A DNA stretch of 64,000 nt from Streptomyces collinus Tu 365 (lineage in GTDB: Bacteria > Actinomycetota > Actinomycetes > Streptomycetales > Streptomycetaceae). The translations under genes and the position numbers were made by a program. This document shows, piece after piece, positions 1 to 64,000 of this stretch. Position 1 is the stretch's first letter, and every line of letters begins with the position of its first letter. The notes below the pieces were generated by a model. It was not told the DNA's origin. It was given only the letters and a program-made list of their open reading frames with translations, and ran no database searches. The stretch covers positions 3,481,535 through 3,545,534 of the forward strand of contig NC_021985.1 of NCBI RefSeq assembly GCF_000444875.1, written 5' to 3'.

Positions 1-321
1 GCCCACGCAGATCGACGCGACGCGCGTGCCGTTCGCCGCCGCCGCGCGCACCGCGTCCACCACGCCGGGCGGCAGCGGGCGGGCCGGGTCCGCCACCCCG
101 GGCAGGACGATCGTGTCCGCCTCCGCCAGTGCCTCCAGCCCGTACGGCGCCCGCACCGCGAAGGCGCCGGCCGCGGCGCCCACCTCCCCCGCCGGGGAGC
201 ACACCCGGACCCGGTAGCCGGGACGGCCGTCCGGCAGCCGGGCCCATCCGAAGGTGTCGATCGGGACGGACAGGTCGAACGGGATCACCTGGTCCAGCGC
301 CAGGACGGCCACGGAGTGCAT
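1..321 (-). CDS. GlxA-like regulator, DJ-1/PfpI domain (partial, 3' end cut by window edge)
   Basis: Only the first 107 codons are in the window; the reading frame is open to base 1. The start is ATG at 321 (MHSVAVLALDQVIPFDLSVP). The hydrophobic strand followed by Asp-Gln and FDLSVPIDTFGWAR is the usual opening of the class I glutamine amidotransferase-like (DJ-1/PfpI) sensor domain of GlxA/FtrA/AdpA-type AraC regulators. IVLPGV and VASICVG are the later core strands, with the Cys of the nucleophile elbow at about residue 105. An AraC-type helix-turn-helix domain would be expected beyond the window but is not seen. A stand-alone PfpI-like protein is the alternative. It is divergent from the membrane gene at 565, with a paired operator-like motif between them. 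Confidence 0.75.
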   Translation of the reverse strand, partial: MHSVAVLALDQVIPFDLSVPIDTFGWARLPDGRPGYRVRVCSPAGEVGAAAGAFAVRAPYGLEALAEADTIVLPGVADPARPLPPGVVDAVRAAAANGTRVASICVG

Positions 322-492
322 GGCAGGAAAGTAGCTCTACGACGGGAACGCGCCAAACCGCGGCGAGCCCGCCGGACGGCGGCGCCAACAGGCCCCGGGG
401 GCCACCCTCGGCGCCAGTCACCTCATGTCGGAGGCATCGGAATCGTTCACGGAAACCGCCGACGGGAAGCGCGGCGGGCACGGTCAGGCCAC

Positions 493-527
493 TGGCGGGA
501 ATCCGTCGCTACCTGGCAATCCCGCCA
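493..527. promoter_or_regulatory. Inverted pair of AdpA-consensus motifs
   Basis: TGGCGGGAAT at 493-502 on the plus strand and TGGCGGGATT on the minus strand (complement of 518-527) both fit the published AdpA consensus TGGCSNGWWY at every position. They face each other across 15 bases, just upstream of the gene at 565 and between it and the GlxA-like regulator gene. AdpA itself has the same PfpI-AraC architecture as the product at 1-321, so either AdpA or the neighbour could bind. Binding is inferred from the motif only. Confidence 0.4.
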
Positions 528-564
528 CTTCTGCGATGATCAGCCGCCCGCATAGCGTCCCCCC

Positions 565-1014
565 GTGACCAAGCTCCTCCTCGCCGTCCACGTCCTCGCC
601 GCGATCGTCGCCGTCGGGCCCGTGACCGTCGCCGCCAGCATGTTCCCGCCCGCCGCCCGCCGGGCCGTGGCCGCCCCGGACGACGTCCGGGCCGCGCAGA
701 CCCTGGGCCTGCTGCACCGGATCTGCCGCGTGTACGCCGTCGTCGGCCTCGTCGTCCCGGTGTTCGGGTTCGCCACCGCGAGCCGGATGGGCGTGCTCGG
801 CAGCGCGTGGCTGATCGTGTCCATCGCGCTCACGGCCCTGGCCGCGCTCGTGCTCGCCGCCCTGGTGCTGCCCGCCCAGACCGTGCTCGTGGAGGGCGGC
901 GGCACGCGCGCGAGGACCGTGCGGCTGGCCATGTTCACCGGCGTGTTCAACCTGCTGTGGGCGGCCGTGACGATCCTCATGATCGTGCGGCCCGGTTCGA
1001 CGACCGGCGCCTGA
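565..1014 (+). CDS. Small integral membrane protein (DUF2269-like)
   Basis: A 149-residue protein starting with GTG at 565. It is built of four hydrophobic segments: about residues 4-24 (LLLAVHVLAAIVAVGPVTVA), 50-70, 76-100 and 123-143, with a His (LLHRICRVYAV) near the second. The pattern of four helices with an early His resembles the DUF2269 family, whose function is unknown. The N-terminal segment could also be read as a signal anchor. It stands alone between the divergent regulator and the convergent hydrolase gene at 1123. No catalytic motif is visible. Confidence 0.6.
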   Translation: MTKLLLAVHVLAAIVAVGPVTVAASMFPPAARRAVAAPDDVRAAQTLGLLHRICRVYAVVGLVVPVFGFATASRMGVLGSAWLIVSIALTALAALVLAALVLPAQTVLVEGGGTRARTVRLAMFTGVFNLLWAAVTILMIVRPGSTTGA

Positions 1015-1122
1015 CCGCCCACCGGACGGCCCCGCCCGACCGGCCGGCCGCAACCGACAAGCCGCCCGACGCTCCCGCCGGACGGCCCCCGCCCGCGCCC
1101 TACGGCTCCGTCCGCGCGTGCC

Positions 1123-2457
1123 CTACAGCTCCGTCTGCCCCGCACCCTTCAGCGCGGTCAGGTCGAAGACGTCGCCCATCCGGGCGAAGCCCAGGTCGCT
1201 GGGGTGCAGGTGGTCGCCGGAGTCGTACTCCGGGCGCAGCCGACGCGGGTCGTACGGGTCCCTGAGCGACCTGTCGAAGTCCACGACGGAGTCGTACACC
1301 CGTCCGGCCCTGATCCGGGCGTTGACCTGCTGCCGTACGGCCTCCCGGGCCGGGGTCCAGCCGCGGTGGCCCTCGAAGGGCATGAGGGTGGCGCCGACGA
1401 CCTTCAGGCCGCGGGCGTGGGCCTGGCGGACCAGGGTGCGCAGCCCCTCGACGATCTTGTCGGGGTCCGCGAGCCGGGGGTTGCGCAGGATGTCGTTGAT
1501 GCCGAGGTCGATCACGACGACCTTGGCGTTGGTCCGGGACAGCGCGTCCCGGCCGAAGCGGCCCAGACCGCTCTGGTTCTCGGCCGGGCGGCCGAGACCG
1601 TCCGCGAGCACCTGGTTGCCGCTGATGCCCTCGTTGACGACGCCGTAGCGCGGCAGGGCGTCACCGCTCTCCACGGCCGTGCGCAGCCGCCCGGCCAGCA
1701 CGTCGGTCCAGCGGCGGTTGGCGCCCACGGTGGACGTTATCCCGTCGGTGATGGAGTCGCCGAAGACGACGACCGTGCCCGCGGCCTCGTTGCTGAGGAC
1801 GTCAAGAGCCGTCACATACCGCCAGTACGGCGTCCGTTCGGTGTACGGGGTGCCGGTCGCGTCCTCGGTGCGGTCGCCCTGGGCGACGTACGACACCTGC
1901 TGCGCGTGCGGGTGGTAGGTCACCGGGCCCGACGGCGTCGGCGAGTACGTGGTGACCAGCACGTCCGTGTCGTGCGGAACGGTCAGCCGGACCACGTCGC
2001 TGAGCACCTGGCCGCCCGCCGGGATCACGACACCGCCGGAGCCGTCGAAGGTCAGGCGCCGCATCGTTTCCGCGGCCGCCGCGGCGCTGCCGTCACCCGC
2101 CGACAGGGCCACCGAGGCGTGCGAGATCGTCAGCGGCGACTGGCCGTAGAGGTTGGACAGCGTGATGCGGGCACTCGTCCCTGCGGTGCTCGCGTGCACG
2201 ACGTTGCGCACCGACCGGCCGGCCAGCCCGGCGGTCTCGGTGCCCGGCTCGCCGCCCGCGGGCGCCGTCGACCAGGAACCGACCCAGGTACCGGTCGAGG
2301 CGGGAGCGACGGAGGAGCCGCGATGCGGACGATCGCCGGCGAAGGAACTGCGGGGGGTGCCGTCGTCGGCGGCCGCCGTGACGTAGATGACGGCGGACAG
2401 AATCACCACCAGCGCGGCGAGCGCGCTCAGGACGGCATAACCATGACGCTTGGTCAC
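1123..2457 (-). CDS. Secreted SGNH/GDSL-family hydrolase
   Basis: A 444-residue exported esterase/lipase-type enzyme. The N-terminus has a basic start followed by a hydrophobic stretch (VLSALAALVVILSAVIYV), a signal peptide or membrane anchor. The N-terminal half is a beta-rich accessory region. The SGNH domain follows: block I FGDSITDG near residue 232 (nucleophile Ser), GIND near 319, and DHLHPSD near 415 supplying the catalytic Asp and His. The frame extends 19 codons further upstream, but GTG at 2457 is preceded by a clear GAGGAG ribosome site, so this start is preferred. It converges with the gene at 565. The natural substrate cannot be read from sequence. Confidence 0.85.
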   Translation of the reverse strand: MTKRHGYAVLSALAALVVILSAVIYVTAAADDGTPRSSFAGDRPHRGSSVAPASTGTWVGSWSTAPAGGEPGTETAGLAGRSVRNVVHASTAGTSARITLSNLYGQSPLTISHASVALSAGDGSAAAAAETMRRLTFDGSGGVVIPAGGQVLSDVVRLTVPHDTDVLVTTYSPTPSGPVTYHPHAQQVSYVAQGDRTEDATGTPYTERTPYWRYVTALDVLSNEAAGTVVVFGDSITDGITSTVGANRRWTDVLAGRLRTAVESGDALPRYGVVNEGISGNQVLADGLGRPAENQSGLGRFGRDALSRTNAKVVVIDLGINDILRNPRLADPDKIVEGLRTLVRQAHARGLKVVGATLMPFEGHRGWTPAREAVRQQVNARIRAGRVYDSVVDFDRSLRDPYDPRRLRPEYDSGDHLHPSDLGFARMGDVFDLTALKGAGQTEL

Positions 2458-2624
2458 GCTTGTGTTGTTCTCCTCGAGAGATGGGAGCCCCGGGCTCCGA
2501 TCCGATGAGTCCATGATGCGTCATGAACCAGGGAGAGCTGACAGGGACCTGCCGCAAACCCCCCGAGGAGACAGACGCCGGGAACTCCTGTTCCGTTCCG
2601 GGAGTCGGTCAGGAAGGGACAATT

Positions 2625-3968
2625 GTGTGCGGGATCACCGAACGGGTGGAGCTGATGGAACACACGGAGACGGAAACACCGGACCGGACCACGTCGTACC
2701 GGACCATGACCGCCTTCACCCCCGCCGACGAGGAACGGCGGCGCGGGGTACGGCGCATGAAACTGACGGCGACCGGCATGCTGCTGTTCGTGGCCGTCGT
2801 CTACGTCCTGGCGAAATGGGCCTCGCACCAGGGCGCGGGCACCTGGACGGAGTACGTGGCGGCGGCCGCCGAGGCCGGCATGGTCGGCGCGCTCGCCGAC
2901 TGGTTCGCGGTCACCGCACTCTTCCGGCACCCCCTCGGCCTGCCCATCCCGCACACCGCGATCATCCCCACCAAGAAGGACCAGCTCGGCGTCTCCCTCG
3001 GCGAGTTCGTCGGCGAGAACTTCCTCTCCCAGGACGTCGTACGCCAGCGGCTGCGCGCCGTCGGCATCGGCAGCCGGCTCGGCGCCTGGCTGGCCGAACC
3101 CGACCACGCCGACCGCGTCACCGCCGAACTGGCCACCGCCCTCAGGGGCGCCCTCACCGTCCTGCGCGACTCCGACGTCCAAGCCGTCGTCGGAGAGGCC
3201 GTCACCCGGCGCGCCAACGCCCAGGAGATCGCCCCCGGCATCGGCAAGATGCTGGAACGGGTCGTCGCCGACGGCGGCCACAAACGCGTCGTCGACCTCG
3301 TCGTCGGCCGCGCCCACGACTGGCTCGTGCTGCACCGCACCGACGTCATGGTCGCCGTCGAGGGCGGCGCGCCCGGCTGGACCCCGCGGTTCGTCGACAA
3401 GAAGGTCGGCGAACGCGTCTACAAGGAACTGCTGCGCTTCTGCACCGAGATGCGCGACATGCCCTCCCACCCCGCCCGCGGCGCCCTCGACCGCTTCCTC
3501 ACCGACTTCGCCTCCGACCTCCAGTCCGACACCGACACCCGCGCCCGGGTCGAACGCCTCAAGGGCGAGGTCCTGGGCCGCGGCGAGGTCCAGGACCTCA
3601 TCGCCTCCGCCTGGACCGCCGTCCGCTCCATGATCGTCGCGGCCGCCGAGGACGAACGCAGCGAACTCCGGCTGCGGGTACGGGCCGCCCTGCTGTCCCT
3701 CGGCTCCCGCATGGCGAGCGAGCCGAAGGTCCAGGACAAGGTCGACACCTGGGTCGAGGGCGCCGCCGTGCACGTCGTCACCACCTACCGCAAGGAGATC
3801 ACCTCCCTGATCACCGACACCGTCGCCGGCTGGGACGCCGAGCACACCACCCGCAAGATCGAGGCCCACATCGGCCGCGATCTGCAGTTCATCCGTATCA
3901 ACGGCACCGTGGTCGGCTCCCTCGCCGGCCTGGCCATCTACGCCCTCTCCCGCGGCCTCGGGGCCTAA
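2625..3968 (+). CDS. DUF445 family membrane-associated protein
   Basis: About 447 residues. A hydrophobic helix (ATGMLLFVAVVYVLAKWA) lies near the N-terminus, followed by the family signature EAGMVGALADWFAVTALFRHPLGLPIPHTA and a long helical body that ends in a second hydrophobic segment (TVVGSLAGLAIYAL). DUF445 proteins are widespread membrane proteins of unknown role. GTG at 2625 has an AGGAAGG site seven bases upstream. ATG at 2655 (MEHTETE) is a plausible alternative start, and the frame stays open further 5'. It is divergent from the GDSL hydrolase and lies 51 bases ahead of the MFS gene, whose ribosome site is in a hairpin. Confidence 0.8.
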   Translation: MCGITERVELMEHTETETPDRTTSYRTMTAFTPADEERRRGVRRMKLTATGMLLFVAVVYVLAKWASHQGAGTWTEYVAAAAEAGMVGALADWFAVTALFRHPLGLPIPHTAIIPTKKDQLGVSLGEFVGENFLSQDVVRQRLRAVGIGSRLGAWLAEPDHADRVTAELATALRGALTVLRDSDVQAVVGEAVTRRANAQEIAPGIGKMLERVVADGGHKRVVDLVVGRAHDWLVLHRTDVMVAVEGGAPGWTPRFVDKKVGERVYKELLRFCTEMRDMPSHPARGALDRFLTDFASDLQSDTDTRARVERLKGEVLGRGEVQDLIASAWTAVRSMIVAAAEDERSELRLRVRAALLSLGSRMASEPKVQDKVDTWVEGAAVHVVTTYRKEITSLITDTVAGWDAEHTTRKIEAHIGRDLQFIRINGTVVGSLAGLAIYALSRGLGA

Positions 3969-3991
3969 TCGCACCGGACCAGGGCACCCGA

Positions 3992-4012
3992 CTCCTCGTC
4001 CTCGACGAGGAG
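3992..4012 (+). promoter_or_regulatory. Hairpin overlapping the ribosome site of the MFS gene
   Basis: CTCCTCGTC (3992-4000) and GACGAGGAG (4004-4012) form a perfect nine-base-pair stem with a CTC loop. The AGGAGG Shine-Dalgarno at 4008-4013, six bases before ATG 4020, lies inside the 3' arm. The fold would hide the ribosome site of the transporter mRNA. No U-run follows, so it is less like a simple terminator for the upstream gene. Confidence 0.45.
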
Positions 4013-4019
4013 GGAGCCC

Positions 4020-5579
4020 ATGAGCACTGCAGCCGAAGCGCCGTCACCCGGGAACGGCCGGACCATCACCACCAACATCCCCGCCCGACTCGACCGCCTC
4101 CCCTGGTCCCGCTGGCACTGGACCATCGTGATCGGGCTGGGAACGGTGTGGATCCTCGACGGCCTTGAGGTCACGGTCGTCGGCAACATCGCGGGCCGCC
4201 TCTCCGAACCCGGCAGCGGCCTCGCCATCTCCTCCGGCCAGATCACCGGCATGGCCGCCGCCCTGTACGTGGCCGGCGCCTGTGCCGGCGCCCTCTTCTG
4301 GGGCCGGCTGACCGACCGCTTCGGCCGCAAGAACCTGTTCATGATCACCCTGGCCGTGTACCTCGCGGCCACCGCGCTGACCGCCGTCTCCTTCGCCCCC
4401 TGGTGGTTCTTCGTCTTCCGGTTCCTGACCGGCTTCGGCATCGGCGGCGAGTACGCGGCGATCAACTCCGCGATCGACGAACTGATCCCGGCCAAGTACC
4501 GCGGCCGCGTCGACCTGATGATCAACGGCAGCTTCTGGCTCGGCGCCGTCGGCGGCTCCCTGCTCTCCATCGTCGCCCTCAACACCGACCTGCTGCCCGC
4601 GAACCTCGGCTGGCGCCTGACCTTCGCCCTCGGTGCCGTCCTCGCCCTGGTCATCCTCCTCGTACGACGCCACGTCCCCGAGAGCCCCCGCTGGCTGCTG
4701 ATCCACGGCAGGGACCGGGAGGCCGAGGAGATCGTCACCGGCATCGAACGGCGCATCGAGTCCGAGCAGGGCGAAGCGCTCGCCGCGCCCGAGGGCGAGC
4801 TGGAGATCCACCAGCGCAAGGACGTCAAGTTCCTGGAGATCGCCCGCACCATCTTCGCCGACTACCCCAAGCGGGCCACCCTCGGCTTCTCCCTCTTCAT
4901 CGGCCAGGCGTTCCTCTACAACGCGATCACCTTCGGCTTCGGCGCCATCCTCACCAAGTTCTTCGACGTGCCCGCCGACCACACCGGCTACTACTTCGCC
5001 GTCATCGCCATCGGCAACTTCTGCGGCCCGCTGCTGCTCGGCAAGCTCTTCGACACCGTCGGCCGCCGGATCATGATCTCCTCGACCTACCTGCTGTCCG
5101 GCCTCCTGCTGTTCGGCACCGCCTGGCTCTTCGACCGCGGCTCGCTCAGCGCGAGCACCCTCACCGCCTGCTGGTGCGCGGTCCTCTTCTTCGCCTCCGC
5201 GGGCGCCTCCAGCGCCTACCTGACGGTCTCCGAGATCTTCCCGATGGAGACCCGGGCCATGTCCATCGCCTTCTTCTACGCCCTCGGCACCGCCGCAGGC
5301 GGCATCAGCGGCCCGCTGCTCTTCGCGGACCTCACCAGCACCGGCAAGGTCGGCGACACCGTCCTCGCCTTCCAGATCGGCGCCACCTTGATGTGCCTGG
5401 CCGGGCTGGTCGCGGCCGCGCTCGCGGTACGGGCCGAGGGCCGCTCCCTGGAGGACGTCGCCCGCCCGCTGTCCGCCGTCGCGAACAAGGCGAAGACGGC
5501 GACCCGGAACGCCCGCGCCGCCGGTTCCACCCGCGGCGGCCACGGCCCCACGGCCCCGCCGGCGGTCGGAAGGCCGTGA
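4020..5579 (+). CDS. MFS transporter, sugar/metabolite-porter type
   Basis: A 519-residue major facilitator with twelve predicted helices. Family marks are the helix 1 segment VWILDGLEVTVVG, the loop 2-3 motif GRLTDRFGRKN, RFLTGFGIGGEYAA in helix 4, and PESPRWLL after helix 6, which is typical of the sugar-porter/metabolite:H+ symporter group. The loop 8-9 copy reads KLFDTVGRR. The cytoplasmic tail is Ala/Arg-rich. ATG 4020 follows an AGGAGG site. The substrate is not evident; aromatic acids or sugars are both carried by relatives. A strong terminator follows at 5614. Confidence 0.85.
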   Translation: MSTAAEAPSPGNGRTITTNIPARLDRLPWSRWHWTIVIGLGTVWILDGLEVTVVGNIAGRLSEPGSGLAISSGQITGMAAALYVAGACAGALFWGRLTDRFGRKNLFMITLAVYLAATALTAVSFAPWWFFVFRFLTGFGIGGEYAAINSAIDELIPAKYRGRVDLMINGSFWLGAVGGSLLSIVALNTDLLPANLGWRLTFALGAVLALVILLVRRHVPESPRWLLIHGRDREAEEIVTGIERRIESEQGEALAAPEGELEIHQRKDVKFLEIARTIFADYPKRATLGFSLFIGQAFLYNAITFGFGAILTKFFDVPADHTGYYFAVIAIGNFCGPLLLGKLFDTVGRRIMISSTYLLSGLLLFGTAWLFDRGSLSASTLTACWCAVLFFASAGASSAYLTVSEIFPMETRAMSIAFFYALGTAAGGISGPLLFADLTSTGKVGDTVLAFQIGATLMCLAGLVAAALAVRAEGRSLEDVARPLSAVANKAKTATRNARAAGSTRGGHGPTAPPAVGRP

Positions 5580-5613
5580 CCCGCGCGACGCCGCGAGCGG
5601 GCGACGCGACGTA

Positions 5614-5649
5614 GCTGCCCTGGGCCCCCGGAAGGGGGCCCAGGGCAGC
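5614..5649 (+). terminator. Perfect-stem terminator after the MFS gene
   Basis: GCTGCCCTGGGCCCCC (5614-5629) pairs without mismatch with its complement at 5634-5649 around a GGAA tetraloop, 35 bases after the MFS stop. It has no U-tract, as is usual in Streptomyces. Confidence 0.85.
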
Positions 5650-6243
5650 CGCTCGCGGGCCGGCAGGGCGTGAGCCGGTTACGCCGGTTACGCATGAGGC
5701 CGAGGGCGGACCCACCCCGCTCGGCGGACCGCGCCCCGCCCAGGCCGACGGCAGGGGCCCACTGTCCCACCTGCGGCGAGCAGGGCGTGGGCCTTCGGGC
5801 CATGGTGGCCGAACCATGACGGCCGGGAGGCCGTGAGCCGCCCAGGCCGTCGGGCGGGTCCCACTGTCCCGCCTGCGGCCGGCGTAGGGCCTGCCCCGCC
5901 CAGGCTGCCGACAGGGCCCATGGCGCCGCCGAGGGGCTCCAGAGCGCGGGCCGTGGGACCGGGCCCACCACGGCCGGGAGGCCGTGACCCGCACAGGCCG
6001 ACAGCAGAGGCACGCGGCCCCGCCGACGGCCGGCAGGGCGTGGGTCGTGGGACCGGACCCGCCACGGCCGGGAGGCCCTGACCCGCCCAGGCCGACAGCA
6101 GAGGCACGCGGCTCCGCCCGCGGTCGGCAGGGCGTGACGCGCGAGCGCCGTGGGGGCCGGGCTCACCACGGCCGGGACGCCGTACGTCCAGGCCACCGGC
6201 AGGACCCCACGGCGCGGCCCCCGGCCGGCAGGCCGTGAACGGT
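5650..6243. repeat. Degenerate GC-rich intergenic repeat array
   Basis: No credible gene is seen in this 600-base stretch. It consists of diverged direct repeats sharing three word blocks: ACGGCCGGGAGGCCGTGA (copies near 5819, 5970, 6064 and, altered, 6169), CCCAGGCCGACAGCAG and GGCAGGGCGTG (near 5662, 5789, 6033, 6127, 6228). The clearest pair is a roughly 94-base unit at about 5969-6062 repeated at about 6063-6156. Several blocks are themselves palindromic (GGCCGGGAGGCC). The reading frames over it are shadows of the repeat composition. Confidence 0.7.
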
Positions 6244-6284
6244 CCGGGCCTCGGGGCCCCCGGCCACCAGGGATACTGGCCCCC

Positions 6285-6887
6285 ATGACCCGCCTGATCC
6301 TCGCCACCCGTAACGCCGGAAAGATCACCGAGCTGAGGGCCATCCTCGCCGAAGCAGGGCTCCCCCACGAGCTGGTCGGCGCCGACGCCTACCCCGACAT
6401 CCCCGACGTCAAGGAGACCGGCGTCACCTTCGCCGAGAACGCCCTCCTCAAGGCGCACGCGCTGGCCCGGGCCACCGGTCTGCCCGCCGTCGCCGACGAC
6501 TCCGGTCTCTGCGTCGACGTCCTGGGCGGGGCCCCCGGCATCTTCTCCGCCCGCTGGGCGGGCCGGCACGGCGACGACAAGGCCAACCTGGACCTGCTGC
6601 TCGCCCAGCTCTCCGACATCGCGGAGGAGCACCGGACCGCGCACTTCGCGTGCGCCGCGGCGCTGGCGCTGCCGGACGGCACCGAGCGGGTGGTCGAGGG
6701 CCAGCTGCGGGGCGTCCTGCGGCACGCGCCGGCCGGCACGAACGGTTTCGGCTACGACCCGGTGCTCCAGCCCGACGGCGAGACCCGCACCTGCGCGGAG
6801 CTGAGCCCCGAGGAGAAGAACGCGATCAGCCACCGCGGCAAGGCGTTCCGGGCGCTGGCGCCGGTGGTGCGGGAGCTGCTGGGCTGA
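6285..6887 (+). CDS. rdgB: Non-canonical purine NTP pyrophosphatase (RdgB/HAM1)
   Basis: A 200-residue house-cleaning nucleotidase that hydrolyses dITP/ITP and XTP to monophosphates in the cytosol, keeping deaminated purines out of DNA and RNA. Family motifs in order are LATRNAGKITEL at the N-terminus, ETGVTFAENALLKA, VADDSGLCVDVL (metal and catalytic Asp), GIFSARWAG, NGFGYDPVL and the C-terminal HRGKAFRAL. The frame is open upstream, but ATG 6285 gives exactly the family N-terminus. Length is normal. It stands alone, followed by a bidirectional-looking hairpin and tRNA-Leu on the other strand. Confidence 0.95.
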   Translation: MTRLILATRNAGKITELRAILAEAGLPHELVGADAYPDIPDVKETGVTFAENALLKAHALARATGLPAVADDSGLCVDVLGGAPGIFSARWAGRHGDDKANLDLLLAQLSDIAEEHRTAHFACAAALALPDGTERVVEGQLRGVLRHAPAGTNGFGYDPVLQPDGETRTCAELSPEEKNAISHRGKAFRALAPVVRELLG

Positions 6888-6897
6888 CGGCACGGAA

Positions 6898-6933
6898 ACG
6901 GCCTGCGAGTCGAGCTTTCGATTCGCAGGCCGT
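6898..6933. terminator. Terminator between rdgB and tRNA-Leu
   Basis: ACGGCCTGCGAGTCG (6898-6912) pairs with CGATTCGCAGGCCGT (6919-6933) with a single G-T wobble around an AGCTTT loop. It can end transcription of rdgB and of the tRNA coming from the other side. Confidence 0.8.
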
Positions 6934-6938
6934 CGGTG

Positions 6939-7022
6939 TGCGGCGGAAGGGATTCGAACCCTCAAGCCCGATCAAGGGCCACAGGACCTAAACCTGCTGC
7001 GTCAGCCGTTGCGCCACCGCCG
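6939..7022 (-). tRNA. tRNA-Leu (anticodon TAG)
   Basis: 84 bases read on the minus strand from 7022 to 6939. The acceptor stem GCGGCGG pairs perfectly with CCGCCGC and is followed by discriminator A; CCA is not encoded. The anticodon arm CAGG-TTTAGGT-CCTG gives TAG. A long variable arm and the T arm GAGGG-TTCGAAT-CCCTT fit a class II leucine tRNA. Its first 21 bases double as the 3' end of the upstream HNH gene. Confidence 0.95.
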
Positions 7023-7538
7023 CTGGCCGTTTGTCATCGTACCGGGAGAGCTCCGCCGCCTACTGCCGCCCCTGCACCAGGTGCTGGTGATCGCATGGCA
7101 GTTGGGGCAGAGCAACCGCAGGTTCTCCCGTCGGTCGTCCCGCCAGTCGCCGTTGATGTGGTCGACCTCCAGTGTCAGGGGACTCCCGCGCCACTCGGGC
7201 CCGACCCCGCACCGGGCGCACCCTTCGGGCACGCCGACGTCGAGCAGTGCGCGCCGCAGGCGCCGCGTCGAGATCCGGGGGCCGGTGTCGCGACGGATCA
7301 GGACGTCCTCCGGCCGCTTGGCGTTCCTGCTCCGCTTCCCCCGCTGGTGGGCCCGGCCCAGGAAGTGGTCGGTGACCAGTCCGTCGGCGGCGATCCACCT
7401 CGTCACGTTCGCGCGCTGGGTGCCGTTGTCGGCAAGCCCGAGGCGGCGAAGCAGTTCGGCCACCGACGCCGACGCGTCCACGGCCGACCGCAGCTCTTCC
7501 CGTTCGGGACGCGGCTTCCGCTCACGCGCGTACCTCAT
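7002..7538 (-). CDS. HNH endonuclease, 3' end embedded in tRNA-Leu
   Basis: 178 residues. One N-terminal helix-rich module (LRSAVDASASVAELLRRLGL ... TDHFLG, about residues 16-62) probably binds DNA. The HNH nuclease core (about 107-160) has CARCG, EVDHINGDWRDDR and NLRLLCPNCH; the two Cys pairs should bind zinc and the DHINGD His should be catalytic. The start codon overlaps the stop of the upstream HNH gene (ATGA), so the two are translationally coupled. The last six codons and stop (RRWRNG) are encoded by the first bases of the tRNA. Cellular role is unknown: a homing-type, phage-derived or defence nuclease are all possible. Confidence 0.8.
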   Translation of the reverse strand: MRYARERKPRPEREELRSAVDASASVAELLRRLGLADNGTQRANVTRWIAADGLVTDHFLGRAHQRGKRSRNAKRPEDVLIRRDTGPRISTRRLRRALLDVGVPEGCARCGVGPEWRGSPLTLEVDHINGDWRDDRRENLRLLCPNCHAITSTWCRGGSRRRSSPGTMTNGQRRWRNG

Positions 7539-8197
7539 ACGGCACGTGCCCGGTCCCGGCGTGCGCCGCGGCCCCGGTACCGGTCCGTCGTGGAGTGGCA
7601 GTTGGGGCAGAGCAACCGCAGGTTGGGGAGACGGTTGTCCCGCCAGTCACCGCTGATGTGGTCCACCTCCAGTGGCAGCGGCTCGCCGAGCCAGACCGGC
7701 CCGATGCCGCACAGGGCGCACCGTTCCTCGACGCCCATCTCGGTCATCGCCCTCTTGAGACGTCCGCTCGGGACCCGTCCCGCTCGCGTCGACGCATCTC
7801 TGACGAGGATCTCCGCGGCGGTGCGTCGGCGCCGGTTCTCCCTCATGCGCTCCGTCCGTACCACCGGCGTGAAGTGTGAGGTGTCGATGCCGTAGCTCTT
7901 GATCTTGCGGCCGATGTGCGTGTGATGACCGCCGACGACCCCCAGTCCGAGATGGCGCAGTACGTCGTTCAGGCTGCAGGAAGCCGCCACCGCCGCTTCC
8001 AGGACCTCTCTCGTCCACTTCACCCCCTCCCGCTCGAAGTGCGACACGTCCACCCCGAGCTTCCTCATCCGCTCCCGGACGTACCGCCGCGTCGGGCTCC
8101 GGGGGTCCGCTCCCAGGTTCTCCAGTGCCTCCGAGAGCGTCCGCGCGCCGTGTGCCGCTTCCTGCAGCCGTTCCCTGGTGTACGTGCCGGCCCCCAT
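7535..8197 (-). CDS. HNH endonuclease with two N-terminal SHF modules
   Basis: 220 residues. The N-terminal half contains two copies of a helix-rich module, about residues 10-55 (ending GVDVSHFE) and 66-110 (ending GIDTSHFT), each with a SL/L..LG core. The downstream HNH protein has one copy (ending TDHF). The C-terminal HNH core has CALCG, PLEVDHISGDWRDNR and NLRLLCPNCH, so zinc Cys pairs and the catalytic His are intact. It precedes and overlaps the second HNH gene by four bases. The two cores are clearly homologous, so the pair probably arose by duplication. No partner methylase, helicase or integrase is next to them. Confidence 0.8.
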   Translation of the reverse strand: MGAGTYTRERLQEAAHGARTLSEALENLGADPRSPTRRYVRERMRKLGVDVSHFEREGVKWTREVLEAAVAASCSLNDVLRHLGLGVVGGHHTHIGRKIKSYGIDTSHFTPVVRTERMRENRRRRTAAEILVRDASTRAGRVPSGRLKRAMTEMGVEERCALCGIGPVWLGEPLPLEVDHISGDWRDNRLPNLRLLCPNCHSTTDRYRGRGARRDRARAV

Positions 8198-8281
8198 CGC
8201 TCCCCCTCCGTCCTGGCCACGTGTTCGTGGCTCGTACGGAGTAACGAGTCGTGGGGCGGGCGGTCACGGCCCAGGACGCGG

Positions 8282-8319
8282 GAACGGCCCGCCGCGGCGG
8301 ATGCCGGGGCGGGCCGTTC
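8282..8319 (-). terminator. Terminator-like hairpin downstream of bcp
   Basis: GAACGGCCCGCC (8282-8293) pairs exactly with GGCGGGCCGTTC (8308-8319). It lies 13 bases after the end of the minus-strand bcp gene. Confidence 0.75.
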
Positions 8320-8332
8320 GGGCGGGCGGACC

Positions 8333-8800
8333 TCAGATGCCGAGGTCCTTGATGATCTTCGCCACGTGGCCGGTGGCCTTGACGTTGTACAGGGCGCGCT
8401 CGACCTTGCCCTCCTCGTCCACGACCACCGTGGAGCGGATGACGCCGACGACCGTCTTGCCGTAGAGCTTCTTCTCGCCGAAGGCGCCGTACGCCTCCAG
8501 GACCTTCTTGTCCGGGTCGGCCAGCAGCGTGACCTTCAGGGACTCCTTCTCGCGGAACTTCGCGAGCTTCTCAGGCTTGTCGGGGCTGACGCCGAGGACG
8601 TCGTAGCCCGCCCCGGCCAGCACCTCCAGGTTGTCCGTGAAGTCGCAGGCCTGCTTGGTGCAGCCGGGAGTGAGGGCGGCGGGGTAGAAGTAGACGATGA
8701 CCTTGCGGCCCTTGTGGGCGGCAAGGGACACCTCGTTGCCGTCGGCGTCGAGGAGGGTGAAGTCGGGGGCCGGGTCCCCGGGCTGGAGTCGCTCGCTCAT
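8333..8800 (-). CDS. bcp: Thioredoxin-dependent thiol peroxidase (Bcp/PrxQ)
   Basis: 155 residues, the normal length for the Bcp group of peroxiredoxins, which reduce hydrogen and organic peroxides in the cytosol using thioredoxin. It opens with GDPAPDFTLLDADG and shows the active-site strand VIVYFYPAALTPGCTKQACDF. The peroxidatic Cys is in TPGCT and the resolving Cys follows five residues later (QACDF), as in PrxQ. GVSPDKPEKLAKF and the GVIRSTVVVDEEG strand complete the fold. It is a single gene with its own terminator, divergent from the DUF3618 gene at 8893. Confidence 0.95.
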   Translation of the reverse strand: MSERLQPGDPAPDFTLLDADGNEVSLAAHKGRKVIVYFYPAALTPGCTKQACDFTDNLEVLAGAGYDVLGVSPDKPEKLAKFREKESLKVTLLADPDKKVLEAYGAFGEKKLYGKTVVGVIRSTVVVDEEGKVERALYNVKATGHVAKIIKDLGI

Positions 8801-8892
8801 CGGGCCAGCGTAACCGGGGGGCCTTACGGTGCGGGAAAGCCGGGAACTGACAGACTGTCCAGAACAGCATCAAGGACTTCGGAGGCCGTACG

Positions 8893-9222
8893 GTGGCGGA
8901 CACGTCGGACACCAGAACCCCGGCGCAGATCGAGGCGGACATCAAGCGCCGCCGTGAAGTGCTGGCCGAGACGCTCGACGAGATCGGGGTGCGGGTGCAC
9001 CCGAAGACGATCGTCGGCGACGCGAAGGCCAAGGTGGTCGCCAATGTCGACCACACGGTCGGACGGGCGTACGTCGAGGTCAATCGCGTCGTGAGTGAGG
9101 TGCGCGCCCAGTTCGTGGACGAGGAGGGTGCGCCGCGGCTCGAGCGGGTCGTGCCCGTGGCCCTGGTGGTGGTCGGGGTCGTGGGGCTGCTCGCCCTCGG
9201 CGCGCGGCGCCGCAAGGGCTGA
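8893..9222 (+). CDS. DUF3618 family small membrane protein
   Basis: 109 residues from GTG 8893. The N-terminus TPAQIEADIKRRREVLAETLDEI is the DUF3618 signature, an amphipathic helix, and the C-terminus has one membrane segment (VVPVALVVVGVVGLLALGA) before a short basic tail (RRRKG). Proteins of this family are common in actinobacteria, often near other envelope stress genes; no biochemical role is known. It lies 42 bases upstream of the GroES-like gene on the same strand and could share its transcript. Confidence 0.85.
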   Translation: MADTSDTRTPAQIEADIKRRREVLAETLDEIGVRVHPKTIVGDAKAKVVANVDHTVGRAYVEVNRVVSEVRAQFVDEEGAPRLERVVPVALVVVGVVGLLALGARRRKG

Positions 9223-9264
9223 CCGGGTTCGTACGGGCTAGTGACAGGCAGGTAGGTTCGAGGT

Positions 9265-9618
9265 GTGAGCGCCAACAGAAACAGCGACCCCCAGCACGAC
9301 AAGCTGCCCATTCGCATGCTGCACGACCGGGTCCTCGTCCGGCAGGAGACCGGCGAGGGCGAGCGGCGGTCGGGCGGCGGCATCCTGATCCCCGCGACCG
9401 CGGCGGTCGGGCGCCGGCTGGCCTGGGCCGCGGTCGTCGCGGTCGGCCAGAACGTGCGGACCGTGGAGCCGGGCGACCGGGTCCTGTTCGACCCGGAGGA
9501 CCGGGCCGAGGTCGAGGTGCGGGGCGTGGCGTACGTGCTCATGCGCGAGCGCGACCTGCACGCGGTGGCCGCGGACCGGTTCGAGGGGGCCGAGGACTCC
9601 ACGGGCCTGTATCTCTGA
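9265..9618 (+). CDS. GroES-like (chaperonin-10 fold) protein
   Basis: 117 residues. After a polar start, LPIRMLHDRVLVRQETGEGERRSGG is the first strand and mobile-loop region of chaperonin-10, followed by GILIPATA, AAVVAVGQNV, VEPGDRVLFDP and the C-terminal YVLMRERDLHAV. It is longer than canonical GroES and the loop sequence differs, and no groEL is adjacent. It is therefore probably a paralogue of the main GroES with an unknown partner. GTG start at 9265. It ends 20 bases before a strong terminator. Confidence 0.85.
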   Translation: MSANRNSDPQHDKLPIRMLHDRVLVRQETGEGERRSGGGILIPATAAVGRRLAWAAVVAVGQNVRTVEPGDRVLFDPEDRAEVEVRGVAYVLMRERDLHAVAADRFEGAEDSTGLYL

Positions 9619-9637
9619 TCATCTCTGATCCGAGCAG

Positions 9638-9677
9638 GCCGGAGGGGCCGGTGACGGTGGTCACCGGCCCCTCCGGC
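9638..9677 (+). terminator. 18-bp perfect-stem terminator
   Basis: GCCGGAGGGGCCGGTGAC (9638-9655) pairs perfectly with 9660-9677 around a GGTG loop. It closes the DUF3618/GroES-like unit and separates it from the riboswitch-controlled exporter. Confidence 0.85.
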
Positions 9678-9700
9678 GTTCCTTTGCTATGTTCGAAGGA

Positions 9701-9745
9701 ACCCGACGAGACGCGCCGTACCGGGACGCAGGCAAAGACGACGCA
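9701..9745 (+). promoter_or_regulatory. Guanidine-III (ykkC-III) type riboswitch
   Basis: The segment closely follows the known guanidine-III aptamer of Thermobifida. CCCGACGAG starts it, then CGCGCCGTACCGGG closes a short P1 (CCCG with CGGG), and GGCAAAGACGACGC forms the pseudoknot strand with GCGCCGT (one C-A mismatch). The GACGACG at 9737-9743 is also complementary to CGTCGTC at 9765-9771, which abuts the TTGGAGG ribosome site of the exporter gene, a ready-made expression platform. The gene it precedes encodes an SMR-type guanidinium exporter, the usual target of this class. Confidence 0.8.
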
Positions 9746-9787
9746 CCGCGAGAAGTGGTTTTCCCGTCGTCTTGGAGGTGCGCTGTC

Positions 9788-10108
9788 GTGGCGTGGGTTC
9801 TGCTGGTCGTGGCCGGTCTGCTGGAGGTCGGCTGGTCGATCGGGATGAAGTACACGGACGGTTTCAGCCGGCTCGTGCCCAGCCTGTTCACCGGTGCGGG
9901 GATCGTCGCCAGCATGGTGCTGCTGTCGTACGCCGCCAGGTCGCTGCCCATCGGTACCGCCTACGGCGTGTGGGTGGGGATCGGGGCGGCCGGGGCGGCG
10001 GTGCTCGGCATGGTGGTGCTCGGTGAGCCGGTCACCGCGGCCCGGATCTTCTTCGTGTGTCTGCTGCTGGTCGCCGTGGTCGGGCTGAAGGTGACCGGCG
10101 GCCACTGA
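9788..10108 (+). CDS. gdx: SMR-family guanidinium exporter (Gdx/SugE type)
   Basis: 106 residues, the standard length of four-helix small multidrug resistance proteins that work as antiparallel dimers in the membrane. The essential Glu lies at residue 13 in VVAGLLEVGWSIGMKYT, and the Gdx-type features GLLEVGW and YGVWVGIGAAGAAVLGM are present. The frame is open upstream, but GTG 9788 is the first start after the GGAGG site at 9774-9778 and gives the family N-terminus. The guanidine-III riboswitch just upstream supports guanidinium as the exported ion rather than hydrophobic drugs. A hairpin at 10114 ends the unit. Confidence 0.9.
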   Translation: MAWVLLVVAGLLEVGWSIGMKYTDGFSRLVPSLFTGAGIVASMVLLSYAARSLPIGTAYGVWVGIGAAGAAVLGMVVLGEPVTAARIFFVCLLLVAVVGLKVTGGH

Positions 10109-10113
10109 GGACG

Positions 10114-10150
10114 GACGCCCGTCAGCGGCCGGCGGTCGCTGACGGGCGTC
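10114..10150. terminator. Terminator between the exporter and PBP genes
   Basis: GACGCCCGTCAGCG (10114-10127) pairs perfectly with 10137-10150. The two flanking genes converge, so it can serve both. It is followed by three tandem copies of a GCGGTCCTCC-like decamer at about 10165-10205. Confidence 0.8.
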
Positions 10151-10213
10151 GTCCTTCTTCACGGTCCTCCGCGGTTTTGCGCGGTCCTCCGCGGTCCTCC
10201 GCGGTCGCGGTTT

Positions 10214-13200
10214 CTACGGTTGGGCCCCTGTGGTGCCGGGGCCGCCCGGGGCGCCTCCGTCGGCGCCGCCGCCGGTGGCCGTACCGCCGCCGTTGGCGCC
10301 GCCCTGTGTCCCGCCGCCGTCGGTGGTCGTGCCGCCGCCGTTGGCGCCTCCTGCCGCGTCGCCGCCGTTGGCGCCGCCCTGTGTCCCGCCGCCGTCAGTG
10401 GTCGTGCCACCGCCGCCGGTCGTGGTCCCGCCGTTGGTGGCACCCGTGGTGCCGCCGTCGGTCGGGGTGCCGGAGGGGGTGCTGGTGGTGCCGCCGTTGC
10501 CCTGGCCGCCGTCGTTGGTGGTGCCCCCGTTGTCCTGGCCGGTGGTGCCGGGCTGGTCGGAGGGGCTCGAACTCGGGGGCAGGACCACGTCGGCGCCCTG
10601 CTGGAGTTCGAGGTCGAACTCGGTGGCCGGCTTGCCCTTGAGGGCGTCGCGCGTGTACTGCGCCCAGATGGCGGTGGGCGGGCCACCACCGTTCATACGG
10701 GGCTGGCCGAGGGCGTAGTACAGCGACCTGTGCTTGGCCGTGACCGGGTCCTGGCCCATGACGGAGACGACGGTGGCGAGGTCGGGGGTGTAGCCCGCGA
10801 ACCAGGCGGCGGTGTCCTCCTCGGCGGTGCCGGTCTTGCCGGCCGCGGGACGGCCGGCCTGCTGGGCGGCGACGGCGGTGCCGTTGTCGACGACGCTCTG
10901 CAGGACGGAGGTGGTGGTGTCGGCGGCCTCGCGGCTGACGGCCTGCTTGGTCTGCCGGTCGGGCAGCTTGACGTCCTCGGTGCTGTCCTTGGTGATCTTC
11001 TCGACCATGGTGTACGTGCCGTGCCTGCCGTGGTTGGCGAGCGTGGCGTACGACTCCGCCATGTCCAGGACGCTGGCGGTGGCGGTGCCGAGGGCGATGG
11101 ACGGGTAGGGCTGGAGGTCCTGCGTGCCGGACGGGACGCCGAGGTCGACGGCGGTCTGCTTGACCTTGGCGGGGCCCACGTCGACGGCCATCTGTGCGTA
11201 GACCGAGTTGACCGAGAGGTCGGTGGCCTTGCGGACGGTGATGTCGCCGTACGACTTCTGGTCCTCGTTCGCGGGGGCGTAGGGGCCGCCGCTCCAGCCC
11301 TGCACGGGGCGCCGGTTGGTGCCGTCGTACGTGGTGTTCGGGGTGATGGGCTGGCCGTCCTGGGTGGTCGAGCTGTTCTGCACCGCCGCGGTGAACACGA
11401 AGGGCTTGAAGGTGGAGCCGACCTGGAAGTCACCGCGGGTGGCGCCGTTGGTGTACTGCTTCACGTAGTCGATGCCGCCGTACAGGGCGACGACCTTGCC
11501 CGTCTTGGGGTCGACGGAGGCGCCGCCGGCCCGGACGTAGTTGTCGACCTTGTTGTTCTTCTTGTCCAGCTTGGAGATCAGCTGGTCGTTGACGGCCTTG
11601 ACGAAGGCGTTCTGCTTGGACTTCTGGAACGTGGTGGTGATGCGGTAGCCGCCGCCCTCCAGCTGTTCCTTGGTGAGGATCTCGTTCTCGGTGAGGTAGT
11701 CCTTGACGGCCTCGACGAGGTAGCCGCGCTGGCCGGAGAGGCCGGTGGAGACGGTCTGCTCCTTCGGCATGGGGAACTTCATGCCGGCGCGCTCGGACTT
11801 GCTGAGCCAGCCCTTGGTGACCATGCCGTCCAGGACGTAGTTCCAGCGGGCGATGGCGGCGGGCTTGTTCTCGGGGTGGGCCACGACGTCGTACTCGCTG
11901 GGCGCGTTGACGAGCGCGGCGAGGTAGGCGGCGCGGGCCGGGTCGAGGTCGGCCGCGTCCTTGCCGTAGTAGGCCTGGGCGGCGGACTGGATGCCGTAGG
12001 CGTTGCGGCCGAAGTAGCTGGTGTTGAGGTAGCCCTCGAGGATCTCGTCCTTGGACTTGTTGCGGTCCAGCTTGATCGAGATGAAGAACTCCTTGGCCTT
12101 GCGGGTGACCGTCTGTTCCTGGGCCAGGTAGTAGTTCTTCACGTACTGCTGGGTGATCGTGGAGCCGGACTGCTTGCCCTTGCCGGTGGCGGTGTTCCAG
12201 CCGGCGCGGAGCATGGCCTTGGGGTCGATGGCGGACTCGGTGTAGAAGTCGCGGTCCTCGGCGGCCAGGATCGCGTGCTGGGCGGGCTTGGAGATCTGGG
12301 CGAGGGTGACGTTCTCGCGGTTGATCTGGCCGTCGCGGGCGAGCTGGGAGCCGTCGGCGTACAGGTAGACGTTGCTCTGCTTGGTGGCGAGGGCGTTGGC
12401 GGAGGGGATCGGCACCATCGAGTAGCCGATGAAGAACAGGCCGACGATCAGCAGCACGCCCATCACGAAGGTGCCGAGCACCATGCGCCAGGTCGGGACG
12501 AGGCGCCGCCATCCGGTCCGCTTGGGCCGCTTCGGCTTCTTGCCCTTGCCGCCGCTGCCTGCGGGGTTCGCGGTGGCCGGGGCGGCGGGGTTCGCCGCGG
12601 GGGCCTGGGCCGCCCGGGCGGCGGCGCCGGCCTGCCCGGCGGAACCGGCTGCGGCAGCGGCAGCGGCTGCGGCTGCGGCACCCGCTGCGGCGCCGGTCCC
12701 GGCCCCGGTGCCGGAGCCTGCTCCGGTCCCGGCCGGACGGGTGGCACCGGTCATGCCGGACGCGCCGAGCGCCTGGGACGTCCGGGACGTGGGGGTGGAG
12801 GAGGACGAGGGTGACGAGGCCGACGGCTTGGCCGGCTGCTTCGGCCCGGACTGCTCGCCCTGCTGGGGAGCCTTGACCCGACGGAGGATCTGGGTGGTCT
12901 CGGGGGCCTGCCCTTCGGCCGCACCCTGCGCGGCGGCACCGGCCTTGCCGGACCGCCCCGTCGCCGGGGGCTTCTCGATCCGCCGCAGCACCTGCGTGCT
13001 CTCGGCGGAGTCGGACTTGTCCGCGGCCGGGCCGCCCTTGCCGGGGGCCTGAGCGGACCGCCCCTGACCGGGCCGCTGCGGCTTCCCGGGCGTCTGCGCG
13101 CCGGCGGCGGCCTCCGCGTCACCGGACGCGTCGCCCCTGCCGGACGCCTGCGCCCGCCCCGCCGCTGCCCCGCCGGCGGCACCGGACGCGCCGGCCCCTC

Positions 13201-13882
13201 GACGTTCATCTGCCCGCTGGGCCTCACCGGGCCGACGGGTCCGACCACCGTCCCGCGCCCCGCCGGCCTCGGCCGACCGCTGAGCCCCGACGGCGCCCGA
13301 CGCCTCGCCGGGGCGCTGAGCCTCACCGGAACCTGCCCCGCCCCCGGAGCGCTGAGCCGCATCGGCCCCCCGCGCCCCACCGGACTGCTGCGGCACACCA
13401 GTACCACCAGTCCCACTGGTCCCAGTGGTCCCACTGGTGCGGCTGGTACCACCGGCACCACCAGCACCACCGGCTCCGCCGGCCCCCTGCGTCGCGCCGT
13501 CGGCACGCGTCTCACCGGACCGCTGGGTCTCGCCCGGCCGCCCGGAGGCGTCGGACTCACCCGAGGCGCCGGATCGGCGCTCCTCGCCGGCCCTGGTGGG
13601 TGCCGCCGGGGCGGTCCGCCCGGTCGTACGGGGGGCCGGGACGGCGCGGCCCGCCTGGGCCGCGCGGCGTACCTGGTCGAGGCGGCCGGTGCGGGCGGCC
13701 GGGACCGACGGGTCGCCGGGTGATCCGGCTCGCGGCGTCGCCCCGGCCGGGTCCGCCGCCCCCTCGGCCGGATCTGCGTTCGCGTCGGTGGAGCCCGTCG
13801 GCTCCCCGGGCCCTTCAGCCGGCAGCGGTTCCTCCGGTGCCCCGCCCTTGCCCTGCTGCTGCGGCTGCGGCTCGTCGCTCAT
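10214..13882 (-). CDS. Class A penicillin-binding protein with long disordered N-terminus
   Basis: 1222 residues, a bifunctional peptidoglycan synthase. About 460 N-terminal residues are cytoplasmic and disordered, rich in Gly, Ala, Pro and charged repeats, with three VLRR(I/V)-type motifs (STQVLRRIEKP, TTQILRRVKAP). One membrane helix follows (VLGTFVMGVLLIVGLFF, about 466-488). The glycosyltransferase GT51 domain has EDRDFYTE near 541, GSTITQQYVKN and LNTSYFG. The transpeptidase domain has SxxK in GSTFKPF near 822, SVN in DLSVNSV and KTGT near 1015. The tail is Gly/Thr/Asn-rich. Start ATG 13882 (MSDEPQPQQQ) has an AGGAG site; the frame is open 99 codons further up. Confidence 0.9.
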   Translation of the reverse strand: MSDEPQPQQQGKGGAPEEPLPAEGPGEPTGSTDANADPAEGAADPAGATPRAGSPGDPSVPAARTGRLDQVRRAAQAGRAVPAPRTTGRTAPAAPTRAGEERRSGASGESDASGRPGETQRSGETRADGATQGAGGAGGAGGAGGTSRTSGTTGTSGTGGTGVPQQSGGARGADAAQRSGGGAGSGEAQRPGEASGAVGAQRSAEAGGARDGGRTRRPGEAQRADERRGAGASGAAGGAAAGRAQASGRGDASGDAEAAAGAQTPGKPQRPGQGRSAQAPGKGGPAADKSDSAESTQVLRRIEKPPATGRSGKAGAAAQGAAEGQAPETTQILRRVKAPQQGEQSGPKQPAKPSASSPSSSSTPTSRTSQALGASGMTGATRPAGTGAGSGTGAGTGAAAGAAAAAAAAAAAGSAGQAGAAARAAQAPAANPAAPATANPAGSGGKGKKPKRPKRTGWRRLVPTWRMVLGTFVMGVLLIVGLFFIGYSMVPIPSANALATKQSNVYLYADGSQLARDGQINRENVTLAQISKPAQHAILAAEDRDFYTESAIDPKAMLRAGWNTATGKGKQSGSTITQQYVKNYYLAQEQTVTRKAKEFFISIKLDRNKSKDEILEGYLNTSYFGRNAYGIQSAAQAYYGKDAADLDPARAAYLAALVNAPSEYDVVAHPENKPAAIARWNYVLDGMVTKGWLSKSERAGMKFPMPKEQTVSTGLSGQRGYLVEAVKDYLTENEILTKEQLEGGGYRITTTFQKSKQNAFVKAVNDQLISKLDKKNNKVDNYVRAGGASVDPKTGKVVALYGGIDYVKQYTNGATRGDFQVGSTFKPFVFTAAVQNSSTTQDGQPITPNTTYDGTNRRPVQGWSGGPYAPANEDQKSYGDITVRKATDLSVNSVYAQMAVDVGPAKVKQTAVDLGVPSGTQDLQPYPSIALGTATASVLDMAESYATLANHGRHGTYTMVEKITKDSTEDVKLPDRQTKQAVSREAADTTTSVLQSVVDNGTAVAAQQAGRPAAGKTGTAEEDTAAWFAGYTPDLATVVSVMGQDPVTAKHRSLYYALGQPRMNGGGPPTAIWAQYTRDALKGKPATEFDLELQQGADVVLPPSSSPSDQPGTTGQDNGGTTNDGGQGNGGTTSTPSGTPTDGGTTGATNGGTTTGGGGTTTDGGGTQGGANGGDAAGGANGGGTTTDGGGTQGGANGGGTATGGGADGGAPGGPGTTGAQP

Positions 13883-14084
13883 CTCGTGCACGGACTCCTG
13901 TTTCGCGTCGTACGTTTCCCGTACGCCTCGTACGCCTTCTGCCCCCTGTTTGAAGACTCTCGCACCTGGCGTTCCGTTCCCGGATAGCGGCACGCATCCG
14001 GGACGAAAATGCGTGGCCGGTCGCCGTGCCTCCGGACTAGGCTCCTGCGCTTCGGTGTCGAGAGGTCCGGGGAGGTCGACTGAC

Positions 14085-14885
14085 GTGGGCGCGGGACGGT
14101 TGTACGTGGCCGTCGCGGCGGGGGGATTCAGACGGTACGCGACGTATCGGGCCGCCACTGCGGCAGGGGTCTTCACCAATACGGTCTTCGGGCTGATCCT
14201 CGTCTACACCTACCTGGCGCTGTGGGACGTGAAACCGCACCTCGGAGGCTACGACCAGGCACAGGCGGTGACGTTCGTGTGGCTGGGACAGGCGCTGTAC
14301 GCGACGCTGGCGATCCAGGGCGGCGGCTTCGAGACGGAGTTCATGGAGCGCATCCGTACGGGTGAGGTAGCGATCGATCTGTACCGGCCGGCGGACCTGC
14401 AAGTGTGGTGGCTGGCGAACGACTTGGGCCGGGCGGTGTTCCAGCTCCTCGGCCGTGGTGTGATCCCGTTCACTTTCGGGGCGCTGGTCTTCCCGACGGC
14501 GCTGCCGCATGACGTGGGGACGTGGCTGGCGTTCCTGGTGGCCGTGGCGCTGGCGATGGTCGTCAGCTTCGGGATCCGTTACCTGGTGGCGCTGACCGGG
14601 TTCTGGCTGATGGACGGCACGGGGGCGCTCCAGGCGCTGATGATCACGGGCATCTTCTGTTCGGGGATGACGCTGCCGCTGAACGCGTTCCCGGGGACGC
14701 TCGGTGAGGTCGTACGGGTGCTGCCGTGGGCGGCGCAGGTGCAGGTGCCCGCGGATGTGCTGATGGGGCAGGCGGACCCGCTGCCCGCCTTCGCGTTCCA
14801 GGCGGTGTGGGCGGTGGTGCTGCTGGCGGCGGGACGGCTGTTGCAGACGGCGGCGGCCCGGCGGGTGGTGGTCCAGGGTGGGTGA
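14085..14885 (+). CDS. ABC-2 type exporter permease
   Basis: 266 residues from GTG 14085 (GGGGAGG site upstream). It has six hydrophobic segments and the features of the ABC-2 DUF990/daunorubicin-type permeases found in three-gene actinobacterial cassettes: a cytoplasmic start (FRRYATYRAA), a membrane helix (TNTVFGLILVYTYLALW), the charged loop ERIRTGEVAIDLYRPADLQ, then helices to the C-terminus. It is the first gene of a unit with a second permease (overlap 8 bases) and an ATPase, so the two permeases probably form a heterodimer. The exported substrate is unknown. Confidence 0.85.
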   Translation: MGAGRLYVAVAAGGFRRYATYRAATAAGVFTNTVFGLILVYTYLALWDVKPHLGGYDQAQAVTFVWLGQALYATLAIQGGGFETEFMERIRTGEVAIDLYRPADLQVWWLANDLGRAVFQLLGRGVIPFTFGALVFPTALPHDVGTWLAFLVAVALAMVVSFGIRYLVALTGFWLMDGTGALQALMITGIFCSGMTLPLNAFPGTLGEVVRVLPWAAQVQVPADVLMGQADPLPAFAFQAVWAVVLLAAGRLLQTAAARRVVVQGG

Positions 14886-15702
14886 GCGTGGTGCCGTGGC
14901 GGAGGGGTTGCGCGCGTACCGGCTGATCGCCGGGATGTGGATGCGGTCGACGCTGACCTACCGGGCGTCGTTCGCGCTGGCGGTGTGCGGCGGGGTGCTG
15001 GTGACGGGGCTGGATTTCGTGTCGATCCTGCTGATGTTCTCGCGGGTCGACGTCCTCGGCGGTTACTCGCTGGCCGAGGTGGCGTTCCTGTACGGGTTGT
15101 CGGCGACGTCGTTCGGGATCGCGGACCTGGCGATCGGTTCGGCGGGCCGGCTGGGCACCCGGGTGCGGGACGGCACGCTCGACACCTTGCTGGTGCGGCC
15201 GGCGCCGGTGCTGGCGCAGGTGGCCGCCGACCGGTTCGCGCTGCGCCGGGTCGCCCGGATCACGCAGGGGGCGCTGGTGCTGGGCTGGGCGCTGGTCGCG
15301 TCGGACATCGTCTGGACGCCGGTGAAGGTGCTGATGGTGCCGGGGATGCTGGTGTGCGGCGGGATGATCTTCGCCGCGGTGTTCGTGGTGGGGGCGGCGT
15401 TCCAGTTCGTGGCGCAGGACGCCTCCGAGGTGCAGAACGCGTTCACGTACGGCGGTCAGACGCTGTTGCAGTACCCGCCGACCGTGTTCGGCAAGGAGCT
15501 GGTGCGGGGGGTGACGTTCATGCTGCCGCTGGCCTTCGTCAACTGGGTGCCGGCGGCCTATGTGCTGGGGCGGCCGTATCCGCTGGGCGGGGTGCCCGGG
15601 TGGGCGGCGTTCGCGCCTCCGCTGGTGGCGGTGGTGTGCTGCGCGGCGGCGGGTCTCGCGTGGCGGACGGGTCTTCGGTCGTATCGGAGCACAGGGAGTT
15701 AG
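14878..15702 (+). CDS. ABC-2 type exporter permease, second subunit
   Basis: 274 residues, overlapping the first permease gene by eight bases, which indicates translational coupling. Six membrane segments are visible, with the loop SAGRLGTRVRDGTLDTLLVRP after helix 3 corresponding to the RIRTGEVAIDLYRP loop of its partner, a conserved feature of this ABC-2 subfamily. It ends two bases before the ATPase start. Partner of the proteins at 14085 and 15705 in one exporter in the cytoplasmic membrane. Nothing in the sequence shows the cargo; the neighbouring PBP is on the opposite strand. Confidence 0.85.
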   Translation: MGERGAVAEGLRAYRLIAGMWMRSTLTYRASFALAVCGGVLVTGLDFVSILLMFSRVDVLGGYSLAEVAFLYGLSATSFGIADLAIGSAGRLGTRVRDGTLDTLLVRPAPVLAQVAADRFALRRVARITQGALVLGWALVASDIVWTPVKVLMVPGMLVCGGMIFAAVFVVGAAFQFVAQDASEVQNAFTYGGQTLLQYPPTVFGKELVRGVTFMLPLAFVNWVPAAYVLGRPYPLGGVPGWAAFAPPLVAVVCCAAAGLAWRTGLRSYRSTGS

Positions 15703-15704
15703 CG

Positions 15705-16667
15705 ATGGACGCGTTCATCGAGGTGGACCGGGTCGAGAAGGTCTTCGACGTGCGCAAGCGGACCGGGTTCCTGAAGCGGGAGCGGCGGCGGGTGCGGGCG
15801 GTGGACTCGATCTCGTTCACCGTGGCGCGGGGTGAGATGGTCGGCTACATCGGTCCGAACGGTGCCGGGAAGTCGACGACGATCAAGATGCTGACGGGCA
15901 TCCTGACACCGAGCGCGGGGCGGCTGCGGGTGGCGGGGATCGATCCGTCGCGGGAGCGGACGCGGCTGGCGCGCCGGATAGGGGTGGTGTTCGGGCAGCG
16001 GACGACGCTGTGGTGGGACCTGCCGCTGATCGACTCCTACCGGCTGGCGCACCGTATGTACCGGATCCCGGACGCCCGTTACCGGGAGAACCTCGACCGG
16101 TGTGTGGAACTGCTGGAGCTGGGTGCCCTGTTGGACGTGCCGGTGCGGCAGTTGTCGCTGGGGCAGCGGATGCGCGGGGACATCGCGGCGGCGCTGCTGC
16201 ACGATCCCGAGGTGCTGTACCTGGACGAGCCGACGATCGGTCTGGACGTCGTGTCGAAGGCCAAGGTGCGGGGCTTCCTGAAGGAGCTGAACGCGGGCCG
16301 GGGGACGACGGTGCTGCTGACGACGCACGACCTGCAGGACATCGAGCAGTTGTGCTCGCGGGTGATGGTGATCGACCACGGGCGGCTGGTGTACGACGGC
16401 GCGCTCGCGGGGCTGCACGAGGCCGGGGAGGGCGAGCGGACGTTGGTGGTGGACCTGGAGCGGGAGTTGCCGCCGGTCGAAGCGCCGGCGTGCCGGGTGG
16501 TGCGGGTGGAGGGGCCGCGGCAGTGGCTGGCGTTCCCGGCGGGGCAGTCGGCCGCGCCGTTGGTGGCGTACCTGGCGGCCGAGTATCCGCTGGTGGACCT
16601 GTCGGTGCGGGAGCCGGACATCGAGGCCGTCATCGCGAAGATGTACGCCGAGAAGGCGGTCTCGTAG
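15705..16667 (+). CDS. ABC transporter ATP-binding subunit
   Basis: 320 residues, start ATG 15705 after GGGAG. Nucleotide-binding motifs in order: Walker A GPNGAGKST near 50-58, Q-loop VFGQRTTLWW, signature LSLGQRMR near 150 (the usual LSGGQ has Leu in place of the first Gly), Walker B VLYLDEPTIGLD near 170, and switch His in TTHDLQDIEQ. The C-terminal 80 residues are an accessory domain seen in ABC-2 exporter ATPases (ending EPDIEAVIAKMY). It powers the two permeases encoded directly upstream. It is followed nine bases later by the DUF1707 gene, possibly in the same transcript. Confidence 0.92.
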   Translation: MDAFIEVDRVEKVFDVRKRTGFLKRERRRVRAVDSISFTVARGEMVGYIGPNGAGKSTTIKMLTGILTPSAGRLRVAGIDPSRERTRLARRIGVVFGQRTTLWWDLPLIDSYRLAHRMYRIPDARYRENLDRCVELLELGALLDVPVRQLSLGQRMRGDIAAALLHDPEVLYLDEPTIGLDVVSKAKVRGFLKELNAGRGTTVLLTTHDLQDIEQLCSRVMVIDHGRLVYDGALAGLHEAGEGERTLVVDLERELPPVEAPACRVVRVEGPRQWLAFPAGQSAAPLVAYLAAEYPLVDLSVREPDIEAVIAKMYAEKAVS

Positions 16668-16676
16668 GCTTCTGCC

Positions 16677-17453
16677 ATGACCGACGACGCAGTCCCGGAT
16701 CTCCGCGCATCGGATGCCGACCGTGAGCGGGTCGGCGAGGTCCTGCGGGACGCCCTCGCCGAGGGACGCCTGGACATGGAAGAGTTCGAGGAGCGTCTGG
16801 AGGCGACGTACAAGGCGCGCACGTACGCGGAGCTGACGCCGATCACGCGTGATCTCCCGGCGGGCGGGACGGTGGCGCCGCGTCCGGTGTCGTTCACCAA
16901 GGAGCCGGTTGCCGAGGGGAGTTGGGCGGGCCGGATCGTCGGCGGTGAGGGGTCGTCGACGAGCGGGGTCGCGGTCCTGTCCGGGTTCCAGCGCAAGGGG
17001 CGCTGGACGGTGCCCCGGCGGTTCAGCTGTTTCGCGTTCTGGGGCGGCGGCGAGATCGACCTGCGGGAGGCGGACTTCGCGGACCGCGAGGTCGAGATCA
17101 ACTGCGTGGCGATCATGGGTGGGGTGCAGGTGACCGTGCCGCCGGGGGTCGAGGTCGTCGTGCGCGGGGTCGGGATCATGGGGGGCTTCGACCATCCGGA
17201 CGGTGACGGACGGCCCGAGCCGGGTGCCCCGCGGGTGGTCGTCAGCGGGTTCGCCTTCTGGGGCGGGGTCGCCGTGGAGCGCAAGGTCACCCGGGCCGAG
17301 CGGCAGCGGCTGAAGGAGATGCGCCGTCAGGAGCGCCTGGAGCGCAAGGAGTCGCGGCACGAGCTGCACCGGGCGCGGCGCGAGGAGCGGTCGCGGGACC
17401 GGGAGCCCGACCGCGAACCGGACCGGGAGCGGCGCCGGCGGGGAGAGCGCTGA
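16677..17453 (+). CDS. DUF1707 domain protein with cell-wall-response-like C-terminus
   Basis: 258 residues. The N-terminal DUF1707 domain is clear: LRASDADRERVGEVLRDALA with EGRLDMEEFEERLEATYKA. A middle strand-rich region (FSCFAFWGGGEIDLREADF ... CVAIMGGVQVTVPPGVEV) repeats FAFWGG and IMGG motifs like the LiaF/DUF2154 beta-helix of cell-wall stress proteins. The C-terminus is a highly charged Arg/Glu helix, probably coiled. No membrane segment is seen. It lies directly behind the ABC exporter genes and may report envelope stress, which is inference. An antisense-strand lipoprotein gene converges on it. Confidence 0.8.
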   Translation: MTDDAVPDLRASDADRERVGEVLRDALAEGRLDMEEFEERLEATYKARTYAELTPITRDLPAGGTVAPRPVSFTKEPVAEGSWAGRIVGGEGSSTSGVAVLSGFQRKGRWTVPRRFSCFAFWGGGEIDLREADFADREVEINCVAIMGGVQVTVPPGVEVVVRGVGIMGGFDHPDGDGRPEPGAPRVVVSGFAFWGGVAVERKVTRAERQRLKEMRRQERLERKESRHELHRARREERSRDREPDREPDRERRRRGER

Positions 17454-17482
17454 GTTCTCCCCTGCGCTGCGCCTGTCCGGCC

Positions 17483-17884
17483 CTACGAGGTGCAGACCTT
17501 GGTGAGTTCTCCGGCCGCGTCGGTGACGGGGCTGACGTCGGGGGTGTGGTCGCCGTTCCTGAGGGCCGTGCGGACGTTCCGTACGGCCTGGTCGAGGTGG
17601 TCGACGGCCTTGTTGACGTCGGCGTCGTCGGTCTTGTCGCCGATCTTGCGCAGGTTCTTCTCTATGGAGTCGAGGGAGGCGTCGGCCTGGTCGGGGTCGT
17701 TCGCGGCGTTCTCCACGGCCTGCTGGAGGTCGGTGACGCCGTCGGCGATGGAGTCGGCGGTGTGCACGCAGTCCAGGGCCTTGTTCACGGCGTCGCAGCC
17801 GGTGGTGAGGCCCGTGGTGAGCACTGCGGTCGCCACGACCGCGGCGACGGCGGTGAGTCGGCCTCGGCGTCGGCTGACGGCCAT
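17483..17884 (-). CDS. Small secreted lipoprotein, helical
   Basis: 133 residues. A basic start (MAVSRRRGRLTAV) and hydrophobic stretch lead to a lipobox-like LTTGC, so a lipid-anchored Cys is likely near residue 29, although the Thr at -2 is not optimal. The mature part is charged, helical and has a second Cys pair (DCVHT, KVCTS). The start is ATG 17884, preceded by GGGAGGGA; the frame is open 13 codons further up. Relatives are common in Streptomyces but have no assigned function. It converges with the DUF1707 gene. Confidence 0.7.
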   Translation of the reverse strand: MAVSRRRGRLTAVAAVVATAVLTTGLTTGCDAVNKALDCVHTADSIADGVTDLQQAVENAANDPDQADASLDSIEKNLRKIGDKTDDADVNKAVDHLDQAVRNVRTALRNGDHTPDVSPVTDAAGELTKVCTS

Positions 17885-18008
17885 GGTGGTGTTCCCTCCC
17901 CTTGTACGGCTGGCCGGGCGCACGGCGGTGGCCGTGCGCCCGTATCCATAGGGACGCCGGGGAGGGTGCGGGGGTTGCCCTCGCGCCCCCGGGGTTTTGG
18001 GGCGGGCT

Positions 18009-18746
<738 letters not shown>

Positions 18747-18773
18747 GGCCACGAGCCTATCGGGAGTGACGCG

Positions 18774-18804
18774 AGGGGCTCCTCCCGCGGCGGGAGGAGC
18801 CCCT
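18774..18804 (-). terminator. Terminator of the EIIB gene
   Basis: AGGGGCTCCTCCCG (18774-18787) pairs perfectly with CGGGAGGAGCCCCT (18791-18804) with a three-base loop, just after the minus-strand nagF stop and before rph. Confidence 0.8.
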
Positions 18805-18823
18805 TACAGGTGAGCGCGGGGGC

Positions 18824-19057
18824 TCACATCATGTCTTCGATCTCCGCGGCGATGGGGTCGGCGTCGGTGCCGATGACGACCTGGATGGCGGTGCCCATCT
18901 TGACGACGCCGTGGGCGCCGGCGGCCTTCAGGGCGGCTTCGTCGACCAGCGAGGGGTCGGACACCTCGGTGCGCAGCCGGGTGATGCAGCCCTCGATCTC
19001 CTCGATGTTCTCGATACCACCGAGACCCGCGACGATCTTCTCAGCCTTGCTGGCCAT
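18824..19057 (-). CDS. nagF: PTS glucose-superfamily EIIB, GlcNAc-specific
   Basis: 77 residues, MASKAEKIVAGLGG. This is the size of a free-standing EIIB domain. The phosphorylated Cys lies in IEGCITRLRTEV and the family end KMGTAIQVVIGTDADPIAAEIE is present. In Streptomyces coelicolor the separate IIB protein NagF hands phosphate to GlcNAc during uptake through NagE2; the gene pairing here is the same. It is divergent from nagE1, with a DasR-type operator between. ATG 19057 has a GGGAG site; the frame is open 18 codons further up. Confidence 0.88.
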   Translation of the reverse strand: MASKAEKIVAGLGGIENIEEIEGCITRLRTEVSDPSLVDEAALKAAGAHGVVKMGTAIQVVIGTDADPIAAEIEDMM

Positions 19058-19175
19058 GTTCTTTCTCCCTGATCCGAACCGCTTTGTCGCAGTAACCCAC
19101 AGTTGGCCCATCTTCGCGAGCGGTCATGCCGTGCGTGCCGGATGATGGCGATCACGACAGCGGAACCGTCCGGCA

Positions 19176-19191
19176 ACTGGTCTACACCACA
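19176..19191. promoter_or_regulatory. DasR-responsive element (dre) upstream of nagE1
   Basis: ACTGGTCTACACCACA fits the DasR operator core (A-S-TGGTCTAGACCA-S-T) at most positions. It lies between divergent nagF and nagE1, 50 bases before the nagE1 start. DasR is a GntR/HutC regulator that releases DNA on binding GlcN-6-P or related amino-sugar phosphates. Confidence 0.85.
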
Positions 19192-19241
19192 GGGGGGACG
19201 GTCGCCAAACCACGTCCGGGTCGAGCGCCGGGGAGGACGCC

Positions 19242-20561
19242 ATGAGCGCCGAGAGCGCAGGCAGCGCCGACAGCACGGCCGGTGCGGCGCGGGAGCGGTG
19301 GAACCGGCTGTTCCAGGGGCTGCAGAAGATGGGCCGCAGTCTGCAGCTGCCGATCGCCGTGCTGCCGGCCGCGGGCATCCTCAACCGGCTCGGGCAGCCG
19401 GACGTCTTCGGTGACCAGGGCCTGGGCTGGAACGCCGTGTCGAAGGTGATGAAGGGTGCGGGCGGCGCGCTGCTCGACGGCTCCCTCGGGCTGCCGCTGC
19501 TGTTCTGCGTGGGCGTCGCCATCGGCATGGCGAAGAAGGCGGACGGCTCGACGGCGCTCGCGGCGGTGGCGGGCTTCCTCGTCTACTACGGCGTGCTGCA
19601 CGAGTTCCCCCAGGGGTGCCCGGGGGGCTCGAAGGAGCTGGCGGGCATCGGCTGCCAGGTGAGCGTCGGCGCCGGGGCCGGCTCGGTGACGCCGTACACC
19701 TTCCAGAACCCGGGGGTCTTCGGCGGCATCGTGCTGGGTCTGCTGGCGGCGTTCTTCTGGGCGCGCTACCACCGCACGCGCCTCGTCGACTGGCTGGGCT
19801 TCTTCAACGGGCGGCGGCTGGTGCCGATCATCATGGCGTTCGTCGCCATCGCCTTCGCGGCGCTGTGCCTGTGGGTGTGGCCGCCCGTCGGGGCCGGGCT
19901 GGAGAGCTTCAGCGGGTGGCTGCGGGACGCGGGGTCGTGGGGCGCGGGTGTGTTCGGTGTCGCGAACCGGGCGCTGCTGGTGGTGGGGCTGCACCAGTTT
20001 CTGAACGTGCCGATCTGGTTCCAGTTCGGGACCTACACGCCGCCGGGCGGGTCGCCGGTGCACGGCGACATCAACATGTTCCTGGCGGGCGACCCGAACG
20101 CGGGCCAGTTCACCTCGGGCTTCTTCCCGATCATGATGTTCGCGCTGCCCGCCGCCGCGCTGGCGATGACGCACTGCGCCCGCCCCGAGCGCCGCAAGGA
20201 GGTCGGCGGGCTGATGCTGTCGGTGGCGCTGACGTCGTTCGTGACCGGCATCACCGAGCCGCTGGAGTACTCGTTCCTGTTCATCGCCCCGCTGCTGTAC
20301 GTGGCGCACGCGCTGCTGACCGGGGTGTCGATGGCGGTGACGTGGGGGCTCGGGGTGCACGACGGGTTCAGCTTCTCGGCGGGCCTGATCGACTACGTCA
20401 TCAACTGGAACCTGGCGACGAAGCCGTGGGCGATCATCCCCATCGGGCTGGGCTTCGCCGTCGTCTACTACGTCGTCTTCCGCTTCGCGATCACGACGTT
20501 CGACCTGCGCACCCCGGGCCGCGAGCCCGAGGAGGACGTCGAGGACGTCACCAAGGTCTGA
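19242..20561 (+). CDS. nagE1: PTS N-acetylglucosamine permease EIIC
   Basis: 439 residues, a multi-spanning EIIC of the glucose/GlcNAc family without fused IIA or IIB domains. Family marks: QKMGRSLQLPIAVLPAAGIL at the start, PLLFCVGVAIGMAKKADGSTALAA, FQNPGVFGGI, RLVDWLGFFNGRRLVPI, VGLHQFLNVPIWFQFG, FFPIMMFALPAAALAM, and the substrate loop SFVTGITEPLEYSFLFIAP. In S. coelicolor NagE1 and NagE2 are tandem paralogues and NagE2 is the main GlcNAc carrier. This copy has a less clean dre site. ATG 19242 follows GGGGAGGACGCC. An alternative substrate among related hexosamines cannot be excluded. Confidence 0.9.
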   Translation: MSAESAGSADSTAGAARERWNRLFQGLQKMGRSLQLPIAVLPAAGILNRLGQPDVFGDQGLGWNAVSKVMKGAGGALLDGSLGLPLLFCVGVAIGMAKKADGSTALAAVAGFLVYYGVLHEFPQGCPGGSKELAGIGCQVSVGAGAGSVTPYTFQNPGVFGGIVLGLLAAFFWARYHRTRLVDWLGFFNGRRLVPIIMAFVAIAFAALCLWVWPPVGAGLESFSGWLRDAGSWGAGVFGVANRALLVVGLHQFLNVPIWFQFGTYTPPGGSPVHGDINMFLAGDPNAGQFTSGFFPIMMFALPAAALAMTHCARPERRKEVGGLMLSVALTSFVTGITEPLEYSFLFIAPLLYVAHALLTGVSMAVTWGLGVHDGFSFSAGLIDYVINWNLATKPWAIIPIGLGFAVVYYVVFRFAITTFDLRTPGREPEEDVEDVTKV

Positions 20562-20666
20562 GCAACGGCCGTTCGCGGCCCCCGCGCACCCCGTCTGACC
20601 CGGCACTTTGCGTAGTGCCGCGGTAGCGGATTTAACGGTTCCTTACACGCCCCCCATCGTGCTACA

Positions 20667-20699
20667 ACAGGTCTACACCACTGAGTGGTGTAGACCACC
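20667..20699. promoter_or_regulatory. Double dre operator forming a 27-base palindrome, nagE2 promoter
   Basis: Two dre-like sites overlap head to head: ACAGGTCTACACCACT (20667-20682) and AGTGGTGTAGACCACC (20684-20699). Together 20670-20696 is a perfect inverted repeat with arms GGTCTACACCACT and its complement around one G. A TACAAC -10-like hexamer (20663-20668) abuts the left site, so bound DasR would block initiation or early elongation. The nagE2 start is 17 bases beyond. Confidence 0.9.
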
Positions 20700-20715
20700 A
20701 CCCGATGGAGGAACC

Positions 20716-22020
<1,305 letters not shown>

Positions 22021-22034
22021 GTCCTGACGGCACC

Positions 22035-22080
22035 GCATGACGAGGCCCCCGGAGCAGCGGCTCCGGGGGCCTCGTCATGC
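22035..22080. terminator. 21-bp perfect-stem terminator between nagE2 and the hydrolase gene
   Basis: The arm 22035-22055 (GCATGACGAGGCCCCCGGAG plus C) pairs perfectly with 22060-22080 around AGCG. The flanking genes converge, so it is probably bidirectional. Confidence 0.88.
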
Positions 22081-22096
22081 GCCGCGTGCGACGGCG

Positions 22097-22849
22097 TCAG
22101 ATCTCGTACGTACGGCGCGGAGCGGCCAGGTCCACCGGGCCGTCGAAGACCTCGCGGGCGTCCGCCAGGTTGACGCTCGGGTCGGTCCACGGCGGGATGT
22201 GGGTCAGGACCAAGTGGCGGGCGCCCGCGCGGGCCGCCGACTCGCCTGCCTCGCGGCCGTTGAGGTGCAGGTCGGGGATGCTCTCCTTGCCGTGCGTGAA
22301 GGCCGCCTCGCACAGGAACAGGTCCGTGTCGCGGGCCAGCTCGTCCAGCGCCTCGCTGACGCCCGTGTCGCCGGAGTACGTCAGGGACTTCCCGCCGTGC
22401 TCGATGCGGATCGCGTAGGCCTCCACGGGGTGGCGGACCCGCTCGGTGTGCACCGTGAACGGGCCGATCTCGAACGTGGACGGCTTGACCGTGTGGAAGT
22501 CGAAGACCTCGCTCATGGAGGAGGCGGAGGGGGTGTCGGCGTACGCCGTGGTCAGCCGGTGCTCGGTGCCCTCGGGGCCGTAGACGGGGAGGGGATCGCA
22601 GCGGCCGCCCTCGTGGCGGTAGTACCGCGCGACGAAGTACCCGAGCATGTCGATGCAGTGGTCGGCGTGCAGATGGCTCAGGAAGATCGCGTCGAGGTCG
22701 TAGAGACCGCAGTGGCGCTGCAGCTCACCGAGGGCGCCGTTGCCCATGTCGAGGAGCAGCCGGAAGCCGTCGGCCTCGACGAGGTAGCTCGAGCAGGCCG
22801 AATCCGCGGACGGGAACGACCCTGAGCAGCCGACGACGGTGAGCTTCAT
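22097..22849 (-). CDS. Metallo-beta-lactamase-fold hydrolase
   Basis: 250 residues. It starts MKLTVVGCSGSFPSADSACS, then LLDMGNGALGELQRH, and the zinc motif LSHLHADHCIDM (HxHxDH). Further ligands are SGDTG (Asp) and LVLTHIPPW (His). The arrangement is that of the RNase Z/phosphodiesterase branch (MBL proteins of Rv2407 type) rather than beta-lactamase; cyclic nucleotide phosphodiesterase or RNase activity is possible. Start ATG 22849 has GGAGG ten bases upstream; the frame continues further up. It converges on nagE2. Confidence 0.85.
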   Translation of the reverse strand: MKLTVVGCSGSFPSADSACSSYLVEADGFRLLLDMGNGALGELQRHCGLYDLDAIFLSHLHADHCIDMLGYFVARYYRHEGGRCDPLPVYGPEGTEHRLTTAYADTPSASSMSEVFDFHTVKPSTFEIGPFTVHTERVRHPVEAYAIRIEHGGKSLTYSGDTGVSEALDELARDTDLFLCEAAFTHGKESIPDLHLNGREAGESAARAGARHLVLTHIPPWTDPSVNLADAREVFDGPVDLAAPRRTYEI

Positions 22850-23076
22850 GAAGCAGAAACCTCCGTTGGCGGGAACCGATGGGCGGGAAAAAGGCAGGGA
22901 GCAGGCAGGGGGTTGTGCGGTTTGTCGAGCGTAAGGCGCGAAAGGGCGGGTCGCTCCTCTGCCAGGGGCCGTTGTGGGCGAACTCACCTGTGCTGTCACC
23001 GGTTCGGCTGGACCGTGGGCGCATGAAGCTTGCAGAGGGCGCGCGCTGCCGGGCGCGCGCCGGTAACGTCGTCCCC

Positions 23077-23556
23077 ATGGACACGTCCTGGTGGCTCGCG
23101 CTCGCGGCGGTGGTGCTGCTCGCGCTGGTCGCCACGCTGGTCGACGGCTGGGGCCGCGGCCGCAGACCCGGCCGGCGGCGGCCGCCCGGTCGCCCCGGCG
23201 GCCGTCCCTCCGGCCGTCCCGCGGGCCGGGCGGGTGCCCGGACGGGCCGTCCGAACCCCGGTGACATCTGGTGGGCCCAGGTCCCCTACGAGGACCGCCC
23301 GGAGTCCAAGGACCGGCCCTGTCTGGTGCTGGCCGTGCGCGGCAACCGGGCCACGGTCGCGAAGATCACCAGCAAGTACCACGACGAGCGCGCGGGCGTG
23401 ATCCCGCTGCCGCCGGGCGCGGTGGGCGACGCCCACGGCCGGCCGAGCTTCCTGCAGACCGACGAGCTGCGCGAGGTGGCGGTCGCCGACTTCCGCCGCC
23501 GGGTGGGCGTGGTCGACCCGGTCCTGTGGGACCAGGTCAGGCACCTCGCCGACTGA
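23077..23556 (+). CDS. PemK/MazF-like domain with N-terminal membrane anchor
   Basis: 159 residues. Residues 3-24 (SWWLALAAVVLLALVATLV) form a membrane helix, followed by a basic, Gly/Pro/Arg-rich linker of about 35 residues and a PemK-like domain: NPGDIWWAQVPYEDRPESKDRPCLVL, then VAKITSKYHDE and LREVAVADFRRRVGVV. The GDIWW and RPCLVL motifs are those of MazF/PemK RNases, but no antitoxin gene is adjacent and the membrane tether is unusual for a toxin. It may have another role at the membrane. It converges on the lipoprotein gene at 23564 with seven bases between. Confidence 0.75.
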   Translation: MDTSWWLALAAVVLLALVATLVDGWGRGRRPGRRRPPGRPGGRPSGRPAGRAGARTGRPNPGDIWWAQVPYEDRPESKDRPCLVLAVRGNRATVAKITSKYHDERAGVIPLPPGAVGDAHGRPSFLQTDELREVAVADFRRRVGVVDPVLWDQVRHLAD

Positions 23557-23563
23557 CCCCCGC

Positions 23564-24022
23564 CTACTTCACCCGCACGGTGACCGTCCACTCCTGGATG
23601 CCCTTGCAGGAGACCTGGCCGGGGGCCGTGGGCTCGGCGCACAGCGGCCGGGCGGACGTCAGCTTCGCGGTGCCGGGGGCCAGCGCCTGGTAGGCGGCCG
23701 TGGCATCGCCCGGCTGGATGACGAAGCCGGAGTTGATCGCGCGCAGGGCGTTGCCGCTGGTCCGCACCGGCTGCCAGGGCCTGGCCCTGGTGCCGTCCAG
23801 GGTGAGCCGCAGTTCGCCGCCCTTGGTCACGCAGACGGTGCGGCCGTTGTCGCCCGCGGTGAGTTCCACGTGCGGGGCGCACGCTCCCCCGGCGGACGGC
23901 GCGGATGCCGACGGGGACACCTTGCCGCTGTCGCCGCCCCCCTTGTCCCCGCCGCTCTGGGAGCCGCAGGCCGTGAGGAGCACTGCTGCCGCCGCGATGG
24001 CGACGGGCGTCGTGCGACGCAT
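23564..24022 (-). CDS. Small lipoprotein
   Basis: 152 residues. The start MRRTTPVAIAAAAVLLTACG is a textbook lipoprotein signal with lipobox LTAC, Cys at about residue 19. A Ser/Gly/Ala-rich linker follows, then a compact domain with Cys residues in ACAPHVEL, VCVTKGG, PLCAEP and VSCKG (two probable disulfides) that begins to resemble a beta sandwich ending EWTVTVRVK. Homologues are hypothetical proteins. ATG 24022 is chosen because it gives the signal. The 230 bases upstream, to the S53 protease end, hold no gene. Confidence 0.75.
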   Translation of the reverse strand: MRRTTPVAIAAAAVLLTACGSQSGGDKGGGDSGKVSPSASAPSAGGACAPHVELTAGDNGRTVCVTKGGELRLTLDGTRARPWQPVRTSGNALRAINSGFVIQPGDATAAYQALAPGTAKLTSARPLCAEPTAPGQVSCKGIQEWTVTVRVK

Positions 24023-24253
24023 GGGTACCGCCTTTCTGCCGTGGCGGGCCGACCGGCCCCCTGACGCAGATGTGACGTACCACGGGCGCCCGTGGATCCC
24101 ACCCGGCCGCGGACCGGACGGGCGCACTCCGCACCGGTCGGCTCCATCAGCCCGTCGGCCCCGCCGGACCCGGCGGCCTACCGCGGACGCGCGGACGCGG
24201 CGGTCCCGCACGCGGGATGCTGCCTTCGCGTGCGGGACCTGGGGTCGTGCGGA

Positions 24254-26320
24254 TCAGCCGGTCGTCAGGGCGGTGTCGTCCACGACGAAGCTGGTCTGGA
24301 GGGAGGAGTCCTCGACTCCGCTGAACTTCAGGGTGACCGTCTGACCCGCGAACGAGGACAGGTCGAAGGTCTTCTGCGTGTACCCGGAGGCGGCGTTGAC
24401 GTTCGAGTACGTCGCCAGGGTGGTCGAGCCGGCGGAGACGGTCAGCTTGTCGTACGCGGTGCTGCCGGTCTCCGCGGTGTCGACGTGCAGGTAGAAGGTG
24501 AACGTGGCCTTGCAGCCGGACGGGACGGTCACCGACTGGGACAGCGTGTCGGTGTGCGCGGAGCCGTAGCCGTCGAGCCAGGCCTTGTAGGAGCCGCCGT
24601 GGGCCGCCTCACCGGTGTCGGTGGTGATGACACCGGTGCTGGAGGTCCAGCCGGTGCTGCCGGACTCGAAGCCGGGGTTGGCCAGCAGCTGCGCCGAGGT
24701 GCAGGTGCCGCCGGAGCCGCCGACCGTCCAGGTGAAGGAGGTGGCGCCGGAGGCGCCGGTGGAGTCGGTCGCGGTGACCGTGACCTGGTAGGTGCCCGCG
24801 GTGGACGCGGTGCCGCTGATCAGGCCGGAGGTGCTGTTGACGGACAGGCCGGTGGGCAGGCCCGAGGCGCTGTAGGTCAGGGCGGCGCCCGCGCTGTCAC
24901 TGGCCTTGATCTGCAGGCTGACCGAGCCGCCGGTGGTGGTGGACTGGCTGCCGGGGTTGGTGACCGTCACCGTGTTGCCGGTGCTGGTGCCGCCGGTGAA
25001 CGCGGTGGTGCCGTTCGGGGTGCCCCAGCCGGTCGGGCCGTCGTAGCCGGTGCGCGCGGTGCAGAAGTAGGAGGTGGTGCAGGAGCCGTTGCTGCCGCTG
25101 GTCACGTCGTACAGGTTGCCGGTGTGCGCGTACGGGTACTTCGCCGGGTAGTCGCCGGAGGCCGGGGTGCCCGCGAGGGCGTAGACGCCGGCGATGATCG
25201 GGGCGGAGGCGCTGGTGCCGCCGTAGACCGCCCAGCCGGAGCCGCCGTAGGTGTCGTAGACCGCCACACCGGTGGCCGGGTCGGCGACGGCGGAGACGTC
25301 GGCCTCCATGCGCTTGGAGCAGCTGGCGTCGGTCTGCCAGCTCGGCTTGGGGTCGTACGCCGAGCAGCCGGAGCCGGTGCCCTCGGTGGAGCTGGTGTGC
25401 CACACCGACTCGCTCCAGCCGCGGGAGTTGGAGGCGGTGCTGAGCGCGGTGCCGCCGACGGCGGTCACGTACTGGGAGGTCGCCGGGTACTCGGCGCCGT
25501 AGGCGGAGTCACCGGAGGAGACGGTGATGGCGACGCCCGGGTGCTTGAAGTACTGGGTGTCCTCGCTGGTCTGGGTGGAGGACTCGCTGCCGCCCCAGCT
25601 GTTGGAGACGAACTTGGCGCCGAGGGAGACGGCCTCGTTCTCGGCGATGCCGAGGTCGGAGTCGTTCGCGGAGCTCGCCTCGACCAGGACGATGTTGCAG
25701 TTCGGGCAGACCGCGCTGACCATGTCGAGGTCGAGGGCCTCCTCGCCCGCCCAGCCGGTGTCGTTGGTGGGCAGCGAGGTGGTCGAGCCGGTCTGGCTGA
25801 CCTGCTTGAAGCAGCCGTTGGCCTTGGTGCAGGCGGACAGGCCGTAGGTGGAGCGGTAAGTGGCCAGGTCCGACTCGGCGTTGGGGTCGTTGTAGGCGTC
25901 GACCACGGCGACCGTCAGGCCGCTGCCCCCGCTGGTGGGCAGGTTGTAGGCGCTGTGCAGGTTGGCCGGTGACAGGCCGGAGGGCGCGGCGGCGGCGAGG
26001 GCCGAGGCGAGCCGCTGCCTGATGTCGGTGCGGCGCTGGGCGAAGCAGGACGCGTGCCCCGGTGCGGCGGTGGCGCAGAGGTGGGTCGTGGGGACCTTCT
26101 GGCCGGCCTTGCCGGTGGAGTGGAAGATCTGCCGCTGCGGGTCGGTCAGGGCCTTGGCGTTCTGGGTGGCCTTGCCGGTGTGGGGGTGTGCCGCCGTGGT
26201 GTGGGCGCCTGCAGTGGGGGCGGCGACGAGACCGGCGACGGTGAGGGCGAGAGCGGGCAGGGCGATGGAGACGAGTCTTCGCAGACTCCGCCTCCGCCCG
26301 CTGGGGCGGGACTCACGCAT
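24254..26320 (-). CDS. Secreted S53 (sedolisin) peptidase with Ig-like and C-terminal beta domains
   Basis: 688 residues. Signal peptide at 1-40 ([22 protein letters not shown]). The S53 domain spans about 80-440: catalytic Glu and Asp in GEEALDLDM near 193, [14 protein letters not shown] (oxyanion Asp) and nucleophile Ser in GGTSASAP near 369, with the calcium-site region toward the end. A long activation prodomain is not apparent. A putative Ig-type domain follows ([20 protein letters not shown] ... [10 protein letters not shown]), then a Cys-bracketed beta-sandwich like carbohydrate-binding or P-type domains. Start ATG 26320 has GGAGG. Probably an extracellular acid or general protease. 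Confidence 0.88.
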
Positions 26321-26541
26321 GGGGTACTGCCTCCATGGGGAAGTGGGGATTCTCGCAGTGGTCGGGCAGGCCCGTGACGCGCGTAGCGGCGGCGAACCGC
26401 GAGTCATGAGCATGACATTCACAGACGCCCCGTCCGCCGCGCTGAGCGTGACATGACAGGGTGCGCGAGGAACGTAGTCCCGGCCCCGGGGCCACCGGCA
26501 GTACCGGAGGGAATTCTTTGCCCCTCCATAGGATGAGGTTG

Positions 26542-26561
26542 GCCCCCTCATAGGAGGGGGC
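26542..26561. promoter_or_regulatory. Hairpin upstream of the S53 protease gene
   Basis: GCCCCCTC-ATAG-GAGGGGGC is a perfect stem. A related CCTCCATAGG block lies at 26523-26532, so CCTATG(A/G)GGGG occurs twice on the minus strand, 220 bases before the protease start. It may be part of its leader or a cysM-distal structure. Confidence 0.35.
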
Positions 26562-26579
26562 TGGCACGGGCTTGATGCG

Positions 26580-26605
26580 GGCCGTTCCCGGCGCCGGGAA
26601 CGGCC
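26580..26605 (-). terminator. cysM terminator
   Basis: GGCCGTTCCCGGC (26580-26592) is directly followed by its exact complement (26593-26605). This 13-bp palindrome sits 12 bases after the cysM stop. Confidence 0.75.
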
Positions 26606-26617
26606 TCGGCCAGGGCC

Positions 26618-28079
<1,462 letters not shown>

Positions 28080-28085
28080 GGGCTC

Positions 28086-28091
28086 ATCGTA
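28086..28091 (-). promoter_or_regulatory. Probable -10 box of a leaderless promoter
   Basis: On the minus strand TACGAT is followed by six bases (GAGCCC) and then ATG of the leader ORF. In actinobacteria this spacing places transcription start on the A of the ATG. No strong -35 is seen. Confidence 0.5.
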
Positions 28092-28158
28092 TCGATTCCC
28101 GGTCCGGCTCCTGGAATGTGATCCCACATACCGGACCGATCGCAGCCAAGGGCTGAGA

Positions 28159-28581
28159 TCAGTACGCCTCCACGACCTTGACCTCCTCCTCGGTGACCTC
28201 GCCGTCGAGGATCCGGTAGGAGCGGAACTGGAAGTCGCCGAGCCCGTCGGTGTCCGCGGTGGAGACGAGCACGTAGTGGGCGCCGGGCTCGTTGGCGTAG
28301 GAGATGTCCGTGCGGGAGGGGTAGGCCTCGGTCGCCGTGTGGGAGTGGTAGATCACCACCGGCTCCTCGTCGCGGTCGTCCAGCTCCCGGTAGAGCTTCA
28401 GCAGATCGCCCGAGTCGAACTCGTAGAAGGTGGGCGACATGGCCGCGTTCAGCATGGGGACGAAGCGCTCGGGGCGGTCCGAGCCGGCCGGGCCCGCGAC
28501 GACGCCGCACGCCTCGTCGGGGTGGTCCTTGCGGGCGTGGGCGACGATCGCGTCGACGAGTTCCTGGGTGATGGTCAGCAT
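28159..28581 (-). CDS. mec: Mec-type JAMM metalloprotease
   Basis: 140 residues. The JAMM zinc motif is complete: Glu in HPDEACGVVAGP and HSHTATEAYPSRTD (HxH, ten residues, Asp) around residues 76-90. In Mycobacterium, Mec cleaves the CysO-cysteine isopeptide adduct to free cysteine. The carrier and synthase lie next downstream in the same orientation, with the Cys leader in between. Here it may also trim the Met-Ala tail of the carrier. The gene has its own upstream region bounded by a strong hairpin. Confidence 0.9.
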   Translation of the reverse strand: MLTITQELVDAIVAHARKDHPDEACGVVAGPAGSDRPERFVPMLNAAMSPTFYEFDSGDLLKLYRELDDRDEEPVVIYHSHTATEAYPSRTDISYANEPGAHYVLVSTADTDGLGDFQFRSYRILDGEVTEEEVKVVEAY

Positions 28582-28600
28582 GGTGGCCAGGATAAGCGTG

Positions 28601-28639
28601 TGGGCCGTCCCGTACCGAGGTGTGGTACGGGACGGCCCA
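28601..28639 (-). terminator. Terminator downstream of the amino acid permease
   Basis: TGGGCCGTCCCGTACC (28601-28616) pairs perfectly with 28624-28639 around GAGGTGT. It insulates mec from the permease gene. Confidence 0.85.
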
Positions 28640-28725
28640 CATGCCGGACGTCCTGAGCGGCGGCCTCCGTGGGTGCCACGAGTACCCGCGGCGGCCGGAC
28701 GTCCTGGGATGGTCTGCGCCGGTGG

Positions 28726-30147
28726 TCAGCCCACCTTCTCCAGCTCCGGCTCGCGGCGCTCGGTGACCTGCGGGTTGCGGGCCTTCAGGACCGCCCAGCC
28801 GATGGCGAGGGCGGCGGCCCAGCCGGCCATCACGTAGAGGCAGATGCGGGACTCGGCATCGATCGCGATCAGGCCGGTGACGAAGAGCAGGAACACGATG
28901 GCGATCCAGCTGCACACCGCTCCGCCCGGCGCCGGGAAGGAGGAGGCCGGCAGCCGGCCCGCGTCGACCGCGCGGCGGTAGAGGACGTGGCTGACCAGGA
29001 TCATGAGCCAGGTCCAGATGCCGGCCGCGGTGGCGACGGAGGTGACGTAGCCGAACGCCTTCTCCGGCACGATGTAGTTGAGGACCACGCCGATCGCCAT
29101 GAAGGCGACGGAGACGGTGATGCCGAGCGCGGGGGTCTTCGAGGCGGACAGCCGGCTGAAGACGCGCGGCGCCTCGCCGTTGTCGGCCAGGGTGCGCAGC
29201 ATGCGGCCCGTGGAGTACATGCCGGAGTTGCAGGAGGACAGGGCCGCGGTCAGCACCACGAAGTTGACGATGCCGGCGCCGGCCGGGATGCCGATCACGG
29301 CGAACGCCTTCACGAAGGGACTGACGCCCGCCGCGAACTCGGTCCACTTCACCACGCACAGGATGACGGTGAGGGCGCCGACGTAGAACAGCGCGATGCG
29401 CCAGGGCAGGGTGTTGATCGCCTTCGGGAGGGTCTTCTCCGGGTTCTCGGACTCGCCGGCGGTGACGCCGACCAGCTCGACCGCGAGGTAGGCGAACATG
29501 ACGCCCTGCAGGGTCATCAGGGACGAGCCGATGCCCTTGGGGAAGAAGCCGTCGAACTGCCAGAGGTTGGCCACGTGGGCCGTGTCACCGGCGGCGCTGA
29601 AGCCGAAGGTCAGCACACCGATGCCGATCACGATCATGCCGATCAGCGCGGTGACCTTGACCATGGAGAACCAGAACTCGATCTCACCGAAGAGCTTCAC
29701 CGAGATCAGGTTGGCCACGAACAGGACGACCAGGAAGACCAGCGCGGTCACCCACTGGGGGACGGCCGGGAACCAGTAGTTCACGTAGATGGCCGCGGCC
29801 GTCAGCTCGGCCATGCCGGTGACCACCCACATCAGCCAGTACGTCCAGCCGGTGAAGTAGCCGAAGAACGGGCCGAGGAACTCCCGGGAGTACTCCGCGA
29901 AGGAGCCCGAGACCGGGCGGTAGAGCAGCAGCTCGCCGAGCGCCCGCATGATGAAGAAGATGATCACGCCCGCGAGGGCGTACATCAGGATGAGGCTGGG
30001 TCCGGCCTTGGCGATGTTCGCCCCGGCTCCCAGGAACAAGCCGACGCCGACGGCGCCGCCGATCGCGATCATCTGGACCTGACGGCTGCCGAGCCCGCGC
30101 TCGTACCCCTCCTCAGGGGCAGTGGTGACCTTCTTCTCGGAGGTCAT
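28726..30147 (-). CDS. Amino acid permease, APC superfamily (AAT family)
   Basis: 473 residues with about twelve helices. The N-terminus GLGSRQVQMIAIGGAVGVGLFLGAG is the consensus helix 1 of the amino acid transporter family (unwound GxG), followed by GELLLYRPVSGSFAEYSREFLGPFFGYFTGWTYW, typical of the D-serine/D-alanine/glycine, phenylalanine and GABA permease group. Substrate is not decided by sequence; basic, aromatic or small amino acids are all found in close relatives. ATG 30147 is preferred; a start at MEKGAPH seven codons upstream is possible. A terminator follows at 28601. Confidence 0.88.
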   Translation of the reverse strand: MTSEKKVTTAPEEGYERGLGSRQVQMIAIGGAVGVGLFLGAGANIAKAGPSLILMYALAGVIIFFIMRALGELLLYRPVSGSFAEYSREFLGPFFGYFTGWTYWLMWVVTGMAELTAAAIYVNYWFPAVPQWVTALVFLVVLFVANLISVKLFGEIEFWFSMVKVTALIGMIVIGIGVLTFGFSAAGDTAHVANLWQFDGFFPKGIGSSLMTLQGVMFAYLAVELVGVTAGESENPEKTLPKAINTLPWRIALFYVGALTVILCVVKWTEFAAGVSPFVKAFAVIGIPAGAGIVNFVVLTAALSSCNSGMYSTGRMLRTLADNGEAPRVFSRLSASKTPALGITVSVAFMAIGVVLNYIVPEKAFGYVTSVATAAGIWTWLMILVSHVLYRRAVDAGRLPASSFPAPGGAVCSWIAIVFLLFVTGLIAIDAESRICLYVMAGWAAALAIGWAVLKARNPQVTERREPELEKVG

Positions 30148-30450
30148 GTGTGGTGCGCCTTTCTCCATGCCGAACCGGGCCTTCAGTCGGCCTCGGATCG
30201 GGTTTCGATCCCCCCGGATTGATGGAGCTGGGCGGGTTTCGCGGACCCGCCCGTGCCTGGCCGGCGGTCGCCGGCTCGGTGGCGCACCCGGCCGAACATG
30301 GGTGGTGTTCGCCGGGCGGTCGTGAAGATTTATCACGGCCGCCATACTGATCACCGAAGCACGATGTGGCGCACACCACAGGAAGAACCGGACAAAGAGC
30401 GCTCGAATGCGGCAAAACAGGCCGCAACGGTGACGGGATCGTTATCCGGA
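30148..30450. other. Upstream region of the permease, no gene seen
   Basis: No convincing gene on either strand. The stretch 30330-30450 is AT-richer than its surroundings and should hold the permease promoter on the minus strand. It is bounded by the DUF2017 terminator. Confidence 0.5.
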
Positions 30451-30479
30451 TTTGAGCGTCCTCTGAGCGGACGCTCAAA
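30451..30479 (-). terminator. Terminator of the clpS-DUF2017 unit
   Basis: TTTGAGCGTCC (30451-30461) pairs with GGACGCTCAAA (30469-30479). On the minus strand it ends in a short T/A run, 21 bases after the DUF2017 stop. Confidence 0.8.
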
Positions 30480-30499
30480 AGGGGCGATATCCGCAGCGA

Positions 30500-31105
30500 C
30501 TACGACATGAGGGTCGTGACGAGCGTCTCCTGGAGACCGCCGAGCCAGAGGTACGCCAGCACCATCGGCTTGCGCGGGTCCTCGTCGGGGAGCCGGTAGA
30601 GCAGATCGGTGTCGTCCTCGTCGGTGATCTCCAGCCGGGCACCGATCGCCAGGCGCAGGTCGTTGAGGGCACCGAGCCAGCACCGGGACTCCGCGGGGGC
30701 CAGCTTGAGGATCGCGCCGCCCTCGTCCACCGGCGCGAGCGCGTCCAGCGAGCGGATGACCACGAGGGCGTTCTCCCGCTTGCCGGCCCGCAGGTCGTTC
30801 TCGGTGTAGCGGCGGAACTCGGAGGAGTGCGCCCGCCGCTCCTCGGCCTCGGCCGCGGTGCCGGGCGCCTGCTCCGGGTCGACGTAGGCGTCCGGGAAGA
30901 GCCTCCTGAGCACGGGGTCGGCGGGCGGCTCGCTCGGCCCCTCGGCGAACAGCTCGGCGAGCGGGTCCTCGGGGGCGTCGCCGCCCGGGCCGGGGCCGAT
31001 CAGCTCCAGGAGCTGGACGGCCAGCGACCGGATGATGGAGATCTCGACGTCGTCGAGGGCGACGGCCGCGCCGCCACCGGGGATCGGTTCGAAGTGTCCG
31101 GGCAT
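30500..31105 (-). CDS. DUF2017 protein
   Basis: 201 residues, MPGHFEPIPGGGAAVALDDVEISIIRSLAVQLLELI, an alpha-helical cytosolic protein with a charged middle and a C-terminal LNDLRLAIGARLEITDEDD ... YLWLGGLQETLV. These features match the DUF2017 family, which in actinobacteria is almost always encoded directly after clpS. It starts 12 bases after the clpS stop, so the two are probably one operon and functionally linked to the Clp protease, although no role is established. Confidence 0.88.
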   Translation of the reverse strand: MPGHFEPIPGGGAAVALDDVEISIIRSLAVQLLELIGPGPGGDAPEDPLAELFAEGPSEPPADPVLRRLFPDAYVDPEQAPGTAAEAEERRAHSSEFRRYTENDLRAGKRENALVVIRSLDALAPVDEGGAILKLAPAESRCWLGALNDLRLAIGARLEITDEDDTDLLYRLPDEDPRKPMVLAYLWLGGLQETLVTTLMS

Positions 31106-31117
31106 CTGACGGGTTCG

Positions 31118-31426
31118 CTACTTCCGGTCCTGCTGGAGGGTGGCCCACAGACCGTAGCCGTGCATCGCCTGCACGTCGCGTTCCATCTCCTCGCGACTGC
31201 CGCTGGAGACGACCGCCCGGCCCTTGTGGTGGACGTCGAGCATGAGCTTGGTGGCCTTGTCCTTCGTGTACCCGAAGTACGACTGGAAGACGTACGTCAC
31301 GTAGCTCATGAGGTTGACCGGGTCGTTGTGGACGATCGTGACCCAGGGGACGTCGGGCTCGGGTACGGCGAAGACCTCCTCCGCCGACTCGGTGCGTTCG
31401 ATCTCTACGGGCGCGGGTGACGTCAC
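31118..31426 (-). CDS. clpS: ClpS adaptor of ClpCP/ClpAP
   Basis: 102 residues from GTG 31426 ([14 protein letters not shown]). The ClpS fold is clear: [21 protein letters not shown] with the NDP motif that recognises N-degrons, [23 protein letters not shown], and the C-terminal [20 protein letters not shown]. It delivers N-end-rule substrates to the Clp ATPase. It is divergent from pncB, and precedes the DUF2017 gene. Confidence 0.93.
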
Positions 31427-31490
31427 ACAGCCATGCTGCCACGCGGCCCAGAAATCGTCACACTGACGAAATGGGGGTAGCATGCTTGCC

Positions 31491-32837
31491 ATGAACACAG
31501 CGGACCTTGGGCTGCCGGTGGACGTCCCGTCGACGGCGCTCTTCACGGACCAGTACGAGCTGACGATGCTGCAGGCCGCCCTCAAGGGCGGTACGGCCGA
31601 GCGGCGCAGCGTGTTCGAGGTCTTCACCCGGCGGCTGCCGGAGGGGCGCCGCTACGGGGTGGTGGCCGGCACCGGGCGCGTCCTGGACGCGGTGGAGAAC
31701 TTCCGCTTCGACGAGCCCGTGCTGGCCTTCCTGCACGGGCGGGGCATCGTCGACGACGAGACCCGCGACTGGCTCGCCGACTACCGCTTCACCGGTGACG
31801 TCTGGGGCTACCCGGAGGGCGAGGTGTACTTCCCCGGCTCCCCGATCATGCGGGTCGAGGGCTCGTTCGCCGAGTGCGTGCTGCTGGAGACCGTGATCCT
31901 CTCGATCCTCAACCACGACTCCGCGATCGCGGCCGCCGCCTCCCGCATGGCCTCGGCGGCCGGTGACCGCCCGCTGATCGAGATGGGCGCCCGCCGCACC
32001 CACGAACTGGCCGCCGTGGCCGCCTCGCGAGCCGCCTACGTCGGCGGCTTCGCCACCACCTCCGACCTCGCGGCCGGCTTCCGGTACGGCATCCCCACCG
32101 TCGGCACCTCCGCGCACGCCTTCACCCTGCTGCACGACCGCGAGCGGGACGCCTTCCAGGCCCAGGTGGACTCCCTGGGCAGGGGGACCACGCTGCTGGT
32201 GGACACCTACGACGTCGCCGAGGCGGTCCGCACGGCGGTGGAGGTGGCCGGGCCCGAGCTGGGCGCGGTGCGCATCGACTCCGGGGACCTGCTGCTGGTG
32301 GCCCACCGGGTGCGCCAGCAGCTCGACGAGCTGGGCGCGACCGGCACGAAGATCGTCGTCACCTCCGACCTGGACGAGTACGCCATCGCCTCGCTCGCCG
32401 CGGCGCCGGTGGACGCGTACGGCGTCGGCACCCAGCTGGTGACCGGCTCCGGGCACCCGACCTGCTCGATGGTCTACAAGCTGGTCGCCCGCGCCGGGTC
32501 CGCCGACCCGCAGGCACCGCTGGTGCCCGTCGCCAAGAAGTCCAGCGGGGGCAAGTCCTCGGTCGGCGGGCGCAAGTGGGCGGCCCGGCGGCTGGACGAG
32601 GACGGGGTGGCCGAGGCCGAGGTCGTCGGCACCGGGCCGGTGCCGGACGCGCTGGCCGACCGGCAGCTGCTGGTGCCGCTGGTCAAGGGGGGCGCGGTGG
32701 TGGCGCGCGAACCGCTCGACGCGCCCCGCGAGCGGCACATCGCCGCGCGGGCCAATCTGCCGCTGTCGGCGACCCAGCTCTCCCGCGGCGAACCCGTCCT
32801 GCCGACGGAGTACGTCCGGGGGCGCGCGGACGGCTGA
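31491..32837 (+). CDS. pncB: Nicotinate phosphoribosyltransferase
   Basis: 448 residues from ATG 31491; an ATG three codons earlier is possible. It makes nicotinate mononucleotide from nicotinate, PRPP and ATP, the entry step of NAD salvage. Motifs: [53 protein letters not shown], the active-site [26 protein letters not shown] (with His), [19 protein letters not shown] and [10 protein letters not shown]. Normal length. The nicotinamidase gene lies 95 bases downstream in the same direction, making a two-step nicotinamide salvage pair. Confidence 0.95.
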
Positions 32838-32932
32838 CCGCGTCCGCCGTCCGCCCCGCCGACGCCCCCTCCCGCGGAGGCCGGAAAGTCTCTAGGCTCA
32901 GTTACTTAACTCACAGTCGAAGGACAGCCAGC

Positions 32933-33526
32933 ATGCGCCGCGCCTTGATCGTCGTAGACGTGCAGAACGACTTCTGCGAGGGAGGCAGCCTCGCGGTGTC
33001 CGGCGGTGCCGACGTGGCCGCCGCCATCACCGAGCTGATCGGCCAGGCGGGCGGCGCCGGATACCGCCACGTCGTCGCCACCCGTGACCACCACATCGCA
33101 CCCGGTGGGCACTTCGCGGACAACCCGGACTTCGTCCGCTCCTGGCCCGCGCACTGCGTCGCGGGCACGGAGGGCGTCGGCTTCCACCCGAACTTCGCCC
33201 CGGCCGTCGCCTCCGGTTCGGTGGACGCGGTGTTCGACAAGGGTGCCTACTCGGCGGCCTACAGCGGCTTCGAGGGCACCGACGAGAACGGGGCGAGCCT
33301 GGCCGAGTGGCTGCGCGAGCGCCAGATCGACGAGGTCGACGTGGTCGGCATAGCGACGGACCACTGCGTGCGCGCCACGGCCCTGGACGCCGCCCGGGAG
33401 GGCTTCCGGACACAGGTCCTGCTGGACCTGACGGCCGGCGTGGCCCCCGAGACGACCGAGCGGGCCCTGGAGGAGCTGCGCGAGGCCGGGGTGGAGCTCA
33501 CCGGCAAGCCGGTGGTCAGCGGCTAG
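32933..33526 (+). CDS. pncA: Nicotinamidase/pyrazinamidase
   Basis: 197 residues. It converts nicotinamide to nicotinate in the cytosol, feeding PncB. The catalytic triad is visible: Asp in VVDVQNDFCEGG near residue 9-13, Lys in VFDKGAYSAAYSGFEG near 102, and Cys in VVGIATDHCVRATALDA near 144. The metal site is DHHIAPGGHF (Asp, His, His). ATG 32933 is preceded by GAAGGACAG. Single domain of normal size; the downstream neighbour converges. Confidence 0.94.
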   Translation: MRRALIVVDVQNDFCEGGSLAVSGGADVAAAITELIGQAGGAGYRHVVATRDHHIAPGGHFADNPDFVRSWPAHCVAGTEGVGFHPNFAPAVASGSVDAVFDKGAYSAAYSGFEGTDENGASLAEWLRERQIDEVDVVGIATDHCVRATALDAAREGFRTQVLLDLTAGVAPETTERALEELREAGVELTGKPVVSG

Positions 33527-33646
33527 GAACCGGTCCGGAGCCGTTCGGAAGCCGGGCTCCGGGGCCCGGTCCGGACGCCGGGTCCAGCAGGACCTGCGCC
33601 CGGGACGGCCCGGTGCCTGGCCGAGCCTCCGAGACGGCCCAGGTAC

Positions 33647-33994
33647 CTAGGGCCTGGCCACCGCCGTTCCGCGCAGGAGGGCGCGGATCGGGTGCCACAG
33701 TTCGGTGGCGATGACGCCGTTGTCCGGCGCGGTGCGCCATATCAGGCCGTCCGGGTGGTGCAGGACCGCCGTGATCTCGTCCGGGCTGGGCGGCGCCGCG
33801 TTGCCCCGCAGGTAGACCGCGCGCAGGCCCAGGTTGCGCAGCCGGGTCAGGGCGCGGGCGCGGTTCTGCGCGAGCACCAGGACCCTGACCCGGGCGGTGC
33901 CCCCGTCGGTGCCTCCGGCGGGGCCGAGGCCGGGCAGGTTGAGCGCCACCACCACCGAGCCGTTCGGCAGCTTGCAGAAGCCTCCTGCGGCCAT
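33647..33994 (-). CDS. Conserved hypothetical protein
   Basis: 115 residues, starting MAAGGFCKLPNGSVVVALNL. An alpha/beta pattern is visible: strand SVVVALNL, strand RVRVLVLAQ, helix NRARALTRLRNLG, strand AVYLRG, helix SPDEITAVLH, then a short C-terminal part (GLIWRTAP, ELWHPIRALL). No family is recognised and no catalytic motif stands out. Codon use is that of a real gene, unlike the opposite-strand frame. It converges on pncA and lies upstream of the M6 protease gene terminator. Confidence 0.65.
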   Translation of the reverse strand: MAAGGFCKLPNGSVVVALNLPGLGPAGGTDGGTARVRVLVLAQNRARALTRLRNLGLRAVYLRGNAAPPSPDEITAVLHHPDGLIWRTAPDNGVIATELWHPIRALLRGTAVARP

Positions 33995-34055
33995 GCGGTC
34001 ACATCCCCGTTCCGGTCGGTGTCAATAAGCGAGTCACAGGACGCACCTAAACACG

Positions 34056-34089
34056 ATCGGCGGCGACCCGCCAGGGGGTCACCGCCGAT
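34056..34089 (-). terminator. Terminator of the M6 protease gene
   Basis: ATCGGCGG (34056-34063) pairs with CCGCCGAT (34082-34089), extended inward by GACCC with GGGTC across one unpaired base on each side. It lies 27 bases after the protease stop. Confidence 0.65.
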
Positions 34090-34115
34090 ACGCTTCTGAC
34101 CTGCGGAGATATCCG

Positions 34116-36473
34116 CTACTTCACCGCGCGGCCGACCTCGAGCTCGAGGGTCGAGCCGTCCTTCGCCTGCTTGATGATCTTGATGGTGGTGTTGGTGTCA
34201 GTGACCTTGACGCCACCGGCCGGGTTCGTCTTGTCGTAGTAGGTGCTGGTGTGGTCGTTGAAGAGCGACACACCCTTCTGCGACTTGATCTTGGTGACCT
34301 TGTCCGCCTTGTGCAGGGTGAGGCCGTCCGTGGCGTCCAGGCTGAACGGCGAGTCGTAGGCCTGCATGCGGTTGCGCAGCAGCGTGCCGTCGGCCCACTT
34401 CAGCGCCTTCGGGTGCGCGTCGATCGGGAGGATCAGACCGGTGCCCGGGTGACCGTTGGTGGCGTTCGTGTTGTCGTCCGCCTGGGAGGTGTCCCACTTC
34501 CAGATCAGCAGGCCGTTCTGGTACGGGTAGTGCTCGACCCAGTCCGGACGGCTGGCGAAGCCGAAGTTGTACGGGCCGACCTTGAGGGTCTTGTCGTACG
34601 ACACGTACTGGCGGTTCTCGGCGAGGTAGTACTGCGCGTACTCCTTGGTGAAGGACGCGCCGATGCGGGAGAAGCCGGACGCGGTCCAGGCGGCGTCCGC
34701 GCTCTCGGCGTTGTCCGAGAAGAGCGGCGTGCCGTCGGCCGTCACCGTGATCTCGTCGGCCGCGAAGCCCTTCAGGGCCACACCACCGTCGGTCTGGTAG
34801 CGGAAGCGCAGGTCGATCTTCTTGCCCGCGTAGGCGTCGAGCGGGTACGACAGCTTCTTGTAGGCGTCGACCGAACCGGTCAGGCCCGGCTTGCCGGAGC
34901 CGTCACGCGGGATGGCCTGGCCGTCCACCGTGCCGTCCAGGGCGGTCCAGTTGGCGCCGCCGTCGGTCGACACCTCGGCGTAGAGGAAGTCGTAGTCCTT
35001 CTCGATGTCGTACCAGCCGTCGAGGGTGAGGGCGGCCGACGTCTTGCCGGTGAGGTCCACCGAACGGGTCAGCGTGTTCTTGAGGTTGTCACCGCTGCCG
35101 CTCCACCACTGGGTGGAACCCTGCGCCGGGGTGACGATCTGGGTCTTCACGGCCTTCTTCGGCAGCGTGACGACCAGCGCCTGGCGGTACTTGGTGTTGT
35201 ACTCGGCGACACCGAGCTTGTGCCAGGAGGAGACGCCGGCCTTGGCGGAGTCGTAGTTCAGCCAGCCCAGCTGCAGCTTGTCCCAGGCGTTCATGTCCCC
35301 GGGCAGGTCGCCGATGGCCTCCTTGCCGGTGCCGAGCCAGGAACCGGAGGACATCAGGGTCCAGAAGCCGGTGGAGTTGTCGCCGCCCGCGGTGTCGTAC
35401 TCGTCCGGCAGACCGAGGTCGTGGCCGTACTCGTGGGCGTAGACGCCGAGGCCGCCGTTCTCCGGCTGAATGGTGTAGTCGCCGACCCAGACACCGGTGT
35501 CGCCGACCTGCGCGCCGCCGAGCTTGTTCTCGGCCGGGCCGGTGGCGCCGGCGTCGGTGCCGAAGGCGTACCAGCGGTGGGCCCAGATCGCGTCGGTGCC
35601 CTGGGCCCCGCCGCCGGCGGACTCGTCCTCACCGGCGTGCACGATCTGGAAGTGGTCGACGTAGCCGTCGGGCTCGTTGAAGTTGCCGTCGCCGTCGTAG
35701 TCGTAGCGGTCCCACTGGTCGTACTTGGCCAGGTCCGCCTTGATGTCGGCGTCGGACTTGCCGGCCGCCTTCTGCTGGGCGACCCACGCCTTCAGACCGT
35801 CGCTGACGACGTTCCACACGCTCGGGCAGTTGGTCTGGCCGCACGCGTTGTTGCCGTAACGGGCCTCGTTGTAGGGGACCTTGACCCAGTCGGTGACCTC
35901 ACCGGAGACCGAGTAGCGGCCCGAGGACTGCTTCTCGTAGTACTTCTTCAGCGACTCGGTCTTCTTGCCGGTGCCGAAGTACAGGTCCTGGTAGTGCTTC
36001 TGGTTGTAGTCCTTCTGCCAGGCCGTCGAGTTGTCCTTCTTGCGGTCCGGCGCGGCGATCTTGTTGTGCCGCGGGCCCGCCGTGCCGCCGAACTTCGGGT
36101 CCGTCTGGTCCCCGAACTCCACCAGGATGGTGAAGATCTTGTCGGTCTTCTCGCGGCTCAGCTCGACGTACTTGCTGTCGCCCTTCTTGCTCTTGAGCTG
36201 GACGACCTTGGAGCCGTTGCGGTCCCTGGCCTTCACCTTGCCCGCTATGAGCTGGTTCAGGGCCTCCTGACGCTGGGCCTTCTGCGTCTTGCTCATCGGG
36301 CCGTCGAGGTCGTGGCCCTGCTGCTTCACCGGAGCCGGGTCGTGCCGGTTCGCGGCGGCCGGCGGGGCGGTGGTGCTGGCCTCCGCCACCGCGAAGGTCG
36401 CGAAGGTGGCGGAAGCCGCCGCAAGGGCCACGCCGATCGCCGTGGCTCTGAACGTCCAGGTTCTGCTGGTCAC
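34116..36473 (-). CDS. Secreted M6 metalloprotease, immune inhibitor A family
   Basis: 785 residues. Signal peptide 1-30 (ATAIGVALAAASATFATFAVAEA). The zinc motif HEYGHDLGLPDEYD (HExxH...E-type) lies near residue 346, inside an InhA-like peptidase domain that begins near FTILVEFGDQTDP and contains a DYDGDGNFNEPDG calcium-type loop. MAM/immunoglobulin-like C-terminal domains follow (LDGWYDIEKDYDFLYAEVSTDGG, then FSDNAESAD), as in Bacillus InhA. It probably degrades extracellular protein during differentiation or nutrient scavenging. The GTG start at 36473 sits in a long-range inverted repeat with its own leader. Confidence 0.92.
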   Translation of the reverse strand: MTSRTWTFRATAIGVALAAASATFATFAVAEASTTAPPAAANRHDPAPVKQQGHDLDGPMSKTQKAQRQEALNQLIAGKVKARDRNGSKVVQLKSKKGDSKYVELSREKTDKIFTILVEFGDQTDPKFGGTAGPRHNKIAAPDRKKDNSTAWQKDYNQKHYQDLYFGTGKKTESLKKYYEKQSSGRYSVSGEVTDWVKVPYNEARYGNNACGQTNCPSVWNVVSDGLKAWVAQQKAAGKSDADIKADLAKYDQWDRYDYDGDGNFNEPDGYVDHFQIVHAGEDESAGGGAQGTDAIWAHRWYAFGTDAGATGPAENKLGGAQVGDTGVWVGDYTIQPENGGLGVYAHEYGHDLGLPDEYDTAGGDNSTGFWTLMSSGSWLGTGKEAIGDLPGDMNAWDKLQLGWLNYDSAKAGVSSWHKLGVAEYNTKYRQALVVTLPKKAVKTQIVTPAQGSTQWWSGSGDNLKNTLTRSVDLTGKTSAALTLDGWYDIEKDYDFLYAEVSTDGGANWTALDGTVDGQAIPRDGSGKPGLTGSVDAYKKLSYPLDAYAGKKIDLRFRYQTDGGVALKGFAADEITVTADGTPLFSDNAESADAAWTASGFSRIGASFTKEYAQYYLAENRQYVSYDKTLKVGPYNFGFASRPDWVEHYPYQNGLLIWKWDTSQADDNTNATNGHPGTGLILPIDAHPKALKWADGTLLRNRMQAYDSPFSLDATDGLTLHKADKVTKIKSQKGVSLFNDHTSTYYDKTNPAGGVKVTDTNTTIKIIKQAKDGSTLELEVGRAVK

Positions 36474-36568
36474 TTGATGAGTTCCTCCCCCGCGCCGCGC
36501 GCTCGGACAGGGGACCCCGATGTTGGTTGGGTCCGCGCGCGCACGATCAACGCGTTGTAATCAAGTGA
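36470..36568 (-). promoter_or_regulatory. Long-range inverted repeat covering the protease start codon
   Basis: In the mRNA, GTCACTTGAT in the leader (complement of 36560-36569) is an exact complement of ATCAAGTGAC around the GTG start (complement of 36469-36478). Pairing of these ten bases across about 80 nucleotides would hide the start codon. The leader itself also holds the protease ribosome site GGGGGAGGAACT. Confidence 0.4.
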
Positions 36569-36848
36569 CGACATTTGACTAGAGGTTTAGAAGAAAAGAC
36601 AGATCTTGACTTGAGCAGGACAAGTGCGTTATGCGGAGACGACGTTCGTTTTACGAACGTCCGGCCGACCCCCGGCGGGCGCGTGCCGCCGTCCAGTTGG
36701 CGGGACACATGACTCCGTGCGCCCCCTGTGCACCGGCACCGTGGGTTAGGTCACGCTTACCAAGCGTCGGGTTCGGGCATGCACGCGAATAGAGTCCACT
36801 GGCACCCTCCCGACATCCAGGCAACCAGCTTCCGAGGACACGATTGCC
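36569..36848. other. AT-rich divergent promoter region
   Basis: No gene. It serves the M6 protease (minus) and the small membrane protein (plus). It contains GACGTTCGT-TTT-ACGAACGTC, a perfect nine-bp palindrome at 36641-36661, and TTGGCGGGACA at 36698, close to the AdpA consensus. The lower GC of 36556-36640 fits a regulated promoter. Confidence 0.5.
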
Positions 36849-37085
36849 ATGCCTCGTCCGACCCCCGCACAGCTCGCCTACGGTTCCTGCACCGTGATCT
36901 TCTCGACGCTCGCCATGCTGCTGCTGTCGCAGACGAGTTCGGGCCTCGGGATCGCCGTCATCGCCCTGGCCGCGCTCGCCCTGGGTCTGCTGGTGGCCAT
37001 GACGGTCCCGCTGCCCCGGACGCGGGCCGCCGAGACCGCTGCCCAGGGCGCCCGCGAGCAGGAACGCGTGCCCACGGCGCTCTGA
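36849..37085 (+). CDS. Small two-helix membrane protein
   Basis: 78 residues, MPRPTPAQLAYGSCTVIFST. Two hydrophobic segments, about residues 12-30 and 33-55, are joined by a short SQTSSG loop and followed by a charged cytoplasmic tail (PRTRAAETAAQGAREQE). Small hydrophobic proteins of this type are common next to secreted proteases in Streptomyces, but no function is known. An earlier upstream start is unlikely; ATG 36849 lies after GAGGACACGATTGCC. A 20-bp terminator follows. Confidence 0.7.
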   Translation: MPRPTPAQLAYGSCTVIFSTLAMLLLSQTSSGLGIAVIALAALALGLLVAMTVPLPRTRAAETAAQGAREQERVPTAL

Positions 37086-37101
37086 CCCCCGCGGCCGGCA
37101 C

Positions 37102-37150
37102 GTACGAGAGCGGCGGTTCCGTGACCGTTCCGGAACCGCCGCTCTCGTAC
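37102..37150. terminator. 20-bp perfect-stem terminator between convergent genes
   Basis: GTACGAGAGCGGCGGTTCCG (37102-37121) pairs perfectly with 37131-37150 around TGACCGTTC. It separates the small membrane gene from the RDD gene. Confidence 0.9.
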
Positions 37151-37160
37151 CCGCCGGTCG

Positions 37161-37940
37161 TCAACGGGTGCTGACCACCACCGTCTTGGCCGCCTTGTCG
37201 TGCAGTCCCTGCTTGTACGGCCGGTCGAAGAAGCTCCAGCCGCCGCAGATCGCCGTCCAGACGCAGGCGCAGCAGAAGGCGAACGGCAGCCACAGCACCA
37301 GGGCCCGGTTCAGCGAGGTCTGGGTGGCCGGGGTGGAGCCGTTGTCGAGGTTGGCCACCCGCATCTTGAGCAGCTTCTTGCCGAGGGTCTGCCCCGTCCT
37401 GGCGATCAGGAAGGTGTCGTAGGCGACGTAGCAGACCGCGGCGATGACGGACTGCCCGACGGAGCGGGCCACCTCGCTCCCGGTGCCGTTGACGGTGTAC
37501 GCGCGGACGCCGAACACCAGGGTGAGCAGCCACACGACGATCCCGACGAGGATCATGTCGATGATGCGCGCGAGGGTCCGCCTGCCGCTGTCGGCGAGTG
37601 GCGGCATGCCGGCGAGGGGGTCGGCGGGGTAGCCCTGCCCCCCGGCACCGTAGGGGCCGCCGCCGTAGGGACCACCGCCCCCGTAGGGACCGCCGCCGGG
37701 TGGCGGGGGCTGCGCGCCCCCGTAGGGCGGGGGCTGCCAGCCGCCGGGCGGGGGCTCCTGTCCGCCGCCGGGGGGCGGGGCGCCCGGGGGTGGCGGCTGA
37801 CCACCGGGCGGCGGGGGCTGCCGGTCGCCGTACGGAGCGTCGTACGGCGAGCCCGACCCCTGCTCCGACGGGGGCCTCTTCCTGAACGGGTCGTCCTCCG
37901 GAGGCTGCTCTCCGGAGCCGGGGGGCGGTTCGCTGCTCAT
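37161..37940 (-). CDS. RDD family membrane protein with Pro/Gly-rich N-terminus
   Basis: 259 residues from ATG 37940. The first 110 residues are low-complexity, rich in Pro, Gly, Tyr and Gln (repeats of PPPGG and PYGGG), and probably disordered in the cytoplasm. The RDD domain follows with its signature RRTLARIIDMILVGIVVWLL, then GQTLGKKLLKMRVANLDNGSTPA and the C-terminal helix pair ending in FFDRPYKQGLHDKAAKTVVV. RDD proteins are small membrane proteins, possibly transport- or envelope-related. A paralogue is encoded directly upstream at 38012. Confidence 0.85.
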   Translation of the reverse strand: MSSEPPPGSGEQPPEDDPFRKRPPSEQGSGSPYDAPYGDRQPPPPGGQPPPPGAPPPGGGQEPPPGGWQPPPYGGAQPPPPGGGPYGGGGPYGGGPYGAGGQGYPADPLAGMPPLADSGRRTLARIIDMILVGIVVWLLTLVFGVRAYTVNGTGSEVARSVGQSVIAAVCYVAYDTFLIARTGQTLGKKLLKMRVANLDNGSTPATQTSLNRALVLWLPFAFCCACVWTAICGGWSFFDRPYKQGLHDKAAKTVVVSTR

Positions 37941-38011
37941 GGCCCGAGTGCACCGCGAACCGCCCTCCCCCGCATCCGGCGGGCGGCCGTACGGGGGACG
38001 GGCTCGCCCGC

Positions 38012-39535
38012 TCAGTCGGCGACGAAGGTGTGGGCCGCCTTGTCGTGCCAGCACTGGCGCCAGGGCCGGTCGAACACGCACCACAGCACGCCGACGACGC
38101 CGATGCCGAGCAGGCCGGGGACGCTGTAGACCAGCCAGCGGCGCAGGGCGGCGCCGAACCCCGGGGGCTCGTGCGCCTCGATGTCCCGCACCTCGAGACC
38201 GCACAGCTTCTTGCCCAGCGTGCGGCCCCACCTGGCCGTGGGCAGCACCTCGTAGAGGACGCCGAAGACCAGCAGGACGCCGAGCACGACGGCGAGCGAG
38301 GTGCCGGTCGTGCCGTCGATCAGCCACACGGTGACGGTGCGGCCGGACAGCTTCGCCTCGTCGATCTTCCGCTGGACGTGGTCGACCGCCCGGGTGCCGA
38401 GCGGGACCGCGGCGGCGGCGGTGACGGCGCCGATGACCAGGCTGTCGACCAGACGGGCGGCCAGCCGCTTGCCCAGACCGGCCGGACGGGCCGCGGCCTG
38501 CCGGCGGGCGGCCGCCTGGAACACGTCCTCGACGGGCGGCTTCCAGGGCGCCACGGGCTGCTCGTCCGCGCCCCCGGCCAGCCGGTGCACCTGCTGCGCC
38601 CAGGAACTCTGGCCGCCGCCGGGGCCCGAGGTCAGCGGGGTGCCGGGCGCCGGTACCTGCTGCGGGCCGCCCTGCCTGCCACCCTGCTGCCCGCCCTGCG
38701 GCGGCGGCGTCTGCTGCGGTACCGCGGGGGCCACGGCCGAGGGCGCTGCCTGGGGTGTCTGCGCGGCGGCGGCCCGAGCGGCGGCCGCCTTCCCGGCCCC
38801 GAAACCGGGGCCCGCAGCCGCCGGGGACTGCCCCGGGACCCCGACCGGGCCCTGCGCGCCGGGACCGGCCGCTCCCGGGCCGCCCGGTGCCGCCCCGGCG
38901 GGTGCCGCCCCGCCCGGGCCCTGGGCGGCGAAACCACCGGCGCCGGCCGGTGCGGACGGCTGCCCGCCCGGTGCCGCCGCGCCCGCCTCGCCGCCCGCCC
39001 GGCCCTGCCCCGGTGCCGGGCCGAAGGGCGGCGCGGAGTCGTCCCTGACGGCCGCGGGGCCCGGGACCGGACGGCGGAAGATGAACGTGCCCCCGGGGTC
39101 GGGGCCGTCGTCGTCCGTGGGCGGGATCGAGGCGGTGCCGTCGGTGCGGGCCGCGTGGCCGGCCGGCTGGGCCGGGCCCTGCGCGGCGGCCCTCGGATCG
39201 GCGCCGAATCCGGGCCGCTCGTACGGTCCGTGCGGTGCGTGCTGTCCGAGCCGCGCGTCGCCCTGGTCGCCCCACCCGGACGCCTGACCGCCCGCGCCCG
39301 CACCCGGCCCGGGGTCCTCGTCGAAGAAGTGCGGGCCCGTCTCCTCGACGGGCGGGGCCGCGGGGCGGGCGCCGGGCGGCGGGCTGAGCGGGCTGCCGTC
39401 CGCGGGCGCCGGCCGGCTGGTGCCCGGCACCCAGGAGGCGCCGTTCCAGTACCGCACGTACCCGGGGATGGAGGGGTCCGGGTAGTAGCCCTCACGGGGC
39501 CTGTCGTCACCGGGGGCCGGGGTTGGGGCGCTCAT
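38012..39535 (-). CDS. RDD family membrane protein with DUF2510-like N-terminus
   Basis: 507 residues. The opening PREGYYPDPSIPGYVRYWNGASWV is the DUF2510 motif (W-containing beta hairpin). About 280 residues of Pro/Ala/Gly/Gln-rich disordered sequence follow. The C-terminal RDD domain has GKRLAARLVDSLVIGAVTAAAAV, RWGRTLGKKLCGLEVRDIEAHEPPG and CVFDRPWRQCWHDKAAHTFVAD, closely parallel to the neighbouring protein at 37161. The pair probably arose by duplication. Start ATG 39535. Divergent from ssgG. Confidence 0.85.
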   Translation of the reverse strand: MSAPTPAPGDDRPREGYYPDPSIPGYVRYWNGASWVPGTSRPAPADGSPLSPPPGARPAAPPVEETGPHFFDEDPGPGAGAGGQASGWGDQGDARLGQHAPHGPYERPGFGADPRAAAQGPAQPAGHAARTDGTASIPPTDDDGPDPGGTFIFRRPVPGPAAVRDDSAPPFGPAPGQGRAGGEAGAAAPGGQPSAPAGAGGFAAQGPGGAAPAGAAPGGPGAAGPGAQGPVGVPGQSPAAAGPGFGAGKAAAARAAAAQTPQAAPSAVAPAVPQQTPPPQGGQQGGRQGGPQQVPAPGTPLTSGPGGGQSSWAQQVHRLAGGADEQPVAPWKPPVEDVFQAAARRQAAARPAGLGKRLAARLVDSLVIGAVTAAAAVPLGTRAVDHVQRKIDEAKLSGRTVTVWLIDGTTGTSLAVVLGVLLVFGVLYEVLPTARWGRTLGKKLCGLEVRDIEAHEPPGFGAALRRWLVYSVPGLLGIGVVGVLWCVFDRPWRQCWHDKAAHTFVAD

Positions 39536-39770
39536 GTCCGTCGTCCCGTATCTGCTCGGGGGTGGGATGGGAGCCTCCACATCTATCAGACCGGGGCATG
39601 CCACACCGCCAGTCCCGCCGTACCCACCCCTTTCCGGGCGACGCCGTGCCTCCGCTCCCCCGGTCCGAGCCGAAGAACTTCCCGGAACCCGCGTAATGGC
39701 AGCGCCTTCGCCGCCTCTCTCCGGGTACCGGCCCACTCAGGGCGGCCCCGGCAGGAAGGAAACACAGATC

Positions 39771-40184
39771 ATGGATCACACCGTGGTGGAGCGGGAGCTG
39801 GAGCTGAAGCTCGTTCTGTCCCCCGAGCGCAGCGTGCCGGTGCCGGCCCGGCTGGGCTACCGCTCCGACGACCCCTACGCCGTCCACGTCGCCTTCCACA
39901 TCGACTCCGAGCACCCCGTCGACTGGACGTTCGCCCGGGAACTGCTGGTGGAGGGGGTGTTCCGGCCGTGCGGGCACGGCGATGTGCGGGTGTGGCCGAC
40001 CAAGGTCGACGGACGCGGCGTCGTGCTGATGGCGCTGAGTTCCCCCGACGGGGACGCCCTGCTGGAGGCACCGGCCGCCCAGGTGTCGGCCTGGCTGGAG
40101 CGGACGCTGCGCGCGGTGCCCCCGGGCAGCGAGGCCGGGCGGCTGGGCCTGGACGGCGCCCTCGACGAGCTGTTCGCCCGGTGA
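39771..40184 (+). CDS. ssgG: SsgA-like sporulation protein (SALP)
   Basis: 137 residues. It shows the SALP pattern: MDHTVVERELELKLVLSPERSVPVPARLGYRSDDPYAVHVAFHI, TFARELLVEGVFRPCGHGDVRVWP and SSPDGDALLEAPAAQVSAWLERT. SALPs occur only in sporulating actinomycetes and guide septum site, peptidoglycan and spore wall maturation. The position between RDD proteins and an FAD oxidase matches my memory of the ssgG locus, so that symbol is proposed with moderate confidence; SsgG guides septum placement in aerial hyphae. ATG 39771 has GGAAGGAAA upstream. Confidence 0.88.
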   Translation: MDHTVVERELELKLVLSPERSVPVPARLGYRSDDPYAVHVAFHIDSEHPVDWTFARELLVEGVFRPCGHGDVRVWPTKVDGRGVVLMALSSPDGDALLEAPAAQVSAWLERTLRAVPPGSEAGRLGLDGALDELFAR

Positions 40185-40201
40185 GCGCCCCCTCAGGGGG
40201 G

Positions 40202-41611
40202 TCAGAACAGCTTGCCGGGGTTGAGGATGCCGAGCGGGTCGAAGACCTGCTTCACCGCGCGCTGCATCTCCACGCCGACCGGACCGATCTCCCGGGCCAG
40301 CCACTCCTTCTTCAGCACGCCGACGCCGTGTTCGCCGGTGATGGTGCCGCCGAGTTCCAGGCCGAGGGCCATGATCTCGTCGAAGGACTCGCGGGCCCGC
40401 CGGGACTCGTCCGGGTCGGCGGCGTCGAAGCAGACGGTGGGGTGGGTGTTGCCGTCCCCGGCGTGCGCGCAGACGCCGATGGTGAGGTCGTACTTCCCGG
40501 CGATCCGCTCGACCCCTTCGAGCATCGCGCCGAGCCGGGAGCGCGGCACGCACACGTCGTCGATCATCGTCGTGCCCTTCACCGCCTCCAGCGCGGTCAG
40601 CGAGAGCCGCCGGGCCTGGAGCAGCAGGTCGGACTCGGCGGCGTCCTCGGCCGGTACCACCTGGGTGGCGCCCGCCGCCTCGCACACCGCGCCGACGGCG
40701 GCCAGGTCGGCGGCGGGGTCGGGGGTGTCGAAGGCGGCCAGCAGCAGCGCCTCGGTGGTCTCCGGGAGACCCATGTGGGCGAGGTCGTTGACCGCCTTGA
40801 CGGTCGTACGGTCCATCAGTTCGAGGAGGGACGGGACGTGACCGCCCTCCATGATCCGGCACACGGCGTCGCAGGCGGCGGCCGCCGAGGCGAACTCGGC
40901 GGCCAGGACGAGCTGGCGAGGCGGCTTCGGCCGCAGCGCCAGGACCGCCCGCACGACGATGCCGAGCGAACCCTCGGAGCCGACGAAGAGCCTGGTCAGG
41001 TCGTAGCCCGCCACGCCCTTCGCGGTGCGCCGCCCGGTGGACATCAGACGGCCGTCGGCGAGGACGACGTCCAGGCCCAGCACGTACTCGGCGGTCACGC
41101 CGTACTTCACGCAGCACAGCCCGCCCGAGGCCGTGCCGATGTTCCCTCCGATGGTGCACATCTCCCAACTGGAGGGGTCCGGCGGGTAGTAGAGGCCGTG
41201 TTCCTCCACCGCGCGGGAGAGGGCCGCGTTGATCACGCCCGGTTCGACCACCGCGATCCGGTCCACCGGGCTGATCTCCAGGATGCGGTCCATCTTCGTC
41301 AGGGACAGCACGATGCAGCCCTCGGTGGCGTTGGCGCCGCCGGACAGGCCCGTGCGGGCCCCCTGCGGGACCACCGGGACGCGCAGCTCACTGGCGGTGC
41401 GCATCACGTGCTGGACCTGTTCGACGGTGCGCGGCAGCACGACCACGGCCGGGGCCCCGGCCGGGCAGAAGCTGGCCATGTCGTTGGCGTAGGAGGTGGT
41501 GACGTCGGGGTCGACGAGGACGGCCTCGACGGGCAGGCCGGCCAGGAGCCGGTCGGTGAGGTTACCGGGTGCCACAGCATCGGTGTCGCGATGCGCTTCG
41601 ATACGGCTCAT
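40202..41611 (-). CDS. FAD-linked oxidase, glycolate/D-lactate dehydrogenase type
   Basis: 469 residues of the GlcD/vanillyl-alcohol oxidase superfamily. The FAD PP-loop region is VPVVPQGARTGLSGGANATEG, followed by VEPGVINAALSRAV, PPDPSSWEMCTIGGNIGTASGGLCCVKYG and GLDVVLADGR. The C-terminal cap has VCAHAGDGNTHPTVCFD, the metal/substrate His pair, and TGEHGVGVLKKEWL. It oxidises a 2-hydroxyacid, with D-lactate or glycolate the usual substrates, and passes electrons to a carrier. Start ATG 41611; GTG 41617 is possible. Convergent with ssgG, 17 bases apart. Confidence 0.9.
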   Translation of the reverse strand: MSRIEAHRDTDAVAPGNLTDRLLAGLPVEAVLVDPDVTTSYANDMASFCPAGAPAVVVLPRTVEQVQHVMRTASELRVPVVPQGARTGLSGGANATEGCIVLSLTKMDRILEISPVDRIAVVEPGVINAALSRAVEEHGLYYPPDPSSWEMCTIGGNIGTASGGLCCVKYGVTAEYVLGLDVVLADGRLMSTGRRTAKGVAGYDLTRLFVGSEGSLGIVVRAVLALRPKPPRQLVLAAEFASAAAACDAVCRIMEGGHVPSLLELMDRTTVKAVNDLAHMGLPETTEALLLAAFDTPDPAADLAAVGAVCEAAGATQVVPAEDAAESDLLLQARRLSLTALEAVKGTTMIDDVCVPRSRLGAMLEGVERIAGKYDLTIGVCAHAGDGNTHPTVCFDAADPDESRRARESFDEIMALGLELGGTITGEHGVGVLKKEWLAREIGPVGVEMQRAVKQVFDPLGILNPGKLF

Positions 41612-41700
41612 GATCACAGCGTGTCACTCGGGGCCATCGGTGTGAACCCCGTCCGTGCCGTCCTTGGGCCACCCGGGCGGGCCCGTCACGCTGGCGCACA

Positions 41701-43200
41701 GTGAGCGGTATGGAGATCCGACAGTACGGCCCCTCCGCTCCCGGCACGTCCCCGGCGGCCGGGCCGCCGCCGCGCCGCGGGCGCCGGTGGCCGCTCGGTG
41801 TGCTGGCCGTCGCGCTCGCGGGCGGGGCGGCGGCGGGCGCGGTGCTGGCGACGGTCCCGGACGAGCCGGAGCGCCGGGCGGTGCCGCCGCCGCCCGCCGC
41901 GGGCCCCCGGACCCAGCCGCAGGCGCTGGCGCTGGCGCTGGCCGCGCTGACCTCGGGGGTGCCGGCCGCGCTGCCCGACCTGACGGCGCTGATCGGGCAG
42001 CAGGAGGGCCGGGTACGGGCGCGTCCCCAGGACGCCCGTGCCTGGGCGGTGCTGGGGACGGCGTACGTGGAGCGCGGGCGGGTGAGCGCCGACCCCGCGA
42101 ACTACCCGAAGGCGGAGCGGGCGCTGACGACGTCCATCCAGGTGCGCGCCGGCGGCAACGCCGAGGCGCTGGGCGGGCTGGCCGCGCTGGCCAACGCCCG
42201 CCGCGACTTCGCGGCGGCGAAACGGTACGGCGAGCAGGCGCTGAAGCTGACGCCGAAGCGGTGGACGGCGTATCCGCCGCTGATCGACGCCTACACGGGG
42301 CTCGGTGACTACAAGGCGGCCCGGGGCGCCCTGGACAAGCTGCTGGCGCTGCGGCCGGGGGTGGCCGCCCGGCCCGCCGTGATGGCCCGGGCGTCGGCGG
42401 TGTACCGGGACCGGGGCTGGCGCGAGGACGCCGTGGCCCAGCTGACGGACGCGGCGTCGACCGCCCGGACACCCCCCGAGCAGGGCGCCTATCTGACCGG
42501 GGTGGGGCAGCTCGCCTGGGAGCGCGGCGACCGGGAGGACGCGCTGCGGCACTTCGAGGCGGCCGTACGGGTCGATCCCGGCCGGTGGGCGGCGCTGGCC
42601 GGGAAGGGCCGGGCGCTGGCCGCGCTGGGTCGCGCCGACGAGGCGCTGACCGCCTACCGGGCGGCGCTCGCCGGGCAGCCGGACCCCCGGGTCACCCTGG
42701 AACTGGGCGAGCTGTACGAGTCGCTGGGCCGGTTCTCCTCCGCGCGCGAGCAGTACGAGCTGATGCGGGAGCGGGTGGAGCGGTCGGTCGACGGCGGGGT
42801 GGACGAGGAGCTGCTGATCGGCCAGTACGAGGCGGACCACGGCGACGCGCAGGACGCGGTGGTGCGGCTGGAGGAGGAGTGGCGCCGCCAGCCGGGGATC
42901 GAGGTGGCCGACGCGCTCGGCTGGGCGCTGCACCGGGCCGGTGACGACCAGGAGGCGCTGAAGTACGCCTCGATCGCCACGGACAAGGCGAAGGGCGGCG
43001 GGGTGCGCAGTGCGCTGTACGCCTTCCACCTGGGCATGATCGAGCGCGAGACGGACCGGCCGGGTCCGGCCCGGCGCCATCTGCAGGAGGCGCTGCGGAT
43101 CAACCCGTACTTCTCGCCGCTGCGGGCTCCCGAGGCCCGGGCTGCGCTGCGGGAGCTGGGGGACGTGCCCGACGAGCCGCTGCCCGGCGCGGACGACTAG
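41701..43200 (+). CDS. Membrane-anchored TPR-repeat protein
   Basis: 499 residues. A Pro-rich N-terminus and one membrane segment (RRWPLGVLAVALAGGAAAGAVLATV, about 29-53) precede at least eight tetratricopeptide-like units, for example AWAVLGTAYVERGRVSADPANYPKAERAL, AAKRYGEQALKLTPKRWTAYPPLI and DREDALRHFEAAVRVDPGRWAALAGKGRALAALGRADEAL. The repeats should form a right-handed solenoid outside or at the membrane. Likely a scaffold protein; partners are unknown. GTG 41701 or ATG 41710 may be the start. Convergent with the gene at 43222. Confidence 0.85.
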   Translation: MSGMEIRQYGPSAPGTSPAAGPPPRRGRRWPLGVLAVALAGGAAAGAVLATVPDEPERRAVPPPPAAGPRTQPQALALALAALTSGVPAALPDLTALIGQQEGRVRARPQDARAWAVLGTAYVERGRVSADPANYPKAERALTTSIQVRAGGNAEALGGLAALANARRDFAAAKRYGEQALKLTPKRWTAYPPLIDAYTGLGDYKAARGALDKLLALRPGVAARPAVMARASAVYRDRGWREDAVAQLTDAASTARTPPEQGAYLTGVGQLAWERGDREDALRHFEAAVRVDPGRWAALAGKGRALAALGRADEALTAYRAALAGQPDPRVTLELGELYESLGRFSSAREQYELMRERVERSVDGGVDEELLIGQYEADHGDAQDAVVRLEEEWRRQPGIEVADALGWALHRAGDDQEALKYASIATDKAKGGGVRSALYAFHLGMIERETDRPGPARRHLQEALRINPYFSPLRAPEARAALRELGDVPDEPLPGADD

Positions 43201-43221
43201 GTCGTGCCGTGCACCCGGGTC

Positions 43222-44079
43222 TCAGGGCCCGGGTTTGCAGTACAGGGAGAACCGGCGCGCTCCGGGCTCGCCGGAGGCGAGGCCCAGGTACAGGCGGGGG
43301 CCGCCGGTGCGCGTGACCGCCAGGCCCTCGGGCTCGCGGTGACTCAGGGTGTGGCCCGCTCCGGTGCGGTGGGCGGCCAGCAGGGCGCCGGTGCGGATGT
43401 CGAGGCAGGACAGGTACGCGTTGCCGTGGCGGGCGGGCGGGTTGGTCCGGGCGTCGTAGGCGCTGCCGGCGAGCTGGTAGAGGTGGTCGCCGTGCAGCGC
43501 GTAGCCCTGGAAGGGGACCGCCGGGTCGGGGTGGGCGCCGGTCTGCGGGAAGTCGGCGAGCGGGTTCGCGTAGTCGCGGGCGACGAAGGCGGCGAGGTCC
43601 CAGACGCGGTAGCGCGGGACGTTCCGCACGCGGTAGCGGATCGCCAGGCGGCGGGTGGCCGCGCAGAGCGTGGGCTGGTTGTTGCGGGATCCCTCGACGG
43701 GGTGGCGGACCTTGACGTCGCGGGTGGTGCGGGTGGCGCCGGCGGCGAACCGGAACCGGGTGACGCCCCGGCCGAAGCCGTGCAGGGCGTCGGCCTCGGT
43801 CCAGATCCAGACCGTGCCGTCGGGGTCGTTCTGCACGCCCATGCTGACGCCGTGCCCGAACCCCTTGAGGTACATGTGGCCGAGCCGCCGGCCCTCCATG
43901 TCCAGGCGGTTCAAACACAGGTCACCGTCCGCCAGGCCGCCCCGGGCGACCTGGAGGACGTAGAGGTGGCGGTGCACCTCGTCGAACGCGAAGGACTGGA
44001 GGACCGTGGGCTCCCGGAGCGTCGCCCGCTCCCGCAGCCGGCACACGGCCGGCGCGGCGAGGTCGATGTGCTCCGCCAC
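43222..44079 (-). CDS. Beta-propeller-like protein resembling TagC/phage receptor-binding proteins
   Basis: 285 residues without signal or membrane segments. Repeated strands with aromatic and Gly-rich turns (SFAFDEVHRHLYVLQVARGG, YLKGFGHGVSMGVQNDPDGTVWIWTEADA, GYALHGDHLYQLAGSAYDARTN) suggest a beta propeller. The pattern LQSFAFDE...LYVLQ...GDLCLNRLD resembles proteins annotated as teichoic acid biosynthesis protein C or phage P68 receptor-binding-like in Gram-positives. I cannot prove that. Enzymatic residues are not evident. It sits between the TPR gene and hppD on the same strand as hppD, 33 bases after it, so it may be cotranscribed. Confidence 0.6.
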   Translation of the reverse strand: MAEHIDLAAPAVCRLRERATLREPTVLQSFAFDEVHRHLYVLQVARGGLADGDLCLNRLDMEGRRLGHMYLKGFGHGVSMGVQNDPDGTVWIWTEADALHGFGRGVTRFRFAAGATRTTRDVKVRHPVEGSRNNQPTLCAATRRLAIRYRVRNVPRYRVWDLAAFVARDYANPLADFPQTGAHPDPAVPFQGYALHGDHLYQLAGSAYDARTNPPARHGNAYLSCLDIRTGALLAAHRTGAGHTLSHREPEGLAVTRTGGPRLYLGLASGEPGARRFSLYCKPGP

Positions 44080-44112
44080 GGTCCCCCCTCGCGCCGGGCG
44101 GGACCCCGGGTC

Positions 44113-45324
<1,212 letters not shown>

Positions 45325-45394
45325 TCAGCGGTAGGGCCGCACCGGCGGTCTTTCTGTACAGGATGACCACCCCGGAGAGGAGGCGGGCGGGACC

Positions 45395-45877
45395 GTGGCG
45401 ATCGATCGTCTGGACGGGCGGATCATCGTGCTGCTGGCCCGGGAGCCGCGCATCGGCGTGCTGGAGATGTCGCGGCGGCTGGGGGTGGCCCGGGGGACGG
45501 TCCAGGCGCGGCTCGACCGGCTCCAGTCGAACGGGGTGATCCGCGGTTTCGGCCCGCAGGTGGACCCGGCGGCCCTCGGCTACCCGGTCACGGCGTTCGC
45601 CACGCTCCAGATCAGGCAGGGCCAGGGGGCGGACGTCCGGGCCCACCTGGCGACGGTGCCCGAGGTGCTGGAGCTGCTGACGACCACCGGCAGCGGGGAC
45701 ATGCTGTGCCGGCTGGTGGCGCGCTCGAACGCCGATCTGCAGCGGGTGATCGACCTGGTCGTCGGCTTCGAGGGCATCGTCCGGGCGTCCACCGCGATCG
45801 TGATGGAGAACCCGGTCCCGCTGCGGGTCATCCCGCTGGTGGAACAGGCCGCCGGGGACGCGGCGGAGGGGGCCTGA
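45395..45877 (+). CDS. Lrp/AsnC family transcriptional regulator
   Basis: 160 residues from GTG 45395. The N-terminal winged helix-turn-helix has LDGRIIVLLAREPRIGVLEMSRRLGVARGTVQARLDRLQSNGVIRGFGPQ, and the C-terminal RAM domain has PVTAFATLQIRQGQ, EVLELLTTTGSGDMLCRLVARSNADLQRVI and TSTAIVMENPVPLR-type ends. It probably responds to an aromatic amino acid or its keto acid, given divergence from hppD. Length is normal. A GAGGAGG ribosome site lies upstream. Confidence 0.92.
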   Translation: MAIDRLDGRIIVLLAREPRIGVLEMSRRLGVARGTVQARLDRLQSNGVIRGFGPQVDPAALGYPVTAFATLQIRQGQGADVRAHLATVPEVLELLTTTGSGDMLCRLVARSNADLQRVIDLVVGFEGIVRASTAIVMENPVPLRVIPLVEQAAGDAAEGA

Positions 45878-45930
45878 GCGGGCACTGATCTGCCCCGCGC
45901 GCACGGCGTCGTCGTTGCCCTTAACGTCGC

Positions 45931-46722
45931 CTAGCAGCTGGGAACCGGGCCCTTACCCTTCTCCAGCGCCCGCAGTGCGTCGACCGCGCCGTTCAACGTG
46001 GTCACCGGGACCAGCCGCAGCCCCTTCGGCAGCTCGGACCTGGCATCGGCGCACTCGGCCTTCGGCACCAGGAAGACGGTGGCACCGTCCCGCCGCGCGG
46101 CCTGGGTCTTCAGGGCCACCCCGCCCACCGCGCCGACCTTGCCGGCGGCGTCGATGGTGCCCGTACCGGCGATGTCACGGCCCCCGGTGAGGTCACCGCC
46201 GCTGCCGTCGCCGTCCAGCTTGTCGATGATCCCCAGGGTGAACAGCAGCCCCGCGCTCGGGCCGCCCACGTCGGCGAGCTTCAGCCTGACCTTGACCTTG
46301 TCGGCGCTCAGGTGCAGGTACTTCAGCGCCGCCTGGGTCGCCGCGTCCTGCGACTGCTGCATCTGCTCGGCGTTGTGCTTCTCGATCTCCTTGACGCTGT
46401 TGCCGCTCGGGTAGACGGCGTCGCGCGGCATCACGGCACGGTCCGGGCGGAACCAGTTGTCGAAGACGTCCCCGAGCGAGACCCGGGCGTCCGGGCCGGT
46501 CGCCACGATGGTCACCATCCGCAGCTGACCGCTGGTCGTCCGGGTCGGCGCCCCGGAGACGGTGATCACCGGCGTGCCCTGGTGCTTGCCCAGCACGTCC
46601 GCCGTCAGCCCGGGCTGCGCCAGCGAGAACGGCAGCGGCGCGAACACGGCCGTGGCGAGCAGCGCGACGACGGGCAGGGCGCAGACGGCGACGGCCTGGG
46701 AACGCGTGAGACGTGAGAGCAC
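45931..46722 (-). CDS. Lon-like (S16) membrane-anchored protease
   Basis: 263 residues, GTG 46722. An N-terminal membrane helix (AVAVCALPVVALLATAVFAPL) is followed by a PDZ-like strand region and a proteolytic domain of Lon type without ATPase. The Ser-Lys dyad is visible: Ser in DVGGPSAGLLFTLG near 155, and Lys in VALKTQAARRDGATVFLVP near 202, with the GTGTIDAAGKVGAVGG strand between. Such YlbL-like proteins occur in most actinobacteria and probably process envelope proteins. It lies downstream of the repeat array and ends convergent with the AsnC gene. Confidence 0.88.
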   Translation of the reverse strand: MLSRLTRSQAVAVCALPVVALLATAVFAPLPFSLAQPGLTADVLGKHQGTPVITVSGAPTRTTSGQLRMVTIVATGPDARVSLGDVFDNWFRPDRAVMPRDAVYPSGNSVKEIEKHNAEQMQQSQDAATQAALKYLHLSADKVKVRLKLADVGGPSAGLLFTLGIIDKLDGDGSGGDLTGGRDIAGTGTIDAAGKVGAVGGVALKTQAARRDGATVFLVPKAECADARSELPKGLRLVPVTTLNGAVDALRALEKGKGPVPSC

Positions 46723-46799
46723 GGAATCAATCTACGTGACGGCCGACCGCCTCCCGAGCGGCGCAGGCGTCCCGCCCCTGGGTGTGCGCATGCGGCACA

Positions 46800-47320
46800 C
46801 GGGAGGGGGCCGGGCGGCACCCGGGGCGGGCCTGCCGGCACCCGGCGCGGGCCTAGCTGGTATGCGGGCACGATCCCGGCGGCACCTGGGCGCGAGCCGG
46901 ACGGCACCCGTGGGCGGGCCTGCCGGCACCCGGCGCGGGCCTGCTGGCATCGGGCGCGGGTCTGCTGGCGTCCGGGCGCGATACGGGCGGCGCCCGGGGG
47001 CCAGCCAGGCGGCACCCGGCACGGGCCTGCTGGTATCCGGGCGCGAGCCAGGCGGCACGCGGGCGTGGGCCTGGCGGCACGCGGGCGCGAGCCAGGCGGC
47101 ACGCGGGCGTGGGCCTGGCGGCATCCATGGGCGGGCCGGCACCCGGACGCGAGCCGGACGGCACCCGCGGGCGCGCCTGCCGGCACCCGGGCACGAGCCT
47201 GCCGGCACCGGGACGCGAGCCAGGCGGCACCCGGACGCGAGCCGGGCGGCACCCGGGCCCGGGTAAGGCGGCACCCCAAGTACGAGCCAGGCGGCACCCG
47301 GGCGTGGGTCCGGCGGCCCG
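46800..47320. repeat. Tandem array of degenerate 22-24 bp units
   Basis: A gene-free stretch made of about twenty head-to-tail units related to GGCGGCACGCGGGCGTGGGC plus CT. Exact or near-exact 22-base copies lie at about 47048-47122, alternating GCGTGGGCCT and GCGCGAGCCA; the unit drifts toward GGCACCCGGGCGCGAGCC at both ends. All frames look open because the period is not a multiple of three and stop codons are rare in such GC-rich sequence. It lies between the Lon-like protease start and the IclR gene end. Confidence 0.8.
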
Positions 47321-47321
47321 G

Positions 47322-47963
47322 TCAGCGGAGTGCTTCGGCCACCTCGCGGGCCGCGTCGACCACCCGCTGCCCCACCCGCTCCGGGACGGCGTCCGCGAGC
47401 ATCACCACCCCTACGCTGCCCTCGACTCCGGTCACTCCCACGAGGGGCGCGGCGGCCCCGCTCGCCCCGGCCTCCAGCTCACCGTGCGTCAGGGTGTACC
47501 CGGGATCGCCGGACGGCGACTGCCGGGCGGAGAGGATCGCCTTGCCGGCGGCCCCGCGGTCCAGCGGATGCCGGAAACCGGCCCGGTAGGCCACGTGGTA
47601 GTCCGTCCACGTCGGCTCGACCACGGCGACGGCCAGCGCCTCCGTCCCGTCCACCAGCGTCAGGTGCGCCGTCGCCCCTATGTCCTCGGCGAGCGCGCGC
47701 AAAGCGGGCAGCGCGGCCTCCCGCACCAGCGGGTGCACCTGACGACCGAGGCGCAGCACTCCCAGACCGACCCTGGCCCGCCCGCCCAGGTCGCGGCGCA
47801 CCAGCGCGTGCTGTTCCAGCGTGGCGAGCAGGCGGTACACCACGGTCCGGTTCACGCCCAGCTTGTTGGAAAGCTCGGTGACGGTCAGCCCGTGGTCGGT
47901 GTCGGCAAGCAGCTTGAGGACACGCAGTCCCCGGTCGAGCGTCTGGGAGGTCTCCGCGGTCAC
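47322..47963 (-). CDS. IclR family transcriptional regulator
   Basis: 213 residues from GTG 47963, which has AAGGAG eight bases upstream. An N-terminal winged helix (SQTLDRGLRVLKLLADTDHGLTVTELSNKLGVNRTVVYRLLATLEQHALV) is followed by an effector domain with LRALAEDIGATAHLTLVDGTEALAVAVVEP and HPLDRGAAGKAILSA. It is somewhat shorter than typical IclR proteins (about 250) because the C-terminal region is compact. The target is unknown; IclR-type palindromes near the GH20 gene are far away. It is not obviously in an operon. Confidence 0.9.
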   Translation of the reverse strand: MTAETSQTLDRGLRVLKLLADTDHGLTVTELSNKLGVNRTVVYRLLATLEQHALVRRDLGGRARVGLGVLRLGRQVHPLVREAALPALRALAEDIGATAHLTLVDGTEALAVAVVEPTWTDYHVAYRAGFRHPLDRGAAGKAILSARQSPSGDPGYTLTHGELEAGASGAAAPLVGVTGVEGSVGVVMLADAVPERVGQRVVDAAREVAEALR

Positions 47964-48347
47964 GACGCCCACTCCTTCGGCGGTGAGGTCGGCGACCCCT
48001 GGGCGACGTATGCGTCACCGGGTCCCGACGGCGACGCGCTTCAGAGGCCGCCGATCGGCAGGACGCCCGGCGGCTCCGGGCCATGTCGCTTCACGGCTGC
48101 GCTCCGCGGCGGCGCTGCCACGGGGCGTGTGCGTAGCGGGACACTAGCGAAGCCGGTTCGCTGAGCGGAAGCCTCCGTCCAGAATCCGGGCAAGAGTGGT
48201 TCCGGCCTGCCTGCATTCGTCCGGATACGCACACCGGGCAGGTCGTTCCGCCTGCCCGAACATGCTGGCGACGGACGACTGGGCGAGCGAATGACCGTGT
48301 GGGTGCGGGGCCGGTGGGAGCGGGGTTCGGCCATCCCCGGCGGCGCG
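47964..48347. other. Region between IclR gene and helicase end, no gene seen
   Basis: I found no supported gene, RNA or strong hairpin. It should contain the IclR promoter on the minus strand. Short open frames on either strand lack family resemblance and ribosome sites. Confidence 0.5.
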
Positions 48348-50147
48348 TCAGCGCATGCGGGTGGCCCACTCCTGCACCTTGGCGATGCGCTGCCGCAGCT
48401 GTCCGGGGGTGGCCTCCGCGCTCGGCGGGCCACCGCACACCCGCCGCAGCTCGGTGTGGATCACCCCGTGCGGCTTGCCGCTCTGGTGGACGTAGGCGCT
48501 GACCATGGTGTTGAGCTGCTTGCGCAGCTCCATCATCTCCTTGTGCGAGACCACCGGGCGCCGCTCGGCCGGCAGTTCCAGCAGGTCGGCCTCGCCGTCC
48601 GGCTTCTTGCGGCTGTGCGCGATCTGCCGGGCCTGCCGCTTCTGCAGCAGCAACTGCACCTGCTCGGGTTCGAGCAGGCCGGGGATGCCGAGGTAGTCCT
48701 GCTCCTCCTCGCTGCCCGGGTGGGCCTGCATGCCGAACTCGGCGCCGTCGTACAGGACCCGGTCGAAGACGGCGTCGGACTCCAGCGCCTCGAAGGGCAG
48801 CATGTCCTGCTCGCCGGTGTCCTCGTCCTGCTCCTTGTTCGCCTCCTCCATCTCCTTCTCGGATTCGGCGTACGGGTCCTCCTCGCCCTCCTTCTTGGGC
48901 TTGTCGAGGGCGTGGTCCCGTTCCTTCTCCATCTCGTTGGCGAAGGTCAGCAGGTCGGGCACGGTCGGCAGGAACACGGACGCGGTCTCGCCGCGCCGCC
49001 GGGACCGCACGAAGCGCCCGACGGCCTGCGCGAAGAACAGGGGTGTCGAGATGGTGGTGGCGTACACGCCGACCGCCAGCCGGGGCACGTCGACGCCCTC
49101 GGACACCATGCGCACCGCGACCATCCACCGGTCGTCGCTGCCGCTGAAGTCGTCGATCCGCTTCGAGGCGCCGGCGTCGTCCGACAGCACGAGCGTCGCC
49201 TTCGTCCCCGTGATCTCGCGGATGAGCTTGGCGTAGGCGCGCGCGGACTCCTGGTCGGAGGCGATGACGAGGGCGCCCGCGTCCGGGATGGCCTTCCTGA
49301 CCTCGGTCAGCCGCTGGTCGGCGGCGCGCAGCACGCTGGGCATCCACTCGCCGCGGGCGTCGAGCGCGGTGCGCCAGGCCTGGCTGATCGCGTCCTTGGT
49401 CATCGGCTCGCCGAGCCGGGCGGCGATCTCGTCGCCCGCCTTGGTGCGCCAGCGCATGTTGCCGCTGTAGGAGAGGAAGATGACCGGGCGGACGACATGG
49501 TCGGCGAGGGCGTTGCCGTAGCCGTAGGTGTAGTCGGCGGCGGAGCGCCGGATGCCGTCCTGTCCCTCCTCGTACGTCACGAAGGGGATGGGGTTGGTGT
49601 CGGACCGGAACGGCGTACCGGTCAGCGCGAGCCTGCGGGTGGCGGGCTCGAACGCCTCAAGGCAGGCCTCGCCCCAGGACTTGGAGTCACCGGCGTGGTG
49701 GATCTCGTCGAGGATGACGAGGGTCTTGCGCTGCTCGACGCGGTTGCGGTGCAGCATGGGGCGTACGCCGACACCCGCGTAGGTGACCGCGACTCCGTCG
49801 TAGTCCTTGGCGAGCGGGCCGGCGCTGTACTCGGGGTCGAGCTTGATCCCTATCCGGGCCGCGGCCTCCGCCCACTGCTTCTTCAGGTGCTCGGTCGGCG
49901 CGACCACGGTCACCTGCTGCACGACGTGGTGGTGCAGCAGCCAGGACGCCAGCGTCAGCGCGAAGGTCGTCTTGCCGGCGCCGGGCGTGGCCACGGCGAG
50001 GAAGTCACGCGGCTGCTCCTGGACGTACTTCTCCATCGCCCCTTGCTGCCAGGCGCGCAGCTTGCTTGCGGTACCCCAGGGGGCCCGGCCCGGGAAGGCG
50101 GGCGAGAGGTGGTGGGAGTGAGCGGAGGAAGCGGCGGTGGTAGTCAC
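48348..50147 (-). CDS. DEAD/DEAH-box superfamily 2 helicase
   Basis: About 599 residues. Walker A is AVATPGAGKTTFALTLA near residue 50, the DEAH-like motif II is VILDEIHHAGD, motif III-like LTGTPFRSD, motif V VSEGVDVPRLA and motif VI QAVGRFVRSRRRGE, so both RecA-like domains are intact. A highly acidic segment (EEDPYAESEKEMEEANKEQDED) splits the C-terminal part, which then has an Arg/Lys-rich helical end. Likely DNA or RNA translocase of the UvrB/RecG-like SSL2 type; the substrate is unknown. GTG 50147 is the favoured start (GGAG nearby); the frame is open 39 codons further. Confidence 0.85.
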   Translation of the reverse strand: MTTTAASSAHSHHLSPAFPGRAPWGTASKLRAWQQGAMEKYVQEQPRDFLAVATPGAGKTTFALTLASWLLHHHVVQQVTVVAPTEHLKKQWAEAAARIGIKLDPEYSAGPLAKDYDGVAVTYAGVGVRPMLHRNRVEQRKTLVILDEIHHAGDSKSWGEACLEAFEPATRRLALTGTPFRSDTNPIPFVTYEEGQDGIRRSAADYTYGYGNALADHVVRPVIFLSYSGNMRWRTKAGDEIAARLGEPMTKDAISQAWRTALDARGEWMPSVLRAADQRLTEVRKAIPDAGALVIASDQESARAYAKLIREITGTKATLVLSDDAGASKRIDDFSGSDDRWMVAVRMVSEGVDVPRLAVGVYATTISTPLFFAQAVGRFVRSRRRGETASVFLPTVPDLLTFANEMEKERDHALDKPKKEGEEDPYAESEKEMEEANKEQDEDTGEQDMLPFEALESDAVFDRVLYDGAEFGMQAHPGSEEEQDYLGIPGLLEPEQVQLLLQKRQARQIAHSRKKPDGEADLLELPAERRPVVSHKEMMELRKQLNTMVSAYVHQSGKPHGVIHTELRRVCGGPPSAEATPGQLRQRIAKVQEWATRMR

Positions 50148-50368
50148 GGTCTCCGGGGAGGGGTCGGGCTCGGCTACGTATGACAACCGGGCCACCCTAC
50201 CGGCGGCCCGGTGGTGCCGACGCCCGGACGAGGCCGGGTCGCCCACGGGTGGGACCGACGTCACAACCCGGGGGCCGGCGCCGGGCCGGCTCCGGGTGAG
50301 GGCCAGCCCCGGCCGGCCGCAGGCCGCTCAGACCCGGACCAGACCCGGACCAGCCGATCGTCGGCCGC

Positions 50369-51850
50369 TCAGACCCGGACCGGCTCGTCGGTGTCGTGCA
50401 GGCGGGTCGCCACCCAGACGCCCAGCAGGGCCACCACCGCCATCGGCAGGAAGACGGCGGCGAAGGCGGCGGGGTGGGAGCCGCCCGCCGTAGAGGTGTC
50501 GGTGCTGCCGCCGCCGAGGGCCGCGAAGGCGGCGCCGGTCGCGGCGAGCAGGATCACGTTGGAGAGGCCGTCGGCGATCTGCAGCGCCGCCGAGTTGGCG
50601 CCGGCCTCCTCGGGGGCGGACAGCTTCAGCAGGAGCACGCTGGCGGAGGAGATCACCAGGCCCATGCCGAAGCAGCCGAAGCCCCAGGCGACGGCGACGA
50701 TCCAGACGGGCACGCCGGAAAGGAGCACGCTCGGCGCGGTGGCGATCGCGACGACGACCAGCACCATGCCCAGGGCCATCAGCCGCTCCCGGTGCGGTTC
50801 GAGACGCGGCCGGGACTGCATCCAGGAGCCCAGCGCCCAGGTGACACCGCCCGCGGCGAGGGAGAAGCCGGCCATGGTGGGCGACAGCCCGCGCTGGGTG
50901 ACCAGCATCAGCGGGACGAAGGACTCGGCCGCGATGAAGGACCCGGCGGCGACCCCGCGCAGCAGCACGACGGAGGGCAGGCCGCGCGCGGCACGCCAGG
51001 TGCCGGGGGGCAGCAGGCCGAGGACGGCGGGCACGAGGAGGGCGGCACCGGCGAGACCGGGCAGCAGGGAGAGCCAGGTCAGGTCCTGGGCGGCGTACTG
51101 CAGCAGCCCGGCGCCGAGCGAGATCGCGAGGGCGAGCCGGATACGGCGCCGGTCCAGGGAGGCCGAGCCGTCGGCACCGGGCACGGGTCCGGCCGCCCTG
51201 CGCCGTATCTGGGGCAGCGCGAGCGCGAGCGGGAACACCACCAGGACGGGGATGCCGAGGAAGACCCAGCGCCAGCCGAGGTGCTCGGTGACGGCGCCCG
51301 AGGCGAGCGGTCCGACGATGGACGGGACGACCCAGCCGGCGGCGAAGGCCGCCATGATCGCGGGCCGCAGCCGCTCGGGGTAGGCACGTCCCACGACGAC
51401 GTACAGCGCGACGATGACCAGGCCGCCGCCGAGTCCCTGTACGGCGCGTCCCAGGATGAACACCCACATCACCTGGGCGGTCCCGGCGATCACCAGTCCC
51501 GCCGCGAAGGCCCCGATGCCGGTGGTCAGCGCGCCGAGCGGCCCGCGCCGGTCGGACCACTGCCCGGCGAGCACCATGCCGAACAGGCTGGTCGTGAAGT
51601 ATCCGGAGAAGGCGAACGCGTACAGCGCCACCCCGTCCAGTTCCCGGGCCGCGACGGGCATCGCGGTCCCGACGGCGGTCGCCTCGAAGGCGATCAGGAG
51701 CACCACGGACACGATCCCGATGCTCAGCGCCCGATGGGCCCGCCCCAGCACGCCGTCCTCGTTCTCGGCTTTCTCGGCGGGTGCGGCGGTCCCGCCGTTC
51801 TGGTCGACGACGTCCGCACCGGGGGCGTCGGGGGATTCGAGGGTGCTCAT
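50369..51850 (-). CDS. MFS transporter, DHA2-like drug efflux type
   Basis: 493 residues, about fourteen hydrophobic segments. Helix 1 is SIGIVSVVLLIAFEATAVGTAMPVAARELDG; the motif A region is AGQWSDRRGPLGAL, and motif C lies in AAGWVVPSIVGPLASGAV. This layout is typical of 14-helix proton-linked multidrug efflux pumps. Start ATG 51850. No linked regulator is seen. Substrate cannot be predicted. A cytoplasmic N-terminal 40 residues is acidic and disordered. It lies 200 bases upstream-side of tRNA-Cys, outside the island. Confidence 0.85.
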   Translation of the reverse strand: MSTLESPDAPGADVVDQNGGTAAPAEKAENEDGVLGRAHRALSIGIVSVVLLIAFEATAVGTAMPVAARELDGVALYAFAFSGYFTTSLFGMVLAGQWSDRRGPLGALTTGIGAFAAGLVIAGTAQVMWVFILGRAVQGLGGGLVIVALYVVVGRAYPERLRPAIMAAFAAGWVVPSIVGPLASGAVTEHLGWRWVFLGIPVLVVFPLALALPQIRRRAAGPVPGADGSASLDRRRIRLALAISLGAGLLQYAAQDLTWLSLLPGLAGAALLVPAVLGLLPPGTWRAARGLPSVVLLRGVAAGSFIAAESFVPLMLVTQRGLSPTMAGFSLAAGGVTWALGSWMQSRPRLEPHRERLMALGMVLVVVAIATAPSVLLSGVPVWIVAVAWGFGCFGMGLVISSASVLLLKLSAPEEAGANSAALQIADGLSNVILLAATGAAFAALGGGSTDTSTAGGSHPAAFAAVFLPMAVVALLGVWVATRLHDTDEPVRV

Positions 51851-52048
51851 GCGGGTCAGAGTAAGGTCCTCAACCGGTTTTGACCCCTGTCGGGAGCCCG
51901 GTCCGCTCTCCGACCTTGGTCGTACGACCCCGGTTCATGAACGGGGTGTGGCAGTCCCGTTGCGGCACCGGCCGTTCCCTTGAGCGGCCCTCGATCCCCG
52001 CCGTACGGTCGACGCACCGAGTTCGGCCCGCCCCCGGGCGACCGACCC

Positions 52049-52120
52049 GGCCGTGTGCCCGAGTGGTTCAGGGACTCGCCTGCAAAGCGAGTTACGCGGG
52101 TTCGATTCCCGCCACGGCCT
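52049..52120 (+). tRNA. tRNA-Cys (anticodon GCA)
   Basis: 72 bases. Acceptor GGCCGTG pairs with CACGGCC, followed by discriminator T as in bacterial tRNA-Cys. The anticodon arm CTCGC-CTGCAAA-GCGAG gives GCA; the T arm is GCGGG-TTCGATT-CCCGC. CCA is not encoded. The 3' half is duplicated 2.4 kb downstream, marking an integration site. Confidence 0.97.
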
Positions 52121-52122
52121 CC
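52079..52122 (+). repeat. Left attachment-like repeat (3' part of tRNA-Cys)
   Basis: 44 bases starting CCTGCAAAGCGAG and ending CCACGGCCTCC. They match 54497-54540 at 41 of 44 positions (differences at positions 8, 9 and 22). Confidence 0.8.
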
Positions 52123-52140
52123 ACCGGCCTGACCAGGCAG

Positions 52141-52181
52141 AGCAAGAGGGTGGCACCACGAAGGGGTGCCACCCTCTTGCT
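52141..52181 (+). terminator. tRNA-Cys terminator
   Basis: AGCAAGAGGGTGGCACC (52141-52157) pairs perfectly with 52165-52181 around ACGAAGG. A decayed copy with the same layout (AGAGGGCG ... GGGGTGCCGCCCTCT) recurs at about 54560-54592 after the second repeat. Confidence 0.9.
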
Positions 52182-52538
52182 CGTCCCGTCTCTGTTGGCG
52201 TTCAACCCGCCGCCGCCTCGGGGCGGTCACACGGTCAGGCGCAACGCGCGAGCACCGCTACACCGTTGACCATACGGAAACCCTTCTGTTCCGAGGCTGG
52301 CACAGATCCCGGAGATCGGCCCTTGCCTCGTGGTGATCGTTACTTTGCAGAACATATGGCCCCACGTAAAACTGTATCGAAATCCACCAATCACCTTAGC
52401 CGGCCTAGATGTTGCGATCATCCGCCCGAAGTCATAGGTTTGGGCCGTAGGTGCATGTTCAGCACGAAGCGACCACAGCCGTTGCTGTCATTACTCCCTC
52501 ATCACATGCGAAATTCACTTGGCGCAGGGAGAAAAACC
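52182..52538. other. AT-rich leader of the island gene, no gene seen
   Basis: No gene is supported. From about 52290 the base composition drops toward balanced GC/AT, including TTACTTTGCAGAACATATGG. It should contain the promoter of the gene at 52539 and perhaps remains of lost element genes. Confidence 0.5.
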
Positions 52539-53375
52539 ATGCCCGATTTCAACAATGACCCGGTCATCAGTCGCGATGGGGAACAAATCGCCGTAGAAGG
52601 ACACTCCAAGGGCACGGGCGTCCTTGGGGAAAGTTCAACCTGGTGGGGCGTCGTGGGCGCATCAAGCAGCGAGGAATCCGGCGGCGGGGTGCTTGGGGAA
52701 GCAACTGGACCCGGGGTTGCTGGCGTGAGCAAGACGTGGCACGGCATATACGGGGAGACGACCAGCACCACGGGCGGTGCCGCAGTGCACGGGCTAAGCA
52801 AGAGCTCCGCACCCGGTATCTACGGCAAGGGGGACGTCGCTGGGCTCTTCGAGGGCAAGGTGAATGTACATGGAGCACTGGACGTCTCATTGTTCATACA
52901 GACTCCCGCCATTAATGCGAAAGACGGAAGTTTCACAGGAGACGTGACCGCGCATGCATTTCACCACAGCGGCGCCGACTATGCCGAGACCTTCGGCTCC
53001 GAAAACGACGCCGAACCCGGCACTGTACTCGTAGTTCACGATGACGGCCTACTGGCACGCTGTTCCACGGAGTACGACACACGCGTTACCGGAGTTGTAT
53101 CGGGTGCAGGCGGGCTGTCGCCCGGCAGCGTCATGCACAGTCCGACCAACGCGGAACATCAAGCGACGGTGGCCCTAGCAGGGCAGGTTTATGTCAAGGC
53201 GGACGCCAGTTACGGAGCCATATCTGTAGGCGATTTGCTCACCACCTCGCCCACTGAAGGGTTCGCCATGCGAGTCGAGGACCCCTGCCGTGCAGTCGGC
53301 GCGATCATTGGCAAGGCGTTGTCGTCGATGAGCAGCGGAACAGGCCTCGTTCGGATGCTGGTATTGCCTTGCTGA
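52539..53375 (+). CDS. Gly-repeat, tail-fibre-like protein of unknown function
   Basis: 278 residues, start ATG 52539 with GGGAGAAA. The N-terminal half carries repeats of the type G(V/I)xG(E/A/V/S)S (TGVLGESSTWWGVVGASSS, GVLGEATGPGVAGVSKTWHGIYGET), a spacing of about 10-14 residues as in trimeric beta-helical fibres. The C-terminal half starts near GADYAETFGSENDAEPGTVLVVHDDG and contains DTRVTGVVSGAGGLSPGSVM, VALAGQVYVKADASYGAISVGDLLTTSP and AVGAIIGKALSSMSSGTGLVRMLV, a conserved tail found in bacterial and phage-like proteins of unknown role. AT-rich codon use marks it as acquired. Confidence 0.75.
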   Translation: MPDFNNDPVISRDGEQIAVEGHSKGTGVLGESSTWWGVVGASSSEESGGGVLGEATGPGVAGVSKTWHGIYGETTSTTGGAAVHGLSKSSAPGIYGKGDVAGLFEGKVNVHGALDVSLFIQTPAINAKDGSFTGDVTAHAFHHSGADYAETFGSENDAEPGTVLVVHDDGLLARCSTEYDTRVTGVVSGAGGLSPGSVMHSPTNAEHQATVALAGQVYVKADASYGAISVGDLLTTSPTEGFAMRVEDPCRAVGAIIGKALSSMSSGTGLVRMLVLPC

Positions 53376-53574
53376 GGTGTCTTTGCCTCTGCCCGCACGA
53401 GTCTTCTCCTCTGCCAAGAAGTCTCGACGGTGAGATGTTGGGCGATGATGGCGCAGGGCTCGCTCGAGGTGTCAGGGCCGGTCGATGGTTTCGGCGCTAT
53501 CCGGGACTTCTCCGCAGGTGTCCAGGGGCCACGCTGTCACGCAATGTACTCATGGACAGCCTGGCGGGGACGGA

Positions 53575-54248
53575 CGTTTTCGCGGCTATCTCGGGCTGCA
53601 CCTGGAAGCAACTCCCGCCAGGCTTTGGTCTGTCTGGGGTGACTGCCTTCCGTCGCTTCACCGAGTGGACCGAGGCCAGGGTCTGGGCCAGCTCCATCGC
53701 CTGACCCTGGACGAACTCGGAGCGCGGGGCGAGCTTGACTGGTCGCGGTGCGCGATCGACTCCGTAAGCGTGCGGGCCCTCATAGCTCATAGGGGGCAGC
53801 TGGCGGGACCGAATCCGACCGACCGCGGCATAAAGGGATCGAAAATCCACCTCATCGTCGACCGTCGCGGTCCACCCTTGGCGGTCGGCATCTCCGCCGC
53901 CAACCTGCACGACAACCAGGCCCTCATCCCACTGGTCCGCGGTATACCACCCATCCGTTCCCGTCGCGGCCCGCAACGCCGACGCCCCGGCAAGCTGAAC
54001 GGCGACACGGGCTACGCCGCTACCTGCGGCAATGGCTCGCCTCCCGCGGCGTCCAGCACCGTCTCGCCCGCAAGGGTGTCGAGTCGTCCCAATACCTGGG
54101 GCGCCACCGCTGGGTCGTGGAACGAACCGTGTCCTGGCTGTCCGGCCGCCGCCGCCTCCACCGCCGCTACGAGCGCAAGCCGGAACACTGCCTCGCCTTC
54201 ACTGCCATCGCCGCGACCCTCATACGCCATCGCCGGCTTACCAAGTGA
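53575..54248 (+). pseudogene. IS5-type transposase remnant with two frameshifts
   Basis: Three frames must be joined to read an IS5-family (IS1647-like) DDE transposase. The first (53582-53690) gives AAISGCTWKQLPPGFGLSGV and FRRFTEW. The second (to about 54013) gives LHRLTLDELGARGELDWSRC, AIDSVSVRAL, DRGIKGSKIHLIVDRRG, AVGISAANLHDNQALIPLV and RSRRGPQRRRPGKL. The third (54013-54248) gives RRYLRQWLASRGVQHRLARK, GRHRWVVERTVSWLSGRRRL and AFTAIAATLIRHRRLTK before TGA. Frameshifts lie near 53690 and 54013. The 5' end is unclear and no inverted repeats were identified. Confidence 0.85.
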
Positions 54249-54496
54249 AATGGCATCTAGGTCACAGGTCGCAGCGTTGATCAATCACACGGCCGCAGGT
54301 CAGCGAACCGGCCCTTCACTTCTTCGGCTACTGACTCCAGTGGACGAGTACTCGGCGTACCAACGCCCGACGGCCGAGGCTTCCGCCTCATTCAGCCGCG
54401 TCCGGAGCCGTTCACGGCGCTTCACGCGATGGGCGCGAACACGGGGGTGAACGGGGCCGAATGGCACCGAATGCCGCTCTGACCGGCAGAAACAAA
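54249..54496. other. Right end of the island, no gene seen
   Basis: No gene is supported between the IS remnant and the right repeat. The minus-strand frame at 54300-54503 has no recognisable family and is read across the repeat. Confidence 0.5.
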
Positions 54497-54540
54497 CCTG
54501 CAAGTCGAGTTACGCGGCTTCGATTCCCGCCACGGCCTCC
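54497..54540 (+). repeat. Right attachment-like repeat (degraded tRNA-Cys 3' copy)
   Basis: Matches 52079-52122 at 41 of 44 bases. The three changes destroy the anticodon stem (AGTCGAG) and the T stem (GCGGC/CCCGC), so it cannot act as a tRNA half. It is followed by a decayed copy of the tRNA-Cys terminator. Confidence 0.85.
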
Positions 54541-54632
54541 CGTGTGCGACCAGATGACAAGAGGGCGACATCCCGGAAGGGGTGCCGCCCTCTGGGTCGT
54601 CCGCCGGTCGGCGGCGGGCCGTAGGGCGGGTG

Positions 54633-55310
54633 TCACTCCGCCGTCGGCGACGGGTCGTGTGGGCGGGGCTGGTCGGGGTGGCCGGGCCGGCGGGGGCCCA
54701 GGGGGAGTACCGGGCGGCCGTGGGTGTCGTTGATGACCGTGGCCGCTGCCGCGTACCAGGCGACCAGGCCCGTGGCGATGCCGAACCAGCCGCCCACCTC
54801 CGTCACGGTGTGCGGCGGGAACCCCGTCTGGAAGGCGCCGATGGCCAGGAGGACGAAGGTGATCGTCAGCAGCACCAGCACGGCCAGGACGGCGAGGCTG
54901 ACGCGCAGCGCGGCGACGGCCATGAAGGCGGTGAAGATGCCCCACCCGAGCAGGAACAGCCCCAGCGTGTTGTGCGCGCCGCCGGCGACCTCCAGGCGCG
55001 GTGCGAGCCACCAGTAGGACAGCCAGAAGGCGCCGTACGAGGCGAAGGCCGTGGCGCCGAACGTGTTGCCGCGGCGGAACTCGAAGAGGCCGGCGATGAA
55101 CTGGGCCAGGCCGCCGTAGAACAGGGCGAGCGCCAGCACCGGGATGATCGCGGCGGTCTCCTGGAGCAGATTCGTGTTGATGATGGAGAGCAGCAGGGTG
55201 GTCAGGGCGAAACCCGCCAGGCCCAGCGGAGCGGGATCACCCGGGACCGTCGGGTGCAGCGCCGGTGAGTGTGGCTGCTCCGAGGGCAAACGCGTCGTCT
55301 CCTCGTTCAT
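54633..55310 (-). CDS. Acetate uptake transporter family protein (GPR1/FUN34/YaaH)
   Basis: 225 residues, six hydrophobic helices. The family signature is clear: DPAPLGLAGFALTTLLLSIINTNLL near the N-terminus (NPxPLGL-type), ALALFYGGLAQFIAGLFEFRRGNTFGATAFASYGAFWLSYWW and LLGWGIFTAFM. Members move acetate or succinate through the cytoplasmic membrane. The C-terminal 30 residues are Pro-rich and cytoplasmic. Start ATG 55310 has GAAGGG nine bases upstream; ATG 55319 is possible. It is just outside the right island border. Confidence 0.92.
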   Translation of the reverse strand: MNEETTRLPSEQPHSPALHPTVPGDPAPLGLAGFALTTLLLSIINTNLLQETAAIIPVLALALFYGGLAQFIAGLFEFRRGNTFGATAFASYGAFWLSYWWLAPRLEVAGGAHNTLGLFLLGWGIFTAFMAVAALRVSLAVLAVLVLLTITFVLLAIGAFQTGFPPHTVTEVGGWFGIATGLVAWYAAAATVINDTHGRPVLPLGPRRPGHPDQPRPHDPSPTAE

Positions 55311-55479
55311 GACCCGCATCCCTTCGACGAGAGGAGGGCGGGACCAGTCGGCCGACGCACGCCGTACACGGCTCGGCTGGCCGAAGTCCCGGGCAGCCGC
55401 GCTGCGCGGGACTTCTCCTGCGCTTATGTAGATTTGTACCCATTTACCCCGTCAGTAGGCCTCGCGCCGGGCGAGCGCG

Positions 55480-56658
55480 TCAGAGCACCCCGCCCGCCTC
55501 GTCCTGGAACAGTTCGGTCCAGTAGTGCCACTCGGTGGCCGGGGCCGCCGCGGTGGGGTCGACCGAGGCCAGGGTCTGGATCATGGCGGCGGCGAGCTGG
55601 TCGTAGGCGTCCGTCGTGAGTTCGCGGGACAGGTGCTCGTCGATGGTGCGCTCGTGGTGCAGGAGCCAGAGCGTGAAGGCCAGCGTGGAGACGTCGGTGT
55701 TCAGCGCGTGGAGCGTCGCGTCGGGCGCGCTGTAGGTGAGGACCGCGCCCGTTCTGCCGTCGACCACGAGGCTGTTGTCCTCGACCAGGTGGCCGAGGCG
55801 GATCAGGTGGTCGGAGTGGGCGGGCAGGGCGTCCGCGGAGGGGGCGGGGCGGCCGGAGCGGTCGTCGCACGGCTCGCCGGTGGTGAACTCGGTGAGGGTC
55901 CGCAGCGGGCCGTCGGTGTCGGCGTGGAAGACGACCGCCGCCTCAGGCAGCCCCGTCTCGCGCAGGAAGCGGCGGGTCGGCTCGTGAGTGAGGGTGGCGG
56001 GGAGGTCCACCTCCTCGTGGCGCGTCACCCTGCCGTGGCCGAACTCCTGGTCGAGGAGACGGGCCGGGACGTCCAGCGTGAGGCCGGAGGCGGTGCCGGG
56101 ACCGGCGACGAGGGCGAGCGGGCGGATCAGGGCCGCCGCCTTCCAGTAGGCCGGGACCCGGCCGTCCGTGCCCTCCGCGAAGAGGGCGAGGAGGCGGCGC
56201 GAGGCCTCGGTGACGGTCCGGGGGCCGTAGTGGCCGGCCAGGGAGGCGAAGCGGCCGCGCAGGCCCGCCAGTTCCTCCGTGACCGCGGCGAAGCGCAGCA
56301 GTGTGTCGAGCGAGGGGGCGAAGGGGCGGGTCTCGCCCGGTTCGAGGAGGTAGGCCGTGGTCAGCTCGCCCGTGCGGCCGTCGAGCAGGATCGACTCGCG
56401 CTCCATGCCCGCGGGGTTGAGGAGTTCGCCGATCACCAGGCGCCCGCGCAGCTCCTCCGCGAGGCGGAACGGGCCGTCCGTGGCGTCGCCGAGGGTCCGC
56501 AGGCCGTGCGTGCGCAGCGGGGAGAAGGTCAGCAGGTCGGTCCGGGCCGGCAGGCCGGGTCCGGTGAGCAGACCGCGCGTCGGCGCGTGCGTGACGTACC
56601 GGTCCAGCTCCGCCTCGGTCAGCGTGATCGCCGGGACCCCGGCGTCGGTCGTGCTCAT
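55480..56658 (-). CDS. Tandem SUKH-4-like immunity-type protein
   Basis: 392 residues from ATG 56658 (GGGGGAG). Two similar halves are visible. The first has LTGPGLPARTDLLTFSPL, LVIGELLNPAGMERESILLDGRTGEL and PFAPSLDTLLRFAAVTEEL; the second has LRETGLPEAAVVFHAD, RLGHLVEDNSLVVDGRTGAVLTYS and LNTDVSTLAFTLWLLH. Each matches the SUKH-4 pattern (an LG..L, then an acidic residue, S/N, then LDG.TG strand, then a late hydrophobic helix). SUKH proteins mostly act as immunity proteins against polymorphic toxins, yet no toxin gene is in the window. Assignment rests on pattern, so it is moderate. Confidence 0.65.
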   Translation of the reverse strand: MSTTDAGVPAITLTEAELDRYVTHAPTRGLLTGPGLPARTDLLTFSPLRTHGLRTLGDATDGPFRLAEELRGRLVIGELLNPAGMERESILLDGRTGELTTAYLLEPGETRPFAPSLDTLLRFAAVTEELAGLRGRFASLAGHYGPRTVTEASRRLLALFAEGTDGRVPAYWKAAALIRPLALVAGPGTASGLTLDVPARLLDQEFGHGRVTRHEEVDLPATLTHEPTRRFLRETGLPEAAVVFHADTDGPLRTLTEFTTGEPCDDRSGRPAPSADALPAHSDHLIRLGHLVEDNSLVVDGRTGAVLTYSAPDATLHALNTDVSTLAFTLWLLHHERTIDEHLSRELTTDAYDQLAAAMIQTLASVDPTAAAPATEWHYWTELFQDEAGGVL

Positions 56659-56858
56659 CGCTCCCCCGCGATCTTCCCCGTGCGTGCGTGACTGTGTGCG
56701 GGCGCCGTCGGACGGCGTCCGCGGGCAGGTGCCCGTCACTGCTCCGCACAGTACGCCGCACCACTGACAACGCCCTTCGGGGGAAAGGACGCGGGGCGGC
56801 CCGGGCCCGTTGCGTGCCGGCGCGCACGGGAACCGCCCCCGGGTGGTGCGGGCCCCGG

Positions 56859-57008
56859 TCAGGTGAAGTACACGCCGCCCAGGACGACGGCCAGCGCGGC
56901 CACCGCGAACAGCAGGATCCACAGGGCCAGCTTGCCCACGCCGGGCGCCGCCTCGTAGCGGGGCTCCTCGCGCGGCACCTCGCGCGCTTCCTCGGAAGGC
57001 TGCGTCAC
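56859..57008 (-). CDS. 49-residue single-helix membrane protein, coupled to molybdenum hydroxylase genes
   Basis: GTG 57008 overlaps the TGA of the large subunit gene (GTGA). The short product is an acidic-Arg start (TQPSEEAREVPREEPRYEAA) followed by one hydrophobic helix (KLALWILLFAVAALAVVLGGVYF) with a tiny C-terminus. It is the fourth member of a coupled operon. It might tether the hydroxylase to the membrane or be a quinone-side partner, but nothing in the sequence proves it. Confidence 0.7.
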   Translation of the reverse strand: MTQPSEEAREVPREEPRYEAAPGVGKLALWILLFAVAALAVVLGGVYFT

Positions 57009-59314
57009 TGGCCCGTCACCACCGCGGCCTGGGGGCGGATCGGCAGCCGGTTGACCGGGCGGCCCGTCGCCGCGCGGACCGCCGAGGCGATGGCCGCGGG
57101 GGACGTCACCACCGGGACCGCGCTGACCGACTTCGCGCCGAAGGGCGCGACCACGTCCCGTTCCTCGACCAGCCTGACGATCCGGATGTCCGGCGCGTCC
57201 AGCGCGGTCGGCAGGGCGTACCCCGTGAGGTCGGGGTGGCGGATCAGGCCGCGGGGCGTGCGCAGGTTCTCGGTGAGGGCGATGCCCACGCCCTGGGTGA
57301 CGCCGGCCTCGATGCGCGAGGCCAGTTGCGCCGGGTTCAGCACCCGGCCCACGTCCTGGGCGACGGCCAGCTCCACCACCCGGACCGAGCCGAGTTCGAT
57401 GTCGACGTCCACCACCGCGCGGATCGCGCAGAAGGCGAGGCCGACGAACGCGTCGCCCTGTCCCTCGGCGTCCAGCGGTTCGGTGGGGTGCGGGCGGCAC
57501 TGGGCCGTGGCCCACAGCTCCTTGCCGTCCAGCGCCTCGGTGACGGTGGTCGACAGGACACCGTCGTACGAGGTGATCTTGCCGTCCGTGATCTGCAGCA
57601 GCTCCGTCGACATGCCGAACTTGTGCGCGAGCGGCTGGAGCAGTTGCGTGCGGACCATCTTGGCCGCGCGTTCCACCGCGCCGCCGGAGACCCAGGTGTG
57701 CCGGCCGCGGCAGCCCGGGCCGGCCGGGGGCTGGTCGGTGTCGACGGGGGCGACGTGGACCTCGTCGATGCCGAGCGTGTCCTGGACGATCTGGCGGGCG
57801 AGGGTGGTGAAGCCCTGGCCCGTCTCCACGGCCGCGCACAGCACGGTCGCGACGCCGTCGTGGACCTTGACGGTCGCCGTGGAGACCTCGTCGGCGCCCT
57901 CCGCGCCGAGCATGTGCACCATGCCGACGCCGTAGCCGACGCCCCGGCGCACCGCGCCCGGCTCGCCCGCGCCCTCGGGGCCGCCGGGCAGCAGCCACTC
58001 GTCCTCGGGGGTGTCCTTGGGCAGCGCCGGGAGCGGGAAGTCGCGTACGGCCTGGAGCAGTTCGGCCACCGGGGCCGGGCAGGTCACGGTCTGGCCGATG
58101 GGCAGGACGTCCCCGGTCGCGAGGGCGTTGCGCAGGCGCAGTTCGGCCGGGTCCGCACCGAGTTTCTTCGCGAGCTTGTCCATCTGCGCCTCGTAGGCGG
58201 CGCAGACCTGCATGGCGCCCTCGCCGCGGACGTGGCCCGACGGCGGGTTGTTGGTGCGTACGGCCCAGCCCTCGATGAAGGCGTTGGGGACGACGTAGGG
58301 GCCGCAGGCGAAGGAGACGGCGGCGGCCAGGGCCTCGGCGGAGGTGTCGGCGTACGGGCCCGCGTCGAGCAGGATCTGCGCCTCGACCTTCACCAGTCTG
58401 CCCTCGGCGTCGGCGTGGTGGCGGTAGCGCAGCAGGGTCGGGTGGCGGTGGGCGTGGCCGAGGAAGGACTCCTCGCGGGTGGCCGTGAGCTTGACCGGGC
58501 AGCCGGTCCGCAGGGCGAGCAGGCCGAGCGGGAGCTGGAAGCCCTGGTCCTCGCGGTCGGCGGTGGCGCCCGGCACCCCGGTGACGACGATCTTCACCTG
58601 TTCCGGCGACAGGCCGAAGCAGGCGGCGGCCGTGTTGCGGTCGGCGTGCGGGTCGGTGGAGGCGAGGTACAGCTCGACCCCGCCGTCGGGGCGCGGCACC
58701 GCGAGGCCGGCCTCGGCGCCGATGGGGGCCGGGTCCTGGCGGCCGATGCGGTACAGGCCCTCGACGACGACCTCGCCGAGCGCGTCCGGGTCGCCGTGGC
58801 GCAGCGGGATGTGCCGGATCAGGTTGCCGTCGGGGTGCAGGGGTTCGGCCTCGAAGGCCTGTTCGGGGTCGGTGACCGGGTCGAGGACCTCGTACTCGAC
58901 GATGACGGCGGCCGCGGCCATCCGCGCGGTGTCGGGGTGGTCGGCGGCGACGGCGGCGATGGGCTCGCCGTGGTGGCGCACGACCTCGGAGGCGAACACG
59001 GGGCGGTCCGGGGTGCCCCGGCCGTGGACGGGGGTGCCGGGCACGTCCTCGTGGGTGACGACGGCCCGTACGCCGGGCATCTCGCGCGCGTGGGTGGTGT
59101 CGATGGAGACGATGCGGGCGTGCGCGTGCGGGGAGCGCAGGACGGCCGCCCACAGCAGGCCCTCGGCCCACAGGTCGGCCGCGTACGGGAAGGTGCCCTC
59201 GGTCTTGGCCCGGGCGTCGGCGTGCGGCAGCGAGGCGCCGAGGCCGTGCGGCAGCGGTTCGGCGGCGGGGACCGACTCCGCCGTGGTGGTCGCGGTGGCC
59301 GCTTCGTTGCTCAC
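57005..59314 (-). CDS. Molybdenum hydroxylase large subunit (xanthine dehydrogenase family)
   Basis: 769 residues from GTG 59314. The molybdopterin-binding regions of the xanthine dehydrogenase family are recognisable: LPHADARAKTEGTFPYAADL, AVLRSPHAHARIVSIDT, TGVPGATADREDQGFQLPLG, SGHVRGEGAMQVCAAYEAQMDKLA, VETGQGFTTLARQIVQDTLG and VAQDVGRVLNPAQL. The active-site loop is odd: GAKSVSAVPV near 730 has Ala where nearly all relatives have the catalytic Glu of GxGE(P). The operon order FAD, [2Fe-2S], Mo subunit is typical, with each stop overlapping the next start. Substrate is unknown, xanthine is only a family guess. Confidence 0.9.
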   Translation of the reverse strand: MSNEAATATTTAESVPAAEPLPHGLGASLPHADARAKTEGTFPYAADLWAEGLLWAAVLRSPHAHARIVSIDTTHAREMPGVRAVVTHEDVPGTPVHGRGTPDRPVFASEVVRHHGEPIAAVAADHPDTARMAAAAVIVEYEVLDPVTDPEQAFEAEPLHPDGNLIRHIPLRHGDPDALGEVVVEGLYRIGRQDPAPIGAEAGLAVPRPDGGVELYLASTDPHADRNTAAACFGLSPEQVKIVVTGVPGATADREDQGFQLPLGLLALRTGCPVKLTATREESFLGHAHRHPTLLRYRHHADAEGRLVKVEAQILLDAGPYADTSAEALAAAVSFACGPYVVPNAFIEGWAVRTNNPPSGHVRGEGAMQVCAAYEAQMDKLAKKLGADPAELRLRNALATGDVLPIGQTVTCPAPVAELLQAVRDFPLPALPKDTPEDEWLLPGGPEGAGEPGAVRRGVGYGVGMVHMLGAEGADEVSTATVKVHDGVATVLCAAVETGQGFTTLARQIVQDTLGIDEVHVAPVDTDQPPAGPGCRGRHTWVSGGAVERAAKMVRTQLLQPLAHKFGMSTELLQITDGKITSYDGVLSTTVTEALDGKELWATAQCRPHPTEPLDAEGQGDAFVGLAFCAIRAVVDVDIELGSVRVVELAVAQDVGRVLNPAQLASRIEAGVTQGVGIALTENLRTPRGLIRHPDLTGYALPTALDAPDIRIVRLVEERDVVAPFGAKSVSAVPVVTSPAAIASAVRAATGRPVNRLPIRPQAAVVTGQ

Positions 59315-60963
59315 CCCTGGCCTCCGTCCTGGCCGTAGTGCTGGTCGTGCACTCCCGGTGTACCGAATGTGCCGGGACTGTCGAAGACCCCCGGCACGTC
59401 GAACGCCGACGGGTTGACGCCGCCGGAGCCCGGGCCCGCCTGGTGCGGGATGCGCGCCTCGTCGGCTTCCGTCCCGTCGTCGGCGCCGTGCGTCTCGCGT
59501 CCGGCGACGACGTCCTTGACGGCGTCCAGGACGCCCCGGTAGCCGGAGCAGCGGCAGAGGTTGCCGCACAGGGCCTGCCGGGTCTCCAGCTCCGTCGGGG
59601 CGGGGTTGCCTTCCAGCAGGTCGTGCAGGGTCATCGCCATGCCCGGTACGCAGAAGCCGCACTGCACGGCGCCGCACCGGGCGAGGGCCTGCTGCACGTC
59701 GGAGGGCTGCCCGTCGGCGGCCAGGCCCTCGACGGTGCGGACCTCGCTGCCGGCCGCGGTGACGGCGGGGACCAGGCAGGACGCCACCAGGCGTCCGTCC
59801 ACCTGCACGTTGCAGGCGCCGCACTCGCCCTGCGAGCAGCCGTCCTTGGCGCCGGCGAGGCCGAGCCGCTCCCGCAGGACGTACAGCAGGGACTCGCCGA
59901 TCCAGGCGTCGGTGACGGGGCGGTCGGCTCCGTTGACGCGCAGGACGAAGGAGGCGAGGGGGTGGTCGTCGTGGGGTGCGGGGGCGGGCTCGTCGGGGTC
60001 CTCGGCGCTCTCCTGCCCGGCGTCCGCGGGAGCGGCCTCGCCGGTCGCGTCTCCGGGGGCGGGCGGCCGCCGGTCCGTCGCGGCGCCGGACGGCCCCGCG
60101 TCGGGCTCGGTGCGGCCGGTCCCGTCGGCGGTGGCGTGGTCCGCCGCGCCGGTGCCGGCCGCCTGGTCCGCCGGGGCCGCCTCGTCCGCGTCGGCCGCGT
60201 GGTCCGGGCCGCCGACAGCCGCCGAAGGGGCCGTGTCCGCCGCCTCGGCGGCCCGGGAGGCGGCCGGGGCGGTCCCGGGCCCGGGATGCTCCGCCGGGCC
60301 GTCCGCGGGGCCTCCAGGGGCCTGGGCGGGCGGGTTCGGGGCGTACGCGCCGGCGCGGCCGTACTCGGCGGCGGTGGGTGCGTCGGCCGGGTGGGGGCCG
60401 GGGCCGGACTCCGGCTGTCCCCAGGGGCCGTCCGCGGGCTCGGTCGCCCACGGTGCGGAAGCGCCGCCGGGGAGGGTGGCCGGTGGCGTGCCGCCCCACT
60501 GCTCGACCAGGGCGGAGGTGGTGAACTCGCCCGACTCGTCGGGGAGGTCGCCGCCGGCCACCGGGATGCTCCACTGGCCGGTGACGTCGTGCCCTGCGCC
60601 GGGCTCGGCCGGCGGCTCCTCGAACGTCCACTGCTGCGTGGCCGCCGGGTGGTACGTGAACCGGTCGCCCGCCGCCGGGTCCTGGGGCACCGCGTTGGGG
60701 TCGGGCCACTGGTCGCCGCCGGCGGGCGTCGACCAGGTGCCGGTGGCGGCGGGGTCGTCCGTGCCCGGGGACGCCGTTATCCGCGGCGGTACGTAGCCGT
60801 GGCCGGGGGCGGCCAGCGGGCTGTCGCCGGACAGCAGGGCCTCGATGCCGCCCTCGGGGAGCTTGACGAAGGCGGTGGCGCCGTCGTCGTAGTCGCCCTG
60901 GGGCAGCGGGTTCCAGCGGCCGCCGCTCCGGGGCGCGCCCTCTTCGTGCTGGTCGTCGGTCAC
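59311..60963 (-). CDS. Molybdenum hydroxylase [2Fe-2S] subunit with 330-residue disordered extension
   Basis: 550 residues; normal [2Fe-2S] subunits have about 160-200. Residues about 1-330 are acidic, Pro/Ala/Gly-rich and disordered. The real subunit begins near HPLASFVLRVNG (about 334). The plant-type cluster has CSQGECGACNVQVDGRLVASC, and the second cluster QCGFCVPGM plus CGNLCRCSGYRGVLDAV, so both cluster Cys sets are complete. A further 50-residue Gly/Pro tail follows. GTG 60963 overlaps the FAD subunit stop and TGA overlaps the next GTG, so expression is coupled. The extension is read in one uninterrupted frame with Streptomyces codon use. Confidence 0.9.
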   Translation of the reverse strand: MTDDQHEEGAPRSGGRWNPLPQGDYDDGATAFVKLPEGGIEALLSGDSPLAAPGHGYVPPRITASPGTDDPAATGTWSTPAGGDQWPDPNAVPQDPAAGDRFTYHPAATQQWTFEEPPAEPGAGHDVTGQWSIPVAGGDLPDESGEFTTSALVEQWGGTPPATLPGGASAPWATEPADGPWGQPESGPGPHPADAPTAAEYGRAGAYAPNPPAQAPGGPADGPAEHPGPGTAPAASRAAEAADTAPSAAVGGPDHAADADEAAPADQAAGTGAADHATADGTGRTEPDAGPSGAATDRRPPAPGDATGEAAPADAGQESAEDPDEPAPAPHDDHPLASFVLRVNGADRPVTDAWIGESLLYVLRERLGLAGAKDGCSQGECGACNVQVDGRLVASCLVPAVTAAGSEVRTVEGLAADGQPSDVQQALARCGAVQCGFCVPGMAMTLHDLLEGNPAPTELETRQALCGNLCRCSGYRGVLDAVKDVVAGRETHGADDGTEADEARIPHQAGPGSGGVNPSAFDVPGVFDSPGTFGTPGVHDQHYGQDGGQG

Positions 60964-61853
60964 GACAGCGCCCTCCCCAGTGCTCGTCGGGCCAGCGCGG
61001 CGACGGTGCGCCGCAGGTGCAGTACGGCGGGCGGTAGCGGTGCCACGGAGCCGTCCGGCTCCGGGGCGGGGTCCGGGATGCAGGCCGAGGCGACGTACTC
61101 GCCGAAGGCGCTCAGGGCCTCCGGGACGAGCGTGCGGTCGTTGTCCCAGTCGATCAGCTGGGCGACCCACTGCTCGGCGTCCAGGGGCCTGAGCGGCATC
61201 GGCGCTATGGCGCCGACGGCGCACCGCACCCCGCGCCTGGCCGGGTCGAGGACGACGGCGACGGAGGCCACCGCGCGGCCGGGGCCGGTGCGTCCGGTGG
61301 CCTTCAGGAAGACCTGCGGGGCGTGCAGCAGGGGCACGCGCACGTAGCCGATGAGTTCGCCGCCGCGCAGCATCTCCACGCCGGCCAGCAGGTGCGACAC
61401 CGGGATCTCCCGGCGGGCACCGCCCGGGCCCGCGATGATCAGCGTCGCCTCCAGGGCGGCCAGCACCGGCAGCGCGTCCCCGGTGGGGGCGGCCGTGGCG
61501 ATGTTGCCGCCCAGGGTGCCGGCGTTGCGGATGTGCGGCGGGCCCGCGGCGCGCGCGGCGGCGGCCAGCGCCGGGATCAGGGCCGCGAAGTCGGGGCGGC
61601 CCATGCGGGCGTGGGTGAGGCCGGCGCCGAGCAGCGCGTGGCCGTCCTGGTACTGCCAGCCGCGGATCTCGCTGATCCGTCCGAGGCCCACCAGGGCGGC
61701 GGGCCTGAGCTGGCCGGAGTTGACGGCGGCCATGAGGTCGGTGCCGCCGGCCACGGGGACGGCCGTGGGCATGGCGGTGAGGGCCGCCACGGCCTCGTCC
61801 AGTGTCGTGGGCAGCGTGACGGCCTGCGCCGCCTGCGGTGCGTGCGTGGTCAA
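60960..61853 (-). CDS. Molybdenum hydroxylase FAD-binding subunit
   Basis: 297 residues, using TTG 61853 (LTTHAPQAAQAVTLPTTLDEAVAAL) with an AGAGGGG site upstream; the frame is open further 5', but that part lacks family resemblance. FAD-domain marks are AVPVAGGTDLMAAVNSGQLRPAALVGLG (FAD phosphate loop) and AAGPPHIRNAGTLGGNIATAAPTGD (second FAD motif with the TLGGN signature), followed by GGELIGYVRVPLL. It passes electrons from the iron-sulfur centres to NAD or another acceptor. It is the first gene of the coupled four-gene operon. Confidence 0.9.
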   Translation of the reverse strand: MTTHAPQAAQAVTLPTTLDEAVAALTAMPTAVPVAGGTDLMAAVNSGQLRPAALVGLGRISEIRGWQYQDGHALLGAGLTHARMGRPDFAALIPALAAAARAAGPPHIRNAGTLGGNIATAAPTGDALPVLAALEATLIIAGPGGARREIPVSHLLAGVEMLRGGELIGYVRVPLLHAPQVFLKATGRTGPGRAVASVAVVLDPARRGVRCAVGAIAPMPLRPLDAEQWVAQLIDWDNDRTLVPEALSAFGEYVASACIPDPAPEPDGSVAPLPPAVLHLRRTVAALARRALGRALS

Positions 61854-62144
61854 ACCGGCTGCCCCTCTCCCGCTGCCCCACCTGGTCCCACCTGTGTGGC
61901 CGTACGGTACGTGCTCACAGGGCGGACGTGGCAACTCTGGCACATCTTCGCAAGGCCCGGACGCGGGGGTCCGCTAGGAGGCGTTCGCCCACCTCATCGG
62001 GTACATGGCCCGTTTTCGAACGGCATCGCCCATGCGCCTCGATTGCCACTCTTAGGTGGACCCTGGTGCGGTTTTCCGTCATCTGTTCCATCCGGCCGCG
62101 TCCGCCTCCCCCACGCTGACCGATTCCGTCCGGCGCGCCGGTTT

Positions 62145-63833
62145 TCACCGGTGCGGCGGCGGCCCCTTGAGGGGGCGGCCGGGTACCCCGGGCCGCCGCT
62201 GCCAGGGCCGGGGGCCCGTGGGTGGCCGGTAGGCGACGCCGAGGGCGTCAAGTCGCCCGTAGTGGACGGCCATCCGGCGTTCGAAGTCCGCGAAGTCCCG
62301 TTCCGGCGGCGCGGGAAGCCGGCTCCAGGCGACCTCGGCGAGGGCCGCGAGCCTGGGGAACGCCTGGTAGTCCACGCGGCCCGCGTCCTCCATCACCTCG
62401 GTCCACACGTTGGCCTGAGTGCCCAGCACATGGCGGGCCTCCCCGGCGGTGAGCCCCGCCGGCACCGGTTCGAACCGGTAGACGTCCTCCAGGGTGCGCA
62501 CGAAGCCGATCGGCACGGGTTCGTCGGGGCCGGGGGCCTGCCGGTGGTCCAGATAGACGTACTGCTCCGGGCACATGACGACGTCGTGGCCGGCGCGCGC
62601 GGCCGCGACACCGCCGCCGTAGCCGCGCCAGGAGGACACCGCGGCGCCCGGCGCGAGTCCGCCCTCCAGGATCTCGTCCCAGCCGATGAGCCGGCGCCCG
62701 CGCGCGGCGAGCCAGCGGTCGAAGTGACCGATGAACCAGGACTGCAACTCGTCCTCGTCGGCGAGCCCGAGGTCCGCGATGCGGGACTTCGCGGCCGGCG
62801 ACCGCGTCCACTGGTCCTTGCGGCACTCGTCGCCGCCGATGTGCACGAACGGTGAGAACTCGGCGGCGTCCGCGGGGAAGAGTTCCAGGATCTCCTCGAA
62901 CACCCCTTCGTAGAAGCGCAGTGTGGTGTCGGTGGGGGCGAGGACGTTCGGGGAGATCCCCCAGTCGTCCCAGACGGAGAGGGCGGTGGTGTCGACGACG
63001 TCGGTGTTGCCGAGTTCGGGGTACGCGGCGACGGCGGCCTGCGAGTGGCCCGGTACGTCGATCTCGGGGACGACGGAGATGTGCCGCTCGGCGGCGTAGG
63101 CGACGATCTCCCGGATGTCGTCCTGGGTGTAGTGGCCGCCGTGCGGCTTCTCCTCCCACAGCGGCGACGCCCGGTGCCCGAATCTGGTCCGCGCGCGCCA
63201 GGAGGCGATTTCGGTCAGCCTGGGGTGACGCCGGATCTCGACGCGCCAGCCCTGGTCGTCCGTCAGGTGGAAGTGGAAGACGTTGAGTTTGTGCGCGGCC
63301 ATCAGGTCCAGGTAGCGCAGCACGCCCTCCTTGGGCATGAAGTGCCGGGCCACGTCGAGCATGAGACCGCGCCAGCGGAAGCGCGGGGCGTCCTCGACGG
63401 TGCCGCCGGGCAGGCTCCACTCCCGTCCGGGCCGCACGGGAGCGCGCCGGAAGGCGTCGGGGCCGAGCAGTTGCCGGAAGGTCTGCGCGCCCCAGAAGAC
63501 CCCCGCCGCGTCGCCGCCCAGGATGCGGTACGGCCCCTCGGGCCCCGCGTCGCCGACCAGGCGGTAGCCCTCGGGCGGCAGGTCCGGGTCGATGCCGAGC
63601 ACGACACGGCCGGGGCCGTCGCCGCTCTCGGGGAAGGGCAGGCCGGTCGCCGCGCCGACGGTGGCCCGCAGCCAGCGCGCGACTCCCTCGGTGCCGGGGC
63701 CCGCCTCCAGGACGGTTCCGCCGTCGAGGCGTGTGCGTCCGGCCGCGCCCGGCGTCCAGCGCGCGGGCGCCGGGATCACCCCCGGCCCGTCGGCCTTCCC
63801 CGCGCTGCCGGCCCTGTCGGTCCCGTCGGTCAT
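62145..63833 (-). CDS. Beta-N-acetylhexosaminidase, GH20 family
   Basis: 562 residues, ATG 63833 with GGGGAGGGG upstream. After a GH20b N-terminal domain (LEAGPGTEGVARWLRA ... GIDPDLPPEGYRLV), the catalytic barrel holds FRWRGLMLDVARHFMP, FHFHLTDDQGWRVEI, VPEIDVPGHSQAAVAAYPELG and the catalytic pair in FVHIGGDECRKDQW near 332 (Asp-Glu). SSWRGYGGGV and QANVWTEVMED are later substrate residues. No signal peptide is seen, so it probably acts on imported chitobiose or on muropeptide-derived sugars in the cytosol. A dre-like and a separate repeated operator lie upstream. Confidence 0.93.
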   Translation of the reverse strand: MTDGTDRAGSAGKADGPGVIPAPARWTPGAAGRTRLDGGTVLEAGPGTEGVARWLRATVGAATGLPFPESGDGPGRVVLGIDPDLPPEGYRLVGDAGPEGPYRILGGDAAGVFWGAQTFRQLLGPDAFRRAPVRPGREWSLPGGTVEDAPRFRWRGLMLDVARHFMPKEGVLRYLDLMAAHKLNVFHFHLTDDQGWRVEIRRHPRLTEIASWRARTRFGHRASPLWEEKPHGGHYTQDDIREIVAYAAERHISVVPEIDVPGHSQAAVAAYPELGNTDVVDTTALSVWDDWGISPNVLAPTDTTLRFYEGVFEEILELFPADAAEFSPFVHIGGDECRKDQWTRSPAAKSRIADLGLADEDELQSWFIGHFDRWLAARGRRLIGWDEILEGGLAPGAAVSSWRGYGGGVAAARAGHDVVMCPEQYVYLDHRQAPGPDEPVPIGFVRTLEDVYRFEPVPAGLTAGEARHVLGTQANVWTEVMEDAGRVDYQAFPRLAALAEVAWSRLPAPPERDFADFERRMAVHYGRLDALGVAYRPPTGPRPWQRRPGVPGRPLKGPPPHR

Positions 63834-63865
63834 GCCGGTCCCCTCCCCTGCCGTTCGACCCAAAC

Positions 63866-63903
63866 GTTGCACGATGCGCAACGACTGTTTCGCACTGCAC
63901 AAC
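63866..63903. promoter_or_regulatory. Two 17-base operator-like repeats, 21 bp apart
   Basis: GTTGCACGATGCGCAAC (63866-63882) and GTTTCGCACTGCACAAC (63887-63903) share GTTxCxC....TGCxCAAC. Their 21-bp offset puts both on one face of the helix, two turns apart. They lie 33 bases before the GH20 start. IclR- and ROK-type regulators use such sites; which binds is unknown. Confidence 0.55.
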
Positions 63904-63939
63904 GGTCACGAGCCTAGGGACAACGCGATCCGGCCGACA

Positions 63940-63955
63940 AGAGGTCTGGACCACA
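63940..63955. promoter_or_regulatory. DasR-type dre element upstream of the GH20 gene
   Basis: AGAGGTCTGGACCACA fits the DasR dre consensus at 13 of 16 positions (AGTGGTCTAGACCACT). It is the same kind of site as those before nagE1 and nagE2, 107 bases upstream of the GH20 start codon. It could also serve a gene beyond the window. Confidence 0.65.
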
Positions 63956-64000
63956 TGACGGCCGGAATGCGCAAAGACCCCCGGGACGCGTCCCACGCGT

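Follow-up and report, generated by a model that had tools for sequence, protein, structure and literature searches.

Why should an intact tRNA gene be followed, 2.4 kb downstream, by a second copy of its own 3' half and of what looks like its terminator? The question is raised by the only tRNA-Cys in a 64,000-nt stretch of the Streptomyces collinus Tu 365 chromosome (the whole stretch analysed here, hereafter the window, to which all positions refer), a tRNA-Cys (GCA) detected by ARAGORN at 52049-52123 on the forward strand. An earlier note had described a 44-base direct repeat with 41 identical bases, a second, decayed terminator and AT-richer DNA between the repeats, and had left two options: an element carrying the tRNA tail plus terminator, or a duplicated tRNA-Cys gene. 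A direct repeat search recovered the repeat at 52079-52122, within the tRNA tail, and at 54497-54540 on the same strand, with 41 of 44 bases identical and a spacing of 2418 nt. In a search of the own genome, the likeness extended past the tRNA through the terminator (52079-52186 against the far copy, 80%, E 5.8e-18), confirming that the copied segment reaches beyond the tRNA. The near hairpin is an 18-bp perfect inverted repeat (52140-52157/52165-52182) and is taken as a terminator from its shape. The folding z was -6.7 for the near and -4.5 for the far hairpin, each better than 200 of 200 shuffles, and the two copies scored 70 and 56, respectively, against a module consensus. The G+C content of 52187-54496 is 0.63, compared with 0.72 in the window.

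The sequences around the two tail copies have the order of an attachment site. After the tRNA, a TGACCAGGC motif and an element-type hairpin (52130-52182, forward strand), which align with the 34 element modules of set A1 described below, are followed at 52187-52208 by two worn arm-like sites, the first being CGTCTCTGTT (52187-52196) and the second, 12 nt further, a degenerate one (52199-52208). Compared with the CGTCTCAGTT pairs of the elements, the first arm has one mismatch and the second is badly worn; the motif and the hairpin are clear. At the far end, the displaced tail copy (attR, 54497-54540), whose anticodon-loop core is changed, adjoins a displaced terminator-like hairpin of the element module type without recognisable arm sites (54541-54602, forward strand), presumably the older one. 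Two features expected of an att scar of the tRNA-Cys integrase family were thus found, namely tail copies of which the displaced one starts at the anticodon arm, and a motif, a hairpin and two arms, though worn ones, 12 bp apart after the tRNA. From this layout, the 3' half of the window tRNA-Cys, from the anticodon arm onward, would be element-derived (attL), the side of the crossover being read from the displaced copies of relatives, which start at that arm.

To compare the site across relatives, the own genome and 60 relatives were searched with window 51850-52200, and the matching stretches (numbered L loci) were fetched. Paired att copies as in the window, 0.8 to 14.7 kb apart, were found in five genomes (L033, L036, L045, L049 and L053). 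Their displaced copies all start with AAACCTGCAAAGCGAG, which places the crossover within the anticodon arm or directly beside it; the same start occurs in L175 and L217, and a changed form in L261. L053, which is the same contig of Streptomyces cinnamoneus JCM 4633 as L095 and has the same two att copies as the window, encodes an integrase (PF00589), a Xis-like HTH_17 small protein, a Prim-Pol and an FtsK-type protein between them. Integrase pieces of its cluster persist in L045 and L034. At the empty sites L176-L179 and L192, the match of the downstream neighbour ends 92-306 nt after the tRNA start, and no second tail was found in stretches of 5.5-10 kb. The earlier note's preferred reading, a site-specific island that has lost its mobility, was supported as the best one, since the comparison it had proposed at tRNA-Cys across Streptomyces gave the predicted result: besides the full-length element (L053/L095), it revealed islands of 0.8-7 kb and empty sites. 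The att layout and the full and empty sites in relatives are thus direct outcomes of this comparison.

The flanks of the island are mostly shared. The MFS neighbour gene was matched in 28 of 32 stretches, one match being weak (30% identity), and the cluster of the downstream large dehydrogenase gene, which we take to encode xanthine dehydrogenase, is present in 28 of 32 stretches, window included. A GPR1/FUN34/YaaH transporter gene (54633-55319) separates the displaced att copy of the window from the next neighbour that is conserved. This gene was not found in the relatives' stretches (32 in one set, 20 in another), and a third att copy that might link it to the island was not found in the 14 kb searched.

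If the tRNA-Cys gene had been duplicated in tandem together with its terminator and the gap later filled by other DNA, two tails and two hairpins would also result. The fact that the copy includes the terminator agrees with such an origin, as do tRNA-Cys-like tandem copies beside the tRNA-Cys in 9 of 105 relatives' loci. However, the far copy in the window shares its start with those of the element carriers, at the anticodon arm and following AAAC; the tandem copies of the relatives differ in the anticodon region; and the truncated copy is common to the window and five relatives, with different ORFs between the repeats. We therefore consider duplication highly improbable. With that different region, these nine copies are not the uninterrupted tandem tRNA-Cys pair that the earlier note had named as the case that would overturn its reading. 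The tRNA-Cys-like copies lie upstream in L042, L045, L049, L209, L220, L234 and L250 and downstream in L037 and L182, and their anticodon region is longer and conserved (GCATCCATCAGCGAGCTCCGCTCGC). The Rfam tRNA model accepted the copy in L045 at 41 bits and did not accept the two in L037 at the gathering score; such a copy could be an unusual tRNA or a pseudogene.

We next looked at the integrase family of the full-length element. GTDB genomes were scanned with 400 residues of the L053 integrase, and the best 80 of 120 relatives were kept. Among these best 80 of 120 loci, 68 combine a tRNA (35 Cys, 32 Ser, 1 Thr), a hairpin and at least one CGTCTCAGTT-like arm, which lies 48-87 nt from the tRNA end. 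Two such arms 12 bp apart were found in 61 of the 68, and int and the tRNA are convergent in 67, the exception being L163. The 12 remaining loci include tRNA-Ser without a detected arm (L147, L154, L158), tRNAs without arms (L165) and arms without a detected tRNA (L102, L121, L153, L173). Integrase relatives of about 53-80% identity (various loci within L120-L172) lie beside tRNA-Ser with the same arm repeats, and one of 46% identity lies beside tRNA-Thr, again with the same arm repeats. By this comparison of sequences, the tRNA target appears to have changed within one integrase family.

The hairpin of these modules was then examined, with the Thr module left out of folding. Folding energies were -30 kcal/mol or lower in 66 of the 67 Cys and Ser modules, L095 being the exception. 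Two sets were used for covariation. A1 holds 34 Cys elements and the two window copies (36 rows), without L132, which has a longer hairpin; A2 holds 22 Ser elements, without ten of the 32 tRNA-Ser modules (L125, L138, L141, L148, L151, L152, L155, L156, L161 and L171). In A1, 91% of cells are paired and 10 of 16 stem pairs have changed on both sides; in A2, 86% are paired and 14 of 15 stem pairs have changed on both sides. These both-side counts were reached by 0 of 500 shuffles in either set, a result to be read as support and not as a probability, since the shuffles keep the relatedness of the rows. For the number of further pair types in A1, 30 of 500 shuffles did as well. When the partner was shifted by one column, pairing fell to 52-57%. 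Since the hairpin covaries, the terminator is probably part of attP. That the hairpin acts as a terminator we infer from its shape alone. The stem sequences differ between the Cys and Ser groups, as a terminator would allow, and the stems of the Cys group often start with A's and end with T's, a pattern that fits a terminator acting in both directions where tRNA and int converge.

How widespread the module is was assessed by a census of 107 tRNA-Cys loci (75 being better-scoring ones among 148 matches, 32 from earlier searches, so that the sample is not random), of which 105 have a detected tRNA-Cys (L064 and L230 were dropped). Some census genomes recur among the named loci, L053 and L095 being the same contig and L262 and L174 apparently one genome. 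By the census rule, which is imperfect and partly arm-based, 39 of the 105 loci carry a module, 3 a partial one and 63 none; L227, L232, L233 and L257, counted without a module, score 37-73, and L048, L180 and L255, counted with one, score only 18-24. Module-consensus scores had medians of 66 in the 39 module loci and 15 in the 66 others, the two groups overlapping at their margins; the decayed hairpin of L053 accounts for its score of 19. A strong hairpin within 75 nt was seen at 31 of 39 module sites versus 25 of 65 others. The stem pattern by itself is unspecific (60 of 105 loci), and CGTCTCAGTT-like arms were found in 21 of the 32 loci with motif plus stem and in 8 of the other 73. Eight of the 39 module loci have a displaced tail in the stretch (L033, L036, L045, L049, L053, L175, L217 and L261) and 31 have none in the fetched stretch, where long elements may be missed because the stretches span 4-19 kb. 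One of the 63 loci without a module, L214, yet has a displaced tail.

This distribution bears on whether the hairpin was brought in at all. The module hairpin might instead be the ancestral chromosomal tRNA-Cys terminator, copied by the elements, as could be suggested by the 39 of 105 loci that have the module, since in 31 of these no displaced tail was seen in the fetched stretch; a module-type hairpin also stands at the far end in the window and, among the nine relatives whose islands have a displaced tail, in five (L033, L036, L045, L049, L214). This explanation is unlikely in our view, because the same integrase family shows the same layout in tRNA-Ser with other stem sequences, because 63 of 105 loci lack the module, some of them carrying other hairpins, and because L175, L217 and L261 carry the hairpin module on the near (element) side only. 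The last observation, together with the hairpin being a regular att part in the element family, favours the first of the two options in the earlier note, a tail and terminator carried by the element, over a duplicated tRNA-Cys.

By the logic of integration, the near copy would come from the element and the far copy would be the displaced older 3' end of the chromosome. The far side is without a module in L053, L175, L217 and L261 (consensus scores 13-14); on the near side of L053 the hairpin is decayed and the motif and arms are present. Modules are found on both sides in L033, L036, L045, L049 and the window, and on the far side only in L214. We read the far-side modules in these five relatives and the window as earlier visits. 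The displaced copy in the window also belongs to the module type; another element therefore probably occupied the site earlier, which points to a history of at least two integrations.

An intact ORF and a broken transposase gene remain in the island. The ORF of 278 aa (52539-53375, forward strand; third-position G+C 0.67) has N-terminal G-V-x-G-type repeats and matched nothing in Pfam, PHROGs, NCBIfam or PADLOC. Its relatives occur in 11 plasmid records and, own genome included, in 7 of 199 genus genomes at E <= 1e-12, at other genomic places; no tRNA was found in the 16-kb stretches that contain the two nearest homologues (58% and 51%). Two plasmid neighbourhoods showed no consistent partner of known function, and no relative was found in phage records or viral contigs. 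A PDB sequence search gave one weak match, to a tailspike chaperone domain (E 0.11), partly over an apparent His tag, and a single-sequence fold was too poor for use (mean pLDDT 31). The G-V-x-G repeats and the tailspike-domain match allow no more than a weak guess, that the ORF may encode a fibre-like surface protein. Downstream, at about 53485-54250 on the same strand, lies an IS5-family transposase broken into three frames (PF01609; NF033580 at 58 bits, below the 110-bit cut-off), with no second match in the own genome; this decayed gene was absent from the earlier note.

Profile searches of two island ORFs gave no match to an integrase family, so that no integrase was seen beside the att site where a functional AICE would have a tyrosine (or serine) integrase gene, and none turned up among the tblastx and blastn matches listed between the relatives' integrases and the island, in agreement with the earlier claim that the integrase is gone. 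Nor was an FtsK-like Tra or a Rep gene, as expected of a functional AICE, found among the island ORFs scanned. Passages of PMC3218068 describe AICEs (pSAM2/SLP1-type) as integrating in the 3' end of a tRNA by means of a tyrosine integrase, with att repeats and int near one att, and give integrase, Xis-like, Prim-Pol and FtsK proteins as their usual set; the complete relative L053 shares this set, and the window copy has none of it.

With no recombination gene remaining in the window, the link to AICEs rests on the att layout and on about 116 nt of element end. This probable element end adjoins the displaced att copy on the attR side (54381-54496, tail excluded) and is 71% identical over 100 nt to the equivalent stretch of L045; none of 200 shuffles attained the score of 52. 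The corresponding scores were 28 for L049, 27 for L217 and 25 for L053, level with or slightly higher than the top score among 105 controls (26), and those for L033, L036, L175, L214 and L261 did not exceed that top score. With the tail included, blastn gave 71-78% over 100-172 nt to L045, L053, L163 and L168.

The same site also holds what is apparently another type of element. In L214, the displaced copy lies 9.7 kb from the tRNA and an AICE-type module stands at the far end of the apparently different element; L035 and L245 resemble L214 directly after the tRNA. The window island could likewise have been made by a different integrative element, its AICE att features being leftovers of earlier visitors. 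Such an origin gains from L214, where an AICE-type module has been pushed to the far end of an island at the same tRNA-Cys, from the tRNA-Cys site being a hot spot, from the ORF without an AICE link and from the clear match of the window's element end in one relative only. We nevertheless hold it to be quite improbable, though less so than duplication: unlike L214, the window has its module on the near side, with worn arms, and the sequence left of its far copy matches L045 (71% over 100 nt), whereas the sequence left of the L214 far copy does not match the window's element end.

Taken together, we put at roughly 85% the probability that the window feature is the relic of an AICE whose tyrosine integrase family recombines at the anticodon arm of tRNA-Cys. 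Among the points that count against the AICE reading are that, beside the clear match of the element end to L045, the displaced ends of five of nine relatives are no better than controls, and that the 278-aa ORF has no known link to the AICE family. Under the AICE reading, the attP of the family would be ordered as a tRNA 3' part, a strong hairpin (in all likelihood a terminator) and the arm-like repeats, with a putative function as integrase arms. On integration, the 3' half and hairpin supplied by the element would complete the tRNA, and the original chromosomal 3' half and terminator would come to lie at the opposite end of the island. With int and the tRNA running convergently, transcription from either side would stop at the hairpin, which may insulate the tRNA and the element from each other. 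In the order of events that we infer, the window element would then have lost its int, xis, rep and tra genes and taken up an IS5 copy, which decayed, while its arm and core sequences wore down. With the arm pair worn, the far core changed and no integrase found, it is expected not to move; excision has presumably been lost, and the element is probably fixed in place.

AICEs in tRNA ends, their accretion and their remnants are already known, as the parts drawn on here of PMC3218068, PMC4383910 and PMC9513070 describe. In a Streptomyces population, a tRNA-Arg accretion hot spot holds several AICEs and remnants in one tRNA site (PMC9513070, in part); it resembles the tRNA-Cys site here in having empty insertion sites in other strains, and differs in the tRNA used and in that the portion of the paper covered has no mention of a terminator. 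Islander islands with anticodon-centred att sites (type A), as set out in sections of PMC4383910, resemble the window in that a tRNA and a displaced fragment mark the island, with crossover at the anticodon; by the same sections, Islander requires an integrase gene, and therefore a relic such as that in the window would be filtered out. When ICEKp1 integrates, according to portions of PMC13023037, the tRNA's own terminator ends up on the distal side of the element, as in the AICE family here. However, the int of ICEKp1 is co-oriented with the tRNA and transcribed from its promoter, and the stem-loops of the int leader do no more than attenuate that transcription (PMC13023037, same portions), whereas in the AICE family int runs towards the tRNA and attP contains a strong hairpin downstream of the tRNA. 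The words "cys" and "terminator" have 0 occurrences in the text of PMC3218068. We found no paper in open-access PMC that treats a tRNA terminator as part of an AICE attP; the early tRNA-att literature, outside that scope, may mention terminators.

As a defective AICE relic, the window feature is of a known kind, and the portable tRNA-plus-terminator att module is the interesting part. The comparisons suggest that elements of this AICE family bring a tRNA end together with a fresh stop signal, and thus that an integrating element, in contrast to ICEKp1, can have a terminator built into its att site as a regular and covarying component. The signature of a tRNA end, a hairpin and a CGTCTCAGTT pair can find scars of gene-less elements that an integrase-based island finder misses. 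On balance, we favour, with moderate confidence, a model in which attP comprises a portable tRNA 3' half and a two-way terminator between core and arms, under selection that spares the tRNA and the convergent int. Repeated visits would then have overwritten the 3' half and terminator of tRNA-Cys in a large share of Streptomyces species, and many present-day tRNA-Cys terminators would be fossils of lost elements.
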